Source of the DNA: a virus
Length of the DNA stretch: 49,685 nt
IMG/VR virus record: IMGVR_UViG_3300049847_000812
Span: 1-49,685 of that record
Strand: one strand, 5' to 3'
Of this stretch, positions 1 through 49,685 are shown piece by piece (positions within the stretch are counted from its first letter, which is position 1; each line of letters starts with the position of its first letter). The notes under the pieces were generated by a model. That model saw only the letters and a list, made by a program, of their open reading frames with translations, made no database searches and was not told where the DNA came from. Made by a program: the position numbers and the translations under genes.

Positions 1-203
1 GGGCAACCAGCACCAGCGCAGAAAACCACAACCCCAGACGACCTCATAGCGCAAGCCGAAGCGTCTGGTGGCACCCCACAAGAGATTGCGGACGCGAAGA
101 CGCTCATTACGCAGGAAGCGCAACAACGCCAACGCGCTGATCTTCCAGTGGCACAACCAGCTTCTGCTCCGCCAAAGATCATGCAACCCCTCGACCCGAA
201 CGC
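1..203. repeat. Left copy of imperfect 203-bp terminal direct repeat
   Basis: Matches 49483-49685 with seven substitutions by direct comparison (at 100, 109, 114, 120, 123, 129 and 162) and no indel. Both copies are in the same reading frame of the ejection protein. The overlap shows a circular or permuted molecule. The mismatches change three residues (T to A, T to A, Q to H) and are more likely population variants joined by assembly than a true packaging repeat. Confidence 0.85.
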
Positions 204-1980
204 TGACCCCATGACGTATGCGCGTACGCCTATCGCCATGGGGATTAACGCCGCTGGCACAAGCCTTGGCGCAACAGCGGGAGGCATAGCGGGGAGTGTG
301 GCAGGCCCAGTTGGCGCGGTGGCTGGAGGCGTGGCGGGGGAAGCTGCTGGGAGTCTTGCCGCCCGCAAAGCGAATGTAGCGCTAGGATTAGAGGAGCCTG
401 GGGTTGGCGGAGATGTCGCTGCTGTGGCATTGCCTCTCGCTGGGCGGGCTGTAGCAGCCGGGATTCCATTCGCATTACATCTCAAAGATACTATGAAGTC
501 TGGGAAGCTAACGAATGCTGCCGCGCAAGAGATTGAAGAGCTGGGGAAGAAATATGATGTGCCGCTTTCGACTGGCGATGTGGGGCGCAATCCGTTCGTT
601 AAATGGCTGGAAACTATGATCGAAAAAATTCCAGGAGGCGGTTCGTATCCCTTTCGGAAGGAGCAAATGTCGAAATTACGCACAGCAGCAAATGAAGCAA
701 GCGATGCCGCCTATAATGCCATGAGTAAACTATCCTATGAGGGGCTTGATACAGTAAAGGAATTAGCGAAGAAAGGGAATCCCGAAGCGTACGAACTCTT
801 GCGGACAATAGAGGGCTCCGGCGATGACTGGCATAGGATTATTCAGGCCAGCGGGGATATCAAAGTCTTTAATGCGCAGCTCAAGGCAAATCAACTCTAT
901 GATAAAGTGGCCATGCTGGCGCAGGAAGCGGGCGGAGCAGTTGCAACGAGACAAACAGGGCACATGCTTGAATATTTACAACAAGAATTGTCAAGGCAGG
1001 GAGTACCTGATATAAAAACCATGAATTTTCTCGACGGCATGCGGCAACGACTATTTGAGACGAACCATACTGTTGGGCAATTCATGCAAATGCGTAGCAC
1101 GCTAGGGAATTTGATTGAAAAGGCCTATCAGGGGAAGAACAGCCTGGTAGGCGAGCAGGGAGTGGGCGTATTAACTCGACTCCGTCACGCAGTAGAGAAT
1201 GATTTAATCCAATATATGAAAGACCGGAATAATCCTGCACTGATGAAAGCCTGGCGTGATGCTGATAATTATTATCGCGATGTGGTGACTCCATTCAAGG
1301 ACCACCAAATCGCTATGGCGCTCACAGCGAGCAACCCTGATGAGGTTTATGCGAGATTCATTCAAGCTGGGAAAGGGGATCGTGCTGAGAAATTCTATAC
1401 CGCGCTTGATGAAAAAGGGCGCGCTGCCGTGCGGTACGGCATGGTGAACGAAGCCGTAGAAAATGCGACACGAGAAAATATTGATACTTTTAGCCCGGCA
1501 AAGTTTGCGCAATATCTTGAAAAGCGTGATATCCCTGCTGGTGTTTTCTTCAAAGGTGATGCCAAGTGGGAACTTGATGGACTCACGAAACTCATGCGCC
1601 ACACAGAACGAGCTGGCCAAATTATGGAGAATCCGCCGACGGGCAACCGATTAATCCCATTGCTTCTAGGAGGAACAGCGTATGGCCTGGCGGGGACGGC
1701 AGGCCCTGTTGGACTAGGCGTTGGGATAGGAGGGGCGCGCGTTATGCAGAAGTTTTTGACTAATCCACGTACGCGTCAGCTACTAATTAATGCATCAGAT
1801 ATGCAGATTGGCTCGAAGGCCATGAGCGAGGTTCAACGGCAGTTAGGTTTGGAGTGGGGAGCTTTTGCCAGGGGCGCAATGAGCGAGCTGGCGCGTGATA
1901 CAAAACCAGAAGCTGGCGCGTCGCCTCTGCAAACTGGCGAAGAAATACAGGTAGGTGACGCGCTGAGTACCTATCGTTAG
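1..1980 (+). CDS. Ejection protein with transglycosylase domain, C-terminal part
   Basis: The frame is open from the first base and reads GQPAPAQKTTTP, the same residues found near the window end. The gene therefore starts at 48778 and crosses the circular join, giving about 894 aa in all; the ATG at 148 is internal. This part is 659 residues: a Pro/Gln/Ala-rich linker, a Gly/Ala-rich stretch likely to be membrane-active (about residues 75-125 here), a long helical region, and a second Gly/Ala-rich hydrophobic segment around residues 550-580. No catalytic motif lies in this part; the lytic domain is in the N-terminal part. It is the last gene of the ejection cluster, the position of P22 gp16. 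The role, entering the host envelope with the DNA, is inferred from the family and gene order. Confidence 0.8.
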   Translation, partial: GQPAPAQKTTTPDDLIAQAEASGGTPQEIADAKTLITQEAQQRQRADLPVAQPASAPPKIMQPLDPNADPMTYARTPIAMGINAAGTSLGATAGGIAGSVAGPVGAVAGGVAGEAAGSLAARKANVALGLEEPGVGGDVAAVALPLAGRAVAAGIPFALHLKDTMKSGKLTNAAAQEIEELGKKYDVPLSTGDVGRNPFVKWLETMIEKIPGGGSYPFRKEQMSKLRTAANEASDAAYNAMSKLSYEGLDTVKELAKKGNPEAYELLRTIEGSGDDWHRIIQASGDIKVFNAQLKANQLYDKVAMLAQEAGGAVATRQTGHMLEYLQQELSRQGVPDIKTMNFLDGMRQRLFETNHTVGQFMQMRSTLGNLIEKAYQGKNSLVGEQGVGVLTRLRHAVENDLIQYMKDRNNPALMKAWRDADNYYRDVVTPFKDHQIAMALTASNPDEVYARFIQAGKGDRAEKFYTALDEKGRAAVRYGMVNEAVENATRENIDTFSPAKFAQYLEKRDIPAGVFFKGDAKWELDGLTKLMRHTERAGQIMENPPTGNRLIPLLLGGTAYGLAGTAGPVGLGVGIGGARVMQKFLTNPRTRQLLINASDMQIGSKAMSEVQRQLGLEWGAFARGAMSELARDTKPEAGASPLQTGEEIQVGDALSTYR

Positions 1981-2213
1981 TATGTGGTGCATGAGGTCTG
2001 CGTCCCATAGCGATTGCAGACCGTGCGTAGCGCCCTGCGTGGCGCCTGTAACTGATAAGGCAAGGCATATTGCGGCAGTATGACAGGCGCAGGCGCCACA
2101 AAGACTCTCTGCCTTTCCAGAAGTATTGGGTCATTCGCCCCAGTTTCAATTGCACAACCCATATGGGCCATCGCTATTCCTATACTGATGATGAATACTG
2201 TTTTGCGTAACAT
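1977..2213 (-). CDS. Small lipoprotein, possible outer spanin
   Basis: A 78-aa protein. The start at 2213 was chosen over longer in-frame starts because AGGAG lies seven bases upstream and the protein then begins with a signal: MLRKTVF, a hydrophobic run, and a lipobox-like HMGC at about residue 19. The mature part is Pro/Arg-rich with two more cysteines near the end. A small Pro-rich lipoprotein beside a holin-like gene would suit the Rz1/outer-spanin role in lysis, but no inner-spanin partner overlaps it, so this is inference. It converges on the ejection gene with a four-base overlap of ends and has its own promoter at 2254-2281. Confidence 0.65.
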   Translation of the reverse strand: MLRKTVFIISIGIAMAHMGCAIETGANDPILLERQRVFVAPAPVILPQYALPYQLQAPRRALRTVCNRYGTQTSCTTY

Positions 2214-2232
2214 GTCAGAACTCCTGTGATAG

Positions 2233-2281
2233 TTGTATAGAGAAGATAATATCATTATACAATCATACTCCCCATATGCAA
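2233..2281. promoter_or_regulatory. Divergent overlapping sigma-70 promoters
   Basis: Minus strand: TTGCAT (2281-2276), 16-base spacer, TATAAT (2259-2254), reading into the lipoprotein. Plus strand: TTGTAT (2233-2238), 17-base spacer, TATACA (2256-2261), reading into the gene at 2292. The two -10 elements overlap, so the promoters probably compete. Confidence 0.6.
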
Positions 2282-2291
2282 TGGAGAATGA

Positions 2292-2543
2292 ATGGGAGAT
2301 AAAAATAAAGCGTCCTGTTTCCACACTGGCAATCTTGTTCTCAGTAAGCAAACGCTCATGCAATTACTCCGTTTAGCCTTACAAGATCATATTTTTCGAG
2401 AAGAGGCAGGGTTGTTGCATGTATTGGATATAACTGAAATCCGGCAAGATAATAAATACGATATAAAGATTGCTCTTGCTATAGCAAAAAGTAATTGGTT
2501 TGATGATCGCGAGGCTGTTAGACGAGGAGATCTAGCACGATGA
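2292..2543 (+). CDS. Hypothetical protein upstream of holin-like gene
   Basis: 83 aa, not recognised. It is a soluble, mixed-charge protein, mainly helical by composition (residues about 20-65), with one Cys and no membrane segment. GGAGA precedes the ATG by a few bases. Its stop overlaps the start of the next gene (ATGA at 2540), so the two are probably translated together. It follows the plus-strand promoter at 2233-2261. Position suggests a part in lysis or its timing, but nothing in the protein shows this. Confidence 0.6.
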   Translation: MGDKNKASCFHTGNLVLSKQTLMQLLRLALQDHIFREEAGLLHVLDITEIRQDNKYDIKIALAIAKSNWFDDREAVRRGDLAR

Positions 2544-2746
2544 GCAGATTGGCGACCCGGATGTGGATTAGTGCTCTTACTTCTTTCGCGATAGCATCGG
2601 GGACTGTGCTCATTGCCACGCTGGAGGGTGGCAGCAAGCTTTCAACATACAAAATGACCTATGCTGCTGTCTGTGGGCTGGTGGCAGCTGCAAGAGATAT
2701 CCAATCGCGATTGACTCCTGCTCCGAATGGCCCGAAGAATGAATGA
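2540..2746 (+). CDS. Small membrane protein, holin candidate
   Basis: 68 aa. A hydrophobic segment at about residues 9-27 (ISALTSFAIASGTVLIA) and a weaker one at about 38-52 (MTYAAVCGLVAAA) suit a two-segment phage holin; the charged, Pro-rich C-terminus (PAPNGPKNE) would be cytoplasmic. It starts within the stop of the preceding gene. Small two-segment membrane proteins near the end of the virion genes often permeabilise the inner membrane at lysis. The assignment rests on topology and position only. No separate endolysin was found nearby. Confidence 0.6.
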   Translation: MSRLATRMWISALTSFAIASGTVLIATLEGGSKLSTYKMTYAAVCGLVAAARDIQSRLTPAPNGPKNE

Positions 2747-2835
2747 CAAAAGCCTCACGCCCGTCAGGCGGACACCCTATTCAATCCGGGCTCATCATTG
2801 CGGAGACCTATTATTGCCTTTCTTAGGAGACCCAT

Positions 2836-3597
2836 ATGCCTCGCCTCTGTACCCTTTTCCTGATCCTCACCATGCTATGTTCCCCTTTCTATGCCTGGGC
2901 ACAATCAGGCACTCCTGATGATCCACTGATTATCGATATTGTCAAAGGTCCCGACGATCCCATTGTGGCTGATCTGAATGAGCCGACCCTCTCGCCTATT
3001 GCGGTCGGATACCGAGTGGCAGAAGGCAACGCTGGCGAAAGTGGATTCTCCTATGCCGCGGAGTCAACCTGGGTGGATATTTTTGTCATTTGGCACATGA
3101 ATACAGAGCAGGCCGTGGCATTCATGCTCGCTCATCCCTATAAGCAGGTCTGGAAAACCATGCCAAGTTACATAACTGGCGGGCGCACCTGGGATCAATT
3201 CATTGAAGATGTGATGCTTGAGTGGACGCGCTACAATATGGAAAATATCATGGGCGCGGAGCCAGAGACGGAGAGTAAAGGGAATGTTCCCGCGCCATCG
3301 ATCGACCGAGATAGCCAGAATCGCATTAAGCTGAATCTCTATGTGAAAAGCTCACACAGTTGCACGTACCTCATGAATCACAATTATGATTTTCACGGGC
3401 GTAAACGCTTCACGAAATGCGTCGAGGCGCAATGGTATGTACCGCAGACCTATACGAGCGGCTATCGCTCTATTACCCGCAAGAAGCTGTACTTCCGCAA
3501 GGTGCCATCCTATATCTACTGGCCAGCCATGTATCGGGATGATCCCTGTGATCTAGTCTACAACCGGTCCTGTTGGATGCTCATTCACACTCCGTAA
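2836..3597 (+). CDS. Secreted two-cysteine-family protein (large member)
   Basis: 253 aa with a clear Sec signal: MPRLCTLFLILTMLCSPFYAWA, cleavage likely after AWA. TTAGGAGA precedes the ATG at good spacing. The mature protein is acidic at first (repeated DDP motifs) and Tyr/Arg-rich at the end. Its C-terminal third has a hydrophobic strand, SCTYLM, a basic stretch, then FTKCVEA and a Tyr-rich strand. The same pattern occurs in the secreted proteins at 8949-9437 and 10095-10637, so I read the three as diverged members of one family. Additional cysteines near the end could form a disulphide. Function unknown; it should act in the periplasm or outside the cell. Confidence 0.7.
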   Translation: MPRLCTLFLILTMLCSPFYAWAQSGTPDDPLIIDIVKGPDDPIVADLNEPTLSPIAVGYRVAEGNAGESGFSYAAESTWVDIFVIWHMNTEQAVAFMLAHPYKQVWKTMPSYITGGRTWDQFIEDVMLEWTRYNMENIMGAEPETESKGNVPAPSIDRDSQNRIKLNLYVKSSHSCTYLMNHNYDFHGRKRFTKCVEAQWYVPQTYTSGYRSITRKKLYFRKVPSYIYWPAMYRDDPCDLVYNRSCWMLIHTP

Positions 3598-3654
3598 AGA
3601 TATTGCCTCCTTTTCTCTGTTGTGGTACCTTATTTCCATCCGGCGTTTAAGACT

Positions 3655-3698
3655 CTCCCCCGGTGTCCCTCTGTGCCGCAAGGCGCATTGCGGGGGAG
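3655..3698 (+). terminator. Structured hairpin after the secreted protein
   Basis: CTCCCCCG (3655-3662) pairs with CGGGGGAG (3691-3698). Inside it, TGTGCC and GGCGCA pair around a GCAA tetraloop. There is no T-run afterwards, so it may be a processing or stability element rather than a factor-independent terminator. Confidence 0.45.
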
Positions 3699-3846
3699 AA
3701 GAACATTGAATCGCCTATTGTCCCCTACCTCTCGACATCTCTCATAGCTCCTCTGCTATACATAAGATGCTGTAAGAAGGTGGATATGCTATCATGATTT
3801 GCGCCTATCGGGTGGCACCGGATAGCTACCGCTTGCCACTCGCACT

Positions 3847-3884
3847 GAGCAGCCAGTTAGTCTTGAGTCCCTGGCTGGCTGCTC
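3847..3884 (+). promoter_or_regulatory. Leader hairpin upstream of the antirepressor
   Basis: GAGCAGCCAG (3847-3856) is perfectly complementary to CTGGCTGCTC (3875-3884), with an 18-base loop. It ends 38 bases before the GTG start of the antirepressor, whose ribosome site is outside it. Antirepressor genes are often controlled after transcription, and this hairpin is a candidate for such control. The rest of 3598-3922 shows no convincing gene: the open frame from 3794 lacks a good ribosome site. Confidence 0.4.
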
Positions 3885-3922
3885 TCCTCTTATGGGCTCA
3901 ACTCTATACTCAAGGAGAGATC

Positions 3923-4717
3923 GTGAATCAATTAATTCCTTTTGAAAAACGTATAGTCGGGACCGAGACGATTGAGACAGTCGATGGCCGTGATTTGCAT
4001 GTCGGGTTGGAGATTGGGAAGGATTATACGAGCTGGATTAAGGCGCAGATAAAGCGCGCACAACTTGATAAAGATTTGGATTATATCACCTTCACCCAAT
4101 TGGGGGAGACTGCTACTGGCGGATATAAAACCACAGAATACTTCCTCACCTTCGATGCCTCCAAGCATGTGGCCATGATGAGCGGATCAAAAAAGGGTAA
4201 AGAGGTGCGTGAGTACTTCATCGCATGCGAGAAAGAGTTACGTGATCGTCCGGCCTTGAAAGGCGACATGCTTGTGCAAATGGCTGAAGCCTATAGAAAA
4301 CTTGAAGCACAGCAAGAGCGTGATCGTCTCGCCTTAGTAGAAAATCAACAAAAAACAATTGAGGCTCTCGAAAAAGCCGTCGAATCTCTTTCGACAGCTC
4401 AGCGTGCCGAGACCAAAGCTGACATGGTCACCGATGAGTTACGTCGGTTTACCCTGGAAGAATACGTGCACAGCAATGGTCTGCTGCGGCAATTCCCCGC
4501 GAAGTATTTCTCGCGTTACTCCGCCTGGCTCAAGTCCTTCTGTCTGCAATATGGTCTGCGTATAGATAAAGCTCCAGTCGTAGGGAAGCAATGGGAAGAA
4601 GAACTCGCCTACCCCATTCAGGCTCTTGCCGCATGGCTCCGTTACGAGCAGACAAAGCCACGGCAGATAAACTTAGAGTCGCACAAACTTGAAGACACCG
4701 ATACGCAGCAAGATTAG
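3923..4717 (+). CDS. Phage antirepressor, AntA/AntB family
   Basis: 264 aa from the GTG at 3923, chosen because AGGAGA lies five bases upstream; the longer frame from 3794 has no ribosome site. The first 110 residues carry the antirepressor-domain pattern: VDGRDLHVGLEIGKDYTSWI, then YKTTEYFLTFDASKHVAMM and KGKEVREYFIACEKEL. A coiled coil follows (about 115-180), then a helical C-terminal domain that may bind the target. Such proteins inactivate a phage repressor. The candidate targets here are the ribbon-helix-helix and Cro/CI-type proteins in this genome. With no integrase seen, its presence suggests descent from temperate phages. Confidence 0.8.
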   Translation: MNQLIPFEKRIVGTETIETVDGRDLHVGLEIGKDYTSWIKAQIKRAQLDKDLDYITFTQLGETATGGYKTTEYFLTFDASKHVAMMSGSKKGKEVREYFIACEKELRDRPALKGDMLVQMAEAYRKLEAQQERDRLALVENQQKTIEALEKAVESLSTAQRAETKADMVTDELRRFTLEEYVHSNGLLRQFPAKYFSRYSAWLKSFCLQYGLRIDKAPVVGKQWEEELAYPIQALAAWLRYEQTKPRQINLESHKLEDTDTQQD

Positions 4718-4772
4718 CATAAGCAGGATGACACCATCTCGGAGCTGTGTGGCAGCAGCTTCGCGATGGTAT

Positions 4773-4797
4773 GGGCAGGGAAAGAGCCACCCTGCCC
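4773..4797 (+). terminator. Hairpin terminator after the antirepressor
   Basis: GGGCAGGG (4773-4780) and CCCTGCCC (4790-4797) form an eight-pair stem with a nine-base loop, about 55 bases past the antirepressor stop. It lacks a strong T-run, as do the other hairpins in this genome. Confidence 0.5.
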
Positions 4798-4826
4798 TGT
4801 CATCCTGCCAAAGAAAGTAGCACATA

Positions 4827-5015
4827 ATGGATGAGCACGAAGCCCTGGCGAAGATCATTGAAGCCCTCATTCAGTGGCGCAATACGCATGAAAAAGGGGG
4901 ACAATGTCGCAATGACTACAACGAGGTTCTCGAAAAGGTACACACAATCCACAGCAAAATTGTGCACGCGGCCTACCCAAAAGAGGGAACGTCACCGTAT
5001 TTGTGCAGGCATTGA
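4827..5015 (+). CDS. Small hypothetical protein
   Basis: 62 aa, unrecognised, predicted helical and charged (MDEHEALAKIIEAL; later EVLEKVHTIH). It lies between the antirepressor terminator and the tailspike pair in the same orientation. The ribosome site is weak, and another plus-strand frame overlaps it. Its residue composition is protein-like, which is why it is kept. It would fill most of the gap 4718-5047. Confidence 0.35.
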   Translation: MDEHEALAKIIEALIQWRNTHEKGGQCRNDYNEVLEKVHTIHSKIVHAAYPKEGTSPYLCRH

Positions 5016-5047
5016 CATAAAGCTCATAGTGAGAGGAAAGGCAAAGC

Positions 5048-5692
5048 ATGGCAATTTTGACACCATTCCCAAAATTTCGAGCCTTCACCGCCAATGGACT
5101 CCCTATGGCTGGTGGGAAGTTGTATACCTTTCTCACTGGAACGAGCACCCCACAATCAACATATACTGATCAATCAGCCATGTCATTCAATACAAATCCT
5201 GTCATTCTTGACGCAAACGGTGAGGCAAATGTCTGGCTTGATTCGACCGTGCGCTATCGATTTCGTCTTGATGATTCGACCGATGTGACGCAATGGACTG
5301 TGGATGGTCTTGGCGATCCTGGAGCCAGTGGTATTCCTAACGGGATGAATATTGCCGTGGCACGGGCTACCTTGACAGCCAGCAATAATGCAGCAGAGTT
5401 AACAGCCACTCTCCTCATTCCAGCACAAAGTCTTGTGTTAGCATTGTCCCATCAGGTGACCACCACTTTTGGAAATGGCAATGGGTTGTCTGCCTTACAT
5501 ATTGGCGATGGAGGCGTTGTCGATCGATGGTTTAGCAATGCTTCACGACTGTCTGGGTCGATTCAGACAGCGAATGTGCCTGTTGACAGCGGAGCAGGAG
5601 GACTCTCAGTTATTGTGACAGCTGTTGGGGGAACATTTTCGACAACCGGACAAATCAAGGTGACCGTTTATTATATGACTTTTGGCATATAG
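5048..5692 (+). CDS. Tailspike head-binding-like protein
   Basis: 214 aa. The N-terminal 95 residues (FRAFTANGLPMAGGKLYTF, then a Thr-rich strand, VILDANGEANVWL, YRFRLDD) follow the pattern of phage tail-fibre and tailspike N-terminal domains that bind the virion. The rest (about 100-214) looks like an all-beta, Gly/Thr/Ser-rich domain. AGGAAAGG precedes the ATG. It lies directly before the beta-helix protein with a short gap. The pair may be one spike divided into an adaptor and a blade, with this protein the virion-bound part. No signal peptide is present, unlike its neighbour. Confidence 0.7.
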   Translation: MAILTPFPKFRAFTANGLPMAGGKLYTFLTGTSTPQSTYTDQSAMSFNTNPVILDANGEANVWLDSTVRYRFRLDDSTDVTQWTVDGLGDPGASGIPNGMNIAVARATLTASNNAAELTATLLIPAQSLVLALSHQVTTTFGNGNGLSALHIGDGGVVDRWFSNASRLSGSIQTANVPVDSGAGGLSVIVTAVGGTFSTTGQIKVTVYYMTFGI

Positions 5693-5702
5693 GAAGTGTG
5701 CT

Positions 5703-7733
5703 ATGCGTAAGCTGTTGCTATTGTATTGCATGCTGTGCGTATCAACCCTGGTATTTGCAGCAAATAGGCATCCTGGTGGTGCGACAGATTCATTCTTAGA
5801 ACTCAGTGCTTATTTTGGCGATCTGACCACTGGGTACGTGGTGACTGGTTGTTCTCACGGCACTGGGGCCGGGACAAGTGGAACTATTAGCGCATGTCGT
5901 GCCTATGTGCGCAACACGAGTACACCACAGCTCCTTCAGTACATTGAAGATGTTGGATCACGGACTATTACCTATTCCAGTGGCGATGGAACGTATTGGC
6001 TTATTGCTCATTATAGCATGACAGCAGTCGTCAGTGGATGGACTCGCGTTGCGGGCACGCATTATATGTGGCAATTCAGTACCACAGCACCAGCGACCCC
6101 TAATCAGGCATTGCTGTTGGCGAAGGTCACGCTTTCCGGTGGCGCTATCACGGGCTTTGTGGCACTGGCCCCAAAGTCGGGGATTCTTGGCACGACAGTC
6201 AATGCAGAATATTATGGGATGAAATGCGACGGCACGACAAACAATAGCACTGCATTGCAAGCTGCGCATGATGCATTGCCGGCGGAAGGGGGGAAAATCC
6301 TGCTACCTGCCGCGTCGCTCTCTTGCAAATTTGGCACATCATTTGCCCCGACAAAGCCTATCTGGCTCTTGGGAGCAGGAGGTGAGGGCGCGAATTCTGG
6401 AGAACATGCCGAGACCGTCCTTGAATATACGGGGAGTGGGACTGCTATCAACCTTGACGGAAAGCCTACAGTAGGAAGTATATTAGAAGGTTTCGAATTA
6501 GAGCATTCCGGGACCGCCACGACAGGCATACGCATAGAGAACACAAGCCATGTGGTTTTACGTGATGTATCCATGTCGACAACAGACACAAAGTTTAGTA
6601 GCGAGGCTCTTAAGGTGGGAGATGCCACCGGTGGGCACACCGTCACCTTGCAGCGTGTCTATATTCGCAATGCTGCCCCTATAGGGGTACGTATTAATAA
6701 TATGACGGCGCCATATATCATTGATAGCACAATTCAACATCATAGCGCTTGTAACATCAAGTTGGGAGACACGGGGCGAGCGAAAGACATTCATGTGCTG
6801 TATTCCCGTCTGGAAGTGAGTGAGCCTACGTATACTTCTGCTGTAGGTGTTTGCGTAGTCGATGTCGAGGGCCTGTGGATAGACCATTCGCATTTTGAGA
6901 TTGGAGACGGCGCTGATTGGGCTATTAATGTCCCCAGCACAGCAACGCAATGTGAGCACTGCGTGTTTACAAATAATCAATTCAATATACTCAATACTGC
7001 CCCTGGTGGGGATGGAGTCATTAATCTTGACGCTCCGGGGACCAATCCCGCTGCTTATGTCGTTGCAACAGGGAATAGGGTGCTCTCAAATAACCCTACT
7101 CCTGCCAATGCGAACTTTATCACGCTGGGGAATACGAGTGGGAACGGAGGGGCAACCTATCTCGTTGTGGAAAACAACGAGATAACGTCAATACTGACTG
7201 TGGTTAACAATCCTTCCTATGTGAAGGGATGGTTCCGGCAAATGGGGAATTATAATCTTGGCGCATCCCCATTGCGGTATGGCGTGCAGGCCATTAGCGA
7301 TTGCCTGGCAGCTGATACCGTGACGGGCAACATCGGCGCTGGAGTGGATACGATTTTCACGTGCAACATCGGCGGTGGGAATATCCGCGCAAGTAATAAT
7401 GCGTTACGTATTGTTGTGGGCGGCACCACTGCGGCAAATGGGAATAATAAAGAAGTGCGTGTCACCGTTGGAGGAACGCAAGTCTTTACGACGGGCGTCG
7501 TTGCAGCAAACGCTATTGATTGGAAAATCGATTGCGAAGGCGGGAGAAGCAGTGGGTCATCTATTCGTATGTACTGTCACGGGAATCCACTGACGACGAC
7601 AACATTGAAAACAACAAGGACAGTTATTAGCGGATTAGATTTCCAGGTGCAGATTGCTGTTGTCGTTACGGGGGAAGCCACAACAACGAATGATATTACC
7701 CTGGACTATGCCAATGTGGAATTACTGAGGTGA
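5703..7733 (+). CDS. Beta-helix tailspike-like protein with signal peptide
   Basis: 676 aa from the ATG at 5703, with AGGAAG six bases upstream; the earlier TTG at 5682 is poorer. It starts with a Sec signal (MRKLLLLYCMLCVSTLVFA). After about 160 residues of beta-rich sequence comes the pectate-lyase-3 signature of phage spikes: MKCDGTTNNSTALQAAHDAL and GGKILLPA. A right-handed beta-helix follows (about 180-480, repeated VVLRDV/IDST strands), then a jelly-roll-like C-terminus. Such proteins bind or cleave surface polysaccharide. A signal peptide is very unusual for a virion spike and suggests export instead of, or as well as, incorporation. It converges with the next gene with no gap. Confidence 0.75.
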   Translation: MRKLLLLYCMLCVSTLVFAANRHPGGATDSFLELSAYFGDLTTGYVVTGCSHGTGAGTSGTISACRAYVRNTSTPQLLQYIEDVGSRTITYSSGDGTYWLIAHYSMTAVVSGWTRVAGTHYMWQFSTTAPATPNQALLLAKVTLSGGAITGFVALAPKSGILGTTVNAEYYGMKCDGTTNNSTALQAAHDALPAEGGKILLPAASLSCKFGTSFAPTKPIWLLGAGGEGANSGEHAETVLEYTGSGTAINLDGKPTVGSILEGFELEHSGTATTGIRIENTSHVVLRDVSMSTTDTKFSSEALKVGDATGGHTVTLQRVYIRNAAPIGVRINNMTAPYIIDSTIQHHSACNIKLGDTGRAKDIHVLYSRLEVSEPTYTSAVGVCVVDVEGLWIDHSHFEIGDGADWAINVPSTATQCEHCVFTNNQFNILNTAPGGDGVINLDAPGTNPAAYVVATGNRVLSNNPTPANANFITLGNTSGNGGATYLVVENNEITSILTVVNNPSYVKGWFRQMGNYNLGASPLRYGVQAISDCLAADTVTGNIGAGVDTIFTCNIGGGNIRASNNALRIVVGGTTAANGNNKEVRVTVGGTQVFTTGVVAANAIDWKIDCEGGRSSGSSIRMYCHGNPLTTTTLKTTRTVISGLDFQVQIAVVVTGEATTTNDITLDYANVELLR

Positions 7734-8105
7734 TTAGCGCTTATTGTACCCATTCCCTCCTATCCTCTCGCTGATGCCTTTCACATCTGAGGCGATGCCT
7801 CTCAGGCTTTCCAGCATCGTCTCTTGTCCCCTTTCTAGCAGCGCCAGTCGTGATTGACTGGACTGTAATTCGGCGGCAGTCTTGGCGATGAGCGCCGCAT
7901 GCGTATCGGCCAGCTTTTCTAAGCTATACATTTTCGTCTCCAGCGCGGTCAATCTCACCAGCATGGCAGTCTGCACTTCCACGGCCTTCTCCAGCCGCGT
8001 CGTGGTGCTCACGAGATACCCATTGATCACAAGGAAGACGGCGGGGATGAGCACTGTCCCAACCCACCACGGAACGGGGGAATTCGTCGAGGATACGCCT
8101 GGCAT
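7734..8105 (-). CDS. Membrane-anchored coiled-coil protein
   Basis: 123 aa from the ATG at 8105, with GGAG seven bases upstream. One membrane segment at about residues 13-33 (WWVGTVLIPAVFLVINGYLV) is followed by a coiled coil to about residue 110 (RLEKAVEVQTAMLVRLTALE onward). A longer version from 8249 exists, but its N-terminal part is low-complexity and is read in another frame by the overlapping gene. The topology suits an inner spanin, or a holin-associated protein of the XhlA kind. It is the last gene of the long leftward run. Confidence 0.6.
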   Translation of the reverse strand: MPGVSSTNSPVPWWVGTVLIPAVFLVINGYLVSTTTRLEKAVEVQTAMLVRLTALETKMYSLEKLADTHAALIAKTAAELQSSQSRLALLERGQETMLESLRGIASDVKGISERIGGNGYNKR

Positions 8106-8265
8106 ACTCCTGCTCCAATCGTTCGGCTCGTTGCTCGGTCTCGGCGAGTAGCTGTTCGATCTTCCGGTTGTTTTCGGCGATAATAGGGGAACAATCAGTG
8201 ATAAGCATAACGATTGCATAAGTATAAATGCAAATAATGATTGACGCAAATAACGTTTTGTGCAT
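7924..8265 (-). CDS. Membrane protein overlapping the next gene in another frame
   Basis: 113 aa. The first 60 residues look real: a membrane or signal segment (LFASIIICIYTYAIVMLI) then a short coiled coil (NNRKIEQLLAETEQRAERLE). From about residue 60 the frame runs opposite the well-supported gene starting at 8105, and the sequence turns Arg/His-rich. It is either an out-of-frame overlap as in Rz/Rz1 spanin pairs, or one coiled-coil gene split by a frameshift near 8105. I cannot decide between these. Confidence 0.45.
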   Translation of the reverse strand: MHKTLFASIIICIYTYAIVMLITDCSPIIAENNRKIEQLLAETEQRAERLEQEYARRILDEFPRSVVGWDSAHPRRLPCDQWVSREHHDAAGEGRGSADCHAGEIDRAGDENV

Positions 8266-8383
8266 GGCCTTTACCCCATGGATTAATGTGCACTATTTTC
8301 TGTGCAAATTATCGCATGGGGAGTGCACGAAAATCCTGAGGGAACCCTGAGGATATGCTGAGGAAAAAGACTATTCCACTTGC

Positions 8384-8746
8384 TCAGGGGACAATTGTTC
8401 CTCTGAGATTGCTTGGAGCAGGAAGTTTCGTATCCGGGAGAGAAAAGGTTACGACATTCGACGGATCGGATGTCACCCCCTTTCCGTCTGTGGCTCGCAC
8501 CCGCCAGGCATAGGCCGTCGCTGGCGATACGGACGTATCGTTGTACGTTGTTGGCGTGAGCGGCAACGTGCCAGAAACGGGGACAAAGTTCGTGCACCCT
8601 GCGCCCGTGCATCGTTCCATAACGTACCCTGTGACACGCGTGTCAGTAACAGCATCCCACCCGAGCTGCACGCTGGCCGCTTGCGCCAGCGTTGGGATGA
8701 TCATGGCGGACATAATTATCGCTTTGACGAACCATCTCTTAATCAT
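8384..8746 (-). CDS. Secreted fibronectin type III protein
   Basis: 120 aa. The start at 8746 was chosen for GGAGAG upstream and the signal peptide that follows (MIKRWFVKAIIMSAMI, ending TLAQA). The mature protein is one FN3 domain: VQLGWDAVTDTRVTGYVMER, then YNDTSVSPATAYAWRVRATD and the closing SNVVTFSLP. FN3 domains bind proteins or sugars and are common on phage and bacterial surfaces; one with a Sec signal should act in the periplasm or at the surface. It belongs to the exported-protein island 7.7-10.6 kb. Confidence 0.75.
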   Translation of the reverse strand: MIKRWFVKAIIMSAMIIPTLAQAASVQLGWDAVTDTRVTGYVMERCTGAGCTNFVPVSGTLPLTPTTYNDTSVSPATAYAWRVRATDGKGVTSDPSNVVTFSLPDTKLPAPSNLRGTIVP

Positions 8747-8760
8747 ATTCGCTCTCCATT

Positions 8761-8946
8761 TCATTTTGTCACCTTGTATGTAGTCGATCGCATTGTGGCC
8801 TCTTCATACTCCATTATCCACCGGCGCCCCTCTTCGAGTAACTCTTGTTGAACAATATTGTATTCGTTGATTAAGTAGGGCTGACCATGTTCTATGAGGA
8901 AGGCCAGCTCATTTCGGCGTGCGAACATATCGTGCAGTGTCCTCAT
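8761..8946 (-). CDS. Small hypothetical protein in the exported-protein island
   Basis: 61 aa, unrecognised, helical and charged (RNELAFLIEH, QQELLEEGRRWIMEYEEA), with no signal or membrane segment. It starts two bases after the stop of the preceding gene, which suggests coupled translation. It is the only apparently cytoplasmic protein between the secreted ones. Confidence 0.6.
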   Translation of the reverse strand: MRTLHDMFARRNELAFLIEHGQPYLINEYNIVQQELLEEGRRWIMEYEEATMRSTTYKVTK

Positions 8947-8948
8947 GC

Positions 8949-9437
8949 CTATTCCCCCTGGACAAATGAGGTGCCATAATACGTCTCGTAGATGGAGACG
9001 ATAATCTTGAGGCGATAACGATTGTTCCCTAATTTTGTGCAGCGCTTGATCGGGCTCATGGCCAGGAAGTGCGCACAGCTGCGTTTGCTTCGAGCCGTGG
9101 CATAGAATGTGACCTTTTTTGGAGGCTGGTTGCCAGGCTGATTATTATAGGAGGGGAATGGACCGGTTCCATTCAGGTAGGCATTCCAGGCATCTACGAG
9201 ATTCTGAAGCTGCTCGAAGAAGCCTGCTGGCGCCGGGGCAGGGCCAGACCCGATATCGTAGAGATCACCCAATGGACTGGGTGGCATATCGTAGGGATCA
9301 TTCCCTGGCTGGCCTGAGGCTGGTCCTGAGACACTCTCAATGGCGTCGGCCATGTCATTTTCGGCTCCAGCATCGTAGGCGAAGGCATGGAAATGGACCA
9401 TCAGTAAAAAGGCTATAGCGACGAATACTTTGTGCAT
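8949..9437 (-). CDS. Secreted two-cysteine-family protein
   Basis: 162 aa. The start at 9437 was chosen because AGAAAGAG lies upstream and a signal peptide follows (MHKVFVAIAFLLMVHFHAFA). The mature part begins acidic, then Pro/Gly-rich (PPSPLGDLYDIGSGPAPAPA), and ends with a strand, SCAHFLAM, RCTKLGNN, a strand, and the final VQGE. The strand-Cys-loop-Cys-strand pattern is shared with 2836-3597 and 10095-10637; the last also ends in VQGE. Two cysteines about 13 residues apart may pair. Function unknown; periplasmic or extracellular. Confidence 0.7.
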   Translation of the reverse strand: MHKVFVAIAFLLMVHFHAFAYDAGAENDMADAIESVSGPASGQPGNDPYDMPPSPLGDLYDIGSGPAPAPAGFFEQLQNLVDAWNAYLNGTGPFPSYNNQPGNQPPKKVTFYATARSKRSCAHFLAMSPIKRCTKLGNNRYRLKIIVSIYETYYGTSFVQGE

Positions 9438-9439
9438 TG

Positions 9440-10102
9440 TTACTCTTTCTGCTGTGGGCTGATGTCTATCAGTACTCTCGCAGGAGGATACTGATCGTCT
9501 GGGCCTGGGATGGCGATAGTCGCATGCACAGGGAGACGGCTCGAAGTGATGCATACCTCGTGCCCTGGCGCAGACTCGCCGAACTGGTTGCGTGCTGTGA
9601 CCTTGTGGCAGACGACCATGTCTGGATTCTGCGTATCAGTACTTTCTGGTGAGGCTGTCTCTCCGGTCTTCTCATAGAGACTATTGTCCCCCATTTTGCG
9701 GTAGAGCACGTAATCCTCGCTGTCCTTTGATGTTGTCCATGTGACAGCAACTGATTTTTCGATATCAGATCCATCGATTGTAAATACCATCTCTGTGGGT
9801 GGCAATGGTGGCGTAAGGTCCATGCAGAAAACATTGCTGTATGTCGAGAAATGCCACTGCAAGTCTGCGTCCACATAGTAGGAAAAGGAGCGCCAGCACA
9901 TGCGTGGCGCCTGCAATTCGGCATCATCATAGGTCAAAACGTTCCCTATATTCCCCACGGACTTGTAGTTTACCTCGTCGTAGGATCGCTCAAGACCATA
10001 GCCTGTTGGTGTCGGACCGCCAGACGGAGGGTCCCATTGTAGGGTAACAATCATGCGCGCTTCACCTGTGGTAATGCAGGCCAATAAGAGAAGGCTACTC
10101 AC
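9440..10102 (-). CDS. FN3-like lipoprotein candidate
   Basis: 220 aa from the GTG at 10102, which overlaps the end of the upstream gene. The first residues, VSSLLLLACITTGEARM, contain LLAC, a good lipobox although the n-region is very short. The body looks like two FN3-type domains: VTLQWDPPSGG with GYGLERSYDE, and SVAVTWTTSKDSEDYVLYRK with MVVCHKVTARNQFGESAPG. Longer starts overlap the upstream gene and are less likely. It probably sits on the outer membrane or periplasmic face and may partner the secreted proteins around it. Confidence 0.6.
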   Translation of the reverse strand: MSSLLLLACITTGEARMIVTLQWDPPSGGPTPTGYGLERSYDEVNYKSVGNIGNVLTYDDAELQAPRMCWRSFSYYVDADLQWHFSTYSNVFCMDLTPPLPPTEMVFTIDGSDIEKSVAVTWTTSKDSEDYVLYRKMGDNSLYEKTGETASPESTDTQNPDMVVCHKVTARNQFGESAPGHEVCITSSRLPVHATIAIPGPDDQYPPARVLIDISPQQKE

Positions 10103-10637
10103 CTTGTACGCTGATATAAGTGTAAAAAGGATACGGTATGTAGAGATAAGCTTTCGCCACGCATTGGTTCCAGCGTGTCTTCCCATAGTAGAATTCGCCC
10201 TTTTTGTAGGCAGTAGAAAGAGGGAACATATCCAATAATCGTTCGCACCTGAGGGGAACATGATATCCTATTTTCGCGACAACCATGCCGGTATTATCAT
10301 GCTTCCAGGCAAGAAGCCGTGGATGCGTGAGTGCGCGTTTCATGGCCGGCGTGTTGGGCTGTATTGCCGGGGCGCCCCACATCTCTATGGCCTGGTTGAT
10401 TGCATCCCATATATCCTGCCCAATCTGCTGCTGGTTCTTCACATCATTGTCGCGCACCTCTTTTTGTATCTCTTCTATCTCGCTGCTCAGATGGGATTCG
10501 ATCACGTCGTCGAAGTCGAAGTCCGGGCCCATGTCCGGAAGGCTTTCGCCTGGGTCGGCGAGATCAACGGCCTGGACGGGAATATGCGAAAGAAAAAGAA
10601 GAAACAATAGCGCCGCTCCTAAATAGATAATTCTCAT
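10095..10637 (-). CDS. Secreted two-cysteine-family protein
   Basis: 180 aa with a signal peptide (MRIIYLGAALLFLLFLSH, ending PVQA). The mature N-terminus is acidic (PDMGPDFDFDDVIESHL), then helical. The C-terminal part has VVAKIGYHVPLRCERLLDMF, a basic loop, WNQCVAKAYLYIPY and the final VQGE, the same arrangement and ending as 8949-9437. Its start overlaps the stop of the HTH gene upstream and its stop overlaps the start of the lipoprotein downstream, so the exported proteins are made as one coupled set. Confidence 0.7.
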   Translation of the reverse strand: MRIIYLGAALLFLLFLSHIPVQAVDLADPGESLPDMGPDFDFDDVIESHLSSEIEEIQKEVRDNDVKNQQQIGQDIWDAINQAIEMWGAPAIQPNTPAMKRALTHPRLLAWKHDNTGMVVAKIGYHVPLRCERLLDMFPLSTAYKKGEFYYGKTRWNQCVAKAYLYIPYPFYTYISVQGE

Positions 10638-10891
10638 GGAATCTCCACTTTGTTATAGTCGTCGATCATGTGCCGATAATGAAATAAGCCTGTGCGCACA
10701 TAAATATCAGATGGATGGCTCAGAAGCCATATGAGTCGCAATGCCGATGCTGGGGCTGGCTTTCCATCTAGCCAGGATTGTATCTCTTTTTTGGTATGGC
10801 CTATCATAATTGCGAGATCATCAATCGTCCAACCGCTCATGGCAATGGCATGCGCGAGATGGTCTGCGTCAATCTCTTGTTTCAATTCCAT
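10634..10891 (-). CDS. Helix-turn-helix protein
   Basis: 85 aa. Residues about 10-60 fit a Cro/CI- or HigA-like HTH: HLAHAIAMSGWTIDDLAIMI, then HTKKEIQSWLDGKPAPASAL. It resembles phage proteins in which an HTH recognises a start-site operator, but no repressor dimerisation domain is visible. It overlaps the next gene by four bases. It may control the exported-protein genes downstream; this is inference. Confidence 0.65.
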   Translation of the reverse strand: MELKQEIDADHLAHAIAMSGWTIDDLAIMIGHTKKEIQSWLDGKPAPASALRLIWLLSHPSDIYVRTGLFHYRHMIDDYNKVEIP

Positions 10892-10895
10892 ACTA

Positions 10896-12011
10896 TCACC
10901 ATAAGTTCATTTGTGTCGTAGGTTCCAGGCAGTGAGGGCTACACCATATTCGCTCTCTGTTGGCATTATCACGGCCACGCCCAGTGCCTTGGTTAGCCAT
11001 GCCGCCTTGCGCTTTCCAAGCAATTGTGCGCCACGTACTCGGCATGGCATGCTCTCCTTCATATCCGCAGAGCACGATGCGCAGCTGTGGATCATTACCG
11101 TGCGCTATAGCCCATTCCCGAACCTCTGGGGCAACATCTTCGTCAATGCCGTACAAGTTTCCCGCGCGATCTTTATGGCTATAAGGAGGATCCAGCACAA
11201 TGCCAGTGAGCCCAATCTTCGTCGTCGGCGAAGGTCCAAGGATGCGCTGCCAACCACCACAACAGACCCGGACGCGCTGCAAGCGCCCATGGAGGGCATG
11301 GAAATATGTCAAAAGATTCCTATCTATAGACTGCCGATGCACGCCTTGCCCTCTGTTCCCCAGGTGCAGGAGCTGCCGCCGCACGCCTTGCCCGCTGTTC
11401 TCCAGGTGCAAGCGCTGCCGCCGCACGCCTCTGTTCCCCATGTGCAAGCGCTTGCGATGCACGCCTTTCCCGCTGTCACCCAGGTGCAGGAGATGCCGAT
11501 GCACGCCTTTCCCGCTGTTCCCCAGGTGCAGGAGATGCCGATGCACGCCTTGCCCGCTGTCACCCAGGTACATGAGCTGCCGATGCCCGTCCTCGTCTGT
11601 GACGACTTGCCATGGACCTGAGTTCTCCTCATTGCACCAACCGCCACCAATCCATAGGCAAACCCCCCACAGCCACCACCCGGCGATCTGAATATCATAG
11701 TATTCCGGATCGCCTTCCAGCCGGCGTGTCAAAGTCGCACGTCGTTCTCGCAACCAGACATGTCTAGCATGAAGGTCACACTCGTGGGCGATGGTATCTG
11801 CCCATTGTGCGGTGCCTTCAGGATCATGCTTCAGTGCGCGAAAGACATTACAGACAAACCCGTCGCGGTCATTTACTGTTTCAATGCCTGGATCATGCGG
11901 GCGACCAAACAGCACAGCACCACTCCCAAAGAAAGGCTCGACATAATTGGGCACATTTCCAAGGGCTTGCCATATAAGCGGCGCAACGGTTGATTTTCCC
12001 CCAAACCACAG
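10896..12011 (-). CDS. D12-type N6-adenine DNA methyltransferase with repeat insert
   Basis: About 371 aa. D12-class enzymes (Dam/DpnM-like) methylate adenine in DNA. The N-terminal signature is present as LWFGGKSTVAPLIWQAL then YVEPFFGSGAVLF; the catalytic motif is VLDPPYSHKD. To include WFGGKS the gene must start at a CTG (12011), since an in-frame TGA lies at 12017-12015 and no ATG, GTG or TTG fits; the GTG at 11954 would cut off the SAM-binding N-terminus. Between motif I and DPPY lies an insert of about six 14-residue repeats (GVHRHLLHLGNSGK-like) not usual in the family. The enzyme probably shields phage DNA from host restriction. Confidence 0.8.
   Translation of the reverse strand: MWFGGKSTVAPLIWQALGNVPNYVEPFFGSGAVLFGRPHDPGIETVNDRDGFVCNVFRALKHDPEGTAQWADTIAHECDLHARHVWLRERRATLTRRLEGDPEYYDIQIAGWWLWGVCLWIGGGWCNEENSGPWQVVTDEDGHRQLMYLGDSGQGVHRHLLHLGNSGKGVHRHLLHLGDSGKGVHRKRLHMGNRGVRRQRLHLENSGQGVRRQLLHLGNRGQGVHRQSIDRNLLTYFHALHGRLQRVRVCCGGWQRILGPSPTTKIGLTGIVLDPPYSHKDRAGNLYGIDEDVAPEVREWAIAHGNDPQLRIVLCGYEGEHAMPSTWRTIAWKAQGGMANQGTGRGRDNANRERIWCSPHCLEPTTQMNLW
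11336..11584. repeat. 42-bp minisatellite inside the methyltransferase gene
   Basis: Six tandem units of 42 bp, one shortened to 36, plus a partial seventh. Units begin GATGCACGCC or GCCGCACGCC, and most contain CAGGTGCA. As 42 and 36 are multiples of three, every frame stays open, which creates several false plus-strand reading frames here. The units encode 14-residue His/Gly/Arg/Leu repeats. Confidence 0.85.
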
Positions 12012-12016
12012 TACTC

Positions 12017-12050
12017 ACGGGAAGGGAGACTTGAGAGTCTCCCTTCCCGT
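12017..12050. terminator. Perfect 15-bp hairpin before the methyltransferase
   Basis: ACGGGAAGGGAGACT (12017-12031) and AGTCTCCCTTCCCGT (12036-12050) are exact complements with a four-base loop. On the transcribed minus strand it ends only a few bases before the CTG start of the methyltransferase and overlaps its in-frame TGA. It could be a terminator for the upstream genes, or it could limit ribosome entry at the odd start. Confidence 0.65.
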
Positions 12051-12078
12051 TACTCCTTCTTGTTCCAAAAACTCTCCA

Positions 12079-12525
12079 TCAGTTATTTTGCTCATTTGTC
12101 TCTCTTTTTATCCCGTGGCGTTTAAGGATGTCATGAACGGTTTGCCCTGCCATTCCATAGGCTCTGCCCAGGCTCCGAAAACTTTCACCTTGCAGATACC
12201 GCTTAATAATTTGCTCCTTATAGGCGGCAAAGGTTGTAGTATCGTGTCTATGCCATGATTTTTTTGGCTTCCCCCCACGCTTAAACCATTTCGCTACGCT
12301 TTGTTCGAGCATTAGCTCTGATGCCAATAACTGCTTTCTGGCTACATGCCACTTATCTCGCATAGGGCGTGGATATTCTGTTGGCGAAAGAGAATCCACG
12401 ATTTGGGTCATGTGCTTGCGCCACTTCACACGACATAGGCCTGGGCACGTAATCGCCCCTACACCTACTGGCTTCGCATAAAATGTGCGTCTATGGCAAA
12501 TAGGGCACATCTGACTGATTGTCAC
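12079..12525 (-). CDS. Zinc-knuckle plus helix-turn-helix DNA-binding protein
   Basis: 148 aa. The GTG at 12525 was chosen because it overlaps the stop of the gene upstream (GTGA) with AGAAGAG before it. The N-terminus holds CPIC and CPGLC pairs about 20 residues apart, a likely zinc site. The C-terminus (about 100-140) is a Hin-like HTH: YLQGESFRSLGRAYGMAGQT then VHDILKRHGI. It may be a transcription regulator or a resolvase-like DNA-binding module without a catalytic domain. Confidence 0.6.
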   Translation of the reverse strand: MTISQMCPICHRRTFYAKPVGVGAITCPGLCRVKWRKHMTQIVDSLSPTEYPRPMRDKWHVARKQLLASELMLEQSVAKWFKRGGKPKKSWHRHDTTTFAAYKEQIIKRYLQGESFRSLGRAYGMAGQTVHDILKRHGIKRETNEQNN

Positions 12526-12899
12526 CTCTTCTTGTCGAAGAACCCAGCCTGTTCCTGAGCGCACAACAATGCCCTTCTTTCTAATGCGGCAATTGTTTCA
12601 ATATCGGTAATCTGATCACCATGCCAGTGCCCCAGCGCCAGGCGGATGTTACGGTGCAGCCGTGGTGCTATTTTGGATTGCGGCAAGCGGAGCAAGGCCT
12701 CTTCTGGGCTGTCCCCTGCTTCAAGAGATAGGCAGAAATCCCGAATATCTCGTGAGGCTGAAGCGCATTGCTCACGATCATCTTCTGGGAAGGCATCAGT
12801 TGCATACCATTGAAAATGAAGATTATTCACCAAAAACCCCATAAGGACTTTGCCGAGCTTCGTGTCAATGCTCGTATCGTAGCGATCCATCCACCTCAT
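12522..12899 (-). CDS. Hypothetical protein downstream of the cytochrome
   Basis: 125 aa, unrecognised, soluble, with several cysteines, Trp and acidic stretches (FPEDDREQCASASRDIRDFC; LEAGDSPEEALLRLPQ). It starts by an ATGA overlap with the stop of the HzsA-like gene and ends by a GTGA overlap with the next, so it sits in a tightly coupled set. No motif indicates a link to electron transfer. Confidence 0.6.
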   Translation of the reverse strand: MRWMDRYDTSIDTKLGKVLMGFLVNNLHFQWYATDAFPEDDREQCASASRDIRDFCLSLEAGDSPEEALLRLPQSKIAPRLHRNIRLALGHWHGDQITDIETIAALERRALLCAQEQAGFFDKKR

Positions 12900-15532
12900 G
12901 GCACCACCAGCTCTCTTGTCTGCATGTTCCCTGCATTATCCTGCACTGTGGCGACCCAATGGCCTGGCATGCGCGGTAAAGACAAACGCCCAGCGCCCAG
13001 ACTCGTTGCCTGCTGCGGCAGGCCATTCCGTGTCACATATAATGTTCCCATATTTATTCCAGACGCAGCATCGGCAAGCCCTAGCAGTAGCTCCTCTCCC
13101 GTATCGTGCAGCGTGATGGTCGGCTTCACCGTGTCATCCAAATAGCGTGTGCCGATCGGGGCGCCGATATCGATCCATGCCAGGATGTCGCGCTTTTCCT
13201 GATCAGTCAGGAGCGTGGATGCAGGGCAGCCCGTGCCCATATCGACATCATCATTTCGCGAGGCGTTGGTAAGGCCATCGGTGCGCTGCCCGACGACTTT
13301 CCATCCGAGCAGTGAACGACGAGACTGCAATTTCCGCACGTACCTGCTTGAGTTCCAGCCAATCCATTGTTGGGGCGTTCCGGCAGGTGGCTTAGTGCCC
13401 CACTGGGCGTTTGGATCGTTCGCCAGCCGATTGTAATCGTTTGGGAGCCCGTTTGGATCGTTGGATACAATGTCGAAACGAAGGTTCCCGGCTGCTGTGG
13501 CATTGTGGCAGGCGAGGCAAGCTTGGAGTTTCGGCCTGATGTCTCGGACATACTCTATGCTCCGTGCTGGTTGTTGCGTGAGGTCGTCTGGGATATACCC
13601 AGGTTGGCCCGCTACGGTATTATCGAAATTTGTCCCCACCTGGTTGTGTGCATGGCAACCACCACAGTCATGGCGATTCTCGCCGGGGCGCACCTGGTGC
13701 CACGTCTGTGAGTTGGTCAGCGCCATTCCCCTGCTGTCGAGGAGCTGGAAGGTGAAGGGTGTGTCGGCTGGTATCCTGGAGAGGAAGCTCGTATCGGGAT
13801 TGCCGTCCGGATCAAGTGGCGCGCCAGGCTTGCGAAGAGGTATCTCTCCCAGGATACGCAATTTCTCCTGCCCGATGTGCCCTACATATGGCTCAAGCCC
13901 CGTGGGGAACACATCGGGGAGAGGTTCCTGGACCACGATCCTCACACTGTGCATCTCACTATTGCTCCACAGACCAGCCATTGCGCCCTGCCAGCCCCAG
14001 TTGCTATTCGCCTGATCCGCACGATTAAAGTCGTCCAGCTTGCCAGGAAGGTTCCCCTGACCTGGGTCGGTGTTGCGTTTGTAGAAGCTGCTAGTACCGA
14101 CTAGGCCATAGGGCGTGCCAGGAAGAAGCATGGGATGAGAGGATGCCGGCAACCAGGGTAGCTCTGGTGGCGCGGGCGCCCCATACTTCTCCTGCCACGT
14201 GACCACCGCCTGCGGGAACCACTCATTGCGTTCCGGCGTCTGGTAGATCAGTGTGAGGGCTGAGGGCAGCTGTGCCGCATTGCCTCCGGGGAGAAGATAG
14301 ATGCCTGAATCATAGGTTGGTTGCGCCACGCCGAAGTGGTGATTGGCGGGCCCGGGTGTGTAGGAGAGTAGCACGTCGTTGCCGGGCGCGGCGGCAGGAT
14401 GGGTCACCTTGCCGACGTACTGGCCATTGACAATGGCCGACATCTCGTCGCGCTCAGAGGCAAAGGGCGTCCGTGCTGTCAGCCCCACCGGGGAGAAGGC
14501 GTAATAGTCTTTCCAGGGCATATTATTCACGTAGCCCTGGTAGAGGAACGGATTCTGCCTGGCTGTCGGAGAACCAAAGCGCGGGAACGCGGTAATGGAG
14601 CCAAGCGGATAGAAGGTGAAGGAGTTGAGCGTGCCGAAGCCGTTATTATTCTTATTGTAATAAAAATCGGTAATAATGTCTCCGTTGCCCTGCTGCGCCT
14701 GAAAGTGCACGGCATTTTCCTTGGCCCCTATAGCACTCATCAGTGGTCCCCAACCACGGCCGTCAGGGAATGAAGCCCACAGGCCCCAGAGACGACGATC
14801 ACGGAGCCCATGCGCTTCGTAGGATGTCCACATGATTCTGCCGTCAATTAAGGGGGCAGGGTGGAGGGCAGAGCCGAGATTCAGGAAACCGACCTCTTCT
14901 TGTATCCCTGTGGTCTCGTCGAGCACATAGAGCTTGTAGTTCTCGTCGGTGAAGGTTTTGTTTGGGATGGCGCCGTTGCGGTTGCTGACGAAGGCTAATT
15001 TGTTCCCTGCGAGAGGAGCTGTCCCAACGTTGAATATTCCATGGCCTAGCGCAGCCTTGGTCGTTGGAGCCCCTGCGATAGGCGTATATTCACCGAAGGT
15101 CAGCTGCATCTTGACGCGTGTCGCAATATGTATCTTCCACAGGTTACAATCAGCGCGCGGGAGATTGCGTCGTTGCTGATTCCTCGCCACCACGTCGGTA
15201 CAAAAGGAATAGTACACATACTGAGCATCGAAACTCACCACGGGGTCGAGCACCGCGCCTTGCGTGCCAGCATCGACCAGCACCTCAGGGGCTCCGCTAC
15301 CGGGATCGAGCAGCATCAGGTGCGTCCCTGGTTCTAACTGCATAGTTGTGAAGACGTCAGGGAGCTTCGCGAGCACGGTATTGCCATAACGTGGCGAGGA
15401 GAGAAAGATCACCGGATAGGAGAGAGGATTCGCAGCATGTGCTATCCCGGCCAGAAGCCCAAGCAGGAAGCCAAGTATCACCCACAGAATAAACCGATTA
15501 CGCAATCGACGATGATGTTCGACCAGGGTCAT
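12896..15532 (-). CDS. HzsA-like secreted dihaem c-type cytochrome
   Basis: 878 aa. The start at 15532 overlaps the stop of the methyltransferase gene (ATGA). A basic N-terminus and hydrophobic run lead to GIAHA, a Sec signal. Residues about 40-560 look like a TolB/WD40-type propeller (YVYYSFC, LAFVSNRNGAIPN, IYLLPGG). Two haem-c sites follow: CGGCH at 623-627 after WHQVRPGENRHD, and CLACH at 672-676 after YVRDIRPKLQA. A typical cytochrome end (LLTDQEKRDILAWIDIGAP) precedes a beta-sandwich-like tail. This order matches proteins annotated as hydrazine synthase alpha-subunit family, most of which are not shown to make hydrazine. It should be exported and depend on host haem ligation. Confidence 0.7.
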   Translation of the reverse strand: MTLVEHHRRLRNRFILWVILGFLLGLLAGIAHAANPLSYPVIFLSSPRYGNTVLAKLPDVFTTMQLEPGTHLMLLDPGSGAPEVLVDAGTQGAVLDPVVSFDAQYVYYSFCTDVVARNQQRRNLPRADCNLWKIHIATRVKMQLTFGEYTPIAGAPTTKAALGHGIFNVGTAPLAGNKLAFVSNRNGAIPNKTFTDENYKLYVLDETTGIQEEVGFLNLGSALHPAPLIDGRIMWTSYEAHGLRDRRLWGLWASFPDGRGWGPLMSAIGAKENAVHFQAQQGNGDIITDFYYNKNNNGFGTLNSFTFYPLGSITAFPRFGSPTARQNPFLYQGYVNNMPWKDYYAFSPVGLTARTPFASERDEMSAIVNGQYVGKVTHPAAAPGNDVLLSYTPGPANHHFGVAQPTYDSGIYLLPGGNAAQLPSALTLIYQTPERNEWFPQAVVTWQEKYGAPAPPELPWLPASSHPMLLPGTPYGLVGTSSFYKRNTDPGQGNLPGKLDDFNRADQANSNWGWQGAMAGLWSNSEMHSVRIVVQEPLPDVFPTGLEPYVGHIGQEKLRILGEIPLRKPGAPLDPDGNPDTSFLSRIPADTPFTFQLLDSRGMALTNSQTWHQVRPGENRHDCGGCHAHNQVGTNFDNTVAGQPGYIPDDLTQQPARSIEYVRDIRPKLQACLACHNATAAGNLRFDIVSNDPNGLPNDYNRLANDPNAQWGTKPPAGTPQQWIGWNSSRYVRKLQSRRSLLGWKVVGQRTDGLTNASRNDDVDMGTGCPASTLLTDQEKRDILAWIDIGAPIGTRYLDDTVKPTITLHDTGEELLLGLADAASGINMGTLYVTRNGLPQQATSLGAGRLSLPRMPGHWVATVQDNAGNMQTRELVVP

Positions 15533-16173
15533 AAATTTTCCCTTTGAATCCGTTGATATAATTGCACCCCAACCCATTCAGTGTAGGCCTGGGGGATAGC
15601 CTGAGCTAATTCATGACGATTCATCCAATCTATTCCCATAGCCTTTTTCGCTGCGGCCATATTGGCAAAATGCCCAGCGACCGTTATGTACCCACTTTTT
15701 GATGCGCCTCTACCTGGCTGAGGGACACGCTCGGGATGAGTTTCATGGTCTGGCGCAAATAACAAGAGAGAGGATTCAAAAAGGCGATGCCGATACAATG
15801 ATAATCCAAACATTGTGCCGCATAGCATAATAGGCCAGTGCAAGGGAGCGCCCATGACATTCTCTATTACCCATGGCTTGCCTGTTTTTTGTAATAGCTC
15901 TCGCACGACAGGCAATAATGCTTCCCGTGGTTTTTGTGCATGTATTTTTCTGGTGATACTGTATGCCTGGCATGGGGGGCTGGCATGAATCACATCAAAA
16001 TCTCCGCCATATTTCTGACAAAAAATCATGGCGTCATCACAGATAAAATCATCACCAGCATATCGTGGCTGAGGGATTATATCGATACCAGTGACATGGA
16101 ACCCTGCTTGTTGATATCCGCGGGAACATCCGCCGGCTCCACAAAATAAATCGAGGAGTCTCAGTTTAGGCAT
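15529..16173 (-). CDS. DNA cytosine-C5 methyltransferase
   Basis: 214 aa with AAGGAAG just upstream of the ATG. Family motifs are clear: DLFCGAGG at residues 8-15 (SAM binding), SPPCQAYS with catalytic Cys68, and ENV at 104-106 (motif VIII). At 214 residues it is shorter than most enzymes of the family; the target-recognition region must be small. Phage enzymes of this type methylate their own DNA against host restriction. Its stop overlaps the start of the cytochrome gene. Confidence 0.85.
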   Translation of the reverse strand: MPKLRLLDLFCGAGGCSRGYQQAGFHVTGIDIIPQPRYAGDDFICDDAMIFCQKYGGDFDVIHASPPCQAYSITRKIHAQKPREALLPVVRELLQKTGKPWVIENVMGAPLHWPIMLCGTMFGLSLYRHRLFESSLLLFAPDHETHPERVPQPGRGASKSGYITVAGHFANMAAAKKAMGIDWMNRHELAQAIPQAYTEWVGVQLYQRIQRENL

Positions 16174-16199
16174 TATCTTCCTTTTTCGGACATGGTCAT

Positions 16200-16487
16200 T
16201 TACTTTTCTCCAATAATAATGCCATCCGCATTGCCGAATAGGATTTCGTTTATTAACCCCACTTCGCTTTGTGTGAGCTTCATTGGGTCCATGGCAAGCA
16301 ATAATCCAATATGATATTGATGATCCATAATATATGCTTCGCGGATAGCCTCATGCCATAGCCACAGATGGAGATGCATGAACCATGTTTTTTTGCGCTT
16401 TTTTGCGAAGAGCGACTTGGGGATGAAGATTTCTCTGCCAGAAATAGAAAAGACTGATTGTTGCTGTTTTGATATGGTTCTTGACAT
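16200..16487 (-). CDS. Hypothetical protein
   Basis: 95 aa, unrecognised; AGGGAA precedes the ATG. The N-terminus is basic (PKSLFAKKRKKTW), the middle is rich in Trp/His (HLHLWLWHEAIREAY), and the end is acidic. No membrane segment or known motif was seen. It sits between the Cas6-like fragment and the cytosine methyltransferase. Confidence 0.6.
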   Translation of the reverse strand: MSRTISKQQQSVFSISGREIFIPKSLFAKKRKKTWFMHLHLWLWHEAIREAYIMDHQYHIGLLLAMDPMKLTQSEVGLINEILFGNADGIIIGEK

Positions 16488-16611
16488 TGCGTTCCCTTTT
16501 ATCGAAGGTATCGCGCAGAGAGCGGCTGCCAGGTGATAAGGCTGGCCCGGTGATCATCCGGTTGCCGCTCTTGAGGAGAGAGAGTAGATTGTACCCTGGA
16601 TGGTTTAAACT

Positions 16612-16779
16612 TCAACAAAAATATGGGATCATCACGCCACATCCCATGCGCCGACGCCCGCCAAGCCCAATCTGTTGGAGCATCAAACTATCAGCCTCGC
16701 TCAGGCCTGTAATGGCCACCGGGTAGCCACTGGCGCCGCCAGCTTTGATGTGCAGCCAGCGCGGCTGGTGCATGGTCAC
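16612..16779 (-). pseudogene. Cas6-like C-terminal fragment
   Basis: A 55-residue frame from the GTG at 16779, overlapping the stop of the gene before it. It reads YPVAITGLSEADSLMLQ then IGLGGRRRMGCGVMIP, the glycine-rich C-terminal loop of Cas6 CRISPR-RNA nucleases. The similarity appears to continue upstream in this frame (RLLALGLTTGRAH) to a TAG near 16870, so it is longer than any start allows. The full protein should be about 200 aa. It is probably a decayed or frameshifted cas6-like gene; no CRISPR repeats or other cas genes were seen. Confidence 0.45.
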
Positions 16780-16988
16780 GTGCGCCCGCCCGGTGGTGAG
16801 GCCGAGCGCCAGAAGCCGATCATCGACGCCGTATTGTGCGGAAAGAGCGTGGTGATGTTCGAGCCACTAGTATCGAGGATATCGGCACGCGGAAACATCC
16901 CTGTGCCAGTGGTGCCGCATACCCCGCACTGGCCGCTCGCAGGGCCAGGCGGCGCGTTGGGTGCGAGGAAATGGCTAATGGGGATCAT
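16776..16988 (-). CDS. Small CxxC protein, possible N-terminal part of a broken gene
   Basis: 70 aa, starting by an ATGA overlap with the stop of the sigma-factor gene. Residues about 16-45 hold CGVCGTTGTGMFPRADIL, a single zinc-like CxxC pair. The last 30 residues are less convincing, and the Cas6-like sequence appears in another frame, so the two may be pieces of one gene joined before a frameshift. Zinc-ribbon N-termini of this look occur in some Cas proteins (e.g. Csf1), but the match is too short to claim. Confidence 0.4.
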   Translation of the reverse strand: MIPISHFLAPNAPPGPASGQCGVCGTTGTGMFPRADILDTSGSNITTLFPHNTASMIGFWRSASPPGGRT

Positions 16989-17680
16989 ATATTAACCATT
17001 TCCTTAGCAGAGTATTTTTGGGAAAATCGGAATCCCTTAGGGAGTGGATAAACTTGTTCTTCTGTGATGCTCGTTGTGATGTGTTTTCCCACCTCTTGGA
17101 GTATTTGCGTCACCCGTGTTTCGTGCAAATTATACTCTCGGGCTACGGCACGAATCTGCCTCTGTTCCTGGACTACAGCACGATAGATGGCCACATTGCG
17201 TTTATTTTTAACTGTGCTTAAGGCCTTCTCTATGAGCCATAGGCGATATGAATTGCCAAATAATTGCTCCTCATGCAGACGAAATAGGGCCCCAATATAG
17301 AAGCTCTTAGGATAGAAAGACTCACCATCTTTCTCGACCATGTGTTCAATATATTTCGCTTCGAATCGCCACCATACCACTGCTTGTCCCCACAGCTTCC
17401 TGGGATTGCGATATTTTGCCCCGTGCCCCCACATAGAAGCGCGGATGGCATCTTTCATGGCACCTTTTACACGAGTATGCGCCCATGTTTTGTAGCTGAT
17501 TCCATGGACTGACTCATAGGATCGATATGCCTGTAATGCTCCTATCTGCCCTTCCTGGATCAGGTCTTCCCTGGAAAGATAGGAGTCATTCATGTGCTCA
17601 GAATGCCATAACTCTTTGGCGTAGCTATTGATAAGTGGAATCATCACTTCGATGGCCTCTTGCTCATTATGAGGATGCAT
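16985..17680 (-). CDS. Sigma-70-family factor, FliA-like
   Basis: 231 aa from the ATG at 17680; longer starts run deep into the RuvC-like gene. Region 2 is at about residues 13-85: LSREDLIQEGQIGALQAYRS, then SYKTWAHTRVKGAMKDAIRA, close to the DLxQxGxxGL and RIRGAMLDELR pattern of FliA/sigma-28. A region-4 HTH lies near 170-205: RAVAREYNLHETRVTQILQE. Region 1.1 is absent. It would redirect host RNA polymerase to phage promoters. The genome contains repeated sites laid out like sigma-28 promoters (29-31 kb), the likely targets. The ribosome site is weak; translation may be coupled to the gene before it. Confidence 0.8.
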   Translation of the reverse strand: MHPHNEQEAIEVMIPLINSYAKELWHSEHMNDSYLSREDLIQEGQIGALQAYRSYESVHGISYKTWAHTRVKGAMKDAIRASMWGHGAKYRNPRKLWGQAVVWWRFEAKYIEHMVEKDGESFYPKSFYIGALFRLHEEQLFGNSYRLWLIEKALSTVKNKRNVAIYRAVVQEQRQIRAVAREYNLHETRVTQILQEVGKHITTSITEEQVYPLPKGFRFSQKYSAKEMVNI

Positions 17681-18167
17681 AGATTCTGCGTCCGTATTCT
17701 GCAAGGAGGAGCGCCTCAGCACATCCACTTCTGAGGCTAAGCTCATGCTTCGTGGCACATTCATTAAGTTTCCATTGAGGAAACAACGTGCTCGCGGCAT
17801 GGATACAATTAGATTTTTCTGCATTCAGTGACAATGCCCTCTTCCACTTCGCTGGCGGCGCTGTGACCATTTTATATTCCGCCATGAGTCCGAGCCACAT
17901 GCCGTAGCCTGTGAACTGGCGCGCAGTGGCCACGCATGATTGCCGTGGCATAGCCATGGGCTCTTCGATCACCACAAGCCCGATATAGTGTCTATTACGT
18001 AGCTCCTCTATGGAGGCAATAATGGCCTGCATATTGTATTCTTTTTTTGCCTTCGCCTGGCCTGCAATCACTGGAGTATTACAGACACAAACATATTCCC
18101 CAGTCCGTCTTATCGCCGCAATTGCTCCCTCAAAGCCGGGATCAATTCCAATGATAATATCTGCCAT
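17667..18167 (-). CDS. RuvC-like Holliday junction resolvase
   Basis: 166 aa from the ATG at 18167, chosen because the fold begins at once (ADIIIGIDPGFEGAIAAI) and AAGG lies upstream. RNase H-fold acidic residues are visible: Asp in GIDPG, Glu pair in VVIEEP, and acidic residues in the C-terminal helix (SGCAEALLLAEYG). Such phage enzymes cut branched DNA before packaging and work with annealing proteins like the RecT-like one upstream. It overlaps the sigma-factor gene by 14 bases. Confidence 0.75.
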   Translation of the reverse strand: MADIIIGIDPGFEGAIAAIRRTGEYVCVCNTPVIAGQAKAKKEYNMQAIIASIEELRNRHYIGLVVIEEPMAMPRQSCVATARQFTGYGMWLGLMAEYKMVTAPPAKWKRALSLNAEKSNCIHAASTLFPQWKLNECATKHELSLRSGCAEALLLAEYGRRIYASS

Positions 18168-18177
18168 ATTGCAAACC

Positions 18178-18453
18178 TTATAAAAGGGGAACAAAGCGCT
18201 TTGACGCCGATTCCATCACCACAGCCTTAAGCTGCCCCAGGCAATCAATTGCTTTGCAAATATCGCTCAGCGTTTCGGCTGGCGTCTCGCCTTTATGCGG
18301 GAGACGCAACACATATCGCAGCGCATTAAAGTATAAAAGGTGGCACTGCAATGCGGCGCCATCCATCTCCCATGACGTTTCCTGAAGCCAGCGAGCCGCG
18401 AAGGCATGGACATCTTCTGTATCAGTAATCTGATAGTAGTTAGGCACTGGCAC
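18178..18453 (-). CDS. Hypothetical protein in the recombination operon
   Basis: 91 aa, unrecognised. Predicted helical throughout (DVHAFAARWLQETSW; LQCHLLYFNALRYVLRL; LSDICKAIDCLGQLKAVVME). It starts at a GTG overlapping the end of the OB-fold-like gene, with GGAGG upstream. Position suggests a recombination or replication accessory. Confidence 0.6.
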   Translation of the reverse strand: MPVPNYYQITDTEDVHAFAARWLQETSWEMDGAALQCHLLYFNALRYVLRLPHKGETPAETLSDICKAIDCLGQLKAVVMESASKRFVPLL

Positions 18454-18694
18454 CTGGCACCTCCGCCTCTTCGATCTTCAGGACTTGCAGAGCAATCCGT
18501 TGCGGATTATTCGGGTGAGGCACGAGCCTGCCTTCACCATGCACCATTGTGCCCTTTTCGACATGGCTCAGTCCGATACAGGGGATGATCGGATTACGCC
18601 ATGAGAGCAGCTCTACCATGGTCATGGTGCGGAATCCATTATAGTGATCGATAATACGACCGGTAAACTCAACATGATTCTGATGACTCAACAA
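18440..18694 (-). CDS. SSB/PriB-like OB-fold protein
   Basis: 84 aa from the TTG at 18694. An ATG at 18712 exists, but AGGAGG lies just after it and at proper distance before the TTG, so the TTG is preferred. The sequence HVEFTGRIIDHYNG, TMVELLSWR, KGTMVHGEGRLVPHP and IALQVLKIEEAEV has the strand pattern of a single-stranded-DNA-binding OB fold. It is shorter than usual SSB and lacks the acidic tail. It lies between recombination genes, where an ssDNA-binding protein would help the RecT-like annealase. Confidence 0.5.
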   Translation of the reverse strand: MLSHQNHVEFTGRIIDHYNGFRTMTMVELLSWRNPIIPCIGLSHVEKGTMVHGEGRLVPHPNNPQRIALQVLKIEEAEVPGASA

Positions 18695-19052
18695 TTTGTT
18701 GATCCTCCTCATATTTTAAGACAAGTGCCAGCCTGCATATCGTTGCAGGCAATGCTGTGTCTGTTGTATCAATGGCGTATGTGCTCATTTTGCCGTGTAT
18801 AATAGCCCCAGCAACAACTTGTGGTTTTGTCCACATCACGAGATGGAGACGATAGCGTAGGATCAAATGGAAACAGTCGTCCAGGGATGAAGCCGGGGTC
18901 CATCTCACTTTTTTTGAACTACTCTTCCAGTAAAAAAACCGACCATCAAGGCAATCGAGTGGATCGACATATTTCTCAGGAGCAAGCCCCGCGTCCCAGA
19001 GCCTACTCGCCAGCTCTTTTGCTGGGATTTTCTTTGCCTCTTCTAGTGTCAT
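18669..19052 (-). CDS. Hypothetical protein
   Basis: 127 aa, unrecognised. The N-terminus is helical and basic (MTLEEAKKIPAKELASRLWD), the centre Trp/Lys-rich (FFYWKSSSKKVRWTP), the rest beta-like (YRLHLVMWTKPQVVAGAIIH). It starts by an ATGA overlap with the gene upstream and belongs to the coupled recombination operon. Confidence 0.6.
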   Translation of the reverse strand: MTLEEAKKIPAKELASRLWDAGLAPEKYVDPLDCLDGRFFYWKSSSKKVRWTPASSLDDCFHLILRYRLHLVMWTKPQVVAGAIIHGKMSTYAIDTTDTALPATICRLALVLKYEEDQQIVESSESC

Positions 19053-19705
19053 TCTGCTGTAACCTTTCTCCGTCTCTTTCTCTCGAATAGTGAAAGCTCC
19101 TGATAGACTTCATCAGTAATGAGCCCTCTACTATGGAGGAGATTATAGACTTCTGTATCAGTGCCAAATCTCGCGCGAATTGTGCGCACATTGGGGAGCC
19201 CTGGAGTCTTAGTGAACTGCGCCAGGGCTGGTATCCATCCTGTCAACTCGTGATGTATTTGCCAGGCGCGCACGCGGCGAAGGAAATGCTCCTCATAACT
19301 GCGTGCATCCGGGAGAGGCACAAGGAAGGTGATCAACTCCTCATAACGTTTACTAGTGATAATGCCATGCTCGAACCAGAGCTTATAGATTTTCGAGGAT
19401 GGGCCGACATGCTCTGATATTGCGCGCCTCGACGGCAATCCTTCGCACTGTCCGATGTGCTCAAGGCTTGGCATCCACCCCTGTTTATTGTTCTGTTTTT
19501 GCCACTCCTTTATCGTGCGCACCATGAATTCGATGTATTTGTCCTCCTCATGGTACGGTATCCTGCTCCCCACTGAACGGTTGAACGATCGTTTGTTCCC
19601 ACGTTCCTTGTGTTCGTAGCTAATGCACACGTCACACATGGTTGCATTCGTGCATGTGCACGGATGGCGCAGCGGTGGCAAATCATCAGTATGGGACATC
19701 GTCAT
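19049..19705 (-). CDS. Repeat-domain DNA-binding-like protein
   Basis: 218 aa from the ATG at 19705 (AAGGA upstream). After a Cys cluster near the N-terminus (HPCTCTNATMCDVC), two copies of a roughly 60-residue module follow: KQGWMPSLEHIGQCEGLPSR with IYKLWFEHGIITSKRYEELI, and LTGWIPALAQFTKTPGLPNV with VYNLLHSRGLITDEVYQEL. This looks like the homing-endonuclease-associated repeat (HNH_repeat), a small helical DNA-binding unit. No nuclease motif is present. The protein at 26145-27170 has three related modules. Confidence 0.6.
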   Translation of the reverse strand: MTMSHTDDLPPLRHPCTCTNATMCDVCISYEHKERGNKRSFNRSVGSRIPYHEEDKYIEFMVRTIKEWQKQNNKQGWMPSLEHIGQCEGLPSRRAISEHVGPSSKIYKLWFEHGIITSKRYEELITFLVPLPDARSYEEHFLRRVRAWQIHHELTGWIPALAQFTKTPGLPNVRTIRARFGTDTEVYNLLHSRGLITDEVYQELSLFERKRRRKVTAE

Positions 19706-20627
19706 CTTGTGTCCTTTCATCTTTGGCGATGATCCCCGTGGTGGTTCCGAACAATTCATCTGTAGCTGCATTGCCATCCTGGCGTTGCGGAGCATTTTCA
19801 GGCAGAAGTTCTACAAGCTCATCCCATGGAATAAGCCCGTAACATCCATAGGTTTCTCGCAGCGATTCTAATCGTGTATCTTCTTTGAGCATCTCTATTA
19901 TTGCCAGAATCCCATCGTAGCGCTGTGTGCAGAATATCGTTATCTGCTGTGGAGTGAGTTGATCCACGCGCGAAACCCCGGCGTGCGCGAGAAGCTGCGC
20001 TTTGACCTCATTAGCATCACAACCAAGCTTTGTCACAGCGACGAGCCGTAAATGCGACAGAGCGTCGGTCAGCTCCTGTGCTGTGGCTCGTCGTGGCTCG
20101 TCGTGCTGTATCATCTGCGGCACAATGCGCTCTGGCTGCGCCTCTGGTAGGTCATCTATCTCGCCAGGGGCGTAGACACTGCCGCCAAATATATGGGGGG
20201 CATATCGGCGCGCCAGGCGTGTGAGACAGCGCGCCCAGAGCATATCCTGTGGCCAGGATTCCCATGCGCCACCGCCTTTTACCAACCCGGCCTTGCGAGC
20301 TTCGTCCATAGTAAAGGTCACAAGCGGGCTCACTGGTTTTCCGACACGGATCATACGCATGCTGCATGTTGTTGGCGTGTTCTCAGTCGATTCTATTTCG
20401 TACCCAGCCATGCTCAGCAGAAGAGCCGTGGTCCCAGCATCACAGATAAGCTTGCCGCGCGAGAACCATATTCCGCCCAATGCAATCGTAGGCGCCAGGC
20501 CAAGTTCCTGGCCACGCAGAATACGCATGAGCGCCTGGCTTTTGGTGAGCTTCTGGCCACCGCCGAACAGCCCAGAACTTTCGGCATAGGCTGCAATTTG
20601 TTCTAATTCCGAAAAGGTATACGGCAT
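19686..20627 (-). CDS. RecT-like single-strand annealing protein
   Basis: 313 aa from the ATG at 20627, with AGGAG six bases upstream. The pattern is that of phage RecT-type annealing proteins: SQALMRILRGQELGLAPTIA, GIWFSRGKLICDA, FTMDEARKAGLV, and WPQDMLWARCLTRLARRYAP. The C-terminal part (about 190-313) is variable and acidic at the end (DERTQDDDVPY). These proteins anneal complementary strands during phage recombination and replication. No partner exonuclease was recognised nearby. It is the first gene of the long leftward operon. Confidence 0.75.
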   Translation of the reverse strand: MPYTFSELEQIAAYAESSGLFGGGQKLTKSQALMRILRGQELGLAPTIALGGIWFSRGKLICDAGTTALLLSMAGYEIESTENTPTTCSMRMIRVGKPVSPLVTFTMDEARKAGLVKGGGAWESWPQDMLWARCLTRLARRYAPHIFGGSVYAPGEIDDLPEAQPERIVPQMIQHDEPRRATAQELTDALSHLRLVAVTKLGCDANEVKAQLLAHAGVSRVDQLTPQQITIFCTQRYDGILAIIEMLKEDTRLESLRETYGCYGLIPWDELVELLPENAPQRQDGNAATDELFGTTTGIIAKDERTQDDDVPY

Positions 20628-20637
20628 TTGTGCTCCT

Positions 20638-20683
20638 TTGCAGATCAAAAATAATCTGATATCATCATATCATCTATAGAATG
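20638..20683. promoter_or_regulatory. Divergent promoter region, recombination/helicase
   Basis: Plus strand: TTGCAG (20638-20643), 16 bases, TATCAT (20660-20665), reading to the ribbon-helix-helix and helicase genes. Minus strand: a TTGATT/TATGAT pair about 18 bases apart reads to the RecT-like gene. GATAT-CATC-ATATC in the centre is a small inverted repeat, a possible operator for the adjacent ribbon-helix-helix protein. Confidence 0.45.
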
Positions 20684-20702
20684 ACAAAATCAAGGGGAAA
20701 TC

Positions 20703-20849
20703 ATGATTAAATTTGTACTACGGATTGATCCTGAAACTTATGCCTGGCTTAGAGAGAAGGCGCAGCAGGAGAGAATGTCGATTAACTCGCTCCTGCTGCG
20801 GATGGTGGATGAGAAGGTTAAGAAGGAGGAGAAAAAACGTGGAGCTTAG
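20703..20849 (+). CDS. Short ribbon-helix-helix protein
   Basis: 48 aa. MIKFVLRIDPETYAWLREKA then SINSLLLRMVDEKV matches the Arc/CopG strand-helix-helix pattern, the whole DNA-binding fold. AAGGGGAA precedes the ATG. It overlaps the helicase start by 11 bases. As the first gene after the divergent promoter it is a good candidate for an early repressor of that region. The similar gene at 25007-25192 has the same relation to the primase gene. Confidence 0.65.
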   Translation: MIKFVLRIDPETYAWLREKAQQERMSINSLLLRMVDEKVKKEEKKRGA

Positions 20850-22419
20850 ACCGTATCAAGAGCAGGCAGTCGAGGCCATATTTGCAGCGCTCGACAGAGG
20901 AGAGCATCCTGTGGTGAGCATTGCCACCGGTGGCGGCAAAAGCCTCGTGGCAGCGGCTGTCGCGGCACGTATCCCGGGGCGCGTGCTCGTTGTGACGCAT
21001 CGGCAGGAACTTCTCCAGCAAAACGGAGAAAAGATTGCCGCAATGAGCCCAGACGAATCTTTTGGGTACTATTCCTCTGGCCTTGGACGGCGAGATATCT
21101 CCCAGCGAATCATCCTTGGCGGAGTGCAATCTATCGGAAAACGCATGGGAGAACTCCAATCCCATGGGACATTCGAGTCAATCATTATCGATGAATGCCA
21201 TAGAGTTCCACCGAAAGCAAAAGCTTCACTCTACCATGCGGTTTTTAGCGCGTGCCCGCAGGCGTTGCGGATAGGGCTATCCGCAACGCCATATAGGCTC
21301 GATGATGGACCAGTTTATGGAGAGGAGGAGACCTGGTTCACATCCCTAGCGTTTCATCTTGGTATCGGGGATTTAACGCCAGAGTACCTTAAGCCGCTCC
21401 ATGGGGTGCTGATGGCGCATGGGATTGATACGAAGGCAATTCGGCAGCGTATGGGAGAGTTTGTCGAATCAGACTTGAGCCAGGTGGCGTGTGAGGAAGA
21501 ACTCGTGCAGGGGGCATGCCGCGAGATGGTACGTCTTGGGAATGAATCAGGACGAAAATCCTGGATAGTGTTTTGTGTTGATGTCGCACATACCAACCTT
21601 GTTACTGCGGAGCTATGCAGGCTTGGCGTCGATGCCTCTGCCCTGGTTGGTGATACCCCGAAAGATGAACGAGCATCTTTACTGCAACGCTTGCGAGAAG
21701 GGAAGCTCCGAGCTTTGGTGAACTGCGAAGTGGCTACGACCGGCTTCGATGTGCCGCGTATCGACCTGGTGGCCATGCTTCGTCCTACGATGAGTAAGTC
21801 GCTCGTGCTACAAATGGCCGGCAGGGGTTGTCGCCTTACCGATCATGCACAGGATTGCCTCATCCTGGACTATGCTGGCAATATTGAACGCCACAAGCCG
21901 TTGGATGGCCTGGCAAAAAAAGGCCGGAGCAAAGAGCGTATCGCCATGGATGAAGAGGAGCTTGAGCTGTTGCGTGCGGCTGAGCGTGAACGACAAATCA
22001 AGCACCTGGCTGAGGCAAGCCTGACTGACCCATTCTCAGATGGCGTCGCTTCGACGCGGTACGAAGTTTTCCGCATGACCTACAAAGTTGAGCCAAGCAA
22101 GAACCCAAAGTATCGCGGGAAGTCGTTGGTACGCGTAGGGTACTTTTGCCCACAAAAGCCAGGCAACCAATGGGTGAATGCTTGGGTATGCCCAGAGTAC
22201 GAGGGGTATGCCAGAGAGAAGGCCATGTCATGGTGCCGACTACATGGGCTTCATCCAGAGAAACTGCAATTGGATACCGCCAGAAAAGTGGCAGCTCATG
22301 GGCGATCAGAAGATTTTATCATGCCTGAGACTATTAGCGTGAAAAAAAATGGAAGCTTTGAAGTGATCGATGTGGAGTATATGCCTGTAGGGCAGAGGAA
22401 TATCTGGGAAGATTCATGA
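20839..22419 (+). CDS. SF2 DEAD/DEAH-type helicase
   Basis: 526 aa from the GTG at 20839, with AAGGAGGA eight bases upstream; the in-frame sequence before it is the ribbon-helix-helix gene read in another frame. Motifs: Q-like ELRPYQEQAV, Walker A ATGGGKS (29-35), DECH (118-121), SATPYR, then VATTGFDVPRIDLVAML and QMAGRGCRL. This RecQ/RadD-type layout occurs in many phage replication modules. A basic C-terminal domain of about 120 residues carries few motifs. It probably unwinds DNA at the origin or fork with the primase encoded convergently. Confidence 0.85.
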   Translation: MELRPYQEQAVEAIFAALDRGEHPVVSIATGGGKSLVAAAVAARIPGRVLVVTHRQELLQQNGEKIAAMSPDESFGYYSSGLGRRDISQRIILGGVQSIGKRMGELQSHGTFESIIIDECHRVPPKAKASLYHAVFSACPQALRIGLSATPYRLDDGPVYGEEETWFTSLAFHLGIGDLTPEYLKPLHGVLMAHGIDTKAIRQRMGEFVESDLSQVACEEELVQGACREMVRLGNESGRKSWIVFCVDVAHTNLVTAELCRLGVDASALVGDTPKDERASLLQRLREGKLRALVNCEVATTGFDVPRIDLVAMLRPTMSKSLVLQMAGRGCRLTDHAQDCLILDYAGNIERHKPLDGLAKKGRSKERIAMDEEELELLRAAERERQIKHLAEASLTDPFSDGVASTRYEVFRMTYKVEPSKNPKYRGKSLVRVGYFCPQKPGNQWVNAWVCPEYEGYAREKAMSWCRLHGLHPEKLQLDTARKVAAHGRSEDFIMPETISVKKNGSFEVIDVEYMPVGQRNIWEDS

Positions 22420-22468
22420 TGTGCATATGCATCTCTTACTATCAATAAGGGACGCAAGTAATTTCGCA

Positions 22469-22692
22469 GGGGGCACGTGGGGGCACAAAACTCGTGTGCC
22501 CCCAAATGGATTAGTATCTAAGCCATTTTATCGTGATTTTCGCCCTGGGGGCACAGGGGCACATGGGGCTCACCCTTTTGAAAATACGTGCCCTTTTATA
22601 GAAAATGAATTTGTATATATTTCAATGACTTGTAGCATGGGGCACATTTTTTAGATAAACGTGCCCCCGTGCCCCCTGTGCCCTGTGCCCCC
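22469..22692. other. Clustered GGGGGCAC repeats, possible replication origin
   Basis: This non-coding gap between the convergent helicase and primase genes holds about ten copies of GGGGGCAC or its complement, some shortened: 22469, 22479, 22496, 22547, 22556, 22639, 22661, 22669, 22678 and 22685. GGGGGCACA (22479-22487) and TGTGCCCCC (22495-22503) form a nine-pair hairpin. AT-rich stretches lie between the clusters (22515-22540, 22595-22625). Iterated sites plus AT-rich DNA beside replication genes suggest an origin. Transcription termination from both sides is the main alternative. Confidence 0.5.
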
Positions 22693-22695
22693 ATA

Positions 22696-25014
22696 TTATT
22701 GATAGTTCCCATCGTCTGAGAACTCGTCCTGCGGGAAAAAATACACGGTTTTTTTCCCTTCCTCTGTCTTGCGTAATTTCCCAGCCATCACCATGGCGCT
22801 GAGTACTTTATTAATCGTCGAGCTAGGAAGATGGTGCTTTCTCCATAAATCCTTAGCTGTGGCCTGGCCATGATCTTCAATGTACCGCTCAACTTTCTCT
22901 TCTAGGATACTATCGGCATTCATGGGCACGCTCTTCTCAACCAGAGGGGCAATGGCGTGGAACATCACCCGCCATCTCTCCGTAATCTCCTGTGCGACCA
23001 CCCAATACGGCATGGTAATCGTCTGTGAGCCATTTAAGCTAGTCAGCAACATCGCAATATGAAGAGCCTTCTCGTGCAGCCTACCATACCAGGCATCATA
23101 ATCCTGGCAGACTTCCCCTCTCTGGACAAAGGTCAGCAATGCCTCGTTGTAGAGATAGAAAGCTTCTTGCGATTCCGGATCAAAAACCATAGGGTGGAAA
23201 GGGAGTGGAGATACCGTCCCGGTGAACTCTCCCGTCGATTTGCCCTTTTCATCAAAAACTGGCTGCATATCGACAGTCGGTATCCCGAGCCTGGCATTCC
23301 ATTCGCCGAGCGCAGCGACGAGAGCATTCGGCCTATCCTTCCCCATAGGCCGCCTTGCTAACGATGGAGATTCGCCTTCAAGTGGGCAAATAAAGGCAAA
23401 GCGCGGCCAGAACCCATCGTGCCACCATGGGGAGCCGGGAGTCATAAAAGGGGCAAGGTCATGCGGTGTCGCACTAGAAAGCAAGGCAAGGTATGGATTC
23501 TTGATCCGCTCCATGCCTCGCATGATTGTCTCGCTGGTGAATTCGTCGTATCCATCATCAAGCTGCCTGAGCAAGCTATGGAATTCAGCCATGGCAGAAT
23601 CCGCCCGCGTCATCTGCTTAAGCAGGCCGCCCCACTCCTCGTGATACCATCCACGCTGACCAGCAAAGGCTAGCCTTGCCCTTGTTGAAGCCTGGTCTTC
23701 CTCTGTCATGGTCCCATAATCCTTAGGGATAGGACCTGACATGCTCCGTATCAGGGCTTGTGGCGTAGATTTCGTGGAGGCAAGCAATGATCGACATCCG
23801 GCCATATCGATCAGTTCTATGCCCTTCTTAGCCGTGGTGCTTTTGGCATAGAGAGTGGATCGTGCACATAGGGCAATGAAGAGGTGGGAATAAATAGGCG
23901 ATCCCATTTCTACGCCAATACGCCTTGCAGCGATAACAGAGAGCACCCATAGGCCAATAGCCTCGTGGAAGCCGCTCGCTGCACGCGGAGACCATCTCAT
24001 CGACCATGCGATATATTGGTCCAGCCATTCGCGTGGGTTATGACTTACTCTATTTCGAAAATCATACCCCTGATAGGCTATGGCCTCTGGGAGTTGCGGC
24101 AAAGAGAGCCGTGGTGGCGGGGGGAAATCCCAGTCTGGAGGCGATTCTTCTTTGGAAGGCGGTGGATGATAGCCATTGGAGTTTGGGGGAGAAACGTATC
24201 GCAGAGGGCCTTGCTCATACCTCGCGCAGCTCTCGGCAATTTTTCTGATGTCCTCATCAGGAAGTGGCGGAACGCATTGTGTGCTATTCATTTCCTGTAA
24301 TGCGGCAAGGATGACCGCCTCTGATGCGCCCTTGGTACGCATGCTTGCTCCAAAGCGAAAGAGCGTGTCATTACGTCGACCATCGCTAATTGACGCGCTG
24401 ACGTCTATTGTTCCGGAACTCGTCCCTACGTTTGGCTGTGAGCACAAGGCCACAAGCCAGGCAGGAGTATCTGCAAGCGATATATCGTCAGGGTCATGCG
24501 TAAGTTCCCACTGATAGGCTTTGCCACTGCGATGGAGTGATGGGGGAGCGATCACATATCCCCCATCACTCCTGATATCGAGCCCTTCTCCAAGATTTTG
24601 TACAGAGTTTTTCACTGGCTGCCCAGGATGAGCAAAGAAATACTGTATCCCTCCTCCTCCTGTCAGTTGCTGTGGCGTATCAGGCAGTTTGGCATAGAGC
24701 AATTGAAGCTCCCGCAAAGAAACATCGCCACCCTTATAGCTGTCCTCATCCAAGACAAGCAGCCCACTTTTTTGCCCAGTGGCAATGGCAATATTGGCGG
24801 TTGGCCATATGCGCCACCACCGGCGTATCACAGCCTCGTCTAGGGTAGCGTCCTTTACGCCATTCATGGTACGCGGATGTTTCCCAATACTGCCGCACTG
24901 TGGATTGCGGCATGAGCAATCCCCTTTGTCTGGGGTATGGCAGGGAAATACTGGCCATCCGCGCGCTGTGTACTGCAATGCAGCGTCAAGAAGTGAATTG
25001 GAAACCTCAGACAT
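22696..25014 (-). CDS. Primase-polymerase with DUF3987-like domain
   Basis: 772 aa. Residues about 5-200 are a bifunctional primase/polymerase domain: ALQYTARGWPVFPCHTPDKG, Cys residues in CSCRNPQCG, LLVLDEDS, GEGLDIRSDGGYVIAPP. A primase C-terminal helical part follows (RRNDTLFRFGASMRTKG, LPDEDIRKIAESCARYEQG). Residues about 330-680 resemble DUF3987-type helicase-like proteins, with a weak P-loop-like ARSTLYAKSTTAKKG lacking a normal Walker A. A winged-helix C-terminus is likely. It probably starts phage DNA synthesis. It overlaps the ribbon-helix-helix gene upstream. Confidence 0.8.
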   Translation of the reverse strand: MSEVSNSLLDAALQYTARGWPVFPCHTPDKGDCSCRNPQCGSIGKHPRTMNGVKDATLDEAVIRRWWRIWPTANIAIATGQKSGLLVLDEDSYKGGDVSLRELQLLYAKLPDTPQQLTGGGGIQYFFAHPGQPVKNSVQNLGEGLDIRSDGGYVIAPPSLHRSGKAYQWELTHDPDDISLADTPAWLVALCSQPNVGTSSGTIDVSASISDGRRNDTLFRFGASMRTKGASEAVILAALQEMNSTQCVPPLPDEDIRKIAESCARYEQGPLRYVSPPNSNGYHPPPSKEESPPDWDFPPPPRLSLPQLPEAIAYQGYDFRNRVSHNPREWLDQYIAWSMRWSPRAASGFHEAIGLWVLSVIAARRIGVEMGSPIYSHLFIALCARSTLYAKSTTAKKGIELIDMAGCRSLLASTKSTPQALIRSMSGPIPKDYGTMTEEDQASTRARLAFAGQRGWYHEEWGGLLKQMTRADSAMAEFHSLLRQLDDGYDEFTSETIMRGMERIKNPYLALLSSATPHDLAPFMTPGSPWWHDGFWPRFAFICPLEGESPSLARRPMGKDRPNALVAALGEWNARLGIPTVDMQPVFDEKGKSTGEFTGTVSPLPFHPMVFDPESQEAFYLYNEALLTFVQRGEVCQDYDAWYGRLHEKALHIAMLLTSLNGSQTITMPYWVVAQEITERWRVMFHAIAPLVEKSVPMNADSILEEKVERYIEDHGQATAKDLWRKHHLPSSTINKVLSAMVMAGKLRKTEEGKKTVYFFPQDEFSDDGNYQ

Positions 25015-25192
25015 GGACGGTTTCCTTTTCTTTTTCTTGCCCTTTCAATTGCCTTGCTAAGTCTTTTTTCCTAGCAAGCTCCAGAATACGGACTGCCATT
25101 TGATTCCATGACCGCCCATCTTTCTTGGCTTTCTCTCCAATCCACTCCAATAAATCCTCAGGCATTCTTACTGGCCGTGCGATAAATCCCAT
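25007..25192 (-). CDS. Ribbon-helix-helix (Arc-like) repressor
   Basis: 61 aa, AGGAG upstream. FIARPVRMPEDLLEWIGEKA then RSWNQMAVRILELARKK is the Arc/CopG pattern (strand, helix, helix), with a charged coiled tail. Transcribed from the minus-strand promoter at 25232-25260 and overlapping the primase start, so it may repress its own operon and the divergent one. A possible antirepressor target. Confidence 0.7.
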   Translation of the reverse strand: MGFIARPVRMPEDLLEWIGEKAKKDGRSWNQMAVRILELARKKDLARQLKGQEKEKETVHV

Positions 25193-25204
25193 ATTAAACT
25201 CCTA

Positions 25205-25260
25205 TTGAAAATCTTAAAATTACTATGTATCATATTAATCTATCTTGGACTCTTAGTCAA
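25205..25260. promoter_or_regulatory. Pair of strong divergent sigma-70 promoters
   Basis: Plus strand: TTGAAA (25205-25210), 17 bases, TATCAT (25228-25233). Minus strand: TTGACT (25260-25255), 17 bases, TAATAT (25237-25232). The -10 elements overlap by two bases. They serve the small-gene operon to the right and the ribbon-helix-helix/primase operon to the left. Confidence 0.7.
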
Positions 25261-25274
25261 TGAGGAGAAATCCC

Positions 25275-25532
25275 ATGCCATGCGCCCACGCGACCTGCCG
25301 ACAAGTCTATAGCCAGCGCCCAGCGCACGTGCTCAGCCAGTGCGCCATATGTTCTGAACAGCTTGGAGAGCTGGCCATCATCTCCCTACCATTTTCAGAG
25401 GAGTTGAATAATGTAATGGATGCATTCGAAGAGCGCGCTGCCGTCATGGAATACGAAGGCGCATTACCCCGTGCTGAGGCAGAGCGTCTGGCCTGGGAGA
25501 TTATGCGCGAATCACAGAAGGAGAGCCAATGA
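25275..25532 (+). CDS. Small zinc-finger-like protein
   Basis: 85 aa from the ATG at 25275 (AGGAGA upstream). The Cys/His content near the N-terminus (CAHATC, then CAIC) suggests a zinc site; the rest is helical and acidic (EELNNVMDAFEERAAVMEYE). First gene of a rightward operon of small early-looking genes. Confidence 0.6.
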   Translation: MPCAHATCRQVYSQRPAHVLSQCAICSEQLGELAIISLPFSEELNNVMDAFEERAAVMEYEGALPRAEAERLAWEIMRESQKESQ

Positions 25533-25723
25533 GCCAACGGGATTACTACGAGAAGCGGGATGGCTGGACGATCGAATACTACTGCGAGCATTGCGACCTC
25601 CCCAGTGAGCCCACTGGCTGCTGGCGTGGTTGTCCGCCTGGGACGCTGTATTTGTGCCTTACGATATGTGGCGACTTGGATAATCTCTTAAACGATCAGG
25701 AGAGGATTGATGCCGAACAATAA
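25529..25723 (+). CDS. Small Cys-rich protein
   Basis: 64 aa, starting by an ATGA overlap. EYYCEHCDLPSEPTGCWRGC then LYLCLTICGDL carries six Cys, a probable zinc-ribbon. AGGAG lies upstream. Unrecognised; likely a small host-takeover or DNA-metabolism protein. Confidence 0.6.
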   Translation: MSQRDYYEKRDGWTIEYYCEHCDLPSEPTGCWRGCPPGTLYLCLTICGDLDNLLNDQERIDAEQ

Positions 25724-25982
25724 GGGATACGATACGCACAGCATCCGCTACTACACAATGGCCGCTACAAATTGGGTCTGTGCGCACACGCTGCCGCTGC
25801 CCAATCCGATCCTGCGCACGATCCAAGAGGATCACCCTGAGATAGGAGTATCGTGGCGAGCACTTGATGTGGCGAGCAGTAAAGGGGACATCGAGGCAAC
25901 GAAGCGCCATGGCCGTGCCTGGATGCAAGCCTGGCAACGTGCACTGAAGGAGCACAGCGATGTGGCCACGCGACAGGGATGA
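25710..25982 (+). CDS. Hypothetical protein
   Basis: 90 aa from the ATG at 25710 (AGGAGAGG upstream). Soluble, helical, with Trp-rich segments (GVSWRALDVASSKGDIEATK, HGRAWMQAWQRALKEH). Overlaps both neighbours, as is usual in this operon. Not recognised. Confidence 0.6.
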   Translation: MPNNKGYDTHSIRYYTMAATNWVCAHTLPLPNPILRTIQEDHPEIGVSWRALDVASSKGDIEATKRHGRAWMQAWQRALKEHSDVATRQG

Positions 25983-26205
25983 GATGTGGGAATTTATCCG
26001 CAATTGCAAGGTGGTGTGGCTCGACACCGATAACTTGACTCCTTTTTATGACCATGTTGACAACGAAGGCGCACCATACGATCAATGGGAAATGGCACTG
26101 AATCAACTAACACAGGACATCCAATCGGGAAAGGCACGAGAAGAATGGGAGCGACGAGAAAAGGAAGCAAAAGACATGCTGCGCAAACAGGGGGAACAGT
26201 TGTAG
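25960..26205 (+). CDS. Hypothetical charged protein
   Basis: 81 aa, AAGGAG eight bases before the ATG. N-terminal Trp-rich (MWPRDRDEMWEFIRNCKVVW), then a long charged helix (GKAREEWERREKEAKDML). Unrecognised. Confidence 0.6.
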   Translation: MWPRDRDEMWEFIRNCKVVWLDTDNLTPFYDHVDNEGAPYDQWEMALNQLTQDIQSGKAREEWERREKEAKDMLRKQGEQL

Positions 26206-27170
26206 CTGAGGAGCGGCTGCAATGTTCCTCTTTCTGGCACGACGGGACGCGATGCGCTGATTATGCACCACCGGCAGAGGCACTCCTGCTGGGGGCAGGG
26301 CTATATCAGAAAACGTCCATCACTCTGCCATTGTGCAGCCTGCATCGCGTGCTTACTGGCTATGTTATCCGCCAGGCGCAGCAGCAAGAAGAGGATGTGG
26401 GGATAGAAGAGAAGGAGCAAGAAGAGGCACAATTCCATCCCCGTCGCAACGAGATCACGACGGTAGAATCTGCCTGGCGGATGATCGATCTTTGGGTGGC
26501 GGAGCATGATGGCCTCCCCCCGCGCTGCGACGATCTCGAAAAGGACAAGAGCCTACCGCACTACAAAATTATGCAGAATCTCTACGGGAATATGGCGGGA
26601 TTCTACCAGGAAGGGGTACGACGTGGCGCCTGGCAGGATGGCGCCTGGAATATTATCCGCAACGGTGGCACACGGACTCGTGTGCGCCGCTATGCTGAGG
26701 ACGATATATGGAGTCTCATAGGCGCATGGGTCAAAGAGCGCGGACGTATCCCGTTTTATTATGAGTATGGCACTGGCAGCGACCTTCCCTCATTTTCGAA
26801 TATTTCCCGGCGCTATGGCGGCATGGATGGCATACTTGCTTCCGGCCTTAAGCGGGGTATTTGGACGCGTGAGCAGATGTCCGAATATAAGCACACCGCG
26901 CTCGAACGCCAGACACGCGGCTATCCCTATCTGCGCAGGAAGATCGGTGCGGATTTCGTGCAGCAGAAAATAGACAAGGGAGCACATGAGCGAGAGGTTT
27001 TCTGGGGCATTGTCGCCGCGTGGGCAGCAAGGAATCCAGGGATTATCCCCACATCGACACACCTGGAGGAGCCTGATATGCCAGGACGATATAAGGCCTG
27101 GCGGATTTGCGGGAGCATGGAGCTTTTCAAGAGAGAAGGCGCGGATAGAGGATTGTGGGAAATGAAGTAG
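26145..27170 (+). CDS. Protein with three HNH_repeat-like modules
   Basis: 341 aa if started at 26145; the ATG at 26085 is an alternative, as both overlap the gene before. A zinc-like N-terminal part (CSSFWHDGTRC, later LCSLH) and an acidic linker are followed by three modules: EHDGLPPRCDDLEKDKSLPH with MAGFYQEGVRRGAW; KERGRIPFYYEYGTGSDLPS with MDGILASGLKRGIW; ARNPGIIPTSTHLEEPDMPG with ELFKREGADRGLW. Each resembles the homing-endonuclease-associated repeat and the modules of 19049-19705. Likely DNA-binding; no nuclease active site was found. Confidence 0.6.
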   Translation: MGATRKGSKRHAAQTGGTVVAEERLQCSSFWHDGTRCADYAPPAEALLLGAGLYQKTSITLPLCSLHRVLTGYVIRQAQQQEEDVGIEEKEQEEAQFHPRRNEITTVESAWRMIDLWVAEHDGLPPRCDDLEKDKSLPHYKIMQNLYGNMAGFYQEGVRRGAWQDGAWNIIRNGGTRTRVRRYAEDDIWSLIGAWVKERGRIPFYYEYGTGSDLPSFSNISRRYGGMDGILASGLKRGIWTREQMSEYKHTALERQTRGYPYLRRKIGADFVQQKIDKGAHEREVFWGIVAAWAARNPGIIPTSTHLEEPDMPGRYKAWRICGSMELFKREGADRGLWEMK

Positions 27171-27180
27171 GGTAAAGAAA

Positions 27181-27206
27181 ATGGAGAGGGAACACTCCCT
27201 CTCCAT
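27181..27206. terminator. Bidirectional hairpin terminator
   Basis: ATGGAGAGGGA (27181-27191) and TCCCTCTCCAT (27196-27206) are perfectly complementary with an ACAC loop. It lies between two convergent genes (ending 27170 and 27213) and can serve both strands, though no T-run follows. Confidence 0.7.
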
Positions 27207-27212
27207 CTGATG

Positions 27213-27350
27213 CTACATATTCAGCCGATTACTCTCTCGATCATATCTCCGGTGGCCATACCGCACAGTAATGCGATCATCCACAATATGCACGGCCAGA
27301 AGACAGATGGAGATGATGATTGCGCCGATGCCTGCCATTACGAACCACAT
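27213..27350 (-). CDS. 45-aa membrane peptide
   Basis: 45 aa. MWFVMAGIGAIIISICLLA forms one membrane helix (about residues 2-22), followed by a basic tail (RYGHRRYDRESNRL). GGAGAG lies seven bases before the ATG, and the gene overlaps the end of the HTH gene. Small membrane peptides of phages often affect superinfection or membrane functions; its role is unknown. Confidence 0.55.
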   Translation of the reverse strand: MWFVMAGIGAIIISICLLAVHIVDDRITVRYGHRRYDRESNRLNM

Positions 27351-27601
27351 GTGTTTCTCTCCCGCAATAGGGTACAAATTTGTTCAATAGCCTTCTGATC
27401 CCTGGTGAAGAGTGCGCCGAGATCATCTATCCCCAGAGCTGTGATAATGCGAATCGCCTTGCTCGCGATCATTTGCTCGCACCCATATGTCTCAGCACGT
27501 TGTAGCGTGGTATAGTGCACGTTGCTGCGAAATGCCAATTCGTGCAGGGATAGGCCTGCCGCTTTGCGATAGGCATAAAGGGCCGTGGACTTATGTGCCA
27601 T
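27338..27601 (-). CDS. Cro/CI-type HTH regulator
   Basis: 87 aa. The HTH spans about residues 8-60: LYAYRKAAGLSLHELAFRSN, VHYTTLQRAET, ASKAIRIITALGI. No C-terminal peptidase-like domain, so it is Cro-like in size. Its start overlaps the stop of the gene before it. A candidate regulator of the small-gene operon and a possible target of the antirepressor. Confidence 0.7.
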   Translation of the reverse strand: MAHKSTALYAYRKAAGLSLHELAFRSNVHYTTLQRAETYGCEQMIASKAIRIITALGIDDLGALFTRDQKAIEQICTLLRERNTCGS

Positions 27602-27845
27602 GCTGTTCCCCTAATATGATCTTCCCGCACACTGAGCACGTCACTGGGAGACCATGAATCTCCTGCCACTCCCCGCAGTGCCCGATGAGCGATGGTGTCT
27701 TTTCTATGATACGTACTTGTCGTTTTGGCGCCCTGCTCAGCGCATTCCACGCGCGCTGATAGGCCTTCCGTTCTTCTTTGTGAGCCAGGTAATACGCGCG
27801 CTGATAGGCCAGCTTTCGTTCCCTATTTTCCTGATACCAGCTCAC
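27591..27845 (-). CDS. Small zinc-binding protein
   Basis: 84 aa from the GTG at 27845, which overlaps the upstream stop (GTGA) with AGGAAGAG before it. A basic helical N-terminus (WYQENRERKLAYQRAYYLAH), similar to the leader of many phage HNH-type proteins, is followed by a C-terminal site, HCGEW and CSVCGK. No HNH residues are complete, so it is probably a truncated or minimal relative. Confidence 0.55.
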   Translation of the reverse strand: MSWYQENRERKLAYQRAYYLAHKEERKAYQRAWNALSRAPKRQVRIIEKTPSLIGHCGEWQEIHGLPVTCSVCGKIILGEQHGT

Positions 27846-28087
27846 GCTGCAAACTCTTCCTGGCTCTGGCCAGAGCACAATTCCCAGACTTTTGCGACAT
27901 CGCTGAGCTGCCATGCCATCGGGCTCTCCGCGCGCTGGCCAAGAGTATAGGCGTCATCCCATGGCCAGGCCTTGCACTCCTGCGGGATGAGCTGCGCGAT
28001 GTGGCGCTCACGGCAGGCGCAGCGAAAGTGGCGCACGGTCGGGAATTGTTTGAGGAATTTTACGCGGATGATATATTCGCGTTGCAT
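27842..28087 (-). CDS. Hypothetical protein
   Basis: 81 aa from the ATG at 28087 (GGAGA six bases upstream); the longer frame to 28225 lacks a ribosome site. MQREYIIRVKFLKQFPTVRH then FRCACRERHIAQ and QECKAWPWDD; possible metal site of Cys/His. Unrecognised. Confidence 0.55.
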   Translation of the reverse strand: MQREYIIRVKFLKQFPTVRHFRCACRERHIAQLIPQECKAWPWDDAYTLGQRAESPMAWQLSDVAKVWELCSGQSQEEFAA

Positions 28088-28181
28088 GACTCTGTCTCCT
28101 GTGTTAGTGTATTTGCATATATACAATTCGTGTTCCCTAGACTGCACTAGGATGGTTGATCCTCTCCCCGTGCAGGGATAT

Positions 28182-28550
28182 TTACCTGTGGGTTGCCCAG
28201 CTTCCGTTGTTCCAATCCGCAGCATCCGCAGCTCGCTGCATCCGATTCTGCGCCACCATCTGCTTGTATCCTAATTCGCGCCCTAGTTCGTCGCGCTCGC
28301 ATCGCTCAGTGGCGCTGCCGTATTTCTTCCCAGCGATAATCACCCTATAGGTCCAAATCCCCTGCTCATTTGCCGGCATGGGCCCAGAATCCACTCTGTG
28401 GGTGGCGGCATGACCATAAGCCACACGACTCGACACAGGAGAAGAGGTGGCATTAAACAGCATGAACCAGAGAGTTAAGATGCCAGCCGTCACGAGGGCT
28501 TAGGTAACAATCTGTGCGATGGTCGTGGCGATACTTGTGTTGTGTTTCAT
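28182..28550 (-). pseudogene. Signal-anchored protein interrupted by an in-frame TAA
   Basis: From the ATG at 28550, with AAGGA eight bases upstream, the frame reads MKHNTSIATTIAQIVT, then TAA (28502-28500), then ALVTAGILTLWFMLFN in the same frame and on for 100 residues. Without the stop it would be a 122-aa protein with one N-terminal membrane helix. The only restart nearby is a GTG at 28493, eight bases after the stop, with no ribosome site of its own. Either a recent nonsense mutation, coupled restart, or readthrough. The downstream part has natural composition (WTYRVIIAGKKYGSATERCE). Confidence 0.6.
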
Positions 28551-28572
28551 GACAATTTTCCTTGTATGGTTT

Positions 28573-28659
28573 TTACGACAGAATGATGATTGCGCCCAAG
28601 AGCCCGATTGCGATCATGCCGACTGTGAAGATGAAGAAGAGTTCCTGTGCGCGTTTCAT
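28573..28659 (-). CDS. 28-aa membrane peptide under cassette promoter A
   Basis: 28 aa: MKRAQELFFIFTVGMIAIGL then LGAIIILS, a positive N-terminus and one membrane helix. CAGGAGA lies just upstream, after the leader hairpin of cassette A, so this is the gene that promoter serves. Too short for normal gene callers, but its promoter, hairpin and ribosome site support it. Confidence 0.6.
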   Translation of the reverse strand: MKRAQELFFIFTVGMIAIGLLGAIIILS

Positions 28660-28686
28660 ATCCGTCTCCTGCCTGGTGATGGTTTC

Positions 28687-28770
28687 GGGGGAGTCCATCT
28701 CCCCCTTCTGATATACTTATCGGATTATTGGATAGAATCTTTAGCCTTAAATTGTGTGATCTAGCTCACG
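28687..28770 (-). promoter_or_regulatory. Promoter cassette A (sigma-28-like, CRP-like site, hairpin)
   Basis: On the minus strand, in order: TGTGA-N6-TCACG-type palindrome (28755-28770), -35-like TAAAGATT (28743-28736), 11-base spacer, -10-like TCCGATAA (28724-28717), then hairpin GGGGGAG/CTCCCCC (28705-28687) and the gene. TAAA-N15-GCCGATAA is the sigma-28 layout. The palindrome overlaps the last codons of the gene upstream. Confidence 0.75.
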
Positions 28771-29001
28771 CTCCATCCGAGCTACCTGGTTGGTCGCCAA
28801 CCCTGCCGCCGCCCATAATCCGATGAGCATCTGATGGCTTAGCTCCTCGACCAGGCATACCACGAGATCATCGGCAATCTCCTGCTCGCAGGCATCAAGA
28901 TCATTGGCGCAGGCCTCGCAGAGCCAGAAATCATGGCGATAGACTGTCCCGATAACCCGATCATCATTCGCTGCGCACGATTCGCAGATTTTTCCGTGCA
29001 T
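28747..29001 (-). CDS. Small zinc-finger protein
   Basis: 84 aa from the ATG at 29001 (AGGAGC eight bases upstream). CESC and CEAC about 21 residues apart form a likely zinc site; the rest is acidic and helical (DACEQEIADDLVVCLVEEL). Its final codons, ELDHTI, are part of the palindrome of cassette A, so coding and regulatory sequence overlap. Confidence 0.6.
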   Translation of the reverse strand: MHGKICESCAANDDRVIGTVYRHDFWLCEACANDLDACEQEIADDLVVCLVEELSHQMLIGLWAAAGLATNQVARMERELDHTI

Positions 29002-29176
29002 CACTCTTGCTCCTTGCCTGTGACAATTCCAATAATAAGTGGCGCATTTCCGGTCCCATGGCGGCAATTGATTCCTCAGCGATAAGCCCCACATCCTCTA
29101 CCTGATCATCATTTTCAGCTTCTTCCCAGGAGAAAGGAATAGCAAGAAGCCCAAATTCAAGCCTTACTCCTCCCAT
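28964..29176 (-). CDS. Hypothetical acidic protein
   Basis: 70 aa, overlapping its neighbours at both ends. Acidic (WEEAENDDQVEDVGLIAEES) then a basic helix (LLLELSQARSKSDARKNL). The ribosome site is unclear, as GGAGGAG lies inside the first codons. Unrecognised. Confidence 0.5.
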   Translation of the reverse strand: MGGVRLEFGLLAIPFSWEEAENDDQVEDVGLIAEESIAAMGPEMRHLLLELSQARSKSDARKNLRIVRSE

Positions 29177-29361
29177 AGATAATGATCCTTATCTTTCCGG
29201 TGTGCCCTCGTTCGGATCCATTCACAGCCCCTGATATGATTCTGCGCCTCTGCACGCCAGCCCTGATCATCATCAATGGCCGGAACTGGCGGTTGATCAT
29301 CCTCAGGATATGGGAGGAGTGCATCACAATAGAGACAATGATTCGCTGGTTTTTGTTTCAT
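29164..29361 (-). CDS. Small zinc-ribbon-like protein
   Basis: 65 aa from the ATG at 29361 (AGGAG five bases upstream). CLYCDALLPYPED then HIRGCEW gives Cys/His that could bind zinc, as in phage C2H2-like small proteins. Preceded by the hairpin at 29376-29396 but without a sigma-28-like promoter, so probably cotranscribed with the SWIM gene. Confidence 0.6.
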   Translation of the reverse strand: MKQKPANHCLYCDALLPYPEDDQPPVPAIDDDQGWRAEAQNHIRGCEWIRTRAHRKDKDHYLWEE

Positions 29362-29375
29362 AATGCTCCTTGGCT

Positions 29376-29396
29376 GGGGAGTCTCAACCACTCCCC
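29376..29396 (-). terminator. Leader hairpin between SWIM gene and zinc-ribbon gene
   Basis: GGGGAGT (29376-29382) and ACTCCCC (29390-29396) pair with a seven-base loop. It resembles the cassette hairpins (GGGGGAG/CTCCCCC) but has no promoter before it. It may set transcript ends or stability. Confidence 0.5.
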
Positions 29397-29404
29397 CATT
29401 ATTT

Positions 29405-29929
29405 TTACTCAGCCGCCCATTCGATCGGTCCGTACTGCGCCACCACGGCCAGAACCAGAGGCCCGAGGCACACCTGATGAGCTGGCAAATCCGCATAATC
29501 TCGCATCACCACGCCATCGGGCGCATAGGGATGGAACCGTCGCAGACCATTCTCACCGAGCAGCCTGGCGATGCCATTATGCGTATTTCCGTGGCGATCG
29601 GTGGCTGTAGCGATATAATCCTGATCGGTCCAGACATCGCTCGCGAGCGCCTCTTTTTCCATGCGCGCAGACAAACATTTCGCCCACCGATGCTTGCACA
29701 TATTATCGGGCGCATTTCCCTGCTGAAAATCCACGCAGGGGCACGAGCCGTTGACGGCATAAATATGGTGGTGGTTGGTCACAATCGCACTGCCGTCGTG
29801 CCGCAATTCCACGCCGCCGTCCAGAATAATTTCTACTGCGCGAGTGATACGGGCTACGTTGTAGGGATATTTCTCTGCTGCGCGTTTTGCCAGGACATTC
29901 AACTGGGCTTTTCGTGTCTCGGTCATCAT
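29405..29929 (-). CDS. SWIM-type zinc-finger protein
   Basis: 174 aa from the second ATG (29929), eight bases after AGGAG. The motif CPCVDFQQGNAPDNMCKHRW is CxCx(n)CxH, the SWIM zinc finger found in DNA-linked and recombination-associated proteins. It is preceded by a beta-hairpin-like GGVELRHDGSAIVTNHHHIY, as in other phage SWIM proteins. Expressed from cassette B. Role unknown. Confidence 0.7.
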   Translation of the reverse strand: MMTETRKAQLNVLAKRAAEKYPYNVARITRAVEIILDGGVELRHDGSAIVTNHHHIYAVNGSCPCVDFQQGNAPDNMCKHRWAKCLSARMEKEALASDVWTDQDYIATATDRHGNTHNGIARLLGENGLRRFHPYAPDGVVMRDYADLPAHQVCLGPLVLAVVAQYGPIEWAAE

Positions 29930-29958
29930 GGTCATTGCTCCTGTGTGCCTAGTGTCTC

Positions 29959-30042
29959 GGGGGAGTCCATCTCCCCCTGATGACATACTTATCGGATGAT
30001 CGGGTAAATACTTAAGTGCTAAATTGTGTGATCTAGCCCACA
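29959..30042 (-). promoter_or_regulatory. Promoter cassette B
   Basis: Minus strand: palindrome TGTGA-N6-CCACA (30027-30042), -35-like TTAAGTAT (30015-30008), 11-base spacer, TCCGATAA (29996-29989), hairpin GGGGGAG/CTCCCCC (29977-29959), then the ribosome site of the SWIM gene. It has the same order and spacing as A, C and D. Confidence 0.75.
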
Positions 30043-30052
30043 ATTTTATGCT

Positions 30053-30343
30053 CTATATCCACTCTCCGGAATCACTATACAAACTGCCTGCTCCCCACCG
30101 CAGAACATCGCCATCTTCCGCGCTATAGTGTGCCAGCAGATACGCGGTAACCTGCTGATCCGGATCATCCTGCCATAGAGCGTAAGCGGCGCTGGAATGA
30201 TCTAGGATATCGTCCCCGCCGAGTTGCAGGCAGGCATCTAAAATGGCTGGGCTGGTTTCAAAACTACTCAGAGCATCCTCTGTTCCGGCAGGATACCCTA
30301 AGTCAACAAAGCGAATGTTGATAGCGCGTATTTTCATCATCAT
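30053..30343 (-). CDS. Hypothetical protein under cassette C
   Basis: 96 aa from the ATG at 30343, eight bases after AGGAG; an ATG two bases after the ribosome site is too close. MMMKIRAINIRFVDLG, then acidic and Trp-containing segments (AYALWQDDPDQQVTAYLLAH). Soluble, unrecognised. Confidence 0.6.
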   Translation of the reverse strand: MMMKIRAINIRFVDLGYPAGTEDALSSFETSPAILDACLQLGGDDILDHSSAAYALWQDDPDQQVTAYLLAHYSAEDGDVLRWGAGSLYSDSGEWI

Positions 30344-30370
30344 GGTCATGCTCCTGTGTCTAGTTCCTGC

Positions 30371-30454
30371 GGGGGAGTCCATCTCCCCCTTCAAAGTACT
30401 TATCGGATGATTGGGTAAAATACTTAAGTGCTATTTTATGTGATCTAAGTCACA
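30371..30454 (-). promoter_or_regulatory. Promoter cassette C, perfect CRP-like site
   Basis: Minus strand: TGTGA-N6-TCACA (30439-30454, a full match to the CRP consensus arms), -35-like TAAGTATT (30426-30419), 11-base spacer, TCCGATAA (30407-30400), hairpin (30389-30371). Serves the gene ending at 30053. Confidence 0.75.
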
Positions 30455-30475
30455 AATCCCTAAATGAGGCGTAGG

Positions 30476-30841
30476 TTATCGCCTGGCCACGTCATCTGCG
30501 AACCATTTCGCGGCCTCGTTGCAGTCGATCTCTGCCCAATCGCCGCGTACCCAGCGATGCGTAAATTCCGCATTCAGCCGCTCACGATACGCAGCGGGAT
30601 AGGTGCAATTTTCCGACGTAAAAATACCATCATTCATCATGCCGCAATATATGGCCAGGGCATATTGCCGATCTTCGCGATCCAGGCATGCCTGACAGAC
30701 CTGAGGGAACATGCCAGCGATGTGGACCATCGGGATCTCGCAGCGGTAGCATGTCGCGCTTATTATGGGAAACATCTCATCCATTGTCTTTATCGTGGTT
30801 GCGTTATTGAGGTTTGCGATAATCTGCGTGGTAGTTCTCAT
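30476..30841 (-). CDS. Zinc-finger protein under cassette D
   Basis: 121 aa from the ATG at 30841 (eight bases after AGGAG). CYRC and CQAC about 18 residues apart suggest a zinc ribbon; RTTTQIIANLNNATTIKTMD precedes it and a Trp/acidic helix follows (HRWVRGDWAEIDCNEAAKWF). Unrecognised. Confidence 0.6.
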   Translation of the reverse strand: MRTTTQIIANLNNATTIKTMDEMFPIISATCYRCEIPMVHIAGMFPQVCQACLDREDRQYALAIYCGMMNDGIFTSENCTYPAAYRERLNAEFTHRWVRGDWAEIDCNEAAKWFADDVARR

Positions 30842-30869
30842 GGTCATTGCTCCTATGTCTAGTTCCTGC

Positions 30870-30926
30870 GGGGGAGTCCATCTCCCCCTGATACTATACT
30901 TATCGGAATCTCGGATAAAATCTTTA
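30870..30926 (-). promoter_or_regulatory. Promoter cassette D
   Basis: Minus strand: TAAAGATT (30926-30919), 11-base spacer, TCCGATAA (30907-30900), hairpin GGGGGAG/CTCCCCC (30888-30870). Unlike A-C there is no CRP-like palindrome upstream; the coding end of the gene before it begins four bases away. Confidence 0.7.
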
Positions 30927-30929
30927 GCG

Positions 30930-31160
30930 CTAAATATAATAACGTTGATTTTTTACTATATCTCTATAGAGCGGATCGGCATAGGTCTCGTCGGCATCTG
31001 CCTGCGCGTCAGCCGCTGTGGGGTATGGGTCGCTCCATAGGCAATCGCCTGCGTAATCCTCTGGCTCCCAATACCAGGCTGTGGCCTGTGCCGGCTTGCC
31101 GGTGCACCCATTGATCTGCCGAGTCTGATTGCCCTGGAAAATTCTGATATTGTGGTTCAT
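30930..31160 (-). CDS. Small hypothetical protein, first of the leftward cassette run
   Basis: 76 aa, AGGAG upstream. N-terminal beta-like part (MNHNIRIFQGNQTRQI), then WYWEPEDYAG and an acidic helix (PTAADAQADADETYADPLYR). Transcribed from the sigma-70-type promoter at 31207-31234 with an operator-like palindrome. Unrecognised. Confidence 0.6.
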   Translation of the reverse strand: MNHNIRIFQGNQTRQINGCTGKPAQATAWYWEPEDYAGDCLWSDPYPTAADAQADADETYADPLYRDIVKNQRYYI

Positions 31161-31206
31161 GGTTATGCTCCTAATATTTGCCGTTTCGTTCGCTTCATCT
31201 ATATAT

Positions 31207-31249
31207 ATTATAGCATATATGGGTAATGCTGCAAGTATATTGCAGCATT
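31207..31249 (-). promoter_or_regulatory. Sigma-70 promoter with overlapping palindromic operator
   Basis: Minus strand: TTGCAG (31234-31229), 16 bases, TATAAT (31212-31207). A perfect ten-base inverted repeat, AATGCTGCAA and TTGCAGCATT (31225-31249, five-base centre), contains the -35 element. A bound repressor would block it. Confidence 0.7.
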
Positions 31250-31307
31250 CCTAAAAATAAATTATCTTCTCTCCGAAGCTCGTGGCTTCTCCTGTGTCCC
31301 TGCTGTG

Positions 31308-31331
31308 GCGCCGGTTCGCTCCTTCCGGCGC
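31308..31331 (+). promoter_or_regulatory. Leader hairpin before the virion genes
   Basis: GCGCCGG (31308-31314) and CCGGCGC (31325-31331) pair around a ten-base loop, 24 bases before the first virion ATG. It may stabilise the late transcript. No clear plus-strand promoter was found in the same gap. Confidence 0.45.
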
Positions 31332-31355
31332 TTCGGTGGCTTATGAGGGAACAAA

Positions 31356-32627
31356 ATGGCCTACCTCTCCCGCTATATCAGAACGAGATTACTAGGGCAA
31401 TCTCAGCCTATAGAGGGGATATCTGCGCCCTATATCCTCGATCGGCGCACGGGCCACCTCTCGCCCTATAATCACCACGACTGGCAATACCTAGCAGATA
31501 TCGGCTATGCCCCCGCCATTTATGGTGGTGCGGGCAACCTCAACTCCCTCAGCTATCCGCGATTTTACCTGGGCACGCGCAGCAATGCCACGACTGGCTC
31601 GACCAACGTCACGCTGAGCAACAACTATACATATGGTAGCGCTGGTAATGCCTCTGGCGGGCGCTTCCGATTCCTGGCGGCGCGCACGATCACCAATATT
31701 TATTTCAATGTTTCGGCCTACACGGGCACTGCCGCTAACGTGGACGATATCCTCGTCGAACTCCGCAACGACACCTCTAATCTCCCCGGCAGTACAGTGC
31801 ACGCGAGCCAGAGCAAAAATCCTAGCAGTGCCACGGGATGGATCAATTGCAGCGGATTGAACTTTGCGGCCAGCGCGGATACGAGTTACTGGGTATCCGT
31901 GGCCGACCCCGACGGCAACGCCACCGATAACGCACAGGTGTTGAGCCGCATGGGTGCCGGTGTGGACGTGGACGATCTCCTCGTGTGCGACAAAATGGCC
32001 GCAGACTCGACCAACGGCTGGTCCACGGCAACAATTCGCTCTGCGCCATCGTCTATCGTGCTGGGATTCGATAATGGCCAGGGGTTTGGCACGCCGATCA
32101 CCAGCATCGTGGGAAGCAGCAGTAGCACGAATCGGCGCGGATTTTACTTCCAGAGCGGATTCACTGAGACGCTGAGCTGTTTGGGGCTCATCATGCCTGG
32201 CGGGAGCGCCAACCTCAGCGCGGTAGAACTGTATGATTCGTCGGCCACCGTGCCAGGCACGGGCGTGCTCGCCACGGGTAATCACCAGGTATTTGCGGGC
32301 GGCGGCAGCACGATTATAGGTTATTTTTTCAACACGCCACCGACGCTCGCGAAAGCCACGGGCTATAGGCTGGTCTACACGTTTTCCTCCAACACGGCCT
32401 TGCCACGTAAGATGTCCATCGGCACTGGCTCTGATTCCGTGCTGCGCTCCGCCATGCTGGGGCTAGGAAGCTGGTATTGGGCTGAGGCCAACGGCACCAC
32501 GAACTGGAGCAACGACGATAATACTTCTATACCACAGGCCAGCTTCCTTTTCGAGGATCAGATAGAGGTTGCTAGTAGTAGTGGTGGCGGGCCACTCATA
32601 GGTCCAGGGAGGCTCATTCGTGCTTGA
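31356..32627 (+). CDS. Virion-associated beta-rich protein
   Basis: 423 aa, AGGGA upstream. N-terminal helical part (MAYLSRYIRTRLLGQ), then beta-sandwich-like Gly/Ser/Thr-rich sequence (NIYFNVSAYTGTAANVDDIL, LCLGLIMPGGSANLSAVELY), and a C-terminal GGGPLIGPGRLIRA tag. Composition suits a tail or head-decoration protein. It lies just before a second structural protein and the terminase genes. No signal peptide. Function inferred from place and composition. Confidence 0.6.
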   Translation: MAYLSRYIRTRLLGQSQPIEGISAPYILDRRTGHLSPYNHHDWQYLADIGYAPAIYGGAGNLNSLSYPRFYLGTRSNATTGSTNVTLSNNYTYGSAGNASGGRFRFLAARTITNIYFNVSAYTGTAANVDDILVELRNDTSNLPGSTVHASQSKNPSSATGWINCSGLNFAASADTSYWVSVADPDGNATDNAQVLSRMGAGVDVDDLLVCDKMAADSTNGWSTATIRSAPSSIVLGFDNGQGFGTPITSIVGSSSSTNRRGFYFQSGFTETLSCLGLIMPGGSANLSAVELYDSSATVPGTGVLATGNHQVFAGGGSTIIGYFFNTPPTLAKATGYRLVYTFSSNTALPRKMSIGTGSDSVLRSAMLGLGSWYWAEANGTTNWSNDDNTSIPQASFLFEDQIEVASSSGGGPLIGPGRLIRA

Positions 32628-34251
32628 CCTCGGAACTGTGCGCCCCGGACGAACCATTTATATCCCATTTGAATCCTTCGCCAGCGCCACCGGAGCGCCG
32701 ATCACGATCACCGGACTGGCGACTTCGGATATCCTCATCTATAAAGATGGCGGCACCACGCAGCGCGCCAGCACCAGCGGCTTCACATTGCTCGACACCG
32801 ACGGGATCGACTTCGATGGTATCACCGGAATTCATGGCTTCAGCATCGATCTGAGCGACAACACCACAGCCGGATTCTATGCAGCAGGCTCGCAATATTT
32901 TATTGTGGTGTCGACGGTCACGGTTGACTCGCAAGCCATGAGCTTTTTAGCCGCGTGGTTCCGGATCGGCTATGACGCGGCAGTGTTGAACACCACCATC
33001 GCTACGCTGAGCACGCAAACGAGTTTCACTCTTACCACTGGACCTGCCGAAGATGACGCCATGAACGGGAGCATCGTGCTCATCCATGATGTGGCGAGCA
33101 ATGTACAACAGACCTATGCCGTGGTGGCTGACTATACGGGGAGTACAAAGACTGTGACGCTGGCCGCCGCTGGGACTTTCACCGTGGCGGCCAGCGATAA
33201 CATCTCATTTTTCCCCCCTGCACTCACCGCGACCATCGCAGGCCGCACGCTTGATGTATCGGCCACCGGAGAGGCTGGCGTGGACTGGGCAAATGTTGGT
33301 AGCCCGACGACCTCGCTGGCGCTGACGGGCACCACGATCGCCACGACGCAACAGGTCGATGTGAACACGATCAAGACACAGACCGTGACATTGTCTGGCG
33401 GGGTGACGATTCCTGCGGCGACCCTGGCCTCGACCACCAACATCACGGCGGGGACGATGACCACGGCGACCAACGTGACCACGTTATCCTCTGGAGCCAT
33501 CAGTGCCGCCTCGTTCGCGGCAGGAGCTATCGACGCTGCTGCTATCGCCACGGATGCCATCGGGAGTGCCGAGCTTGCTGCCAGTGCTGTGAACGAAATC
33601 GCTGACCAGGTCTGGGACGAAGTGCTCAGCGGACATCTCACCGCAGGGACCACCGGCGCCGCACTGAACGCGGCAGGGGCGGCTGGTGACCCCTGGAGCA
33701 CGGCCATCCCCGGAGCGTATGGCGCTGGCACAGCAGGGAAAATCGTAGGCGATAATCTGAACGCCACGGTGAGTTCGCGATTGGCGAGCGCAAGCTATAC
33801 TGCTCCGCTTGATGCTTCGGGCACACGAGCAGCGGTGGGGCTCGCCAGCGCGAATCTTGATACGCAGCTCAGCACGATTAATTCAGCCGTGGATACCGAA
33901 GTCGGCGCGATTAAGGCCAAGACTGATCAGCTCGGATTCATCGGCGGCAGGGTCGATGCGACGATCGGCGCGATTAACGGCAATGCCACTGCGGCGCAGA
34001 ACCTAGAACGCAGCGCGCTGACCATTTATCGGGGGACTGTAACCGGGACGAGCACCACGACGACCGTGGTGGATTCTGGGCTCACGCAGAGCGCAGCGGA
34101 TTTTTGGAAGGGGCGCATTGTGATCTTCGTCACAGGGACGTTGGCGGGGCAGGCAAGCGATATCACTGCGTTTACGCCAGCAACGGATACGCTGACGATC
34201 ACGGCGCTCACAGGGTCGCCGAGCGTGTCTGACAATTTTGTCATTGTGTAA
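32620..34251 (+). CDS. Large Ala/Thr-rich virion protein
   Basis: 543 aa from a GTG overlapping the previous stop. N-terminal beta domain (RPGRTIYIPFESFASATGAP, TITGLATSDILIYKDGG), then long Ala/Thr-rich repeats (TTNITAGTMTTATNVTT, VWDEVLSGHLTAGTTGAALN) typical of phage tail or decoration proteins, then a C-terminal beta part (TVVDSGLTQSAADFWKGRIV, TGSPSVSDNFVIV). Precise role unknown; the start of the structural run makes a tail or fibre-like part likely. Confidence 0.6.
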   Translation: MLDLGTVRPGRTIYIPFESFASATGAPITITGLATSDILIYKDGGTTQRASTSGFTLLDTDGIDFDGITGIHGFSIDLSDNTTAGFYAAGSQYFIVVSTVTVDSQAMSFLAAWFRIGYDAAVLNTTIATLSTQTSFTLTTGPAEDDAMNGSIVLIHDVASNVQQTYAVVADYTGSTKTVTLAAAGTFTVAASDNISFFPPALTATIAGRTLDVSATGEAGVDWANVGSPTTSLALTGTTIATTQQVDVNTIKTQTVTLSGGVTIPAATLASTTNITAGTMTTATNVTTLSSGAISAASFAAGAIDAAAIATDAIGSAELAASAVNEIADQVWDEVLSGHLTAGTTGAALNAAGAAGDPWSTAIPGAYGAGTAGKIVGDNLNATVSSRLASASYTAPLDASGTRAAVGLASANLDTQLSTINSAVDTEVGAIKAKTDQLGFIGGRVDATIGAINGNATAAQNLERSALTIYRGTVTGTSTTTTVVDSGLTQSAADFWKGRIVIFVTGTLAGQASDITAFTPATDTLTITALTGSPSVSDNFVIV

Positions 34252-34265
34252 CATGGAATTTGAAT

Positions 34266-34634
34266 ATGCCAGGCGGTGGATCAAAACCAGGGGAAAGGCG
34301 TGGCGGGCGAAAGCCTGGGACGCCGAATCTCAGGAAGATAGAAGATCGGAAAGCGCTATTGGATTATTGCCACGAAAAAGGGACCGACCCATTCAAAGTC
34401 ATGGTCGACCTTATGGCAACGCCAAAGATGGAGCCACGCATCAAAATCGCTTGCGCTGAGGCGCTTGCAGATCGGCTGATGCCAAAGCTAAAGTCTATAG
34501 AGATTACCGGCGATATGACGAAGCCTCTTTACGTGGTGACCGATGGCGTTACATCGATAGAGCGTGCGGCACGCCAGGCCAAGATTGAGGAACTGCTCGC
34601 CAAGAGAGATACGAATGCCATTGACAGCATCTGA
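34266..34634 (+). CDS. terS: Small terminase subunit
   Basis: 122 aa from the ATG at 34266; the frame begins with a TTG at 34260. The N-terminus GERRGGRKPGTPNL is basic and typical of phage small terminases; the rest is helical (FKVMVDLMATPKMEPRIKIA, CAEALADRLMPKLKSI). It recognises the packaging site and feeds DNA to the large subunit, whose gene overlaps its end. Confidence 0.75.
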   Translation: MPGGGSKPGERRGGRKPGTPNLRKIEDRKALLDYCHEKGTDPFKVMVDLMATPKMEPRIKIACAEALADRLMPKLKSIEITGDMTKPLYVVTDGVTSIERAARQAKIEELLAKRDTNAIDSI

Positions 34635-36087
34635 AGAACTTGAACTGATCCATCTTCTAGAATGGGAAGCGAATCAGCGGCGCTATTGCCAGGTGGATCA
34701 ATGGTTCCCGGAACGCGGGGCCTATCGGCGTGCGCTGTACCCGAAGCACATGGAGTTTTTCCGAGCCGGGGCAACGAAGCGCGAACGAGTGTTTATTGCG
34801 GCGAATCGTACGGGGAAGAGCATTGCTGGTCTCTACGAGCTGGTTCTGCATCTCACTGGCGATTATCCTGCGTGGTGGCAAGGCCGGCGATTTGCACAGC
34901 CTATCCATGCCTGGGCCGCTGGCGATACGAGCAAGACGACACGGGACATCCTTCAACTGAAGCTGCTTGGGCCACCTGGGGATTATGGCTCTGGCGTGCT
35001 CCCTAAAGCTCGGCTCACGCGCACGAGCAATAAGCACGGACTCGCCGATGCTATTGAAGCTGTGCACGTGCGACATTTAAAAGGTGGCGAGTCCTTGCTC
35101 TTGCTCAAAAGTTATGACCAGCGCCGCGAGGCCTTTCAGGGAACCGAGCAAGATGTTATTTTGCTCGACGAAGAGCCACCGGTTGACATTTATGTGGAGT
35201 GCCTGCTGCGCACGATGGAGACCGGGAGCTTTGGCGGTGGGATCATCATGCTCACCTTTACGCCGCTTATGGGGATGAGCGATACGGTGTTAAGCTTTCT
35301 CCCAGACGGCCAATTCCCCGATGACCAGAGTCAGGGCAGCAAATATGTGGTAGGCGCCAGCTGGGATGATGTGCCGCATCTCTCCGAAGCAGTGAAGGCG
35401 GAGATGCTGGCCGCCATGCCTCCCCACCAGCGCGAGGCGCGGAGCCGTGGCATTCCTCTGCTCGGCGCTGGCGTGATCTATCCGGTGAGCGAAGAGACGT
35501 ACTTGATTGATGATATGCCACTCCCGAATCATTGGTATCGTGCCTATGGTATGGATGTAGGCTGGAATCGCACGGCTGCTATTTGGGGCGCTTACGACAA
35601 GGACAACGACACATGGTATTTGTACGCTGAGCACTATCGTGGGCAGGCTGAGCCGAGTATCCATGCCGCTTCCATCCGCGCCAGGGGGGAATGGATCGGA
35701 GGGGTTATCGACCCTGCCAGCCGTGGGCGCACCCAGAATGATGGTACACAGCTATTGGAAACGTATGAGCATCTTGGGCTGCGTCTCAATGTGGCACGCA
35801 ATGGCGTCGAGTCGGGCATTTATAAGGTCTGGGAATATCTCAGCACTGGGCGGTTGAAGGTGTTTAAATCGTTGCAGAATTTTCGCAAAGAGTTGCGGCT
35901 GTATCGACGTGATGAGCGGGGCAATGTGGTGAAGGTGGACGACCATCTTATGGATGCTGTGCGCTATTTGATGATGTCTGGCGATGATGTTATGCGGCAA
36001 GCTCCTACGCATGAATCAGCCGAGCCGAAAATGCAACAACTGGCAGCAGGCATCCTTTATACCTCAGGCAGCGGGTGGATGAATTAA
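34615..36087 (+). CDS. terL: Large terminase subunit
   Basis: 490 aa from the ATG at 34615; upstream sequence is the small-terminase gene in another frame. ATPase: Walker A AANRTGKS (about 62-69), Walker B VILLDEE (about 181-187). Nuclease half: YGMDVGWNRTAAIWG, GGVIDPASRGR and DDHLMDAVRYLMM give the RNase H-like acidic residues. It pumps DNA into the head and cuts it. Its stop overlaps the portal start (TAATG). Confidence 0.9.
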   Translation: MPLTASEELELIHLLEWEANQRRYCQVDQWFPERGAYRRALYPKHMEFFRAGATKRERVFIAANRTGKSIAGLYELVLHLTGDYPAWWQGRRFAQPIHAWAAGDTSKTTRDILQLKLLGPPGDYGSGVLPKARLTRTSNKHGLADAIEAVHVRHLKGGESLLLLKSYDQRREAFQGTEQDVILLDEEPPVDIYVECLLRTMETGSFGGGIIMLTFTPLMGMSDTVLSFLPDGQFPDDQSQGSKYVVGASWDDVPHLSEAVKAEMLAAMPPHQREARSRGIPLLGAGVIYPVSEETYLIDDMPLPNHWYRAYGMDVGWNRTAAIWGAYDKDNDTWYLYAEHYRGQAEPSIHAASIRARGEWIGGVIDPASRGRTQNDGTQLLETYEHLGLRLNVARNGVESGIYKVWEYLSTGRLKVFKSLQNFRKELRLYRRDERGNVVKVDDHLMDAVRYLMMSGDDVMRQAPTHESAEPKMQQLAAGILYTSGSGWMN

Positions 36088-38219
36088 TGGCGGAGTCTCG
36101 TGAAGAGAAAGATGTCGCACAGCAAGCCTTTGATGATGAGGCGTTGCTCACTGTGGCACGTCGGCGCTTTGCCCTGGCCGAAGAATGGGAATCGGCACAG
36201 CGCATCCGGATGCGTGACGCGCTGCGGTTTCGCGCTGGCAATCAGTGGCCAGAAGAGGTGATGAAGCAGCGGATGTTAGAGCGGCGACCCTGCCTTACGA
36301 TTAATCGCACGCAGAGCTTTATCAATCAGATTGTGAACGAGCAACGCCAGCAGCCTCCTGCCATCAAGGTGAGCCCGGTCGATAGTGGCGCAGATGTGGA
36401 AGTTGCGCGAATAGAGCAAGGGCTCATTCGCCATATCGAGACGGTCTCAGATGCCGAAGAAGCATACATGACGGCCTTCCGGGAATGCGTGACGCACGGG
36501 AAGGGCTTTTTTCGTGTCTTGATCGATTATGCCACACCATTTGGCTTCGAGCAAGAACTGAAAATTGGGCGTATCCACGATACGTTTAGCGTGTATATCG
36601 ACCCGTCTGCGCGAGCCAGGGATTACTCAGATATGCATTGGGCATTTATCACGCAGGTGGTCGATCGTGACACGTTCCATGGCCTCTACCCGCAGGTGAA
36701 CCCGAGCACCATGGATCAGTGGTCGAGCGTTGGCGATGGATGGATTATGCGGGATGCGGTGCGGCTGGCGGAGTATTTCTTCGTGGATCAGCAAGCCCTT
36801 GATATCGCACTGCTAGAATCGGGAGAAGTAATCCCGTTGATCGAATGGTCTGAGGAGCAGGGGAAGATCATTCAGAAGCGCCGCACCTTGATTCCCATTG
36901 TGCACTGGTGCAAGGTGAATGGGCGCCAGGTCCTGGAGCGCACGGAGTGGCCAGGCCGGTGGATCCCCATTGTGCCTATTCTTGGGCCCGAGACAGTCGT
37001 CGACGGGCGCATCCAATATTCTGGGCTGGTCGATTTACTGGCCGACGCACAGCGGATGTACAACTTCTGGGTCACAAGTGGGACCGAGACTATTGCTATG
37101 GCCCCGCGCGCGCCGTGGCTGGTAGACCCGGCACAAATTAGTGGATACGAGAAGATCTGGTCTACGGCGAATACGGTGAATCATCCTTACCTTCCCTACA
37201 CCCCACGGAGCATGAATGGGGAACCGGTGCCGCCACCGCAACGCCAAGTCTACGAGCCGCCCGTTCAGGCGATTAGCCAATTCATGATGTTCGCCGCCGA
37301 TGACATGAAAAGTACGAGTGGCATTTATGACGCCAGTCTGGGCGCCAGGAGCAATGAGACTTCCGGGAAGGCGATTGCTTTCCGCCAGCATCAGGGAAAC
37401 ACGGCGAATTATCACTTCGCGGCTGCGCTTGGCGTGGCCTTGAAGCATTGTGGGCGTATTTTAATTGAATGTATCCCGAAAATCTATGATCAGCCGCGTG
37501 TCGTGCGCATTATTGGGGAAGATCAGTCCCAGCAGGTGGTACAAATTAACGAGCCACATCAAGACGAAGCCGGCATAGAGCGGCTCTATGATTTTTCTAC
37601 GGGCTCCTATGATGTGGTTGTGGACATGGGACCGAGCTTCCAGACGCGTCGGCAAGAAACGGTCGATGCCATGGCACAGCTCGCACAGGCCTATCCCCCG
37701 CTGATGCAGAATGCCGCCGATATCCTCTTCAAAGCGATGGATTGGCCAGGCGCCGATGAGTTGGCGCGGCGATTCAAGAAGATGCTCCCTCCCCAGCTGA
37801 CAGAGGATAGCGACAAGCCAGAAGATGTGATCCCGCAGCTTCAGGCCCAGCTCCAACAGGCTGGCCAGCAAATGGAAGCTTTGAATGCCTATGCACAGCA
37901 AGCCGAACAGCAGATGCAACAGCTCGGGCAACGCAATACTGAGCTAGAAATGGCCGCGCGTGACAAGCAGGCTGAGGTCACCATGAAGATGGAGTCCATG
38001 GTGCAAGATCAGCGGAGCCAGGCGGAACAGCTTGCTGTGAAGAATCGAGAGATGCAGCTGCGCGAAGATGAATTTGTGCTCAAGCTGGCCACCATGCCTC
38101 CTGAACAGCAACGTGCAGCCATAGAACTTATGGGCATATTGCGAGGCAGTGACGCGAAGGAATCTATGCGATCTTTAATCGGCGAAGCTGATATGGCTGA
38201 GCAAAGTTATCAGGAGTAG
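36087..38219 (+). CDS. Portal protein, P22-like
   Basis: 710 aa from the ATG at 36087. Conserved portal features: FRAGNQWPEEVMKQRMLE, LTINRTQSFINQIVNEQRQQ, FRECVTHGKGFFRVLIDY, DPSARARDYSDMHWAFI, and later ARSNETSGKAIAFRQHQGN. A Gln-rich coiled coil at about 570-690 forms the C-terminal barrel-like part. Length and order fit the P22 gp1 family. Forms the dodecameric DNA channel. Confidence 0.85.
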   Translation: MAESREEKDVAQQAFDDEALLTVARRRFALAEEWESAQRIRMRDALRFRAGNQWPEEVMKQRMLERRPCLTINRTQSFINQIVNEQRQQPPAIKVSPVDSGADVEVARIEQGLIRHIETVSDAEEAYMTAFRECVTHGKGFFRVLIDYATPFGFEQELKIGRIHDTFSVYIDPSARARDYSDMHWAFITQVVDRDTFHGLYPQVNPSTMDQWSSVGDGWIMRDAVRLAEYFFVDQQALDIALLESGEVIPLIEWSEEQGKIIQKRRTLIPIVHWCKVNGRQVLERTEWPGRWIPIVPILGPETVVDGRIQYSGLVDLLADAQRMYNFWVTSGTETIAMAPRAPWLVDPAQISGYEKIWSTANTVNHPYLPYTPRSMNGEPVPPPQRQVYEPPVQAISQFMMFAADDMKSTSGIYDASLGARSNETSGKAIAFRQHQGNTANYHFAAALGVALKHCGRILIECIPKIYDQPRVVRIIGEDQSQQVVQINEPHQDEAGIERLYDFSTGSYDVVVDMGPSFQTRRQETVDAMAQLAQAYPPLMQNAADILFKAMDWPGADELARRFKKMLPPQLTEDSDKPEDVIPQLQAQLQQAGQQMEALNAYAQQAEQQMQQLGQRNTELEMAARDKQAEVTMKMESMVQDQRSQAEQLAVKNREMQLREDEFVLKLATMPPEQQRAAIELMGILRGSDAKESMRSLIGEADMAEQSYQE

Positions 38220-38221
38220 CC

Positions 38222-38500
38222 ATGGCCATCACCCAGCAATCCCCCAGCGCCTGGCCAGGGCAACGCTACAGTAGTTTTGCTGGGCGAGTTGCCGCGGTGC
38301 AAGAAGAGTTTTTTGTTGGAGGGTTTTGGCAGCAACCCCAACGGAAGGTGCGTGCAATTGTGGCCGTTTATGCGGAGCCAGTTGCAGCAATCCGTGCGGA
38401 CGAGCGTGCCTTATCTCGATTTCACTCTCGGCGTGAGACGATCCGATCGGTACGCCAGCGCTTCCTGGCGGAAAATACACAGGAGACATCCCGTGGCTGA
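38222..38500 (+). CDS. Small hypothetical protein between portal and scaffold
   Basis: 92 aa, AGGAG five bases before the ATG. Basic, with a middle segment AVQEEFFVGGFWQQPQRKVR and a charged C-terminus (RFHSRRETIRSVRQRFLAEN). Ends overlapping the scaffold start. Not recognised; virion or assembly role by position. Confidence 0.6.
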   Translation: MAITQQSPSAWPGQRYSSFAGRVAAVQEEFFVGGFWQQPQRKVRAIVAVYAEPVAAIRADERALSRFHSRRETIRSVRQRFLAENTQETSRG

Positions 38501-39443
38501 AAATGATTATGTGGTAACTAGCGCGACGTCTATTGATTCAGTAGGGCTTCCTATTGCCGATACCACAGTTCCAGTGCCCCCAGTGGAAGAAACTCCTGTT
38601 GCATCGGCACCAATAGAAGAGCCACCCGATCCTGGGGATGATGAGCACGATGAAGATGGCGAACAGGAAGAGAAGCGCGGGAAGCGCAATCTTGATCGCC
38701 GGTTTCGGAAGCTCACTGGAAGATTGCGAGAAAAGGACGCAGAGCTTGCCCAATTGCGTGCGCAGGTAGACACCCTGACGCGGGTTGTCAGGCCCTCGCA
38801 GCAGCAAGAGGAGCAGCGCACTGCTGCCCAACCGCAACCAGGGGCAATTACCCCTGAGAATTATGCAACCCATGAGGAATACCTTGCTGCGCTTGTGGAA
38901 TCCCGCGCCAGAGCTATTTTCGATCAGGAAATGGCCACCCGCGACCAGCGGCGTATTGAGGCAGAGAGACAGCAGCGAGTTATTGAGGCAGAACAGGTAC
39001 ATGCGCGCAGAGTTGCGGAAGCACAAGAACGCTATGAGGACTGGGACGAGGTCATGGAGAATGCCACATTCCCAGTGGACGCAGCGTTACTTGAAGGACT
39101 CCGCGAGAGCGATATGGGGCCTGACCTGGCCTATTATTTGGCGACACATCAGCAGGAAGCCAAGAAATTCCAAGGGATGACTCCTCTTGCCATTTCTCGG
39201 GCACTAGGGCGCCTTGAGGCGAAGCTTGAGGCGGATCGTCATTCATCGGAAGCCCAGGCATCTGTTGAACCCCCGCCGCCAACCATTGCCACGACACGAC
39301 AGACTATACGACAACCATCACCACGCCCGCAGCCACTGACTCCTGTTGGGAGTGTGGCAGGGTCTACAGCCCTCACGTTTGATCCATCGACAGGTTCCTT
39401 TGAAGACTTTAAGATGTGGCGCAAACAAGGCGGAGGGCGTTAA
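38493..39443 (+). CDS. Scaffolding protein
   Basis: 316 aa from the GTG at 38493 (AGGAGA upstream); the frame further upstream is the previous gene's. Acidic Pro-rich N-terminus (EEPPDPGDDEHDEDGEQEEK), long coiled coil (about 75-100 and 150-190), Pro-rich linker, and a C-terminal TFDPSTGSFEDFKMWRKQGG, probably the coat-binding end. Composition and place before the coat gene are those of P22 gp8-like scaffolds. Confidence 0.75.
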   Translation: MAENDYVVTSATSIDSVGLPIADTTVPVPPVEETPVASAPIEEPPDPGDDEHDEDGEQEEKRGKRNLDRRFRKLTGRLREKDAELAQLRAQVDTLTRVVRPSQQQEEQRTAAQPQPGAITPENYATHEEYLAALVESRARAIFDQEMATRDQRRIEAERQQRVIEAEQVHARRVAEAQERYEDWDEVMENATFPVDAALLEGLRESDMGPDLAYYLATHQQEAKKFQGMTPLAISRALGRLEAKLEADRHSSEAQASVEPPPPTIATTRQTIRQPSPRPQPLTPVGSVAGSTALTFDPSTGSFEDFKMWRKQGGGR

Positions 39444-39455
39444 AGGTAGTAAGCT

Positions 39456-40664
39456 ATGGCCAATACGATTCTGACCATTGACATGATCACACGGGAAGCC
39501 CTGCGCATCCTGGAAAACAATTTGACTTTTACGAAACAATGCAATCGTGAGTACGATGACCAATTCGGCGTCACGGGCGCGAAGATCGGCGATACCTTGC
39601 GTATCCGCAAGCCGGCGCGCTATACCGTACGCAGTGGAACAACCTTATCGGTACAAGATCAGACGGAAACGAGCACATCCTTGACGCTCAATAGCCAGAA
39701 GGGTGTGGACATTTCCTTTACGAGCAAGGAGCTGACGCTCAATTTGGATGATTTTTCGCAACGCGTGCTGGCGCCTGCGGTGGCGGCGTTGGCAAATCAG
39801 ATAGATCGTGATGGCCTGTCGCTCTATTTGGATGTGTTCAATGCAGTGGGAACGCCTGGGACGACACCATCAACATTGCTCACCTACTTACAAGCTGGCG
39901 AAAAGATGGACCATGAGGCGACACCGCGCGATATGAATCGCGCGGTGTGTATCAACCCAGGGGCGCAAGTTTCGATTGTCGATGCCCTGAAGGCGCTCTT
40001 CCACTCTTCCACAGAGATTGAGCGGCAATACGAGCAGGGAACTATGGGGCTGGCCGCAGGGTTCAAATGGTCTATGGACCAGAACATCGTCACTCACACA
40101 GTCGGGCCGCTAGGTGGCACCCCACTGGTAAACGGCGCGTCCCAAACAGGATCAAGCCTTGTGACGGACGGCTGGACCGCAGCCGCAGCCGCTCGATTGA
40201 ACCGTGGGGATGTGTTTACGATTGCAAGTGTGAATGCCGTCAATCCGCAGCATCGGCAGAGCACTGGACAATTGCGACAGTTTGTAGTGACGGCCAACGT
40301 GTCCTCAGATGGATCGGGCAATGCGACGATTCCTATCTACCCGGCAATCACAACCTCTGGGGCATTCCAGACGGTGACAGCATCGCCAGCAGACAACGCA
40401 GCGATCACGGTGCTCGGCGCCGCGGCAACGCTGAGCCCGCAGAATCTCGCGTTCCACAAGGAGGCCTTTGTTTTGGGGTGCGCTGACTTAGTGATGCCTG
40501 GTGGTGTAGATATGGCGTCTCGTGTGAGTAGTAAAACGCTAGGGATGTCCATTCGTATGGTGCGGGCGTATGACATTAATACCGATGCATTCCCGTGTCG
40601 TCTTGATGTCTTGTACGGATGGAAAGCGGTATATCCTGAGCTTGCGTGCAGGATTGCAGGATAG
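39456..40664 (+). CDS. Major coat protein, P22 gp5-like
   Basis: 402 aa. N-terminal MANTILTIDMITREALRILE and TFTKQCNREYDDQFGVTGAK, GDTLRIRKPARYTVRSGTTL, then VDISFTSKELTLNLDDFSQR and a C-terminal VASRVSSKTLGMSIRMVRAY and DVLYGWKAVYPEL: the recurring pattern of P22-type coat proteins. HK97-like fold is expected. A hairpin after the stop may limit downstream expression. Confidence 0.85.
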   Translation: MANTILTIDMITREALRILENNLTFTKQCNREYDDQFGVTGAKIGDTLRIRKPARYTVRSGTTLSVQDQTETSTSLTLNSQKGVDISFTSKELTLNLDDFSQRVLAPAVAALANQIDRDGLSLYLDVFNAVGTPGTTPSTLLTYLQAGEKMDHEATPRDMNRAVCINPGAQVSIVDALKALFHSSTEIERQYEQGTMGLAAGFKWSMDQNIVTHTVGPLGGTPLVNGASQTGSSLVTDGWTAAAAARLNRGDVFTIASVNAVNPQHRQSTGQLRQFVVTANVSSDGSGNATIPIYPAITTSGAFQTVTASPADNAAITVLGAAATLSPQNLAFHKEAFVLGCADLVMPGGVDMASRVSSKTLGMSIRMVRAYDINTDAFPCRLDVLYGWKAVYPELACRIAG

Positions 40665-40680
40665 TCTGACGTAAGGGGAT

Positions 40681-40710
40681 CCCCGCTGTGTTTATTTTGA
40701 CACAGCGGGG
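40681..40710 (+). terminator. Hairpin after the coat gene
   Basis: CCCCGCTGTGT (40681-40691) and ACACAGCGGGG (40700-40710) are perfectly complementary with an eight-base loop, 17 bases past the coat stop. No T-run; likely an attenuator or mRNA 3' stabiliser setting coat expression above the following tail genes. Confidence 0.7.
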
Positions 40711-40741
40711 GAAGAAGCTTGATTAGGTGGAGGAGGAGAGC

Positions 40742-41002
40742 GTGGCGTTACGTGATGCCCATGAGACAGAGCGTGCCTCTCTAGACCTTGTCCTTGATCA
40801 GTTAGAGATGTTGCGCGGCGCGGCGCGGGAATGCCCGCGAAAGTATCGCGCTTATGACCAGGCTTTATTGAGCGTCAGAGGTGTGCGACAGCTATTAGGA
40901 GAACGTGGCCATGCCTACCGACATTTTACCCAGGAAGAGGGGGAGGCCGCCGACCAGGCATTTACGAGAACAACCCACACTGACAGGCAGGCCGAATTTT
41001 AA
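40742..41002 (+). CDS. Hypothetical protein after the coat gene
   Basis: 86 aa from the GTG at 40742, chosen because GGAGGAGGAG lies immediately upstream. Helical, charged (ALRDAHETERASLDLVLDQL, EMLRGAARECPRKYRAYDQA). Unrecognised; minor virion or assembly protein by place. Confidence 0.6.
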   Translation: MALRDAHETERASLDLVLDQLEMLRGAARECPRKYRAYDQALLSVRGVRQLLGERGHAYRHFTQEEGEAADQAFTRTTHTDRQAEF

Positions 41003-41040
41003 GCCTGATGTGCGATTCCACAATAAACAAGGAGTGCCCA

Positions 41041-41181
41041 ATGCCGAGCAAAAGCAAAAAGCAACATGATATGATGGAAGCAGTCGCGCATAATCCTGAG
41101 TTCGCGAAAAAGGTTGGGATTCCGCAAAAAGTAGGGAAGGAGTTTGTGGCGGCTGATAAGAAAGCTGGGAAGAAGAAATGA
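41041..41181 (+). CDS. Short Lys-rich phage protein
   Basis: 46 aa: MPSKSKKQHDMMEAVAHNPE then FAKKVGIPQKVGKEFVAADK. This is a recognisable short protein found beside the coat and tail-accessory genes of many podovirus-type phages; function unproved. AGGAG six bases upstream; stop overlaps the next start (ATGA). Confidence 0.75.
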   Translation: MPSKSKKQHDMMEAVAHNPEFAKKVGIPQKVGKEFVAADKKAGKKK

Positions 41182-41882
41182 CGGTGCGGGACTTGATCCG
41201 CTTAGCGATGTTGGATATCCAGGTGCTTTCTGCCGGAGAAAATATGACGGCCACCGAAGCGCAGGACGCCTTGACACTGCTGAATGGGCTGCTTGCCTCG
41301 TGGAACCTTGAATCGCTGATGGTATATGCTATTGATACCAGCACGCAGGCCCTCGTGGCTGGGCAGCAGAGCTATACGGTCGGTGCCGGTGGCAATTTCA
41401 ATATTGCCCGTCCTGATCGCATAGAGCGGATCATGTTCCGAGAAACAACGTCAGGCATAGAGCTGCTCCTTGTGGAGATGGATGAGCGCCAGTATGCGGT
41501 TGAGACACTGAAAACGACACCGAGCACCTGGCCAACCTACTACTACTACAAACCATCTTACCCGCTGGCAACACTATTTTTCTGGCCAGTGCCTAGTATT
41601 GGGAACCAGGTAGTGATTCATTACTGGCATCAGCTCACCGCCTTCCCCAATCTTGATACAATCATCACGCTTCCCCCTGGGTATGAGCGAATGATCCGGA
41701 GTAACCTGGCGCTGGAACTGGCGCCGATGTTCGCGGCGCAACCGAGCCCGTATGTACTTGGTGTTGCCGCGGAGAGCAAGCTCCTCATTCGCACAACCAA
41801 TACGCGCATCTACCCCTTACAATTCGATGAACGGCTGATAACAGGCGGTCACTTTGACTGGCGCACCGGGGAGTATCGCTAA
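41178..41882 (+). CDS. Head completion/tail accessory protein, P22 gp4-like
   Basis: 234 aa. MTVRDLIRLAMLDIQVLSAG, TATEAQDALTLLNGLLASWN, then TPSTWPTYYYYKPSYPLATL and LPPGYERMIRSNLALELAPM match the gp4 family. In P22 this protein binds under the portal and closes the filled head. Overlaps both neighbours by a few bases. Confidence 0.8.
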   Translation: MTVRDLIRLAMLDIQVLSAGENMTATEAQDALTLLNGLLASWNLESLMVYAIDTSTQALVAGQQSYTVGAGGNFNIARPDRIERIMFRETTSGIELLLVEMDERQYAVETLKTTPSTWPTYYYYKPSYPLATLFFWPVPSIGNQVVIHYWHQLTAFPNLDTIITLPPGYERMIRSNLALELAPMFAAQPSPYVLGVAAESKLLIRTTNTRIYPLQFDERLITGGHFDWRTGEYR

Positions 41883-43324
41883 TGCCAAAATTCCCCTTTC
41901 TTGGTGCGGCATACAGAGCACGGTCGAGCTTTTTTGATCGCGAGACCTGCGTGAATCTGTACCCAGAAACGCATAATGCGCCGTCCAGCCAGGATCAAGA
42001 ACAAATGGCGCTGTATGGCACGCCTGGGCTCAAACGCTTTGCTTTGCTGCCCAAGGGAGGGCCTGTGCGCTGTTTGCATACGGTAACAAAGCGCGACAGG
42101 ACTTTTGCAGTAGGCAATAAGGTGCTGTATGAGCTAGCCCAGGATGGGAGCATGATAGAACGTGGGGGGATCACCTCATCGTATGGCCCCGTGCGGGCTG
42201 CAGACAATGGGATAGAGATGATCCTGGTTGACGGGCAAAGCGGCTATCTCTATACCCTGGCGACAGATACCTTAGCGCAGATTGTGACGCCAGCCTTCTA
42301 TGGCGCGGATACCGTGCAATTTCTGGACGGCTATTTTGTACTGAATCGTCCAGGGACAGACCAATTCTATATTTCGGATCTGTATGCGGGCGGAGTGTAT
42401 AATGGAGCTCAGTTCGCCACAGCGGAGATGAGCCCCGATCCTCTCGTTGGGGTATTAGTCGATCACCGTGAGGTGTGGCTCTTCGGGACGCACACGACAG
42501 AAGTCTGGTTCAATGTGGGAGGCGGATCGTTCCCCTTTGCTCGTGTGCAGGGCGCGGTTATGGAGCAAGGGTGTCTCGCAGCAGGCTCACTTGCCAAGAT
42601 GGACAATAGCGTGTTCTGGTTGGGGAATAATCTTGATGGTCAGGCGATTATCTGGCGCGCCAATGGATACCAGCCTCAGCGTATTAGCACACATGCCATA
42701 GAATTTAGCTTATCCCAGCAAGGCGATTTGGCAGGCGTCACTTCTTATACCTACCAGCAAGACGGCCATAGTTTTTATATGCTGAATTGCCGCAATACCT
42801 CGTGGTGCTATGATGCCGCAACGGGCCTCTGGCATGAGCGACGCTACCAAAAGCGAGATGGAACACTGCTGCGCCACAGAGCGGATAATCATACCGTGGC
42901 GTTTAACAAGCATTTAGTAGGGGATTTTGAAGACGGCCGTATCTATGAAATGAGCCAGGCCTATTATTTGGATGACACCGATCCATTGCTTCGCGAGCGG
43001 ACGGCTCCTTCTATCGAGCAAGATCAGATGTGGCTGTTGCATTCCAGGCTAGAATTGCTTATGGACCTTGGCGGTGGGCTTGATGGAGGCATTGAGCCAG
43101 GGCGCACCCCACAAATGCTCTTAGATTATTCGGATGATTCGGGGGCAACATGGGTCAACAACCCAGAATGGACAACCTCAGGGAAAATTGGGGATAGGAA
43201 TGTACGCCTGCTCTGGAGGCGCCTGGGTCGCTCCCGTGAGCGGTATTACCGATTTCGTACCAGTGATCCGAACTTTGTGGCGATTGTTGGCGCATTGCTT
43301 GACGTAGCGCCAGGGGGGAAATAA
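41882..43324 (+). CDS. Packaged-DNA stabilisation protein, P22 gp10-like
   Basis: 480 aa. MPKFPFLGAAYRARSSFFDR, TCVNLYPETHNAPSSQDQEQ, and a beta-propeller-like body (GYFVLNRPGTDQFYISDLYA, VFWLGNNLDGQAIIWRANGY, QRISTHAIEFSLSQQGD) are typical of gp10. It forms the distal hub of the short tail. Ends just before the fibre gene. Confidence 0.8.
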   Translation: MPKFPFLGAAYRARSSFFDRETCVNLYPETHNAPSSQDQEQMALYGTPGLKRFALLPKGGPVRCLHTVTKRDRTFAVGNKVLYELAQDGSMIERGGITSSYGPVRAADNGIEMILVDGQSGYLYTLATDTLAQIVTPAFYGADTVQFLDGYFVLNRPGTDQFYISDLYAGGVYNGAQFATAEMSPDPLVGVLVDHREVWLFGTHTTEVWFNVGGGSFPFARVQGAVMEQGCLAAGSLAKMDNSVFWLGNNLDGQAIIWRANGYQPQRISTHAIEFSLSQQGDLAGVTSYTYQQDGHSFYMLNCRNTSWCYDAATGLWHERRYQKRDGTLLRHRADNHTVAFNKHLVGDFEDGRIYEMSQAYYLDDTDPLLRERTAPSIEQDQMWLLHSRLELLMDLGGGLDGGIEPGRTPQMLLDYSDDSGATWVNNPEWTTSGKIGDRNVRLLWRRLGRSRERYYRFRTSDPNFVAIVGALLDVAPGGK

Positions 43325-43325
43325 G

Positions 43326-45230
43326 GTGGCCACAGACCCGCTTGCTCCTCCGCCATTTGCCGCTGGACTTGTTGCCAACAATTACCTCTCGCGTCCATGG
43401 CAGCAATGGATTGATGGGCTATGGAGACGCCTGAGCGGCTCATCGTATATTGATAGCGAGACGATTACCTGGCTACAGACGGTGATTTCTCCGAGCCTTC
43501 CCCCACAAACGTTGGCGCATGTGCGCGATGCGTCCATCACCTACGCGAAGATGCAGAATGCCTCGCAGAATGCTGTGCTCCTGGGGAGTGGGGCATCAGG
43601 GTCAGGACAGAGCCTCAGTGAAATTACGCTTGGGCCAGGATTGACGATGACTGGCACGCTCTTGGATGTCATAGCCTCAGTGGCTGTGGCTGATACCACG
43701 ACAGTTGACCTGACTCTCTCTGGTGGCGGAGTCGTGACCGCCGATGTCAATGATGCGTCTATCACGTATGCGAAGATACAAAATGCTGGAAATAGCAGTG
43801 TGTTGCTGGGGAGTGGGGCATCAGGGGCAGGCGCAAGCCTTATAGAGATTGTGCTTGGGACGAATCTCTCCATGACTGGGACGACGTTAAACGCTGCGGC
43901 ACTGGCGTACACCGATGAGAATGCGCAAGATGCCATTGGGACAATCCTGACTGATACTGCAACCATTGATTTGACGTACAATGATGCTGCGCCCTCGATC
44001 AGCGGGATAGTTATCGATAATTCCATCACCTATGCCAAGATGCAAGATGTCAGTGCCGCCTCTCGGCTTCTGGGGCGTGGGAGCGCTGCTGGCGCTGGAG
44101 ACCCGCAAGAAATCACCCTGGGGTCTGGGCTGACGATGACTGGGACGACATTGGATGCTTCTGGTGGCGTGAGCGGTGGCGCGGCAAATAAGATTGCCTA
44201 TTGGACTGGGGCAACAAGTCTGAGCAATGACACATCGTTGCATTGGGATGCTGCCAACAATATTCTGGGGCTTGGGGCCACCACCGCGGGCACATCGGGT
44301 AATATGGTGCAATCTATTGGGTTGGGGACGGTGCCGACCACTGGCGTCACGGATGCTGTCCAGCTGTATGCGCTCGATGAAGGAGCAGGCTTTACCGCCC
44401 TGGGGATTACGACGGAAGATGGCACGGCTCATATGCTGAGCCGACAGTTTACCATTGGGACGCAGACCCGTACGACAACATTAACTCGTGGGGTTTATGT
44501 CAACGCCACCGCAGGAACGGGCATGAGCTTTGTGGCGAAGCTCTCTGGCGTGGCGCATGGCATGACGGATTTTACTGAGACGGACAATTATGGCGATATA
44601 CAGGCTGTCCCAACTGCCGTAGGTGGTGTACGACTGCGAGGATTTAGCAATGGGCAAATCGGCGCGCTTATCACCGGGCTCTACACGACTGACGATACGA
44701 CTCTTGGGACTTCTGGGGTTGCAGCCGTGTATGTTGAAGGGAATAAAAAAAGCGGGACAAGCACTGGCCCAGCGGGAACAAACGCCAATCTGTTTGCGGT
44801 AGGAGATAAGAATACCGGCTTGAGCAATGGCTCGACCCTGACGCAATTCATTGTGAACCAGGCAGGCCGCACCTGGCAAGTGGGCGGGAGCATTGAGCCA
44901 CGGATTGTCCTGGCGCAATCGACAAATAAGACGATGAATGCCTCGACCGAGTCCAATTTCATGGTGACTAATGAGGGCGCGACCGCCCGTGTTGACTATA
45001 CGCTTCCTACCGCAGCGGCTGGCATTACGTACACCTTTTATGTGCAGGACACTGATGGCGTGCGCGTCATCGCGAATACGGGGGACACGATTCGCATTGC
45101 CGGGACGGTTAGTGCGTCTGCTGGACGAATCGACAGTACGACCGTTGGGGATTGCGTGACCCTGGTGGCCATCAACGCGACAGAATGGGTGGCCACAGCA
45201 TTGATCGGCGCAGGATGGACGGTGACATAG
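43326..45230 (+). CDS. Tail fibre or needle-like protein with internal repeats
   Basis: 634 aa from a GTG after the previous stop. N-terminus (PWQQWIDGLWRRLSGSSYID) suits a virion anchor. Residues about 65-280 hold three repeats (SITYAKMQNASQNAVLLGSG, ASLIEIVLGTNLSMTGTTL, and similar). The rest is beta-rich; near the end NFMVTNEGATARVDYTLPTA and DTIRIAGTVSASAGRID fit fibre tips of many phages. Likely host recognition or cell-wall piercing. Confidence 0.7.
   Translation: MATDPLAPPPFAAGLVANNYLSRPWQQWIDGLWRRLSGSSYIDSETITWLQTVISPSLPPQTLAHVRDASITYAKMQNASQNAVLLGSGASGSGQSLSEITLGPGLTMTGTLLDVIASVAVADTTTVDLTLSGGGVVTADVNDASITYAKIQNAGNSSVLLGSGASGAGASLIEIVLGTNLSMTGTTLNAAALAYTDENAQDAIGTILTDTATIDLTYNDAAPSISGIVIDNSITYAKMQDVSAASRLLGRGSAAGAGDPQEITLGSGLTMTGTTLDASGGVSGGAANKIAYWTGATSLSNDTSLHWDAANNILGLGATTAGTSGNMVQSIGLGTVPTTGVTDAVQLYALDEGAGFTALGITTEDGTAHMLSRQFTIGTQTRTTTLTRGVYVNATAGTGMSFVAKLSGVAHGMTDFTETDNYGDIQAVPTAVGGVRLRGFSNGQIGALITGLYTTDDTTLGTSGVAAVYVEGNKKSGTSTGPAGTNANLFAVGDKNTGLSNGSTLTQFIVNQAGRTWQVGGSIEPRIVLAQSTNKTMNASTESNFMVTNEGATARVDYTLPTAAAGITYTFYVQDTDGVRVIANTGDTIRIAGTVSASAGRIDSTTVGDCVTLVAINATEWVATALIGAGWTVT
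43530..44160 (+). repeat. Three diverged internal repeats in the fibre gene
   Basis: Units starting near 43530, 43756 and 44020 share ATCACCTACGCGAAGATG-like beginnings, a CTGGGGAGTGGGGCATCAGG-like middle and a TGACGATGACTGG-like end. They encode the ITYAKMQ/LLGSGASG/LTMTGTTL modules. Copy number could vary by recombination. Confidence 0.7.
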
Positions 45231-45239
45231 GAGAAACAG

Positions 45240-45959
45240 ATGCGCAATTTCTTACGCTTAGCGACCGGAATTGATGTTTCACAGCTTGTTTTGTCGCTCT
45301 ATCGGTATCCAGAATTATGGAATCAGCACGACTTTCGCTCGGCAACGCCGGGGTCTCCGCATTATGCGGTGGAGGATATTTTGCTCCGATGCCAGTGCCT
45401 CGATGGAAGTATTCATGATCCGAGGGAGTCGATTAATTATCCGGCGTTTACTGCATTGCCAGAAGCCTATCGTCTTGTTATGGCGGCCATGGCCTGCGTA
45501 CAAGGTGAGCGATTAGGGCGTTGCATGATTACACGTCTCAAGCCTGGCGATAGTATTGCCCCGCATAGCGATGTGGGGAATCATCCCCTGCACTATGAGC
45601 AGATTCGATATTGGGGACGCTATCATCTTGTCCTCCAAGATGATCCATGTGCGCTGTTTCGATGTGGGGATGAAATAGTGCATATGGCCACCGGTGAATT
45701 ATGGTATTTTCGCAATGATATTGACCACGAGGTATTTTGGCATGGCGCGGGCCAAGTTGATCGCATACATCTTATTATTGATATTCATACAGCAAATGAG
45801 CCAGTTGGTGGCGAGAAGCAAAGTATACATCCGCATATGATCGAAGCATTAGCTGATGCGACCGGCATTCTCACTGATGCCACGTGGGGGGGCGCTCTTC
45901 CATCTGTTGATGTGTCTGGGTGGCTCAAAGAAGCGCAAGCCTTGGAGGGCGCTGCATGA
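45240..45959 (+). CDS. 2-oxoglutarate/iron-dependent dioxygenase
   Basis: 239 aa. The aspartyl/asparaginyl hydroxylase pattern is visible: SIAPHSDVGNHPLHYEQIRY with H109 and D111, YHLVLQDDPCALFRCGD, GELWYFRNDIDHEVFW with H163 as the third iron ligand, and R175 in VDRIHLIIDIH for 2-oxoglutarate. In phage tail regions such enzymes may hydroxylate a virion or host protein; the substrate is unknown. Followed with ATGA overlap by the acetyltransferase gene. Confidence 0.8.
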   Translation: MRNFLRLATGIDVSQLVLSLYRYPELWNQHDFRSATPGSPHYAVEDILLRCQCLDGSIHDPRESINYPAFTALPEAYRLVMAAMACVQGERLGRCMITRLKPGDSIAPHSDVGNHPLHYEQIRYWGRYHLVLQDDPCALFRCGDEIVHMATGELWYFRNDIDHEVFWHGAGQVDRIHLIIDIHTANEPVGGEKQSIHPHMIEALADATGILTDATWGGALPSVDVSGWLKEAQALEGAA

Positions 45960-46411
45960 TCACATATCAGATTGAATCATGGGCACAGTATTATCCTGAT
46001 GCAGCATCGCTTTGGGAAGACCACTGGCTCGAAATAGCCCATGATCATGAGGCGGTTCCTCTTGATGTGGACCACAACCAATATGTGGCGCTTGATCATG
46101 CTGGGCATTTGCATATTGTGACCGCGCGTGACCATGGTATTCTAGTAGGCTATCATCTGAGCATTGTCAAGCCGCATTTACATTATCGTAGTACTCTTCA
46201 CGCTTTTGTCGATGTGTATTATCTTGCCAAGGAATATCGACAAGGCCTTGTTGGGTATAAGCTCTTTCAGATCGCAGAGCGAACATTGCGGGAGTTAGGG
46301 GTGCGGAAAATACTATCAGGGACAAAAATGCATAAAGACATGAGCCGACTTTTTGAGCGGCTAGGTTATGCAGAAACTGAACGCTTATGGACGAAAGTCC
46401 TAAAGGAATAA
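45956..46411 (+). CDS. GNAT-type acetyltransferase
   Basis: 151 aa from the ATG at 45956 (ATGA overlap). GYHLSIVKPHLHYRSTLHAF, VDVYYLAKEYRQGLVGYKLF, then LRELGVRKILSGTKMHKDMS and LFERLGYAETERLW show the GNAT fold with the acetyl-CoA loop region (QGLVGYKL) and the closing GY motif. Phages of this gene order often carry one near the ejection genes; the target is unknown. Confidence 0.75.
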   Translation: MITYQIESWAQYYPDAASLWEDHWLEIAHDHEAVPLDVDHNQYVALDHAGHLHIVTARDHGILVGYHLSIVKPHLHYRSTLHAFVDVYYLAKEYRQGLVGYKLFQIAERTLRELGVRKILSGTKMHKDMSRLFERLGYAETERLWTKVLKE

Positions 46412-46415
46412 CCCA

Positions 46416-47240
46416 ATGGTTATCGCTGCTGGGGTTGCCGCTGCGGCAGTCACCGCCGGGGCGGGCATGCTGTCATCATCACAACAAGCTGGCGCCGCAG
46501 AAGATGCGGCGCAAGCCCAGGCGCAAGCTGCTGATCAGGCTGCAAAGCTTCAATTGACTTCTGACCGAGAAGCTCGTGATTTGCAGCTCAAAATGTTTAA
46601 CCAGCTGCGCAAAGATCAAGGGCCGTATCGCCAGGCTGGGTATGGTGCATTGGATCGTATAACAGGGCAGCTTGGCGGCAAGGGGGAATTCGGTAAAACA
46701 TTTAGCATGCAAGATTTTCAGCAAGACCCTGGCTACGCTTTTCGTCTCCAGCAAGGCCAAAAGGCCTTAGAACAAAGTGCTTCGGCACGAGGCATGACTC
46801 TCTCTGGCGCACAAGGGCAAGCTCTCCAGGAATATGGGCAAGGCCTGGCTTCTGAGGAATATCAGAATGCCTGGAATCGCTTTGAGACAGCGCGTGGTAA
46901 TAAGTTCAATCGGTTAGCGAGCATTGCCGGGCTTGGACAAACAGCCACGCAACAAACCGGGCAAGCTGGCATGGCCACAGGTGCAAATATTGCCAATCAG
47001 ATGGGGCAAAGCGCTGCGTTGCGCGGAGACTATGCTTTGCAAGGCGGCAATGCACGGGCTAGCGGGTATATTGGCGCAGCGAATGCGAATACCGGCATGC
47101 TGAATGCGGCTGTTGGGGGACTGAATCAGGGTGTGGGGAATTACTTCTCGTTACGGAATTATGCTTCGCCTGCAACGACTGTCTCTCCCAACGCCGGAGT
47201 GAATCCAACGAGCACAAATATTTATAATCCTTATAGTTAA
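46416..47240 (+). CDS. DNA ejection protein, first of three
   Basis: 274 aa. Ala/Gln-rich N-terminus with a hydrophobic start (IAAGVAAAAVTAGAGML), then FQQDPGYAFRLQQGQKALEQ, SASARGMTLSGAQGQALQEY, SEEYQNAWNRFETARGNKFN: a conserved pattern of phage DNA-transfer (internal head) proteins. Position matches P22 gp7. Released at infection to help DNA cross the envelope. Confidence 0.75.
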   Translation: MVIAAGVAAAAVTAGAGMLSSSQQAGAAEDAAQAQAQAADQAAKLQLTSDREARDLQLKMFNQLRKDQGPYRQAGYGALDRITGQLGGKGEFGKTFSMQDFQQDPGYAFRLQQGQKALEQSASARGMTLSGAQGQALQEYGQGLASEEYQNAWNRFETARGNKFNRLASIAGLGQTATQQTGQAGMATGANIANQMGQSAALRGDYALQGGNARASGYIGAANANTGMLNAAVGGLNQGVGNYFSLRNYASPATTVSPNAGVNPTSTNIYNPYS

Positions 47241-47252
47241 TGGTATGCAGTT

Positions 47253-48776
47253 ATGCCACTAGACTCTCGTTTACCGTTAATGGGCCGTCCAGCTGAAATT
47301 CCACAATTCGATATAGCGAAGCCGCTCATGCAAGCGGCGCAATTGCGTCAGATGGGCAATGAGTCACGGCTTTCTGATTTCGCATTAGCTAAGGCACAGC
47401 GCGAAGAGGCGGATGATGCCGCCTTGCGCAAGGCTTATGCCGGGGCATTGGAAACAGATACCAGCGGCAATGCGACCATCAATCGCTCAAAGATGCTATC
47501 AGAGTATGGCAAGGTTGCCCCCATGAAAGCTGTGGCGCTAGGACAACAGTACCAAAAAGCTGATGCCGATACGATGAAAGCATTTGCCGAATCGAAAAAG
47601 TTGAATATTGAAGCACAAAAGACGCAAACGGATACGCTGCTCTCGCAAAATAAACTCGTGAATCAAGTGACAGCAGGGATTCTTTCTGCTCCTCCCCAAG
47701 ATCGCCAACGTGCGTATGAGCTGGGCATTGGGCAGTTAGCCCATTATGGAATTCCAAATCTTGATCGTCTCCCTCAGGCATATGATGAAGGGCTTGTCCA
47801 GCGTTTTCATGACATGAGCCTGGATACGGCATCAAAGCTTGAACAATATAAGATAGGGCTTGAACAATCACGTCTAGAAGAAACAGCTCGTCATCAGCGT
47901 GCCAGCGAAGCCTTGCAAGGGCAAGGATATGAGATGCAACGACGTGGGCAGGATATTGGCGCGCAGACGGCTATGGCCGGCCATGATGTGACGATGCGCG
48001 GACAGGATATTACAGCGCGAACAGCCCAGCAAGCGCGCGAGGCCGAAGGGCCTGAGCGCGAGGCGCGGATACAAAAGCTCACCGCAGAAGTAGGGAAATT
48101 ACAAACCGAAGCGAGCGGACAGTTAACGCCGGCAGATAGACGAAAAGTTGAACTGCAAATTCGTGGTGATATCCGCCAGGAGCCAAAATTTAAAACATAT
48201 TCCGAAGTACAGAATGGCGTGCAGAATGTCCAGGTTGGCGCGAAATTGAATAGCGCCCAGGGTGATCTCGCCATTATCAACGGCATCGCCAAAATTATGG
48301 ATCCGAATAGCACAGTTCGAGAAGGAGAATTTGCTACAGTCCAATCGGCGCAAGGCTTTTTCCAGCAAATGCGGAATCTCCCGGCCAAATGGTTTTCTGG
48401 AGATAGGTTATCCCCCGAGGTGCGCGAGAAGATGTTGGCGCTGGCTTCTGAAATTAGCGTAGAAAAGACCAGGGCGGCTCATGACGAATTGCGAAAAGTC
48501 TATGAGCCTATTACCCAGCGCGCAGGCGTCAGTTTTGATGAGTTAGTGCCTTTGACTATCCCCAGCGTGGGGGCAACAAAAAATCAACAGCAACCAGGGG
48601 CGGGGCAAGCCCGTTCTGCTCCTCCTCCATCGCCTACTGCTACGTCCGCACCGCAGCAAACAATAAATAAAGCTCAAATCGCAGCCATTGTGGCACATCA
48701 ACAATCTATTGGAGACACGAAAACACCACAAGAAGTGATAGATGCTTTGATTGCAAAAGGCTATAAGGTACAGTAG
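47253..48776 (+). CDS. DNA ejection protein, second of three
   Basis: 507 aa. Almost wholly helical and Gln/Ala-rich (FDIAKPLMQAAQLRQMGNES; LEQSRLEETARHQRASEALQ; RGQDIGAQTAMAGHDVTMRG), with a Pro-rich linker near 450 and a small C-terminal domain (AAIVAHQQSIGDTKTPQEVI). Place and composition correspond to P22 gp20. It ends one base before the transglycosylase gene. Confidence 0.75.
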   Translation: MPLDSRLPLMGRPAEIPQFDIAKPLMQAAQLRQMGNESRLSDFALAKAQREEADDAALRKAYAGALETDTSGNATINRSKMLSEYGKVAPMKAVALGQQYQKADADTMKAFAESKKLNIEAQKTQTDTLLSQNKLVNQVTAGILSAPPQDRQRAYELGIGQLAHYGIPNLDRLPQAYDEGLVQRFHDMSLDTASKLEQYKIGLEQSRLEETARHQRASEALQGQGYEMQRRGQDIGAQTAMAGHDVTMRGQDITARTAQQAREAEGPEREARIQKLTAEVGKLQTEASGQLTPADRRKVELQIRGDIRQEPKFKTYSEVQNGVQNVQVGAKLNSAQGDLAIINGIAKIMDPNSTVREGEFATVQSAQGFFQQMRNLPAKWFSGDRLSPEVREKMLALASEISVEKTRAAHDELRKVYEPITQRAGVSFDELVPLTIPSVGATKNQQQPGAGQARSAPPPSPTATSAPQQTINKAQIAAIVAHQQSIGDTKTPQEVIDALIAKGYKVQ

Positions 48777-48777
48777 C

Positions 48778-49685
48778 ATGCCAACACTTGCTGATTACAC
48801 AAAATCGCTCGACCCAGGCACGATCAAGAAAATGATCGTAGAGGAATCGCAGCGCCAGGGATTAACTCCTGATCAGACAACAGCAGTGCTTGGCATTGCC
48901 GCGCAGGAAACAGGGTTCAAGAATATCGATAATGGACGAAAGGACCCGCGGGATGGTGTTGGGGTGTTTCAGTTCACTCCTGGGACGGCCAGAAGCTTCG
49001 GGATGAATGTTTTACCACGCACAGCCACCGGCGATGTCGATCCTGGGGATGATCGTCTCAACCCCTACAAGAATGTGCAGGCTGGTGTGCAGCTTTTTAA
49101 GCGCAATCTCCAGGCGGCTGGCGGGGATATTTGGGGGACAACTGGGGCAGTAAAACGTCATAACGGTCTGGGGCAAGGAGGCGATCCTGACTATCGGGCG
49201 CATGTGCAGCAGCAGCTCGCCAAAATGGAGCCCAACCAAAGCCTTCTCTCTCGCATTGGAAGCATGTTTACGCCACGCGAGGCGTCAGCAGCAGAAAATC
49301 CCTCTCGTGAGCTTGATGTCAAAACGCTCGCAGGGGAATTATTTCCTCCGAAAACAAGCGCCGCATGGCAATCCCCATCATTCGATGCTAAAACGCTCGC
49401 AGGGGAATTATTTCCTCCGGCATCACCTGTTTCTGCGCCAATGCCTGATCAGATGCCATTCCCACAACAAGTATCTGTAGCAGGGCAACCAGCACCAGCG
49501 CAGAAAACCACAACCCCAGACGACCTCATAGCGCAAGCCGAAGCGTCTGGTGGCACCCCACAAGAGATTGCGGACGCGAAGGCGCTCATTGCGCATGAAG
49601 CACAGCAACGACAACGCGCTGATCTTCCAGTGGCACAACCAGCCTCTGCTCCGCCAAAGATCATGCAACCCCTCGACCCGAACGC
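48778..49685 (+). CDS. Ejection protein with lytic transglycosylase domain, N-terminal part
   Basis: First 302 residues of the gene that continues at base 1 on the circular map. Residues about 18-150 are a soluble-lytic-transglycosylase-like domain: LGIAAQETGFKNID with the catalytic Glu44, then GVGVFQFTPGTARSFG. It cuts peptidoglycan so that the phage DNA can pass. A Pro/Ala/Gln-rich linker follows with a repeated KTLAGELFPP. The gene resembles the gp16-type terminal gene of the ejection cluster, here fused to a wall-cutting domain. Confidence 0.85.
   Translation, partial: MPTLADYTKSLDPGTIKKMIVEESQRQGLTPDQTTAVLGIAAQETGFKNIDNGRKDPRDGVGVFQFTPGTARSFGMNVLPRTATGDVDPGDDRLNPYKNVQAGVQLFKRNLQAAGGDIWGTTGAVKRHNGLGQGGDPDYRAHVQQQLAKMEPNQSLLSRIGSMFTPREASAAENPSRELDVKTLAGELFPPKTSAAWQSPSFDAKTLAGELFPPASPVSAPMPDQMPFPQQVSVAGQPAPAQKTTTPDDLIAQAEASGGTPQEIADAKALIAHEAQQRQRADLPVAQPASAPPKIMQPLDPN
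49321..49419 (+). repeat. In-frame 30-bp direct repeat
   Basis: 49321-49350 and 49390-49419 are identical (AAAACGCTCGCAGGGGAATT onward), 69 bases apart, both reading KTLAGELFPP. Perfect identity over 30 bases within coding DNA suggests recent duplication. The motif may be a short peptide signal for packing the protein into the head; that is speculation. Confidence 0.85.
49483..49685. repeat. Right copy of imperfect 203-bp terminal repeat
   Basis: Aligned base for base with 1-203 with seven substitutions. It marks where the circular or permuted genome was opened. A packaging-made terminal repeat would normally be identical. Confidence 0.85.

Follow-up and report, generated by a model that had tools for sequence, protein, structure and literature searches.

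The phage genome analysed here carries four blocks on its minus strand that, judged from sequence, are supported as copied promoter-leader modules of the sigma-28 class set before unrelated small genes. It also encodes a FliA-type sigma factor, and promoter sets of the same class are a real feature of many other phages. The window, which is the whole virus record of 49,685 bases, was found to hold exactly four sites for TAAAGATT-N11-TCCGATAA at up to 3 mismatches, two of them perfect, against an expectation of 0.2 sites per Markov-shuffled genome and a maximum of 2 in 200 shuffles. The promoters were numbered by transcription order as P1 (30926), P2 (30426), P3 (30015), and P4 (28743), and appear to match cassettes D, C, B, and A of a preliminary description of this DNA. 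TCCGATAAGTA was invariant across P1-P4 and the -35 element was variable, with the exact TAAAGATT-N11-TCCGATAAGTA in P1 and P4. Compared with the sigma-28 class (-35 like TAAAGTTT, -10 like GCCGATAA, 11-nt spacer), P1, P3, and P4 were exact or near, and P2 agreed only with a shifted -35: its spacer comes to 11 nt only when the -35 is taken to begin one base further on (TAAGTATT), and in alignment to P3 it becomes TTAAGTAT-N12. The preliminary description had named four minus-strand cassettes with sigma-28-like promoters, each with an exact 11-base spacer and an AGGAG ribosome site. All of the elements were present, the promoter sites far above the shuffled expectation, and AGGAG precedes the start codon in each cassette; the exact spacer held for P1, P3, and P4. 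P1-P4 fit the FliA consensus of E. coli (PMC2859248).

Table 1. Features of the window around the promoter cassettes, with the phage sigma factor.
Feature	Position	Strand	Basis
Dyad, perfect, 9 bp, ATGCTGCAA-N5-TTGCAGCAT, overlapping the -35 of the sigma-70-like promoter; single copy	31226..31248	.	
Sigma-70-like promoter TTGCAG-N16-TATAAT, head of leftward block	31207..31234	-	sequence
P1, sigma-28-type promoter TAAAGATT-N11-TCCGATAA, without CRP-like site	30900..30926	-	exact pattern and chance estimate
Leader hairpin 1, GGGGGAGATGGACTCCCCC, 11 nt past -10 octamer	30870..30888	-	
Gene of cassette P1, 121 aa, CxxC...CxxC-like, no family match	30476..30841	-	
CRP-like palindrome TGTGACTTAGATCACA, upstream of P2, core 10/10	30439..30454	-	
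P2, TAAGTATT-N11-TCCGATAA, or TTAAGTAT-N12	30400..30426	-	pattern match
Leader hairpin 2, identical to hairpin 1, 10 nt past -10 octamer	30371..30389	-	
Gene of cassette P2, 96 aa, no family match	30053..30343	-	
CRP-like palindrome TGTGGGCTAGATCACA, upstream of P3, core 9/10	30027..30042	-	
P3, TTAAGTAT-N11-TCCGATAA	29989..30015	-	pattern match
Leader hairpin 3, identical to hairpin 1, 11 nt past -10 octamer	29959..29977	-	
First gene of cassette P3, 174 aa, C-x-C...C-x-H motif like SWIM zinc finger (by eye; no Pfam match)	29405..29929	-	
Fifth, related hairpin GGGGAGTGGTTGAGACTCCCC, between two genes, no promoter	29376..29396	-	
Gene after fifth hairpin, 65 aa	29164..29361	-	
Small gene, 70 aa	28964..29176	-	
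Small gene, 84 aa, CxxC pairs, overlapping the P4 upstream region	28747..29001	-	
CRP-like palindrome CGTGAGCTAGATCACA, upstream of P4, core 9/10	28755..28770	-	
P4, TAAAGATT-N11-TCCGATAA	28717..28743	-	pattern match
Leader hairpin 4, identical to hairpin 1, 11 nt past -10 octamer	28687..28705	-	
Gene of cassette P4, 28-aa hydrophobic peptide, weak Pfam match only	28573..28659	-	
Terminator-like hairpin with T tract, end of leftward block	27184..27201	-	
Phage sigma factor, 279 aa, best matches FliA / FliA_WhiG; proposed reader of P1-P4	16985..17824	-	Pfam, NCBIfam, PDB, pairwise with E. coli FliA

Cassettes and their place in the genome

The window has 203-nt direct repeats at both ends that are 97% alike, and it carries genes of a P22-like podovirus (portal phrog_156, scaffold, coat, head closure, and DNA-transfer proteins). 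From 31356 onwards the structural genes point rightward, and the majority of the early-type genes (RecT-like, RuvC-like, primase, methyltransferase) point leftward; the cassettes are found at the head of this leftward early block, directly divergent from the structural genes. Since the block has a sigma-70-like promoter with its dyad, a candidate repressor operator, at the head and a terminator-like hairpin at the end, the cassettes would be extra internal promoters within an early unit.

The genes behind P1-P4 share no common family and gave nearly no family matches, and the copied blocks before them measure about 60-104 nt with 63-79% identity. Such blocks before unrelated genes could also be a mobile or recombination repeat with the promoter likeness secondary, comparable to the PeSLs (promoter early stem-loop) that were proposed as shuffling cassettes in T4-type phages. 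We consider this unlikely, in that the -10 element, spacer length, and hairpin position are kept while the flanks diverge, and unrelated phages share the promoter class with different hairpin sequences; the repeat and promoter readings are compatible in any case. Like the PeSLs, the blocks are short copied cassettes of promoter and stem-loop, here in four copies, amid small novel genes. PeSLs, however, are early promoters of T4-type myoviruses described as promoter-terminator composites, whereas the cassettes in the window are sigma-28-type, belong to a P22-like phage, and have a hairpin with no T tract directly after the predicted start.

The leader hairpin

The identical hairpin that the preliminary description placed after each promoter was confirmed: GGGGGAGATGGACTCCCCC is the same in all four cassettes, with a 7-bp stem and a 5-nt loop, 27-29 nt before the start codon. 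It matched no known RNA family, and an intrinsic terminator was ruled out by the lack of a T tract. Because the fifth hairpin stands before an internal gene without a promoter, the hairpin may act apart from initiation. Its most likely role would be to protect the 5' end or to space the ribosome site. The loop AUGGA fits the CsrA/RsmA motif ANGGA, is identical in the four leaders, and has a related hairpin before the internal gene, so that a protein-binding translational switch might be proposed in place of a stabiliser. We regard such a switch as very improbable, as GGA is missing from the loops that other phages have at this position (AUGCA, AUACA, ACAGA, AUAAG) and the hairpin does not overlap the ribosome site.

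The hairpin position recurs in other phages. A hairpin with a 7-bp stem and 5-nt loop starting 10 or 11 nt past the -10 octamer was found at 7/179 distinct sites versus 3/6000 random places. Two of the seven sites are on one contig, and L302 and L324 are phages related to each other (79% portal identity), which leaves about four lineages behind the seven. Leader hairpins in general were not enriched at the sites of other phages (a perfect stem of at least 6 in 6/153, random 6%); in these phages the enrichment is limited to the precise 7/5 hairpin at +10/+11. Pair counts in the +10/+11 hairpins showed changes on both sides of the stem, which serve as illustration and not as independent proof because the hairpins were chosen for pairing; the evidence is the excess at a fixed place. 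L302 is a distant P22-like phage (portal phrog_156, terminase phrog_2); its cassettes and structural genes diverge in the layout seen in the window, and its stem sequences differ. When GGGAG-N5-CTCCC after CCGATA was searched in viral contigs, 16 stretches were found, and the -35 element was also present only in L302; the other stretches look like chance.

CRP-like sites

The palindrome that the preliminary description saw upstream of cassettes A-C was found at P2, P3, and P4 only. Genome-wide the CRP core occurred at 4 sites versus about 1.7 expected, not clearly above chance, and the notable point is its fixed place in three promoters that are themselves copies of one another. As copies, the three sites amount to about one independent event. 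In E. coli, CRP bound at -49.5, an unusual place, activates the sigma-28 promoters aer and trg, and at such promoters it acts best at -49.5 and not at -41.5 or -61.5 (PMC2859248). The distance from the centre of the CRP-like site to the -10 element is 38-39 bp in the phage versus 36 in aer, which would put the phage sites near -51.5/-52.5 instead of 49.5 bp upstream of the predicted start.

The phage promoters and the FliA promoters of E. coli aer and trg have in common the TAAAG...-N11-.CCGATAA elements and, in 3/4 phage promoters, a CRP-like site near -50. The phage copies differ in their tandem arrangement ahead of small genes that are unrelated, in their fixed leader hairpin, in having the CRP-like site 2-3 bp further upstream, and in having T for G at the first -10 position. 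We find it doubtful that P2-P4 are activated, in the manner of aer and trg, by cAMP-CRP bound at the upstream palindromes. The core matches of 9-10/10 at one fixed distance argue for such activation, as does the preference of E. coli sigma-28 promoters for CRP at -49.5, near the phage positions (PMC2859248); however, 5-bp shifts abolish activation in E. coli, which may not be the host, P1 has no site, and the sigma-28-type promoters of other phages showed no excess of CRP-like sites upstream (4 vs 4 control). The CRP-like sites are real but appear specific to this phage. With respect to the phage regulon of copied promoter modules and possible CRP sensing that had been put forward, the copied sigma-28-class modules stand and a phage FliA-type sigma factor joins them, and the CRP part appears possible but weak.

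The phage sigma factor and the P22-like relatives

The sigma factor matched Pfam Sigma70_r2 at 2e-11. Among the specific curated families it scored 51.8 bits with FliA (PRK06986), 47.8 with FliA_WhiG (TIGR02479), 26.5 with RpoH, and 21.3 with RpoD. Because these scores lie far under the curated cut-offs (47.8 bits vs 189.6 for TIGR02479; 51.8 vs 201 for PRK06986), we call it FliA-type and not a member of the FliA/WhiG family. Its best solved relatives in the PDB are FliA structures. It is closest to FliA in region 2, where the alignment to E. coli FliA is ungapped over 62 residues, has 24/64 identical, and covers the part that reads the -10 element; in region 4 a weak alignment places phage ETRVTQ opposite ESRVSQ of FliA, suggesting a FliA-like recognition helix. 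In contrast to the FliA/WhiG family, region 3 is not recognisable and the phage protein has N- and C-terminal extensions. The predicted structure (mean pLDDT 40) was unusable. Since the best families and structures are those of FliA, the sigma factor and the promoters point to the same class. Counterpoints to the phage factor as reader are that only region 2 is clearly common with FliA, that the phage has only four sites, and that the P2 spacing is imperfect.

The gene for the sigma factor lies well away from the cassettes and lacks a sigma-28-type promoter of its own, and no close relatives of its product were found in the viral contigs, genomes, and phage records searched. With E. coli FliA as the query, 116 phage records gave weak to moderate matches, one of them annotated fliA, so FliA-type sigma factors in phages are not new as such. 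Scanning the genome and its relatives for the promoter sites, as the preliminary description had suggested, returned the four of the window, whereas the 1.8 Mb of P22-like relatives gave 0. Both these promoters and this sigma factor were missing from relatives with up to 73% capsid identity, and neither the cassettes nor a homologue of P0001 was found in portal relatives (36 records) or capsid relatives (42 records). One capsid relative encodes a different FliA/WhiG-type sigma factor, with no detectable similarity to that of the window and no such promoters. In 40 stretches of relatives, no dispersed 15-mer repeated at least 3 times occurred together with a repeated hairpin.

Sigma-28-type promoter sets in other phages

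The exact pattern TAAAGATT-N11-TCCGATAAGT was scanned over 2.9 million viral contigs. It was found in 3 contigs only, all with further copies, giving 11 sites vs 0 for the reversed pattern. One of these contigs, of 70 kb with a portal, a DNA polymerase, and a weak terminase match, carries about nine copies, intergenic and on one strand, that stand a short way ahead of genes, among them those of an SbcC-like protein and the DNA polymerase. A second scan, with CTAAAGTTT-N11-KCCGATAAG, found 101 stretches, and 82 loci (0.79 Mb) were checked. At up to 2 mismatches these held 153 sites vs 0 reversed, 61 of which were not seed sites. A ribosome site and start codon lay within 80 nt of 124/153 sites (81%) vs 19% at random positions, the sites were all on one strand in 29/38 multi-site loci, and the excess of sites persisted in 50 whole records. 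Columns outside the search pattern showed an A-rich stretch upstream and an A/T-rich start region. By comparison with these phages, the promoter reading of the cassettes is strongly supported. Since promoters were the criterion by which this set was selected, it gives no frequency among phages.

No sigma-70 region 2 above the cut-off was found in the 53 other promoter-bearing records searched, many of which are fragments; among the 50 whole records there were two marginal region 2 matches, none above the cut-off, and the controls worked. Host FliA is the simplest reader in phages without a recognisable sigma factor, and the other promoter-bearing phages are probably served by it. In the flagellum-using phages Chi and 7-7-1, 50 kb of each were scanned and no close promoter match was found. 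A search of phage isolate records with the 36-nt consensus gave weak matches only, and a Bacillus phage stretch that was examined had no such promoter. In the literature searched, which left subscription journals mostly outside, there was no paper on sigma-28 promoter sets in phages, and no description was found of the combination in this phage or of such sets across multiple phages.

Discussion

We lean, by a little over even odds, towards the reading that the cassettes put small genes of the early region under a FliA-type holoenzyme, with the phage's own sigma factor as the most likely reader and host FliA capable of reading these sites too. The holoenzyme would bind TAAAGATT-N11-TCCGATAA and start about 5-6 nt downstream. 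With such a start, the RNA would begin about 5-6 nt before the hairpin of 7 bp and a 5-nt loop, whose probable effect is to protect the 5' end against decay or to leave the ribosome site accessible. The cassette itself spread as copies set before unrelated genes.

The promoter-bearing phages without a sigma-70 region 2 indicate that such promoters need no phage sigma factor, which favours the alternative that host FliA (sigma-28) alone reads the cassettes, tying their genes to the motile state of the host and leaving the phage sigma factor another job. We hold this to be a possible reading, short of even odds. It is consistent with the promoter sets in many phages that lack a recognisable sigma factor, with the fit of the window sites to the E. 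coli consensus (PMC2859248), and with the known existence of phages that read a host regulator of motility and cell cycle (CtrA, PMC9437464); this phage does, however, encode a FliA-type sigma factor, and Chi and 7-7-1 gave no close match in the scanned parts. The CtrA-controlled alphaproteobacterial phages (lytic deferment, PMC9437464) likewise have focused sites for a motility-tied regulator in several phage lineages, but CtrA is a DNA-binding regulator and not a sigma factor, and those phages were studied by experiment whereas ours was read from sequence alone.

The preferred reading of the window, with the phage sigma factor as reader, can be placed in a wider picture that we put forward tentatively, at somewhat less than an even chance. 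A widespread class of phages would set early genes under sigma-28 promoters, often by a copied promoter-hairpin module, and couple infection to the motile state, and some of these phages would have captured a FliA-type sigma factor to escape the dependence. The general view of sigma-28 is that of a sigma factor dedicated to flagella and chemotaxis. If many phage lineages do use it, the motility state would be a decision input for infection, and phage success would be linked to host behaviour in a way that can be tested. The phage of the window combines in one genome a sigma factor and the promoters that it likely reads, and the pair is directly testable in vitro.

σ28-type promoters and leader hairpins in other phages

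We found several σ28-type promoters in each of two other phage contigs. About nine, all on one strand, were located in the 70-kb contig IMGVR_UViG_3300049825_001003 (source of stretches L177 and L260-L263), with genes for an SbcC-like protein and DNA polymerase among those shortly downstream; no sigma factor was recognisable in this contig. Eight or nine were present within 14.6 kb of IMGVR_UViG_3300049844_000087 (L293), several followed by differing leader hairpins. An RIIA-like gene was situated among the L293 promoters. Two mutually related P22-like phages (L302 and L324) both carried cassettes of a σ28-type promoter plus hairpin, oriented divergently from the structural genes. ANGGA is the motif of CsrA/RsmA, and it was matched by the AUGGA loop of the window leader hairpins and not by hairpin loops in other phages.

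The stretch from a capsid relative (54%), L220, encoded a FliA/WhiG-type sigma factor of 189 aa (13208-13777) with no detectable similarity to that of the window, and σ28-type promoters were absent from this stretch.

Candidate operator and lifestyle

Selected features of the window
Feature	Position	Remark
Terminal direct repeats	1-203; 49483-49685	203 nt, 97% identical
Repeat array	11332-11589	spacing 36-42 nt, within leftward gene
CRP-like palindromes	3547-3562; 34119-34134	isolated, within coding sequence; probably chance
Leader hairpins	28687-28705; 29959-29977; 30371-30389; 30870-30888	AUGGA loop
Dyad	31226-31248	ATGCTGCAA-N5-TTGCAGCAT, perfect, 9 bp
HTH gene	27338-27601	
AntA antirepressor gene	3794-4717	

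The dyad overlapped the -35 element of a σ70-like promoter and is a candidate operator. The HTH and AntA antirepressor genes suggest that the phage is temperate.
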